25,549 nucleotides of DNA. Origin: a virus. Positions within the stretch are counted from its first letter, which is position 1; each line of letters opens with the position of its first letter. The DNA is taken from positions 1 to 25,549 of the IMG/VR virus record IMGVR_UViG_3300020214_001384; one strand, 5' to 3'. Positions 1-25,549 of the stretch are shown piece after piece. Below the pieces are notes generated by a model, which worked only from the letters and a program-made list of their open reading frames with translations, ran no database searches and was not told where the DNA came from. The position numbers and the translations under genes are program-made.

Positions 1-92
1 AGAATGGTGGCTGTAATGTGCCTATGATTAATGTAACCTCATATTACTGGAAAGATAAATGTGAAGAACTACTCAGAGATGCTGCTAATTGA
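1..92 (+). CDS. 3' end of an unidentified plus-strand gene (partial)
   Basis: An open frame enters from the left edge, reads from position 3 and stops at TGA 90-92, giving 30 residues that end in WKDKCEELLRDAAN. The residue mix (two Cys, two Tyr, one Trp, a charged amphipathic end) is that of a normal protein tail. No minus-strand frame of any length competes here; the best one is 11 codons. The gene runs in the same direction as the small gene at 151-321 and converges on the large minus-strand block, so it is probably the end of the opposite transcription arm. Too little is visible to name a family. It could be a chance open frame, since 30 codons is short. Confidence 0.55.
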   Translation, partial: NGGCNVPMINVTSYYWKDKCEELLRDAAN

Positions 93-150
93 GAACTAAG
101 ACTACTATATAAGTAAACATCCCTTTGAAGTAATTGTAAAAAATTAAAAC

Positions 151-321
151 ATGATAAACGTTAGTATAGAACTAATCAGTCCTTACAGATCACTGCTTGG
201 TATCTTTTTTCAAAAAGGATCTGAACTAATAGAAGGAAAGAAGATGTATTTTACAGAAATATCCTTCGGTGCTATTTTTATCTTTTTAAGATTTGTAAAG
301 TATAACAAGGAGGGGCTATAA
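151..321 (+). CDS. small 56-aa hypothetical phage protein
   Basis: The frame runs from ATG at 151 to TAA at 319-321. The protein begins MINVSIELISPY, has a Lys/Glu-rich middle (around residues 24-31) and a hydrophobic, aromatic stretch around residues 38-49 (SFGAIFIFLRF) followed by a basic end. One such segment could be a membrane-associated helix or a beta-rich core. The start is preceded by an A-rich sequence (about 136-150) and no Shine-Dalgarno, as expected for Bacteroidota translation. It lies 58 nt after the partial upstream gene, on the same strand. Its stop codon falls in the loop of the hairpin at 307-331, only 8 nt from the stop of the convergent minus-strand gene. I do not recognise the family. 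Support comes from the balanced composition and the tight fit between gene end and terminator. Confidence 0.65.
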   Translation: MINVSIELISPYRSLLGIFFQKGSELIEGKKMYFTEISFGAIFIFLRFVKYNKEGL

Positions 322-331
322 GTCCCTCCTT
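307..331. terminator. hairpin between convergent genes, probable bidirectional terminator
   Basis: Bases 307-317 (AAGGAGGGGCT) pair with 321-331 (AGTCCCTCCTT) around the three-base loop ATA. On the plus strand this is an 11-bp stem with one G-U pair; on the minus strand the same position is an A-C mismatch. The stem contains the last codons and stop of the small plus-strand gene and touches the TAA (332-330) of the minus-strand gene. Neither side has a clean run of T, only U-rich tails (TTACTTTAT on plus, TTGTTATACTTT on minus). It is therefore an atypical intrinsic terminator, or a hairpin that blocks 3' exonucleases. It is the only strong stem noticed in a gap between genes. Confidence 0.65.
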
Positions 332-3300
332 ACTTTATGTAGAAGCTTTTTACTTGGTCATATGCTTCCCACTTATTAAGAACACTTAAAGCTGGTATGA
401 CATCCTTCCATTCTTTCCAAGCTTTTAATTCACCTTCATGTACCCCACGCTCGTAATAATTCTTATCATATGGTGGGAAAGGTATAAGCATCGTAGTTTT
501 TAATGCTTGACCAAAATCTTTAAGAGTAGTTAAAACAGCGAAAGGTGATTTAGCTATTAGATACTGCTCTTCCATACCAACAATAGGCATCATTGTAGAA
601 ACCTCTGTCATCTGACGGCTTTGCTGATAGGCCATGAAGTTTAACCAACGTTTTAAAGTCTTATCATCATCATCAGCTCCTTCAGATAGTGCTCTAAATA
701 CTCCATACATTGCAAAGCTAGCAGCAAAGAAAGCAAGCTCAGCTAAGTTCTTATACATGTTCTTAACCTGTATTTCATCAAGACCTTCCCAACCACTACG
801 AAGTTTTTCTAAAAATGATCCTTCAGACTCTTTAATATACTTAAGTAAATTAAGTATAGTAACATATCTACCTTCTACATCTCCCAAGTTTTCATCAGCA
901 TAACGCTTTTTAAACCTGACTTTATAAGCAGGGTACATCCATTTATGGAACTGTGCAGCAAGCTGACCTAACCAGTTTTCTTGTATAATCATTCTATCTT
1001 CAAAGGCATAGTTACCATGAATCTGTTTATTAACTTCAAAAATATAGTTATTTATATCATAGCGTTCTTTATCAGACATTTCAAACCCATCTTTTAAAGA
1101 AAGTTTACCTGTATTTGGATTAAATTCAAAAGCATCATATATAGACATAGTTTCACCAGTCTTACTGTTTGTAAGTTGGCGTGTCATTAATACGGCTATA
1201 CCAGACTTAGACTGTGAATTATATTCACCTCCCTCCTGTAATATGTAAGCCCAACTCATGACATCAACTCTACCAGCGTCTGCCTGGTATTTTCTGACCA
1301 TTCTAAAGTACTCTACAAGAGCTTCATATTTACTGTTAGGAGCTTTGTTCATGTAATAAGAGTCACTGCTTTTTCCAAGCCCTCTAAATACTCCTGGTAA
1401 ATAGTCTGTATTATATTCTCTTACAGCTCTTTGTGCTGCAGATCTATCGTAGTATAAGGCACCGGCTGTTTCAATAGATGTATTGATCCTAGCCATAATG
1501 TAATTGTTAATGTTACCAAATACGTTAAAACCTATTCCTTTTAATGAAGTTAGATTCTGTACACGTTTGGCCACCATAGCAACAGTAGATCTATTAAACT
1601 CCTGGTTATTATAATAAACCATTTGAAACCACTTCCGTAAACGTTTGGTTGCTAAAACATCTTCAGACCTTTTGATAACTGGCTTTCCTTCGTCATCTTT
1701 GGTTAGCTTAGATCCTCTACGTATAAGCTTATTGCCAAGTGAGTCTACTTCATAGTATACTCTATCATCCATTACTTTTGCAATGGCTTGTAAATCAGAC
1801 TCAATGTTACCCATTACTTCATAGTTTTCAGCCATGCTGGCAAAAGCTATCAAGTTGTTTACAAGATCCCCTTCTATCTCACCTGCTTTTACTTTACCTT
1901 CTTCTATCTTTAAATATTCTTTAAGCTTCCGCTTTTCCTGCAGATAATCCTTTTGGCTGATCTTATTCTGAGCTCGGTTATTCTTTAGCTTATTTAGTTC
2001 ATTTTTTAAGTATTCTACACGTCCTTCATTCTGAAGTTTACCTACATATAAAATAGGAAGACCTCTGTCAACTTGACCAAGTTCATCAACCAGTCTTTGG
2101 TTTGTATATGCGTCTGAAGTAAACAAATTTTTCATAGCTTTAGCTACAGCTTTTGTAAACCCAGGCCCTTTGCTTGCAAGAGTATCAAAAAAAGCTCCTC
2201 TTACTCTACCTACTTTACCACGCATTTGTGCAGCAACCTCAGGGGGTAGTTTTTCTAATGCATTCTGATACTCCTCAATCCAAGCTTTATAGAACTCAGC
2301 TTGAGCTTTTTCCAACTCTGTTTTAGGGTTCATCAACTTGACATACTTGGCATCACGCAGGTCTGTGCCATCTTCAGCAATATCTCTAACTTCTACAAAA
2401 TCACTCTTTACAAAATACCCTGTTTTTAAAGTCACTCGTCCTTTGAACGTACCATCTGCTTCCATTACAGCACCCCAGTAATTGCTTTCATTAAAGTACT
2501 TGAGTCTAAACTGTTCATACTGTTCATCAGTTATGCCAGACTTCTTTTCCCATTTATAAAAAACTGTTCCATCTGGCCTATTAAAAGCAATCAGCTCCTG
2601 GTAACGGTTACGAATTAACTTGTATGAGTCTGTATATTTATGATACTTACCATCTTCAGCCCCATTAGGACCCAGGATCTCTGCATTGTTAAACTCTCTC
2701 CAACCAGCTTTATCATAAAATAATTTTACATTATAGTCTAGATCTTCTTGTCTAGCGTTGGCTGGATCAAGTATTGGTACGTACTGCTTACGCTCACCAT
2801 TTTTCTCAGTAATCTTATTCTTAACAGCATAATACATATCAAAGTACTGAGAGCCAATCTTTGTCACATATCTACCAGTAAATTTTCCGGCTTTGTCAAA
2901 GACTTTCATGAAGTCAAAGAACTTGCCGTCAGGCTTAGTTACACCTGCAGCTTTTAGCAAAGCATTGCCAAATTGCTGTATACGATTGATAGTAGACTCT
3001 GTATTATCTTTTGCTCGGTTAACAGCAGCTTTGTAGATCTTATCTGCTATTGCTAAGAGTGTATCTTTAGAAGTAGCCATATCACCCAAGAAGTAATCTT
3101 CAGCTGGGATGTCATAAACTTCTTTCATTATGTTAGTGAGCTCCTCTTCTGATAAATCTCTAGATGTGTTATCTTTTACTACTTTCTTTACATAAAGTTC
3201 AATGTTATCATCAATGGCTTCTTTAGTATCATCTAATATACCAAGCAGATCTAGCATCATAGCTTGCTGTTCTTTACTACCTACCCCTTTAATATTTACA

Positions 3301-4886
3301 ATACCCCTATAAGATTCAATGTATTTATTGACCTCAAGAAGCATGGTTATATACTTTGGATCATTTATTGCATCAGGAGCAGTTATTTGCTTCAGATATT
3401 CCTTGATCTCTTTATTTGCAAAACGTAGAAAAGCACCATAAGCAACAGACGGTTTATCTAGTTTAAGCTCAGAACCCATCATTACAATAAGTTCATTGAT
3501 CTTATCTATCATCAAGTTCTTATCTACACTAGTTTTACCCTCACGTATTCTTTCTAAATACTTCTTTCTTATTTCAAATAAGTTGATTACTTTTCTTACC
3601 TCCTGATACATTCTTTCAAACATATCACCATAAAGCTCTTTCTCAGGCTTAGATTCTTCCTCTGTTAAAAAGTCTGGATCATCTGCCGGATTATCTTTAC
3701 CCAATTCTTTTTTCAGTTCTGATGTACGGTTCCTTGGCTCTAGCTCGGTTGGTATAACTTTGTCTACAAAATCTTTATTGATAGACAATGGATGTCTTAC
3801 TTCTCCTTCCCAGCTTATATCGGTTACTTTACGAGCTTTATCTAGATCTACTTTTAAATGTAGAGTAGATACTTCTTCTACTTCAAAACCAGCTAGTTCA
3901 ATAAGTTTTTTATAGGTTCCTACTTGGATACCGTGTTGCTGTCTAGTTGATAAAGTCTGTCCAACAAACACTGAACCTGACTTAACAGGATACTTGCGAT
4001 CATAGTTCTCTGATTTTACAGAGTTCTTTGATACTTTCAAATCTACTACACGGAGTCTACCTGTAGGGCTAATTACTAACAAGTCAAGAGAACCGGCCAC
4101 TTTAGATTGGTTATCTCCTAGTGCCACCTGAGTGACTACAATTGAACCATCTCTGGTTATACCATCAATATAAGCTTGCAGAACTGTGTATATGTTTTTT
4201 AAAACAGCCTCATCTATTTCTGATATCTCAGATGCTGATTCTTTAAAACTTTTACCTGATATGATACCTTGAAGTAACTTATCTATTGCAGTACCTATTG
4301 CACGATTTGCAGCATAAGCATCATCTTCAAGTTTACCTTTAATAGCTGTGGTTACTGAAGTATAGACCTCACCCTCTGAGTCAATGTACACATGACTAGT
4401 TGGCTCAAGCACAACTGGATTCTCTGGATTTTCAACCAGTGCTTCTACAATAGCCTGCTGTAGTTTATTACCTCTTTTACCAGCCTTCTTTAAAAACTCT
4501 GCTTTTTCAGGATTTAGAACATACCCCGTACTTACTTTTCCAAAACGACTGTTTTGATTTAAGACATTATTTTTAAATACAGCAAACTTGGGCTCACCAT
4601 TTTCATCGGCAAATAGACCCAAAGATTTGTTCATGTTTGTAAAAAAAGTCTGATATTCAGAACTGTACGCAATACTCCATAGACCCACTGCTATTTCTTC
4701 TGCAGATTCATTCAATAAAGTACCATCCTCAAGACGATCTCTTAAGTAAGGAATACTATCTATAAATTTCTGAGCACCTTCTTGTTTTACAGTCTTTAGT
4801 ATCTCTTCATATAAAATAGAAGATTTCTCATTAGGAGCTAGTACTTTATCAACTTTACCATTTGTTCTATACAACTGACAGGCCAT
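330..4886 (-). CDS. 1518-aa virion-type protein with N-terminal PD-(D/E)XK nuclease domain
   Basis: Last gene of the minus-strand block, 41 nt after the polymerase fusion, with no Shine-Dalgarno before ATG 4886. Residues about 160-290 look like a RecB/Cas4-type PD-(D/E)XK nuclease: H165-V-Y with SVTT just after, a GTAID motif at 198-202, then D268 in GSLDLL and D282-L-K284 in VVDLKVS, spaced as the metal-binding Asp and the D-x-K pair usually are. The remaining roughly 1200 residues are charged and mostly helical, with several Lys/Glu-rich stretches, and resemble no enzyme I can name. Near the C-terminus a hydrophobic segment (about 1384-1401) is followed by an acidic GADDDDK run. Nucleases of this type are known in crAss-like phages near the polymerase genes. 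Packaging in the virion is inferred from the operon. The role (host DNA degradation, DNA processing on entry, or packaging) is not visible. Confidence 0.85.
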   Translation of the reverse strand: MACQLYRTNGKVDKVLAPNEKSSILYEEILKTVKQEGAQKFIDSIPYLRDRLEDGTLLNESAEEIAVGLWSIAYSSEYQTFFTNMNKSLGLFADENGEPKFAVFKNNVLNQNSRFGKVSTGYVLNPEKAEFLKKAGKRGNKLQQAIVEALVENPENPVVLEPTSHVYIDSEGEVYTSVTTAIKGKLEDDAYAANRAIGTAIDKLLQGIISGKSFKESASEISEIDEAVLKNIYTVLQAYIDGITRDGSIVVTQVALGDNQSKVAGSLDLLVISPTGRLRVVDLKVSKNSVKSENYDRKYPVKSGSVFVGQTLSTRQQHGIQVGTYKKLIELAGFEVEEVSTLHLKVDLDKARKVTDISWEGEVRHPLSINKDFVDKVIPTELEPRNRTSELKKELGKDNPADDPDFLTEEESKPEKELYGDMFERMYQEVRKVINLFEIRKKYLERIREGKTSVDKNLMIDKINELIVMMGSELKLDKPSVAYGAFLRFANKEIKEYLKQITAPDAINDPKYITMLLEVNKYIESYRGIVNIKGVGSKEQQAMMLDLLGILDDTKEAIDDNIELYVKKVVKDNTSRDLSEEELTNIMKEVYDIPAEDYFLGDMATSKDTLLAIADKIYKAAVNRAKDNTESTINRIQQFGNALLKAAGVTKPDGKFFDFMKVFDKAGKFTGRYVTKIGSQYFDMYYAVKNKITEKNGERKQYVPILDPANARQEDLDYNVKLFYDKAGWREFNNAEILGPNGAEDGKYHKYTDSYKLIRNRYQELIAFNRPDGTVFYKWEKKSGITDEQYEQFRLKYFNESNYWGAVMEADGTFKGRVTLKTGYFVKSDFVEVRDIAEDGTDLRDAKYVKLMNPKTELEKAQAEFYKAWIEEYQNALEKLPPEVAAQMRGKVGRVRGAFFDTLASKGPGFTKAVAKAMKNLFTSDAYTNQRLVDELGQVDRGLPILYVGKLQNEGRVEYLKNELNKLKNNRAQNKISQKDYLQEKRKLKEYLKIEEGKVKAGEIEGDLVNNLIAFASMAENYEVMGNIESDLQAIAKVMDDRVYYEVDSLGNKLIRRGSKLTKDDEGKPVIKRSEDVLATKRLRKWFQMVYYNNQEFNRSTVAMVAKRVQNLTSLKGIGFNVFGNINNYIMARINTSIETAGALYYDRSAAQRAVREYNTDYLPGVFRGLGKSSDSYYMNKAPNSKYEALVEYFRMVRKYQADAGRVDVMSWAYILQEGGEYNSQSKSGIAVLMTRQLTNSKTGETMSIYDAFEFNPNTGKLSLKDGFEMSDKERYDINNYIFEVNKQIHGNYAFEDRMIIQENWLGQLAAQFHKWMYPAYKVRFKKRYADENLGDVEGRYVTILNLLKYIKESEGSFLEKLRSGWEGLDEIQVKNMYKNLAELAFFAASFAMYGVFRALSEGADDDDKTLKRWLNFMAYQQSRQMTEVSTMMPIVGMEEQYLIAKSPFAVLTTLKDFGQALKTTMLIPFPPYDKNYYERGVHEGELKAWKEWKDVIPALSVLNKWEAYDQVKSFYIK
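4035..4394 (-). other. PD-(D/E)XK nuclease motif region (residues 165-284 of the 1518-aa protein)
   Basis: Positions 4394 to 4035 encode, in order, H165, the GTAID motif (198-202), D268 and D282-x-K284. In RecB-like relatives the second motif is usually G-T-x-x-H. Here Asp202 stands where His is expected, while the Asp and D-x-K residues needed for metal binding are present. Confidence 0.75.
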
Positions 4887-4927
4887 AAGATTCTGGATTT
4901 ATTTAATATAAAGTATACAAGTAGATT

Positions 4928-7900
4928 TTACCCACCTGCACACTCATCATTAAGAGGATTTTGTCCACGTGACATCATTTCTATCCTACGTTTAATTTCT
5001 TCAGGATCTACCGGAGGATTTTTTTCACTTGTTGGAGAGCTATCTGAACCAAATATCTGGCTGCTTTCTACCATGCGTCTGATTAAATCAACATTAGGCT
5101 TACCTTCAGCTGCTGCTTGTTTAAGACTTTCTGCTGAATTTTCTGTAGATGTAGACACTATAGGAGCTGCCGCACTGGGAACATAGCCAAGTGCTCTTAA
5201 CAGATCTGCAGGAGTTACTATTTTTTCAAACTCTTTAGCAGTCATTTTTTCTTTCAGCATATCAATAACATCTCCTTCAAAGGTAACACCTTTACCAGCC
5301 TCTATCTTCATTGTGATACCATAATCTTCAAGTAAGATTGATTTTGGAGACCGTGACCCTGTATCTACTGGTTTAGAAGCAGCAGCTACTTTTGCATCAG
5401 CAGCTGTTTGCTGTACAGGAAATCCATGGCGAAGCATCCAATTTTCTTCTTTAACAGCATCCTCAGATTTAGTATAATAAAAAGGATTAAAATCCGCTGT
5501 GTTTCCAATAGGGCGTCTATATCTTGGCAGCTTAGCTGTTTCGGGTATAGGATCAAACATAGCAGCACCTTTAAATGTCTTAGCCGCACCCTTTCTTTGT
5601 ACTGGCTCATAGAATGCTGCTATACCCTGAGCTACTAATTCACCCTTTTGAATAAGTCTTTTTGGATCAAAGTTTTTATCCTGGCTTTTTTTAGTCTTTC
5701 TAACTGATTTAAGAATATAGTACTTATCTGCTTTAAACATATCACCACTGCTTACTTTAATTATATAAGGAAATAACACTTGTCCAGAAGGATTACTTAT
5801 AAAGCCTTTATCTCTTAGTGATTGCATGTTTTTACTAAACTTACCTTTTTCGTTATCATTGAACTTACGACTTTTTGTTCTGGACTCTTTTAGCTCTTCT
5901 TTTTCCTCTTCACTTAGTGAAGTGACATACTCAATGTAATCCTCATCACTCATGAATGTGATACCAGCCTGCTCCTCTAAACTCATCTCAGATATAGCTT
6001 GTTGCTTGTCTCTTGTTCCACGGAATATATCAATACTTATTCCTTTTTCTGTCTCTACTAATGACGCAGGTTCAAAGCTGTCTACAACTTTATTTCCTGT
6101 AGGCTCAAACTTGCTTTCATTGTAAATAAGCATCTTGCGTACATAGTATGAGTTACCAGTATGAGTAACGTAATTCTCCATAAACTCATTGAATAAATCA
6201 AGAGAGGTTATTCCAAAGACTTTCTTATACTGCTCATCCATTTCTTCCACATTATCAGCATTAACTGATAGCTTTAGAATATCGTTGGCACGACCAGTGC
6301 TATTAAGAAAATCTGTAAATATAAAGTTTGGTATGTAGCGTATAAATGATCCACTTCTAAACTGAGCACCATCTTTTACAATTAAATAGTTGAACAGAGC
6401 ATTAGCCATATCACGGCCGTTGCGTCCTTTACCATCAAAGTCTTCTTCTGACTGATATATATCTACAAATGCATCACGAAGTTTTTCAATCTGGTATTCA
6501 CTTAATTTAGCCCATGTGTTAGCCTCAAGTTTATTTATACCATCTCTGTTCTTTGAATTAAGAGCTATCTTGGACTCTGCATCAACTACACTTGTAGAAA
6601 TTACATTTAAAAACTGATTAGCTAAATAGTTATTAGGAAGCTTTTGACGGATGGTTCTCATGATTTCTACAATATCCATAAAGTCTTCCCCTTTGGCTAC
6701 GGCTGCTTCATCATAAAGAAGTGCATTAGTCATTGTAGATAGCGTACCAGTTCTGCCGCTTTCAGCTAAGAACTTTCTATACGCCTTAATTGACAGATAT
6801 GATATAAGATCTTTCTTAAGCTCTGTATTAAATCTTTCTCTAAGAGAAGGTCTGACATTTAAGTTAGACTTAACTATATCCTCAATACGCTTAAATATAG
6901 CTGTTCTTTCCAAGAACATACCTTTACTGATCTCACTTATCTGGTCAGCAATCTTGATGTATCCTTGTATATATGTGTGGAAAGGCTTGTTTTGGTCATA
7001 GCCCATCATAATCTGACGAAGATCAAAAGGAGGAACCTGGCCATATATTGGATCTAAATATCTTTCAAACTTCTCATTATCTCTTACTCTCAGACCAAGC
7101 ATATCAATCTTTTCGTTGATAGCATCGTACTCTTCAAAGCTAGTACCAAGTCCTTTGGTGAGTTTTAATATACCAGCTACAGCACTGTAGTAACGACTCT
7201 GGTTTATTATTCCCATGAAGTCTTCCATTACAGATGCCTGGTAAGTTGCACTAGAACCGTTGTCTTTAATATTATTTACAAGTATATCGTCAGTTAAATC
7301 TTCTTTAGAATACTCTTGACCAGCTCTTTCTTGATACTTGTTCAGCAACTCTTTTGCAACTTGAGACTTGAATATTAAGCTTTCTGCACCGGTCTTAATA
7401 TTATTTGAAGCAATTTTAGTTTGCTCAAAATACTCTCTTACAACTGGTTGTAGCATTAACAAAACAGCTGAGCGAAGAGGTACACCTTGAGCTACTATAT
7501 TAGATACATATCCAACTGCTTCAATGTTCAATCCTAAACGAGCAGCCAGACGCTCTTTTGTGTTATCAGTCATAGCTGACACAAGAGTGGATATAGTACT
7601 GAATATACGCTGGTTTGAATCATACTTACCAGACGCAGAATTATAACTTCTTGTATTACCGTAGTTTGAGAAAACATGACCATTCAGCTTAAAGTTAAAT
7701 ATCTTTGCAGGTTTGCCATCTGAACCTATAAAAGTATCTCTTAGCTTGATATTGAAGTTGTTTAATATAGCATATACAAGCATAGAATTAACTGCAGGAC
7801 CGATGTTTCTAGAACCTTCTTTGTTATTCTTATAAGCTTTATACTTACCAAGCAAGCTATCGGTGTCAGATCCGCCCTCAAGAAGTACTTCTCCAAGTCC

Positions 7901-10900
7901 TTTAGGATATATTTTGTTTCCGTCTTCATTAACACCTATAGATAATAGATCTAAAAAATTATCTGTTGCAGCTGGATCTAATAAATCACTTAATGCTTTT
8001 ACAGAAGCTACTTTAAATCCAATGGCGTTACTACCACCCTTTGTTACGTGCTCGTTATTTAAAAAAGCTAATTTTTGAGCAAGTATTCTGTTGTTAAGTA
8101 CACCGTTATTAAGTTCAGTTTTAGAGCTTGCAAGTTCTATCTCAGTTGCTGGCAATCCAATTTCTTTTAAACTTTCTTGTATAAGCCTAGTCTCTACATC
8201 TTTCATTTCTGTAGCAATAGACTTAAACTCATTATACCACTGAGTACCCATTGTAAGCACAAAATCTCGTTCTTCTTTTTCATCTAGTGCAGCTATCATT
8301 TCTTGCAAGTCTCTTACAAAGTATGTGTCTTCAGTTAGACCATATTGGTCAGAGAACTCTTTAAGTTCAGGAATACCAGTTAGCTTTTGCCTAATAGAAT
8401 CAACTAATCTAGCACTTACAACAGCAGTAACAAACCCTTGACGAATAGACCCATCAGACTTTTGAATATTATTAAAAGCTTTATCTATATCTTTTTCTAG
8501 CCGTTTAAGATCTGCTATTTTCTTTAGTATTGATAAATAATTAGGATCAGTATCTTTTTTCTTTTCAAGCTCTTCTCTGAATGTTCTATTGTTTTTAGAA
8601 TTCCATCTTACAAACTCTTCAAACTTTCCTTCTCTTGTCTTTGCACTACCGTAAGCTACACGTTTACCACTTCTAGTATAAGTCTCTGCAATGTGCATGT
8701 AGAGTTTATCTATGTCAAAGTCAGCTCCTGAAATCTCAATAAGCTCATGAGGAAATACAGCCGTAGAACCATAATAAGCAGGCATAAAGTCCACCATCTT
8801 CAAAGAAATAAACGAGTGCTTATCCTGACTTGGAATACGTACTCCAAACATCTTTGCAATATGATCTGGAATTCTATCTCCAGGCTTTAAGTTCATGTCT
8901 TCCATAAAGTGAGGAGGCATCATAAACTCAGAGTAACGGCCTATTATCTTCCCGTTCTTATCATACTCAGGTACATTATGACGCAAGTCATCTACATAAA
9001 TATCTCCTTCTTTTAAATCTGTAAACTGACGGTCTAAATCATTGTTCCAACGCTTAGCCTTCATGTATTTTTTAGGATCTTTTTCTACTACAGAACGCTG
9101 AACAACCTCACCTATAGGATTACCTTCTTCATCAAATCTGCCAGTAAATACTTTAACTACTTTTATACCAAAGTTTGACATCAAGGCCACAGAGTGACCA
9201 GGAGATTTTTCACTCATTACCCCTTTAGAGAAGTATGCTAAGAATAACTGAGTATACTTTTCAAGAGTAAGTGTACTGTTAAGATTATATTTCGGCTTGC
9301 CTGTTTCCTCATCTAATGAAAAGAATTCTAAAAGCTGACTGTCTGCTCCTGAAGATCTCAGAGTTTCAATAGCTCTTTGTTGGAACTTCTCTAGTTTAGC
9401 AGTTATTTTATCTTGCTGTATTGACTTACCAAGCTCTTCAAAACCTTTCTCAATATCAAAGATATCGTTACGAGCTCTGAAATAATTGTTTTTAATACGT
9501 TGATCTGTATCTTTTAAATAAAGATTCTTAAGTTCACCAATGGTTGTATTTGATCCCATAAAGTTAACCTGTGTACTATTATCTTGTTCTGCAATAATAA
9601 TCTGTTTAGCCTGCGTAGGATCTGTAATCTGTATTTTATTTGACGGGTTAACCAGCTGTAGTCTCCAGTACTTTGTACTTTGGCCAACAAAGTTATCATC
9701 TGAAGCATGTCTAAAACCACTTCTTGAATCAAATATGTTTCTCTTAATACCTTTACTTGCAGACTTAGGGGCAGCAAATGTTACTGTAGAGTTTTCAGAC
9801 TCAAATCTCTCCATACGCTCTCTTAAGTCATGCAGCTCCTCATAGCCGGGTCTAGCAATCCATCGGCCATCTACCTGCATAGAAGTAAGCTCTTTAGTAA
9901 GCATTACCGTAGAGGTTTTGATATATTGAGGACCGTCAAAATAAACAAGCTTGTAAGAGTTAAACATTCCCTCTATAGCCTTCAGACCATTCTCGCCAAA
10001 TATTTCTTCTGGTGTAAGCTTTTCACCGTTTTCAATCTTATCTAAAATCTTAGCTCTTTGAGGTGTCAGCTGCCCTAATCCAAACAACGTATAACGCATA
10101 CCTTTTGTAGTAGTATAAGACTGAGCATCAGCTTTATCTTTTAATCCACCAGCAAACTTTGCTTTATACTTAGGGTCATTAAAAGTTAAAATATGTGACT
10201 TAGTAAACTGTTCAGTAATACCCAGCTCAGGAGCAAGAACAACAGATTCTAAACTAGCTCCAGAACCGTTGGCTCCTTTAGCACGTTTAACCTGGTCAAT
10301 GTCATCTTTAAAAGCTTTAGCCTCATCACCATACAGAAGCTGATTAAATGAAAGAGTATTAAGATAGTCATTAATTAGTATCTGACTTAAGTTATGCCTT
10401 ACACTATTAGGAATAAGGTTAAGCTTATCATTCTTTTTCTCATCCGGAATGTTCTTATTTTCCTCCCCTTTAGATTCAAAACCAGCTACAATAAAGTCAT
10501 CAACCAAATTATTTACAATAGTCTCGTTGTTATTCTCATCCTTACTGATTGTAACTACTCCCAAGTTATCTAGCTTTTCAACAAACTGTGATATCTGTTC
10601 TCCCCAGTATTCTTGAATACGAGAATTAATTTTAGCCACTTTTGTATTAATGTCAAAAGATGGGTTTAATGCATCAGCTTCTAGTTCTTCAGCTAGTTGT
10701 TTGCCAAGAGCATTGGCCATCTTGTAAAACTTCAAGCCACGAGGCTTTTTCTTTGCATCTCTGTTTCCGTTACTGTCTACAGAATAATGGTAACCTTCAA
10801 TCTCACCGTCTGTATATATACCGGTTTTGATCTCAAGATTTACTGTCTGGATTCTTGCAAACTCCCTAGCTACTTCTTTAGCCATCATCACAACAGCCTC

Positions 10901-13900
10901 TTTAGTAAGCTTAGTCTTTCCGTCCGCGTCTGTTTCAACAGCTTTAATTACAGGAAGTCCAATTGTATCCCCTGTGTTTGAAGCTTCAATAACACGAATC
11001 AGATGCTGGCTTGTATAAAAAGTGCCTTTTTCTGCTTTAACTTCCTTGTTATATTTATAAAGCTCTAACAAGGACACTATAAATTCACGGTCCGAGAAGC
11101 TACCGTAGGTAATACCTTTATTCTGGTTAGAAGAAATAGTCTTATCCTCAATAAGACTTCCATCTTCTGTCTCATTAAGAATAGAGCTCTTCATTCCTTC
11201 TATCCTTTCAACTCTAAGATCACCGAGCAAATGACGGAACTCATTGGATTCCAATAACATATTGCCAGCAATAAAGTCATCCTGAGATATTGTATTTAAT
11301 GTTTCAGGATTATTTAATGCATTTACTTGAACAAGATGGAATGTAGGTAACTGGTGAGCATATACAAGCTCCCCTTCTGCGTTCTTGTAGGAGGTGCTGC
11401 TGACTGTTTCATCAAAAATAGCATTGCCTTTAGCCAGGTCATTAATCCGGCTTACGTTTCCACCCTCACCAAGATCATCAACTGCATCTTGATCGTCCTG
11501 TTCTTCACCTGGAAGCACAATAAGCTCCTCTTTAAGACTGTCTAGGTTTTTAGCAAACGGATTTTCTAAAGCTTGTATAGACTTAATAATCTGTTTTACG
11601 GACTCAACAGTAGTACCTTCTACGTCTGAATATGATTCTGTAAGCTTACGCTGGGCCTCTGTACGGATATCAGCTTTCTTTTTAGAAGCTATTGAGAACT
11701 TAATAAACAACGGGGAAAGAGATATACCAAGATCTTCTTTCAGCTGGTTGCTGATCCGCTGAGATTCTATATGAAGATCCTCATCAGATATATATGTTCC
11801 TGGATCTAAATAAGTTAGCAAGTCTTGCAGAGATTCTGTTCTTTCTTTTGCAAAAGCTTTCTTCTCCTCACTACTTTTTAATCTAAGTATCTCATTCTCA
11901 AATACTTGTACATATGCATTCTGCCATTGAGTAAACTGAGTCTTAGCCTCTCCCATACGGTTTGCAAGCATAAGAGCCGATATCTTCTTTCCTTTACGGA
12001 TATCCTTATTGATAAAGATGTAATCAACAGTATACTGCTGGAATCCTTTAATGACCATTTGGAAAAGAGTAGCCTGCTTAGGGTTATTAACTGTAAACTC
12101 CCCTGTAACAGGATTTACCTCTAAGTCAACGTCATTAAAGAACTTGTCAAGAAACTTACCTGTTTCTGTGTTGTTATCTCTTAGCTGCTGAAGCCTGCGT
12201 ACAAACTGGGCTTGATCAGTAATATTAGCAACGGCTTTAAGAACCCCATTGTATACCAGGTTAGCATTAACTGCCTGAATAAGAGGTTCCCCGTTTACAA
12301 ACTGAGTATTACCAAACTCGTCATTATCAACTGTAAATGTGGTAGCAGCAATATACTGACGGAGGAACTTACTTAAACTTCCAAAGCCACCAATAGAATG
12401 AGTTTCTTTCCAGTTATCGGTAGTTACTCTAGAACCAAACTCATCTTCCATACTAACATACTCATCATCTTCAAGCTCCTGCTGGTATCCCATTACTCGT
12501 AAATGAATGTCTACAGCTTCAGCTAATGATTTTCTGTTGTCCTCCTCGTAAAATACCTGATACTTCTGATTTAATTTATTAAGGTATTCTTGAGCAAGAT
12601 TTGGATCTTGGTCATGTAATGTTTCAACTTCATTATAATAAAACTCTTTTTTAGGACCTTCTATGTTATATAAATCAAGAAAGTCAGCAAAGATGTCTTC
12701 TAATAGTTTCTTTTTATTGTATGTCCCTGTACTGTTTAATACTCTCATGTGATATATAGACGCCACAGTACTAGCAAGCTGGTCACCCTCTTGTTGAGAA
12801 AGATACTTTGGTATAGTAACGTACATACCATTTTCATCTAACACATCTATTTCACCTATCTTAATAACTTTAAGAACAGGCTCACTTATACTTAATGCAT
12901 CAGACTTTGTAAAACGGTTATCCCGTACTTTACTGTTTCTGTATGCCCCTCTGTCAATTTCACGGAAGAAGTTTATAAGTTCATTACGTGACCCACGATT
13001 AAACAAGCCCTTGATAAAATCCCAAAGCTTCTGAAACCAACCACGGATACCAGGTAGAGTTTTGCTTGTAGATTGATTGTTTTTAAAGTCCTCAAACTGG
13101 TCAGCCATATACTCTTCATAAAATCTCTCTTCTAGTTCTTTATCACTCATTTCCGAGTAGATAGTATGCAGCTCACGCATCTTCTGCATTTCAGCCTTTA
13201 CATTTATTCCTTTCTTACCAGCCTCAATCTTAGCATAAGCTAATAACTTATCTATTTGATTGTCATTAAGCATCAAACGGAATACAGCGTGAAATGCTTC
13301 GTGGTATTTAAAACCGGTGTTAGCACCAACTTCTATACGTCCTTTTACAGAAGACCTGCCATCTTGGAGTACTTCTAAATATGTTAAGAATCTACCAACA
13401 GTAATGTTACCATTTTTAAGACGGTCTGCTAAAACTTCCATCTCTTGAACAGAAACCTTATCACCTAGTATACGATTAATATACTTTTTAAATTGATCTA
13501 TGTTTACTACACTACCCTGATCAAACACAGGAGCGTTGGTAATTTTTAAAGCAGTGTTTCTGCCAGCATTTCTGATATCATTAATCTTGTCCTGAGCAGC
13601 CTTTATCTTTTTATTAAACAAAGCAGAAGCTTCGTTATTAGCTTCTATCATTGCGGCTGCAGTACGAGTTCCGTTAGCTATCTTATCATCTCTACGTTTG
13701 ATAGCTTCAAGTTCTTTATCTCTTTTTAGACTGTCAAGCTCCATCATAGCCTGATCTAATGCAGGATTTTGACTTACTGGATTAGCTTGTTGCTGCTCGG
13801 CTGTACCAGAAGGGGCACCCGACATATTAGCAATCTTATCTCTTAGTGCTTGTCTTTCTTGCTCAGAAAGCTCCTTATTTTTACTTGCTGGCTGAGCCGC

Positions 13901-16900
13901 TGTTGGCTGAGAAGACTGTGGAGGAGTAGGAGGAACAACCTCTACCGATACTGCTTTTACAGATAACGGAACATTTTTAACCACATCTTGAGAAACACTA
14001 GTACGAAGCTGTACTTCATTACCCGTAATCTGGCTGATTGAAATAGTATCAGGACTAGATACCTTAAAGTTTTCTCTTGTTAAAGTAAAGCCTATCTTAT
14101 GTGATTCGTTCTTAGCGTAGTCTTTATCATGTTTCTCTATAGCAGCATTTATCTGCTTTATCATGTCATCAATACTGTCAAACTTTGCAGGATCTGCAAG
14201 TGTTTTTCCATAAACATATATCCGTCTACGAATGTCTTTATCCCCAACTTTTTTATGAAAAGTTAGTTCTAAGTTACCTGTATCATTTAAAGCAAAAGTT
14301 ATATATGTACCAATACCTTGTTGAGGTACAGATATAAATAACGTAGAAGCTATCTCTGAATTTATTTCTTCATTGTAGTCTATCTTTTTACGTACATATA
14401 TTTTCTCCTTCTTTTCATTTTCTCCAGTCTCTACGTTTTTTTCCTTAGTAACAGCAGACCGCTCATTAAGCTTTGTAATCAGACTATTAAGCTGATCATC
14501 TGACATAGGATCAGTTACTAGTTCAATAAAACGGATTGCTCCATTAGGCATCTTAACTACAGCTATATATCTACCTAACTGAGCTGTTGTATCTCTTACA
14601 GCTTTAACTTGAGCTATTTGTTTTTCAATATCTTTACGAGCCTGGCCAGTAGCATTAGTGATTGGTATTTCTGTAATTTTAAAAGTAAATCCTTTACCAT
14701 AGCGTTTGCTACGATCAATAATATAGTAATACCCATCAATAGTATTATAAGGTAGTTGATCAAACGTCACTCCTTTTTTTACAAAGTCAAACTCACCAGT
14801 TCCTACGTTAAACTTAGTAACTTGAGAAACCTGCTCAGGGGTTATTTCAACTTCTTGACCAGGTTTTACGAACTTACTAAGTGCGGCAAATACCGCCCTG
14901 GAAGAGTTATAGTTAGACTTAAACTCTTGCATCTGAGCCATTGGGTCTTTACCTTGACTGTCAAATATCTTTCTAAACTGCTCTAGAGTAAGATTAGACA
15001 TAGGTACAATAGTACCATTATCAGCTATAAATCTTAAGTTATCATAGTTGGTCAAGTAACCAATTGGAGCACCTTTGTAAAGAATCTGAATCTTGTATTT
15101 TTCCTTGGCTTGTACCAGATTTGGGTTAGTCTTTCTGCCACCTGATACATTTTTTAATTCATCATTCTTTGGGTTTTCACTTATTCTAATACTAATACCT
15201 GCAGCTAGTTCTTTTGGATCAGTTGTTTTAAGAAGTGTATCTAATCTTTTCTGAGCAGCATCGTCTGTATCATCTGTATTTCTGTGAGGATATATCCTGC
15301 TAAGTTCATTAGTACGAACCAGCCTAAATATATCTTTATCAATAACTTCACCAGTTTCCTGAGCTTCTAACTTTTGCTTAATAGAAAAACCATCAAGGCT
15401 AGAAACAATAATTGAGCTGTTAGTTCTCTGGCGGTTTCTTAAAAGTGTAAGTCTAACAAGAGGAGTTTTCTTTTCCTTATCATCATTGGCATAAAAAGGT
15501 TCACCTTTTGTAGCTACTACATATTCCTTACCTGTTTTGTTATCTGTTAAGACAAGTCCTGCTCTAATGTCTTGACCGCTAAATGCATAAAAGCTTCGGT
15601 CTTTTTTATCCTTATCAATTCTTTGAGTAATAATCTCATCCCTACCTGCTATTGATTCCGCTTTAGTAACATAGCTTACGCTTATATTTCTTTCTAAAGG
15701 ATCATTTCTATCAGAGTCCATAATCTGGTGTAGACCATTTTCTCCTTTAACTATGTAGACTCCATCTTTACCATCGTCAATGAGAGTTTCCCCTTTGTTG
15801 AGCTTTGGTTTGGACATCTTTACCTTTCTAGTAGGAAGCTCTATTACATCCAGATTATCAGCTGGATTTATCTGCTGCTGTTCTTGTTTACTAAGTCCAT
15901 TGGTAGCAATGAGATTATCAATAAATTTAGGTAGTAAATACTTAGAGATCATCGTAGCAGCCTCTTCTGCAGGCATGCCTTCTTTGGCACCCATATCTAA
16001 AAGAGCCTGTTTTACTTCCTCGGGTTTTAATGTATCCTGATAAGCAAAGTATGCATTCTCAACATCAGCTATAGATACCCCAAGCACATTGGAAAGTCTA
16101 GTAAAGACATCTTCCATTATGTCTGTTGTTAGAGTCTGAGCGGCTAAGACATCCTTTTTTATTACTTCTAAGCCTGCTTTTCTATCCTTAGCTTCTTGAG
16201 CCAACGACTCTGCTTTGTTATACTTCTTATTGTAAAGCTGAGTAAAAGTCTTGCCATTGGGTGAGTTTACCCACTTATCAAAACTAAGATCAGTCTGACC
16301 AGCAGACTTCATGCTTTCATAAGCATCCTGCATGTACTTTGTAAAATCTGGTACCTCTTCACCCTTTTCATCAGGAGGGGTAGATTTCTTTTGAGTCATT
16401 GCAGAAATAGCTTCTTGAATATGCTCCTGATTTAACTTTTCAGCAGCTGCATCCATTGCTTCTAGAAGACGCTTATGAACCTGTACAAATTTTATAGGAT
16501 TAGCTAAAGTATTGTAAGCATCAATATAGTCTTTACTGTCTTTATTAAGTTCAATGTAATCTATAAGCTGCTCATAAATATCCTGAACATCGTCCAGCTT
16601 TACTTCTTGTGTAATACCTGATTCCTGATTTTTAGAAACCACATAATTCTGAAAAGCTGTAAGAGCTTTTTTGAACTTTCTTTTCTGCTTTATACCTTTT
16701 AACTTTAGAGTCTCGTGGTTCTCTTTCCAATTATTTAAAGACTTTAACTGGTTTTTCTTACTCTTAATAAGATCCTTAGTAGTCTTGTCCTTCTCTTCCT
16801 GAGCTTCAAGATTACGTATTTCGTTTTCTAAAAGTTCTATTTCTTTTTCTGTATTTTGTATAACTCCAAGATTTCTAAAGGCAGTAGCCACACTGTTTCC

Positions 16901-19132
16901 TATTCCAGGAATACTAGCTACATCTGTTTGAATCTTAACAGCTCTCTGTGCAGAGCGAGTAGCTTTGTAGTTATTAGTAGCTAATATTTCTATAGCATCA
17001 TCTAAAGCTCTTTTAGCTCTAAGTGCTGTCTTACGTTCAGGTGTACCTTCTTTATAAAGATCAACCATGACAGCGTCTCCAAATTTATCTTTTAACTGCT
17101 TCCATGTCTTGTGAAAGTCTTCAGTTTCATTAGCTACTTTATTAAAGTACTCCTTTACTGAAGATATGTTTTCCTGATTCTTGTCTAAACCAAAAGCTTG
17201 TTTGAACTCATCATCGCTAAAACTATCACCGTATTCTCGGATAGTGTTTATAACAGCTTTATGCATATCTGTCTTTATAGCAGCAGACATCATCTTTGCA
17301 AAAGCCCCATCTTTATTATTTACAAACTCGTACTTGTCACGATTACGGATAGCTTCTTCCATATTCTTTGCCGCACGATCTTGTACTTTTACATTGGCAA
17401 TATGCTCGTTTAAGAAAAGACTTGGTTTTTCATAAAAAGCATTAACTAAAGAAACAGCTTCTTCTACTTTAGCTTTGCGTTCTGCACGCTCAAGACCAGA
17501 TGTACCAGCATAGTATTTAGTCTTACCTACAGCAAAGTTTATAGGTGATAATAGACGGCCGGTAAGTGCCCCCATTAGAAAGGTCTTTGTACCCTGGATA
17601 TTAGTAAATGGGTTATCTATTCCATTCATAATAGATTCCATCTTACTATCATAGCCTTTAGAGCCATGGTATAAACTGTAATAGTAATCTGTAAGTCCTT
17701 TATTAGAACCTTCTTGGAACAATTCCTGAAGTCCTTCAGTAGTTTCCCACTTAAATATATTTCTACCTAATGATTTAGTAGCTTCCCATGCAGCTGTTCT
17801 TTTACCAAAGTCTCTTGAGATTTCACCAAGTAAACCAAATGTGCCAAGCTTACCTTTTGTATAAGCTTTCATTGTTTTCTCACCTGCCTCACTTGCTACA
17901 GATCTGCCAGTGACTTTTAAAACATCATCTGCAAATTCACCAGTAGCTCCAAAGAAAGCTCTACCTGCAGTAAAACGACCAAATAAGTTATTAAACTGTA
18001 GTCGGTTAGATAGCATAAGAATACCTGTGTTAACATTAAAGTTATCATAGGCAGCATCCATTGCATTTTTCTTTATAGACTCAAGCTCTGAGCCTATAGG
18101 AGCTTGTCCTGTATATCTTAGACTTTCATCAAACAGTTTATTGTATAACTCGCCATATGTTCCAGCTGACTCCATACGTGCTTCTGTCATAGCCATGTTG
18201 ACTTCAGACAATAACCTTCTTACACCACCTACTCCAATTGATGCCAGCTGTAAGGCACCAGCCCCAGCTTTACCATACTTTGACATAGTATAAGCTGTAT
18301 TGGCAAGTGGTATAAACTGACGAGCTGATTGAACAGCACCTTCAGTAAAGCTTTTAGATTTCCAAACTGGATTACCAAGCTTTACTAAATCTTCTGCTAC
18401 ATCAGCATGTGAAACAACTCTACCTGCCCATGCTGAAGATTTTAAACCAAGTTTGGCTAATGAGAATTCTGTAGATAAACCCCAGGTAATCAACTCTTCA
18501 GTCAAAAACTGAGAAATTGCTCCAACAGCAAAACCTGATTGTTGAAGCATATCTCCAAAGAACTTACGGTTAAACAGACCTTCTTCTGATTCCGGAGTAC
18601 TAAATATCGCGTACTTATTAAGTATGTCCTTAGTTGTTTTATCTTGTGCCAGCAGTTCTTCTTCTGAACCTACTATTTTTGAAAAGTCTTGTGCAGCTAT
18701 TGCATCTACTAAGTGTCCCCAGCCTTTCCATCCTTCTACATACGTGTTGCCAGCTAATGAAAACATACCTGCTAAACCATTACTCCATACATCACCCCAG
18801 GTTTGACGAGCACCATAACGGTACTCATTTTCTGTGCCTATTGTTGGATTAAAACCTATAGAAGTAAAGTTGCTTGATTGTTTATACCTATCCGCTTGTG
18901 TAGCGTCATAGTCAAAAAACCTTGGAGCAGATAGTGTTTCTATACTAGTTGGTGCTCCGGCAAACTCACTAAGTTTATTTTCAAGAGTATTTACAGATAC
19001 TTCAGCACCGCTGTAATCCCCAGTACTAAGTAAATCAAATACGCCAGTTTCCTGTTCTGGTATAGGTAATATAGGGTCATTAAAATATTCCCCTTGTAAA
19101 GAATCAGGTATAACACTATTAGGTACGGGCAT
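4928..19132 (-). CDS. 4734-aa fusion: ejection-like N-terminus, zincin protease and virion RNA polymerase
   Basis: One uninterrupted frame from ATG 19132 to TAA 4930-4928. Residues 1-about 900 have a conserved-looking start (FFDYDATQADRY, then QTWGDVWSNGLAG) and hydrophobic stretches near 200, 289 and 520. A coiled coil follows at about 760-835. A Pro/Gln/Ala-rich linker spans about 1732-1795. A zincin protease motif HEAFH is at 1944-1948, with EEYMAD at 2006-2011 as the probable third ligand. The polymerase core holds DAQSY (3002), DGPQY (3066), PKSASKG (3122), RIPSQ (3432) and DFDID (3471-3475), and resembles the two-barrel core of multisubunit RNA polymerases as in crAss-like phages. Related phages package this enzyme in the virion and inject it to transcribe early genes. 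The N-terminal part may help it cross the envelope (inference). At 14.2 kb the gene is far longer than the roughly 2200-residue polymerase of phage phi14:2. The C-terminal roughly 400 residues end in a Ser/Ala/Pro-rich tail of unknown role. Confidence 0.93.
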   Translation of the reverse strand: MPVPNSVIPDSLQGEYFNDPILPIPEQETGVFDLLSTGDYSGAEVSVNTLENKLSEFAGAPTSIETLSAPRFFDYDATQADRYKQSSNFTSIGFNPTIGTENEYRYGARQTWGDVWSNGLAGMFSLAGNTYVEGWKGWGHLVDAIAAQDFSKIVGSEEELLAQDKTTKDILNKYAIFSTPESEEGLFNRKFFGDMLQQSGFAVGAISQFLTEELITWGLSTEFSLAKLGLKSSAWAGRVVSHADVAEDLVKLGNPVWKSKSFTEGAVQSARQFIPLANTAYTMSKYGKAGAGALQLASIGVGGVRRLLSEVNMAMTEARMESAGTYGELYNKLFDESLRYTGQAPIGSELESIKKNAMDAAYDNFNVNTGILMLSNRLQFNNLFGRFTAGRAFFGATGEFADDVLKVTGRSVASEAGEKTMKAYTKGKLGTFGLLGEISRDFGKRTAAWEATKSLGRNIFKWETTEGLQELFQEGSNKGLTDYYYSLYHGSKGYDSKMESIMNGIDNPFTNIQGTKTFLMGALTGRLLSPINFAVGKTKYYAGTSGLERAERKAKVEEAVSLVNAFYEKPSLFLNEHIANVKVQDRAAKNMEEAIRNRDKYEFVNNKDGAFAKMMSAAIKTDMHKAVINTIREYGDSFSDDEFKQAFGLDKNQENISSVKEYFNKVANETEDFHKTWKQLKDKFGDAVMVDLYKEGTPERKTALRAKRALDDAIEILATNNYKATRSAQRAVKIQTDVASIPGIGNSVATAFRNLGVIQNTEKEIELLENEIRNLEAQEEKDKTTKDLIKSKKNQLKSLNNWKENHETLKLKGIKQKRKFKKALTAFQNYVVSKNQESGITQEVKLDDVQDIYEQLIDYIELNKDSKDYIDAYNTLANPIKFVQVHKRLLEAMDAAAEKLNQEHIQEAISAMTQKKSTPPDEKGEEVPDFTKYMQDAYESMKSAGQTDLSFDKWVNSPNGKTFTQLYNKKYNKAESLAQEAKDRKAGLEVIKKDVLAAQTLTTDIMEDVFTRLSNVLGVSIADVENAYFAYQDTLKPEEVKQALLDMGAKEGMPAEEAATMISKYLLPKFIDNLIATNGLSKQEQQQINPADNLDVIELPTRKVKMSKPKLNKGETLIDDGKDGVYIVKGENGLHQIMDSDRNDPLERNISVSYVTKAESIAGRDEIITQRIDKDKKDRSFYAFSGQDIRAGLVLTDNKTGKEYVVATKGEPFYANDDKEKKTPLVRLTLLRNRQRTNSSIIVSSLDGFSIKQKLEAQETGEVIDKDIFRLVRTNELSRIYPHRNTDDTDDAAQKRLDTLLKTTDPKELAAGISIRISENPKNDELKNVSGGRKTNPNLVQAKEKYKIQILYKGAPIGYLTNYDNLRFIADNGTIVPMSNLTLEQFRKIFDSQGKDPMAQMQEFKSNYNSSRAVFAALSKFVKPGQEVEITPEQVSQVTKFNVGTGEFDFVKKGVTFDQLPYNTIDGYYYIIDRSKRYGKGFTFKITEIPITNATGQARKDIEKQIAQVKAVRDTTAQLGRYIAVVKMPNGAIRFIELVTDPMSDDQLNSLITKLNERSAVTKEKNVETGENEKKEKIYVRKKIDYNEEINSEIASTLFISVPQQGIGTYITFALNDTGNLELTFHKKVGDKDIRRRIYVYGKTLADPAKFDSIDDMIKQINAAIEKHDKDYAKNESHKIGFTLTRENFKVSSPDTISISQITGNEVQLRTSVSQDVVKNVPLSVKAVSVEVVPPTPPQSSQPTAAQPASKNKELSEQERQALRDKIANMSGAPSGTAEQQQANPVSQNPALDQAMMELDSLKRDKELEAIKRRDDKIANGTRTAAAMIEANNEASALFNKKIKAAQDKINDIRNAGRNTALKITNAPVFDQGSVVNIDQFKKYINRILGDKVSVQEMEVLADRLKNGNITVGRFLTYLEVLQDGRSSVKGRIEVGANTGFKYHEAFHAVFRLMLNDNQIDKLLAYAKIEAGKKGINVKAEMQKMRELHTIYSEMSDKELEERFYEEYMADQFEDFKNNQSTSKTLPGIRGWFQKLWDFIKGLFNRGSRNELINFFREIDRGAYRNSKVRDNRFTKSDALSISEPVLKVIKIGEIDVLDENGMYVTIPKYLSQQEGDQLASTVASIYHMRVLNSTGTYNKKKLLEDIFADFLDLYNIEGPKKEFYYNEVETLHDQDPNLAQEYLNKLNQKYQVFYEEDNRKSLAEAVDIHLRVMGYQQELEDDEYVSMEDEFGSRVTTDNWKETHSIGGFGSLSKFLRQYIAATTFTVDNDEFGNTQFVNGEPLIQAVNANLVYNGVLKAVANITDQAQFVRRLQQLRDNNTETGKFLDKFFNDVDLEVNPVTGEFTVNNPKQATLFQMVIKGFQQYTVDYIFINKDIRKGKKISALMLANRMGEAKTQFTQWQNAYVQVFENEILRLKSSEEKKAFAKERTESLQDLLTYLDPGTYISDEDLHIESQRISNQLKEDLGISLSPLFIKFSIASKKKADIRTEAQRKLTESYSDVEGTTVESVKQIIKSIQALENPFAKNLDSLKEELIVLPGEEQDDQDAVDDLGEGGNVSRINDLAKGNAIFDETVSSTSYKNAEGELVYAHQLPTFHLVQVNALNNPETLNTISQDDFIAGNMLLESNEFRHLLGDLRVERIEGMKSSILNETEDGSLIEDKTISSNQNKGITYGSFSDREFIVSLLELYKYNKEVKAEKGTFYTSQHLIRVIEASNTGDTIGLPVIKAVETDADGKTKLTKEAVVMMAKEVAREFARIQTVNLEIKTGIYTDGEIEGYHYSVDSNGNRDAKKKPRGLKFYKMANALGKQLAEELEADALNPSFDINTKVAKINSRIQEYWGEQISQFVEKLDNLGVVTISKDENNNETIVNNLVDDFIVAGFESKGEENKNIPDEKKNDKLNLIPNSVRHNLSQILINDYLNTLSFNQLLYGDEAKAFKDDIDQVKRAKGANGSGASLESVVLAPELGITEQFTKSHILTFNDPKYKAKFAGGLKDKADAQSYTTTKGMRYTLFGLGQLTPQRAKILDKIENGEKLTPEEIFGENGLKAIEGMFNSYKLVYFDGPQYIKTSTVMLTKELTSMQVDGRWIARPGYEELHDLRERMERFESENSTVTFAAPKSASKGIKRNIFDSRSGFRHASDDNFVGQSTKYWRLQLVNPSNKIQITDPTQAKQIIIAEQDNSTQVNFMGSNTTIGELKNLYLKDTDQRIKNNYFRARNDIFDIEKGFEELGKSIQQDKITAKLEKFQQRAIETLRSSGADSQLLEFFSLDEETGKPKYNLNSTLTLEKYTQLFLAYFSKGVMSEKSPGHSVALMSNFGIKVVKVFTGRFDEEGNPIGEVVQRSVVEKDPKKYMKAKRWNNDLDRQFTDLKEGDIYVDDLRHNVPEYDKNGKIIGRYSEFMMPPHFMEDMNLKPGDRIPDHIAKMFGVRIPSQDKHSFISLKMVDFMPAYYGSTAVFPHELIEISGADFDIDKLYMHIAETYTRSGKRVAYGSAKTREGKFEEFVRWNSKNNRTFREELEKKKDTDPNYLSILKKIADLKRLEKDIDKAFNNIQKSDGSIRQGFVTAVVSARLVDSIRQKLTGIPELKEFSDQYGLTEDTYFVRDLQEMIAALDEKEERDFVLTMGTQWYNEFKSIATEMKDVETRLIQESLKEIGLPATEIELASSKTELNNGVLNNRILAQKLAFLNNEHVTKGGSNAIGFKVASVKALSDLLDPAATDNFLDLLSIGVNEDGNKIYPKGLGEVLLEGGSDTDSLLGKYKAYKNNKEGSRNIGPAVNSMLVYAILNNFNIKLRDTFIGSDGKPAKIFNFKLNGHVFSNYGNTRSYNSASGKYDSNQRIFSTISTLVSAMTDNTKERLAARLGLNIEAVGYVSNIVAQGVPLRSAVLLMLQPVVREYFEQTKIASNNIKTGAESLIFKSQVAKELLNKYQERAGQEYSKEDLTDDILVNNIKDNGSSATYQASVMEDFMGIINQSRYYSAVAGILKLTKGLGTSFEEYDAINEKIDMLGLRVRDNEKFERYLDPIYGQVPPFDLRQIMMGYDQNKPFHTYIQGYIKIADQISEISKGMFLERTAIFKRIEDIVKSNLNVRPSLRERFNTELKKDLISYLSIKAYRKFLAESGRTGTLSTMTNALLYDEAAVAKGEDFMDIVEIMRTIRQKLPNNYLANQFLNVISTSVVDAESKIALNSKNRDGINKLEANTWAKLSEYQIEKLRDAFVDIYQSEEDFDGKGRNGRDMANALFNYLIVKDGAQFRSGSFIRYIPNFIFTDFLNSTGRANDILKLSVNADNVEEMDEQYKKVFGITSLDLFNEFMENYVTHTGNSYYVRKMLIYNESKFEPTGNKVVDSFEPASLVETEKGISIDIFRGTRDKQQAISEMSLEEQAGITFMSDEDYIEYVTSLSEEEKEELKESRTKSRKFNDNEKGKFSKNMQSLRDKGFISNPSGQVLFPYIIKVSSGDMFKADKYYILKSVRKTKKSQDKNFDPKRLIQKGELVAQGIAAFYEPVQRKGAAKTFKGAAMFDPIPETAKLPRYRRPIGNTADFNPFYYTKSEDAVKEENWMLRHGFPVQQTAADAKVAAASKPVDTGSRSPKSILLEDYGITMKIEAGKGVTFEGDVIDMLKEKMTAKEFEKIVTPADLLRALGYVPSAAAPIVSTSTENSAESLKQAAAEGKPNVDLIRRMVESSQIFGSDSSPTSEKNPPVDPEEIKRRIEMMSRGQNPLNDECAGG
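8708..10129 (-). other. RNA polymerase catalytic core motifs (residues 3002-3475 of the fusion)
   Basis: The DFDID triad (D3471, D3473, D3475; bases 8722-8708) is preceded 39 residues earlier by RIPSQ, and the phrase ISGADFDIDKLY matches the arrangement of cellular beta-prime subunits, where R-x-P-T is followed by NADFDGD. DAQSY, DGPQY and the Lys-rich PKSASKG upstream fit the first (beta-like) barrel of single-chain phage enzymes. The three Asp are expected to hold the catalytic magnesium. Assignment of the upstream motifs to the first barrel is less certain than that of DFDID. Confidence 0.85.
13100..13303 (-). other. zincin metalloprotease motif region (residues 1944-2011 of the fusion)
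   Basis: HEAFH (bases 13303-13289) gives two His zinc ligands and the catalytic Glu1945. EEYMAD, about 60 residues downstream, supplies a plausible Glu ligand, as in gluzincin-like domains of large phage proteins. A zincin domain near the RNA polymerase has been described for crAss-like phages. Its substrate is unknown. Confidence 0.8.
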
Positions 19133-19151
19133 GTATATCTCTTTAGAGTTA

Positions 19152-22100
19152 TTATTTAATCAAATGCAGAAGACCAAGATCTTTAAGCTGTTGGTTGAAA
19201 TCTGCACGAAGAGCACTCTCATTAGTTTTTATATAGCTTTGGTACTCCTGTTGTCTATTTCTATTATCTAACATGTTCTGATAATATAAATCGTAGAGAT
19301 ATTCAACAATCTCATCTGGGCTTTTAGCAGTTGGGCCGGTAAGTTGAATTACTTGACTAATTGATTTAGGCTCTACAACAGTAGTAATCTGACCTGTTTT
19401 GGGATCTTTTTTATTTTCTCTAGCATTGTATTGTAAATCAACTGTTACATAAGTTGGCTCTTCATCAGCCGTTCCATCACTTGTAATTACGTTTGGTGTA
19501 ATAGCAAACTTAAATCCACTAGCTTCAATTACAGGATCACTCTTAAATACTTTACCGCGAGCAATTATATCATGTACTTGATACCCAGTGCTTTTAGGCA
19601 AAGCATCTAAAGCTGGAGCAGTTGCCCCATCATTAATTACTACATTAAATGTTTTTCCTGAAATGCTTGCTAAATCTAGACCTCCAATTGCAGCAGCACT
19701 TTCTTTTGGCATTGCTTTACTAAAAGTTATTCTTAAAGTTCTTTTACCATTAAGGCCTTGTGGAACATACTCAGCTCCAATAAAGTCCTCCATGTTCTTT
19801 TCACTCTTTAAAAGAGCTCTAATAGCATCCATGGTTTTTGTATCTAACTGTTTGGGATTTTCATTATTATCATAGATATCCGCATTAGCCATATTTAGAG
19901 CTTGATCTACAATCTGAGCAGCTCTATCTCCTTGACCCATTGTTTTAGTAGGCATAAAATAAAGTGTCCATGCTGTACCCTGTTTACCACTTTTGTTACG
20001 GTACATTAGAAGATCAGGTACTACTGCCTGATTAGCCTTTTCTAATAATTTTGCAAAATCAGATGACTCACCATACTTAGGAGTTAAGACATCTGCATAC
20101 ATATTATTCCATGCCACAATAGGATTTCTTCCGGCAAAGCCACCTGAAATATCATTTAGTTTTTCAGGTATATAAACTTTACCGTCTATAATTAATTCAC
20201 CCATTTGAGTACCGCTCAGCTTGCCCGTCATGTACAAACGAGCTACATCTTCTTTTGAAAACTTTCTTAATTCATTAGAGGCTTTTTCTCTAAGCTCCAT
20301 AGTAGGCATATCTTTAGCAAGATCTGATATAGTAATTAAATCCTTCTTACCACCTCTATCTACTAGTAAAGAAGCATACTCTTTGTTAGAAACTATGTTT
20401 TTCTGAATTAAAGTCTCTCTATTCTTTTCATTTGCACTATAGCGGTTAAGTTTTTCAACCGCTGTCATGTACCGCATTAGTGCTTCAAACTCTTTTCTGT
20501 TTAACGGTACATCATTACCATCTCTAGAAAGGTTATTACGTTGACTAATATAATCCTGAGCATATGCAATAAGAGCATTACGCATTGTACCAGGACCAGT
20601 TATTTTAGTTATACTTGCATTTTTTACACCTTGATTAGCCAAAAGAGCAGCAGTTAACTTATTAGAAGCAGCTACTTGTTCTTTTGTAAAACTATGACCT
20701 CCATTTGTAGCAACTTCCCTCTGTAATGCAGTAGCAACATGAGCAATCTCTGCTTCATCTAAACCTAGATTCTTAGCTAATCCAAGAATACCCATCTGAT
20801 CAAAAATCAAAGAGTGAGATTCATTAAAATCTTTTGCCTGAAGCTGGTTAAATAAATCTAAAGCTGTAGCTTGATTGCGTGTAATATCAATGCCGGAAAA
20901 GCCTCTATATATTAGAGAGTTTTCTTTATCTTGACCTAGAACAGGAGGTTCTATATCATTACCATTTGCATCTTTTAGCTTAGTACCTGCAGCAGACTTT
21001 TTACCAGCTGTTGGATTTTCTCTTTCCCACAAATCTTGATCTCTATCCCAAACTGCTTTCTGAGCATTTAAGTCATACTCCATTCTACGGAGTTTTAAAT
21101 TTTCAGCTGCAGTATATGCACTGTTTTCTTTGATAAGTTTTTGTTCAATTCCTGCACGACCAGTTGCCCAGTTGTCAACAAGACGCTGTTTAGCAAGAGT
21201 AGCAAAGTAAGCATCTGGATTTCCAACAACTATATTAAATAGTCTGTCCTTAGATTCCTTGTCAAAGTTTTTATACTCTTCATTAACAGCTTCTTTTCTT
21301 GCTAATAAATTAGCTCTTTCAGAAATTAAGCTATCAAATAAATTCTGATTTCCAGGATTGTTAGCTTGTGCTACGCTTGTTATAAGACTATCTACACGAG
21401 CCAACTCAACATCTATCTCGTTTGTTCTTTTTTTAAAACCTTGCTGAAGTTCACTAACAACATCTTTTGCTATAATGTTTCCTATCTCTTGTTCTGATAA
21501 GTTAGGGTTTGTTCTTTTAATAGCTTTAGCACGCTCTTCTTTTTCTACAATACCAGTTACTCTAAACTGATCATAGAAATTATTTCCAATCATGCTCTGA
21601 GCCCAAACACTGTATTTCTTTTGTGAACGTTGACCATTTACTGTCTCAACTAAGTATGGACCATTAGGATCATCATATTTAATTTCAAGTTTATCTGCTT
21701 TAGCTTGATCTTGTAGGTATTCTTCAATATTGGTAAAGGGTACAGCCTGACGTTTTTCCACTTTTGCATAAGCATCAGAGTTACGGTTAGCATTTTGTAA
21801 AGCACTTAATCCATTGTTCAGATACATCATGGATATACCATTGTACTTAGCACGGACTTTTTCATCAGGAGAATCCCTCCAGCTAGCTAATTTACTTGCT
21901 TCACTTTGATACCATTTTGTCAAAGCAGCATCCTGAGTTATAAACTGATCCTCCCAAAAAGGTGAAAAGACACTGTTTGCGGTTTGTATATTCTGCGGTA
22001 AAGAAAGATCACTTGACCCAAGAATCTTCAAGCTCTCCTGAGCTTGCTTAATATAAGCATCCCGTAACGGTATGTTTGCTTTATCAGAAAGAGGAGCATT

Positions 22101-22253
22101 TAGTACAGAGTTGTACGCAGACTTTACCTGATTTAAACCCTGTTCAAATTGACTCTGTTTTCTCTGAAGCATCCTATCAAAGAAGTTGAAGTCAGGTCTA
22201 TATAAGGCCGGCTCAGGAAATACTTCAGGAATATAGGGTAGGTATTGTGCCAT
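19152..22253 (-). CDS. 1033-aa helical virion/cargo-type protein
   Basis: Starts at ATG 22253 (MAQYLPYIPEVFPEP) with no Shine-Dalgarno, and ends TAA 19 nt before the polymerase fusion. The N-terminus is Pro- and aromatic-rich, then turns into long charged helices. Residues about 220-330 contain Glu/Lys/Arg-rich heptad-like stretches that may form coiled coils. No catalytic motif, signal peptide or convincing membrane helix was seen. Proteins with this kind of start, located just upstream of the giant polymerase genes, are familiar to me from crAss-like phages, where large neighbouring products are packed in the capsid or tail. The role as internal cargo or ejection protein is inferred from position. 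A structural tail protein is the main alternative. Confidence 0.85.
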   Translation of the reverse strand: MAQYLPYIPEVFPEPALYRPDFNFFDRMLQRKQSQFEQGLNQVKSAYNSVLNAPLSDKANIPLRDAYIKQAQESLKILGSSDLSLPQNIQTANSVFSPFWEDQFITQDAALTKWYQSEASKLASWRDSPDEKVRAKYNGISMMYLNNGLSALQNANRNSDAYAKVEKRQAVPFTNIEEYLQDQAKADKLEIKYDDPNGPYLVETVNGQRSQKKYSVWAQSMIGNNFYDQFRVTGIVEKEERAKAIKRTNPNLSEQEIGNIIAKDVVSELQQGFKKRTNEIDVELARVDSLITSVAQANNPGNQNLFDSLISERANLLARKEAVNEEYKNFDKESKDRLFNIVVGNPDAYFATLAKQRLVDNWATGRAGIEQKLIKENSAYTAAENLKLRRMEYDLNAQKAVWDRDQDLWERENPTAGKKSAAGTKLKDANGNDIEPPVLGQDKENSLIYRGFSGIDITRNQATALDLFNQLQAKDFNESHSLIFDQMGILGLAKNLGLDEAEIAHVATALQREVATNGGHSFTKEQVAASNKLTAALLANQGVKNASITKITGPGTMRNALIAYAQDYISQRNNLSRDGNDVPLNRKEFEALMRYMTAVEKLNRYSANEKNRETLIQKNIVSNKEYASLLVDRGGKKDLITISDLAKDMPTMELREKASNELRKFSKEDVARLYMTGKLSGTQMGELIIDGKVYIPEKLNDISGGFAGRNPIVAWNNMYADVLTPKYGESSDFAKLLEKANQAVVPDLLMYRNKSGKQGTAWTLYFMPTKTMGQGDRAAQIVDQALNMANADIYDNNENPKQLDTKTMDAIRALLKSEKNMEDFIGAEYVPQGLNGKRTLRITFSKAMPKESAAAIGGLDLASISGKTFNVVINDGATAPALDALPKSTGYQVHDIIARGKVFKSDPVIEASGFKFAITPNVITSDGTADEEPTYVTVDLQYNARENKKDPKTGQITTVVEPKSISQVIQLTGPTAKSPDEIVEYLYDLYYQNMLDNRNRQQEYQSYIKTNESALRADFNQQLKDLGLLHLIK

Positions 22254-22286
22254 AGGTTACATTAATAATATACTTAAAAATCTGTA

Positions 22287-22304
22287 AAGTTTAAAACTAA
22301 ACTT
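22287..22304 (-). promoter_or_regulatory. AT-rich inverted repeat between the 700-aa and 1033-aa genes
   Basis: AAGTTTA (22287-22293) and TAAACTT (22298-22304) form a perfect 7-bp inverted repeat with a 4-base loop. On the minus strand it is followed within about 10 nt by ATTTTT (22282-22277). It lies in the 58-nt gap, the longest in the block. It could be a weak attenuator that lowers transcription into the next gene, an RNA processing site or a protein-binding palindrome. The stem is purely A-T apart from one G-C at each arm, so it is weak and could be chance in AT-rich DNA. Confidence 0.35.
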
Positions 22305-22311
22305 GGTAGGT

Positions 22312-24414
22312 TTAATCATCATATCCTGATATGTCAAAGCCTCCACTGCTAAATGGATAAGCACTATATCCACTAATCATACCAGGATTCAAACTCATAT
22401 AATTTCTAGCTAAAGTAGATGGGCTTATTCTTGAACTACTAGCTTGTGGATATTTTCTTCTTAATATTTCATTGATAGTAGCTCCGTCTAAACCTTGAAG
22501 TTTAAGTCTAAGTGCTTCAGTTTCCATCTTTTCTGTGTCAGCAGGAGATGTAGATGTACCCGGTATTCTACCTGTTACAATATCATCCCAGGTTACGCCA
22601 GGTCTCATAACCATATTACCGCCCCGTGGACCATCTACAAGATTAAACCAGGGGTTAATAGCATTCAACATGTTCTTTTGAGTATTATACATGTATCTGT
22701 TAATGTCATACATATCAAGGTTTCGTCCGTAGCTTCTCCATGAATTTCTGTAAGCTTTATCTTCCTGCTGTGCATTATGAACAACTTTATCCATAGCATC
22801 TGCACGATAGGCCATAATCTTGTTCATAATATCAGTCTGTAGCGGGCTGAACTGATTAGCTACCCCTACGTTCATATTCTGATAACGACCAATAGTATTG
22901 GCAGCCTGCTCAGCTCCTTGTGCATTTAAGGCAGCAACTCTGGCTGAATAAGCCTGAGGATCAAGATTAGACATGTACTCAGCAGTCATTTTACGCTGAG
23001 AGGCTCCTTCTGCAAGCTCACGATTTGGATCGTAAAAGGCAGGATAAGGTATTACCGCATTAAGAGGTGATGCATAAGGAAAATACTTTTTGGGCGGCAC
23101 CATAAACTGGGTACCAAAGAAAGGAAAGCTACCTAATGAAGGTGTTCTTCTTTTTTTAGCAGATGGACTATCTTTAGTATTAGTATTAGTATTAGTATCA
23201 GTCACTTCCACTTCACGAGTTTCTTCATTTTCTTTTATACACTTTGTCGGATCATTAGGATCTATAGTATATCCATCCTCACAAGTTCTAGTTTCTGGCC
23301 TAGGATCAGTCTTAGTAGGAGGTACTCCAGGTTTATAAGTGGGTCTGTTACCACGTATCCACTCTCTGAGACCTTTTTTCATATCTTCTTCAGAAGCGTC
23401 TTTAAAACCGTTCTTGTTTAAGAAAGTATTATAACATCCAGGCCTTGCTTTTACATCTTCTACAGTATATAATAAATTTGCACAACCTGCTGGTGCTTTC
23501 CAATCACTACCACCTTTAATTCTGTCTCCGGGAATAATTTGACCAGGAGTGCCAGGGCTTGAAGTACCTCCGGCTCCAGGTGTTACAACAACATCTTTTA
23601 CGTCTTTACCTGAGGTTGTCTTTCTCCAAACATTTGTATTACCAACTCTTTTGTAACCCTGAGCTTCGTAAATAGGTACTTCTTTAGGAGAGATCCTTGG
23701 TCTTTCTGGTAGCAGTGGTGGATTAACTTCTCCTTTTGTCTGATATTTAGTTAGTCCACCATCATCAAAGTAATAGCCACCGTATTTAGCCATAGGAACA
23801 TCCTGCTCTTGTTCCATAGGCATCATGGTCCGGAGAAAAGGCATGGCAATATTTGGAATACCCTGAGGAAATCCTTTCTTAGACTCCTGAAGAAGAGCCA
23901 AACCACCAAGCTTCTTTTCATAATTATCAATCATTCTAGCTGCAGTAGACTTAGAAATCTGATCTGCATAAGGATCATCTAAAACAGCTCTATACTTATT
24001 AATATTATATTGCTTAGCAAGATCAGCCGGTGAGTATTTTTTCTTTGTTGTAGCTGATTTACCAAACATAGAAAGAACAGGTCCTCCTATCTTCATTTTC
24101 TTCGTCTTAGAAAACACAAAAGATCCTTCAGGAACTTTTAGTGGAGTGCCACCTTGAGAGTGTGGCTTACCCCCAATCTTCATGTGTTCATTCTGACCAT
24201 CTTGGTCAAAATCACCCATTACCGTTTCACCAAGCTCAGCTTCAATATTTGCTAAAGATCTGTCTATAGGTTGCAGAGTATTTGAAACATTCTCATATGG
24301 ATTGTCTTCCGTGTTTTGATAAACACCTCTAGCTCCAAGATCTAGACCATAGTTTGTCTGACCACCATAAGCCATTGTGTCTGGAGCTTTTTTAATTCTA
24401 ACTTTGTATTTCAT
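22312..24414 (-). CDS. 700-aa virion-type protein with Gly-Gly, Cys and Thr-Asn linker motifs
   Basis: Begins at ATG 24414 (MKYKVRIKKAPDTMAYGGQ), 20 nt after the lytic gene, with no Shine-Dalgarno. Residues 52-110 hold a segment I recognise from proteins of large Bacteroidota phages: an EAELGE patch, KIGGKPHSQGGTPL near H85, and EGSFVFSKTKKMKI. Within it D68-F-D-Q-D-G looks like a calcium-binding loop. A second Gly-rich patch (MAKYGGYYFDDGG) lies around 210. The middle (about 240-430) is Pro/Thr-rich and probably unfolded, with two short Cys pairs (one is C378 and C392 in a CEDGYTIDP context) and an Asn-Thr repeat at 406-413. The last roughly 270 residues are Tyr/Asn/Met-rich and helical, ending SGGFDISGYDD. 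No enzyme motif was found. A structural or cargo role is inferred from context. Confidence 0.85.
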   Translation of the reverse strand: MKYKVRIKKAPDTMAYGGQTNYGLDLGARGVYQNTEDNPYENVSNTLQPIDRSLANIEAELGETVMGDFDQDGQNEHMKIGGKPHSQGGTPLKVPEGSFVFSKTKKMKIGGPVLSMFGKSATTKKKYSPADLAKQYNINKYRAVLDDPYADQISKSTAARMIDNYEKKLGGLALLQESKKGFPQGIPNIAMPFLRTMMPMEQEQDVPMAKYGGYYFDDGGLTKYQTKGEVNPPLLPERPRISPKEVPIYEAQGYKRVGNTNVWRKTTSGKDVKDVVVTPGAGGTSSPGTPGQIIPGDRIKGGSDWKAPAGCANLLYTVEDVKARPGCYNTFLNKNGFKDASEEDMKKGLREWIRGNRPTYKPGVPPTKTDPRPETRTCEDGYTIDPNDPTKCIKENEETREVEVTDTNTNTNTKDSPSAKKRRTPSLGSFPFFGTQFMVPPKKYFPYASPLNAVIPYPAFYDPNRELAEGASQRKMTAEYMSNLDPQAYSARVAALNAQGAEQAANTIGRYQNMNVGVANQFSPLQTDIMNKIMAYRADAMDKVVHNAQQEDKAYRNSWRSYGRNLDMYDINRYMYNTQKNMLNAINPWFNLVDGPRGGNMVMRPGVTWDDIVTGRIPGTSTSPADTEKMETEALRLKLQGLDGATINEILRRKYPQASSSRISPSTLARNYMSLNPGMISGYSAYPFSSGGFDISGYDD
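23175..23198. repeat. hexanucleotide tandem repeat (TAGTAT x4)
   Basis: Four perfect copies of TAGTAT on the plus strand encode alternating Thr-Asn residues (407-413) in the linker of the 700-aa protein. Because the unit is 6 nt, gain or loss of copies keeps the reading frame. Confidence 0.9.
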
Positions 24415-24434
24415 AAGTATTGGATATTACTAAT

Positions 24435-25549
24435 TTATATAAATTCTATTTCACCACCAGCGACAAGTATAGATTTAATTTCATCTTCGGTTAATTCATA
24501 GACGCCTCCGTTAGAGTATTGAAACATACCACCTTCTTTAAATAGTTTCATGTTCTTGATTTTATTATAGGCTTGCTTGCCTTCCCACTTAGCAAAGAGT
24601 TTTAAAAGCTGTTCTTTTTCAGCAGTTGAGAGATCACTGACCTTTTTGTTTCCACCCATTGCTTTTACAATATGAGATGATGACTCACTTGCGATAGTTG
24701 GATCACCTTTTACCCATTTGTTTCTAGCCTCAGAAATAGTTAAACTTGAATAGTCGGGCCCAAACAGTAAATCCTTTGCGGCTTGAATACCGGTGTTTAA
24801 ATCAGGAAACATGCTAACAAACCCATTTCCATCTTTAGAACCTTGTTTGCCATTATACTTTTGTGCAAAATCACCCTGATGAATGTTTAATGGGTTATTG
24901 TGAGTCAATGATATCTGTCCAAGACTTTCAGGATTTCTATTAAAGCTTACATGTACATGGGATGTATGATCGTTTTCTCCACTATAAGGTCTCCAATCAT
25001 TAGATACAGAGGGATTCCATATCTGTTTATTCCAAATAATATAACTAATGTTTCTATCCTGGGCTTCTTTAATAAGCTTCTGAGCAATCTGAGTTCCTTG
25101 TTCCGGTGAGGTAATTCCTATATCTAATGCATCACCAGAGTTATGATCACTCTTTCTAGCTCTATGTTTTTTGTCACCCCATATTCCCAAGTTTTCAACA
25201 CCTCTAAATTCAGTTGATATATCATCCCATGTTTCCAATGCTTCTGGATTTGTACCAGAAGAGCTAGAAGAACTACCTGAACTTTCTACTGGTGCTACAA
25301 CAGGGACTGTAGTTATATTAGCTTCTATCTCATCAATAGGAAACGATAAAGCCTCAGGGATAACCCCGCCATACTGAGCTGTCATTGGATAAAACTGACC
25401 AGTATACATACCTTTATTTACCACATATTGATCTGGTCTAAATTCTCCAAAGCGTGACCCTGTCATAACATAGTCACCACGTGATCCGGCTACTGGTCTG
25501 TACAATGCATCAGAGTTCATCTGACTTCTCATCCAGGTATTAAAGTCTT
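24435..25549 (-). CDS. virion peptidoglycan hydrolase, M15-like peptidase plus lysozyme-like domain (5' end cut off)
   Basis: The frame stays open to the right edge: before ATG 25532 it reads DFNTWM with no stop, so the true start is probably outside the window. Residue numbers here count from that ATG. A Ser-rich linker (about 83-93) precedes an M15/ARB-07466-like peptidase: SDHNSGDALDIG gives H130 and D137, and TSHVHVSF gives H192 and H194, the usual zinc set that cuts peptidoglycan stem peptides. A second domain from about 209 to 325 starts NNPLNIHQGDF and contains FVSMFPDLNTGIQAA, typical of lysozyme-like muramidase or transglycosylase domains of phage virions. Its catalytic Glu is not clear to me. 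The end (SNGGVYELTEDEIKS, then GGEIEFI) is a tail I have seen on other Bacteroidota phage virion proteins. As first gene of a virion block it more likely opens the wall at infection than lyses the cell at exit. Confidence 0.85.
   Translation of the reverse strand, partial: DFNTWMRSQMNSDALYRPVAGSRGDYVMTGSRFGEFRPDQYVVNKGMYTGQFYPMTAQYGGVIPEALSFPIDEIEANITTVPVVAPVESSGSSSSSSGTNPEALETWDDISTEFRGVENLGIWGDKKHRARKSDHNSGDALDIGITSPEQGTQIAQKLIKEAQDRNISYIIWNKQIWNPSVSNDWRPYSGENDHTSHVHVSFNRNPESLGQISLTHNNPLNIHQGDFAQKYNGKQGSKDGNGFVSMFPDLNTGIQAAKDLLFGPDYSSLTISEARNKWVKGDPTIASESSSHIVKAMGGNKKVSDLSTAEKEQLLKLFAKWEGKQAYNKIKNMKLFKEGGMFQYSNGGVYELTEDEIKSILVAGGEIEFI

Follow-up and report, generated by a model that had tools for sequence, protein, structure and literature searches.

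Phage phi14:2 carries its RNA polymerase inside the virion, and this enzyme transcribes the early genes. In Bacteroides phage PhicrAss001 (Steigviridae; host Bacteroides intestinalis), mass spectrometry identified gp47, gp49, and gp50 in virions, and in the published model the cargo is partially unfolded and gp45 leaves from its N terminus to its C terminus (PMC10172136). The tail of such virions is known to contain disulfides (PMC10172136). A review describes crAss-like RNA polymerase genes of up to ~6,000 amino acids (PMC10136315), and earlier work has shown that gene boundaries are mobile (in the Zeta group) and that these proteins contain PD-(D/E)XK domains (PMC10136315, PMC7886860). Another giant protein, gp96 of phage P23-45, is part of the virion and is responsible for transcription of the pre-early genes (PMC10770324). 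Phages deliver megadaltons of enzyme in a set order through a narrow tail.

We analyzed a viral contig of 25,549 nucleotides from IMG/VR (hereafter the window), most of which is taken up by one giant gene, P0001 (Table 1). The original prediction was of a single open frame of 4,734 codons encoding a chain of over 500 kDa, and it pointed to a sequencing error that joins separate genes as one way in which this could be wrong. The frame is real and the computed mass agrees, but the gene is on the minus strand. (The plus strand across this region is full of stops.) P0001 is the fourth in a row of five same-strand genes, with intergenic gaps of 19-58 bases. Homologous single ORFs are present in four other IMG/VR contigs (4742, at least 4524 [contig end], 4791, and 5129 amino acids, with 87, 72, 65, and 55% identity to P0001). 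Relative to the nearest homolog, Ka/Ks is 0.05 overall, 0.11 just past the fusion junction, and at most 0.21 in every segment where it could be computed. Because the frame is intact in independent contigs and Ka/Ks is so low, P0001 is neither a chance open frame nor a sequencing join. About 90 dereplicated environmental relatives, as well as the deposited genome of cr1_1 (in GenBank), have the same single frame; this already refutes an assembly or sequencing error, which no observation favored and to which we assign a negligible probability.

Table 1. Features of the window. Residue numbers (aa) refer to P0001 unless another protein is named.
Feature	Position	Strand	Remarks
P0001, giant gene	4928..19132	-	4734 aa, 533 kDa; predicted A (gp47-like cargo) + zincin-like + B (virion RNA polymerase)
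Module A, aa 90-940	16313..18865	-	similar to PhicrAss001 gp47 and Lbo-JY46 Lbo2
Coiled-coil-like stretch, aa ~760-800	16733..16855	-	read by eye from the translation
Variable linker, aa 1721-1860	13553..13972	-	Pro/Gln-rich at start (~1725-1760)
Zincin-like domain, aa 1861-2075	12908..13552	-	matches gp47 C-terminal region; invariant motif residues
HEAFH, aa 1944-1948	13289-13303	-	motif in zincin-like domain
RNA polymerase moiety B, aa ~2086-4734	4931..12877	-	profile and fold matches to 6VR4
DFDID catalytic motif, aa 3471-3475	8708..8722	-	aspartates invariant in polymerase alignment
Cys4731 codon	4940..4942	-	sole cysteine of P0001; three residues from chain end
P0002, module C, 1518 aa	330..4886	-	gp49 homolog, third cargo protein
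Cys3 codon of P0002	4878..4880	-	sole cysteine of P0002
P0003, 1033 aa	19152..22253	-	cysteine-free; position of cargo gene gp46
P0004, 700 aa	22312..24414	-	position of cargo gene gp45
P0005, truncated at contig edge	24435..25547	-	M15-like peptidase signature by eye

Single-sequence searches with P0001 gave no match in PHROGs or the PDB and one match in Pfam (E = 0.026, below the curated cut-off), so profiles were needed. A profile of 51 polymerase sequences (alignment A4) matched the RNA polymerase of phi14:2 (PDB:6VR4) in two stretches, with E = 5.7e-35, and the aspartates of the DxDxD motif (D682, D684, and D686 in A4) are invariant. In pairwise profile alignments, aa 2587-3483 and 3842-3906 of P0001 align with the phi14:2 polymerase and aa 4217-4343 align with residues 2120-2222 of PhicrAss001 gp50. 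An AlphaFold model of aa 2790-3960 (pLDDT 82; Foldseek E = 5e-27) has the two-barrel single-chain polymerase fold with DxDxD, and it superimposes on 6VR4 749-1716 with Z = 18.9 over 743 residues. The next fold matches were QDE-1 and plant RDR2 (Z = 12-13) and then P23-45 gp96 (Z = 9.2). Confidence is lower for the model of aa 1790-2560 (pLDDT 69). Within it, aa 2088-2547 nevertheless align with 6VR4 97-653 (Z = 6.5), putting the junction near aa 2085, directly behind the zincin-like domain. Both the profile and the fold thus bear out the complete DFDID polymerase core that had been proposed. By analogy with phi14:2, we infer that this polymerase would be packaged in the virion and would transcribe early genes.

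The N-terminal half of P0001 gave no tblastn match among phages. In pairwise hhalign comparisons with PhicrAss001 gp47, aa 106-206 match 88-194 (E = 8e-4), aa 500-662 match 484-653 (E = 4e-8), and aa 1939-2070 match 2152-2296 (E = 3e-3), so that three collinear segments span gp47 from 88 to 2296. Also, aa 308-896 match Lbo2 of Lbo-JY46 (E = 8e-10). The likeness to crAss-like internal virion proteins that had been proposed for this region is therefore to a gp47-type cargo protein, and the proposed coiled coil and Pro/Gln-rich linker are both legible in the translation (the coiled coil by eye). The linker is the fastest-evolving segment of P0001 (Ka/Ks = 0.21). We had considered a Pro-Pro cutting site within it, but we dropped this candidate because two relatives (L003 and L004) have not conserved the PP motif. 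Overall, P0001 is almost certainly a head-to-tail fusion of a gp47-type protein, which ends in a zincin-like domain, with a virion RNA polymerase.

The third cargo module, C, is encoded by the next gene, P0002, which matches PhicrAss001 gp49 (hhalign E = 2e-15). Its aa 146-345 form a PD-(D/E)XK-like domain (phrog_298 exonuclease, E = 3e-9). In P0002 and cr1_1 this domain is within module C, but PhicrAss001 has it within gp47 (1714-1850), which shows that the domain has changed modules. Homology of P0003 to gp46 or of P0004 to gp45 was not detected by single-sequence hhalign.

Comparing gene fusion and fission in related genomes, as had been suggested, we found one constant order across cassettes (A, zincin, B, C) and shifting gene boundaries. 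(A slash marks a gene break.) The modules are three separate genes in PhicrAss001 and Dulem 41; they are arranged as A/BC in Intestiviridae and Crevaviridae, as AB/C in the window's clade and Suoliviridae, and as A/zincin-B/C in Spirosoma genomes (L109/L113) and in L093, L148, and L182. In L099, L106, and others, a single gene of 5.3-5.7 thousand amino acids encodes all of ABC (a triple fusion). Breaks also lie inside the polymerase (L040 and L203, with three genes, AB'/B''/C) and inside A (L130, L134, and L135). The original prediction implied that the single-gene state was new, which does not hold: cr1_1 already has it, Intestiviridae fuse the other boundary, and very long RNA polymerase genes have been reviewed (PMC10136315). 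Given that giant virion polymerase genes and mobile boundaries are published and that cr1_1 is deposited, the fusion is of a known kind.

The zincin motif is supported by conservation. The ligands of HEAFH...EExxAD (H, E, H, and EExxAD) are invariant in 32 aligned sequences; HExxH with the downstream Glu ligand was lost in two lineages elsewhere. The domain also has homologs in crAssphage that carry a zincin annotation, and we call it zincin-like on the basis of the invariant residues and this homology. As to a known zincin fold or family, a fold search with the model that spans this domain and the junction (aa 1790-2560) found no protease and no zincin fold, and the region's matches were weak (Pro-Pro endopeptidase, E = 0.05; FtsH, E = 0.8; Tox-MPTase4, E = 0.003, below the cut-off). 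In summary, the motif that was originally reported stands, with conserved ligands; the weaker model (pLDDT 69) gave no match to a known fold.

If the domain is an active protease, then P0001 might be a polyprotein that the domain cuts, so that the virion would have a gp47-like protein and a separate polymerase. The invariant motif and the position of the domain next to the junction are what this would lead us to expect. Furthermore, in the one lineage where a gene ends immediately ahead of the zincin-like domain, all five dereplicated loci have EExFH (the first His is gone), as if the protease were not needed there. But in the longest chains (A-zincin-B-C), which would most need cutting, the site reads WEAFR or similar in 8 tree rows that have both A and C; one triple fusion, L137, retains HExxH. 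Phages in which gp47 has its own gene (PhicrAss001 and Dulem 41) retain the motif just as well, and the fused junctions lack the terminal cysteines of real chain ends (see below). Across the tree, HExxH is kept in 98 scored rows and lost in 14, which requires two changes: to the WEAFR type in triple fusions and to EExFH in the A/zincin-B group. An active protease is not kept wherever the modules are fused, which implies that long chains can generally do without zincin catalysis. Because the site is lost in most triple fusions, we ranked self-cleavage lower as the reason for the fusion, and we consider it improbable.

The triple-fusion chains with replaced metal-binding residues (WEAFR, WESFR, or WEAMR) are L099, L102, L106, L118, L119, L121, L124, and L126. 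As a separate observation, L072 has an insertion of ~1,300 codons (4528-8507) inside its polymerase part, between regions that match aa 2762 and 2901 of P0001, with two more HExxH motifs.

As noted in Table 1, P0001 and P0002 each contain one cysteine, and these lie at the ends that face each other; the outer ends in the window (the start of A and the end of C) have none. Of the dereplicated polymerase ORFs that end in a stop codon (119), 103 have a cysteine in the last 8 residues, against 0.31 expected from the composition of these ORFs. Among the ORFs that come next, the first 12 residues include a cysteine in 95 of 96 (0.76 expected). These counts are from related loci and are not independent events. 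The sequences do span families whose polymerases are barely alignable, and the gene breaks fall at no fewer than four different places. Exactly one cysteine is present in 82 ORFs, and the overall density is 0.29 per 1000 residues, versus 7.8 in the head-gene block.

When chains are fused, the pair disappears. None of 11 chains that are fused to C has a C-terminal cysteine, and those listed hold no cysteine anywhere. (Five further ORFs lack a cysteine in the last 8 residues: two have it 9 or 14 residues from the end, and L132 is itself as long as a triple fusion. Exceptions with no terminal cysteine include L070 and L200.) Conversely, new breaks have new pairs. In the genomes with a split polymerase, these are ...EVRC/MAC and then ...LDDC/MKC (L040) and ...EVEC/MAC and then ...GCKK/MAC (L203). 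Breaks inside A have pairs in L134 (...IINCN/MALGC and then ...ICAF/MAISC), L135 (...DNCNT/MGC), and L130, and breaks before the zincin-like domain have ...RHC/MDC (Spirosoma type) or ...KRCV/MKDC (L093). Frameshift-like ORF breaks (L067 and L160) have no cysteine at the break. The rule holds in PhicrAss001, phi14:2, cr1_1, Dulem 41, Lbo-JY46, Suoliviridae, Intestiviridae (whose polymerases have additional internal cysteines), Crevaviridae, and cr127_1. An incomplete search of the literature turned up no paper on the terminal cysteines of these proteins; as far as we can tell, the rule is new.

These cysteines also bear on whether the frame of P0001 could yield two proteins, with the polymerase translated from an internal start near the junction. 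In other families, the gp47 and polymerase functions are indeed separate genes. But in a check of ATG starts among five relatives, no Met in aa 2040-2200 is conserved, and the junction lacks the N-terminal cysteine of real polymerase starts, so an internal start seems very improbable.

Pairs at facing ends, none at outer ends, loss upon fusion, and return at new breaks fit a role in joining chains. A disulfide would be the simplest join, and judging from these sequence patterns, it is reasonably likely that consecutive chains are stapled together by disulfides. The thiols could instead serve in metal binding or recognition. In one such scenario, the terminal cysteines are packaging or docking signals or metal ligands, and the chains avoid cysteine so that they can cross the oxidizing periplasm unfolded. 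The near-absence of cysteine from whole chains, and from P0003 and P0005, is as avoidance predicts. (The whole cargo set seems to be purged of cysteine; besides P0003, a 901-aa protein of L025 [9108-11813] has none.) But a signal or ligand does not explain why, in the window, pairs are found only at inner boundaries and not at outer ends, or why triple fusions have no pairs and breaks in new places have fresh ones. We consider this scenario unlikely. A point against disulfides is that the gut and many sediment habitats are reducing, and disulfides form less readily there.

We propose that the cargo chains are packed in the capsid and would leave through the tail as one unfolded thread. Following the PhicrAss001 model of cargo exit, the N terminus would leave first: the gp47 part, then the polymerase, and then P0002. 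Cys4731 of P0001 would be disulfide-bonded to Cys3 of P0002, either after assembly or on exit, giving a covalently continuous ribbon some 6,250 residues long. Once in the host cytoplasm, the bond would be reduced, and the polymerase would refold and transcribe early genes. Fusing or splitting genes would leave the injected thread unchanged, since a cysteine pair would make good every gene break. We view this full account (the fusion, its parts, packing, and stapled ejection) as probable on the whole. It also seems fairly likely that all crAss-like phages inject one covalent thread of ~6,000 residues whose coding is spread over one to four genes. In this view, each break, be it inside A, on either side of the zincin-like domain, inside the polymerase, or ahead of C, would be bridged by a disulfide from the C-terminal cysteine of one chain to the N-terminal cysteine of the next, and internal cysteines would be purged.

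The original prediction asked if such a chain is unfolded, cleaved, or threaded. The cysteine pattern adds evidence for threading, and cleavage is weakened by the loss of the zincin active site in most triple fusions. If we are correct, this would support unfolded, ordered threading, it would explain both the free movement of gene boundaries in the cassette and the lack of cysteine, and it would be an unusual natural way of joining separate proteins head to tail. The cysteine rule offers a specific and cheap test in PhicrAss001 and phi14:2, which can be cultured.

We place this bacterial virus with the relatives of gut crAssphage (order Crassvirales), although the window itself has no terminase, portal, or capsid gene. 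Crassvirales-type versions of these were found in one relative only (L003/G003, a 127.7-kb contig; phrog_6681, phrog_6547, and phrog_11589), whose portal is nearest to that of Leptolyngbya phage Lbo-JY46 (33%) and then Epsilon phage csAssE-Sib (27%). PhicrAss001 TerL as a query had no match in the relatives, but PHROGs did detect TerL in L024. In a quick tree of 138 polymerase cores, with long branches present, the window groups with mostly environmental sequences, in a supported clade of 104 that is separate from the gut families.

Some cassettes are in bacterial assemblies. Contigs of cultured Spirosoma oryzae and S. terrae contain crAss-like polymerase cassettes (L109, L113; NZ_PVTE01000009, NZ_JAAFZH010000004; also L143, L144). 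The S. terrae contig is 573 kb, and IMG/VR viral contigs of 151.5 kb and 120.5 kb share the Spirosoma cassette sequences. These are possibly integrated crAss-like proviruses. Relatives in MAGs labeled as Pseudomonadales, Campylobacteraceae, Neisseriaceae, Sphingomonadaceae, or Bdellovibrionales (L107, L108, L110, L111, L112, and L114) are likely mis-binned phage contigs.

Among the described systems, the phi14:2 polymerase is, like that of P0001, a two-barrel single-chain enzyme with DFDID, but at 2180 aa it stands alone, and we could not detect a zincin in its neighbor, gp078. P23-45 gp96 (5002 aa) is also a giant chain with a two-barrel polymerase, but there the polymerase is N-terminal and is fused to the tape measure of a long-tailed phage. 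Lbo-JY46, the closest isolate by the portal of L003, has A and C modules with a terminal cysteine pair, but its A gene lacks both zincin and polymerase. (In this phage of a cyanobacterial host, the A and C cargo genes have no adjacent large polymerase; a 674-aa DWDGD protein that lies elsewhere [L026, 39334-41358] may be a compact polymerase.) PhicrAss001 has all three modules, as gp47, gp50, and gp49, and the same terminal cysteines as the window, but in three genes, with gp47 on the strand opposite gp49 and gp50. Finally, cr1_1 (Suoliviridae; Culoivirus, MT774380) has the same order as P0001 in one gene of 4551 aa, with YHEAFH at 2000 and DFDVD at 3445, and its next gene is C with PD-(D/E)XK. 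It differs from the window in its very divergent sequence, its origin in the human gut, and its longer C protein (2007 aa), but it shares the terminal cysteines.
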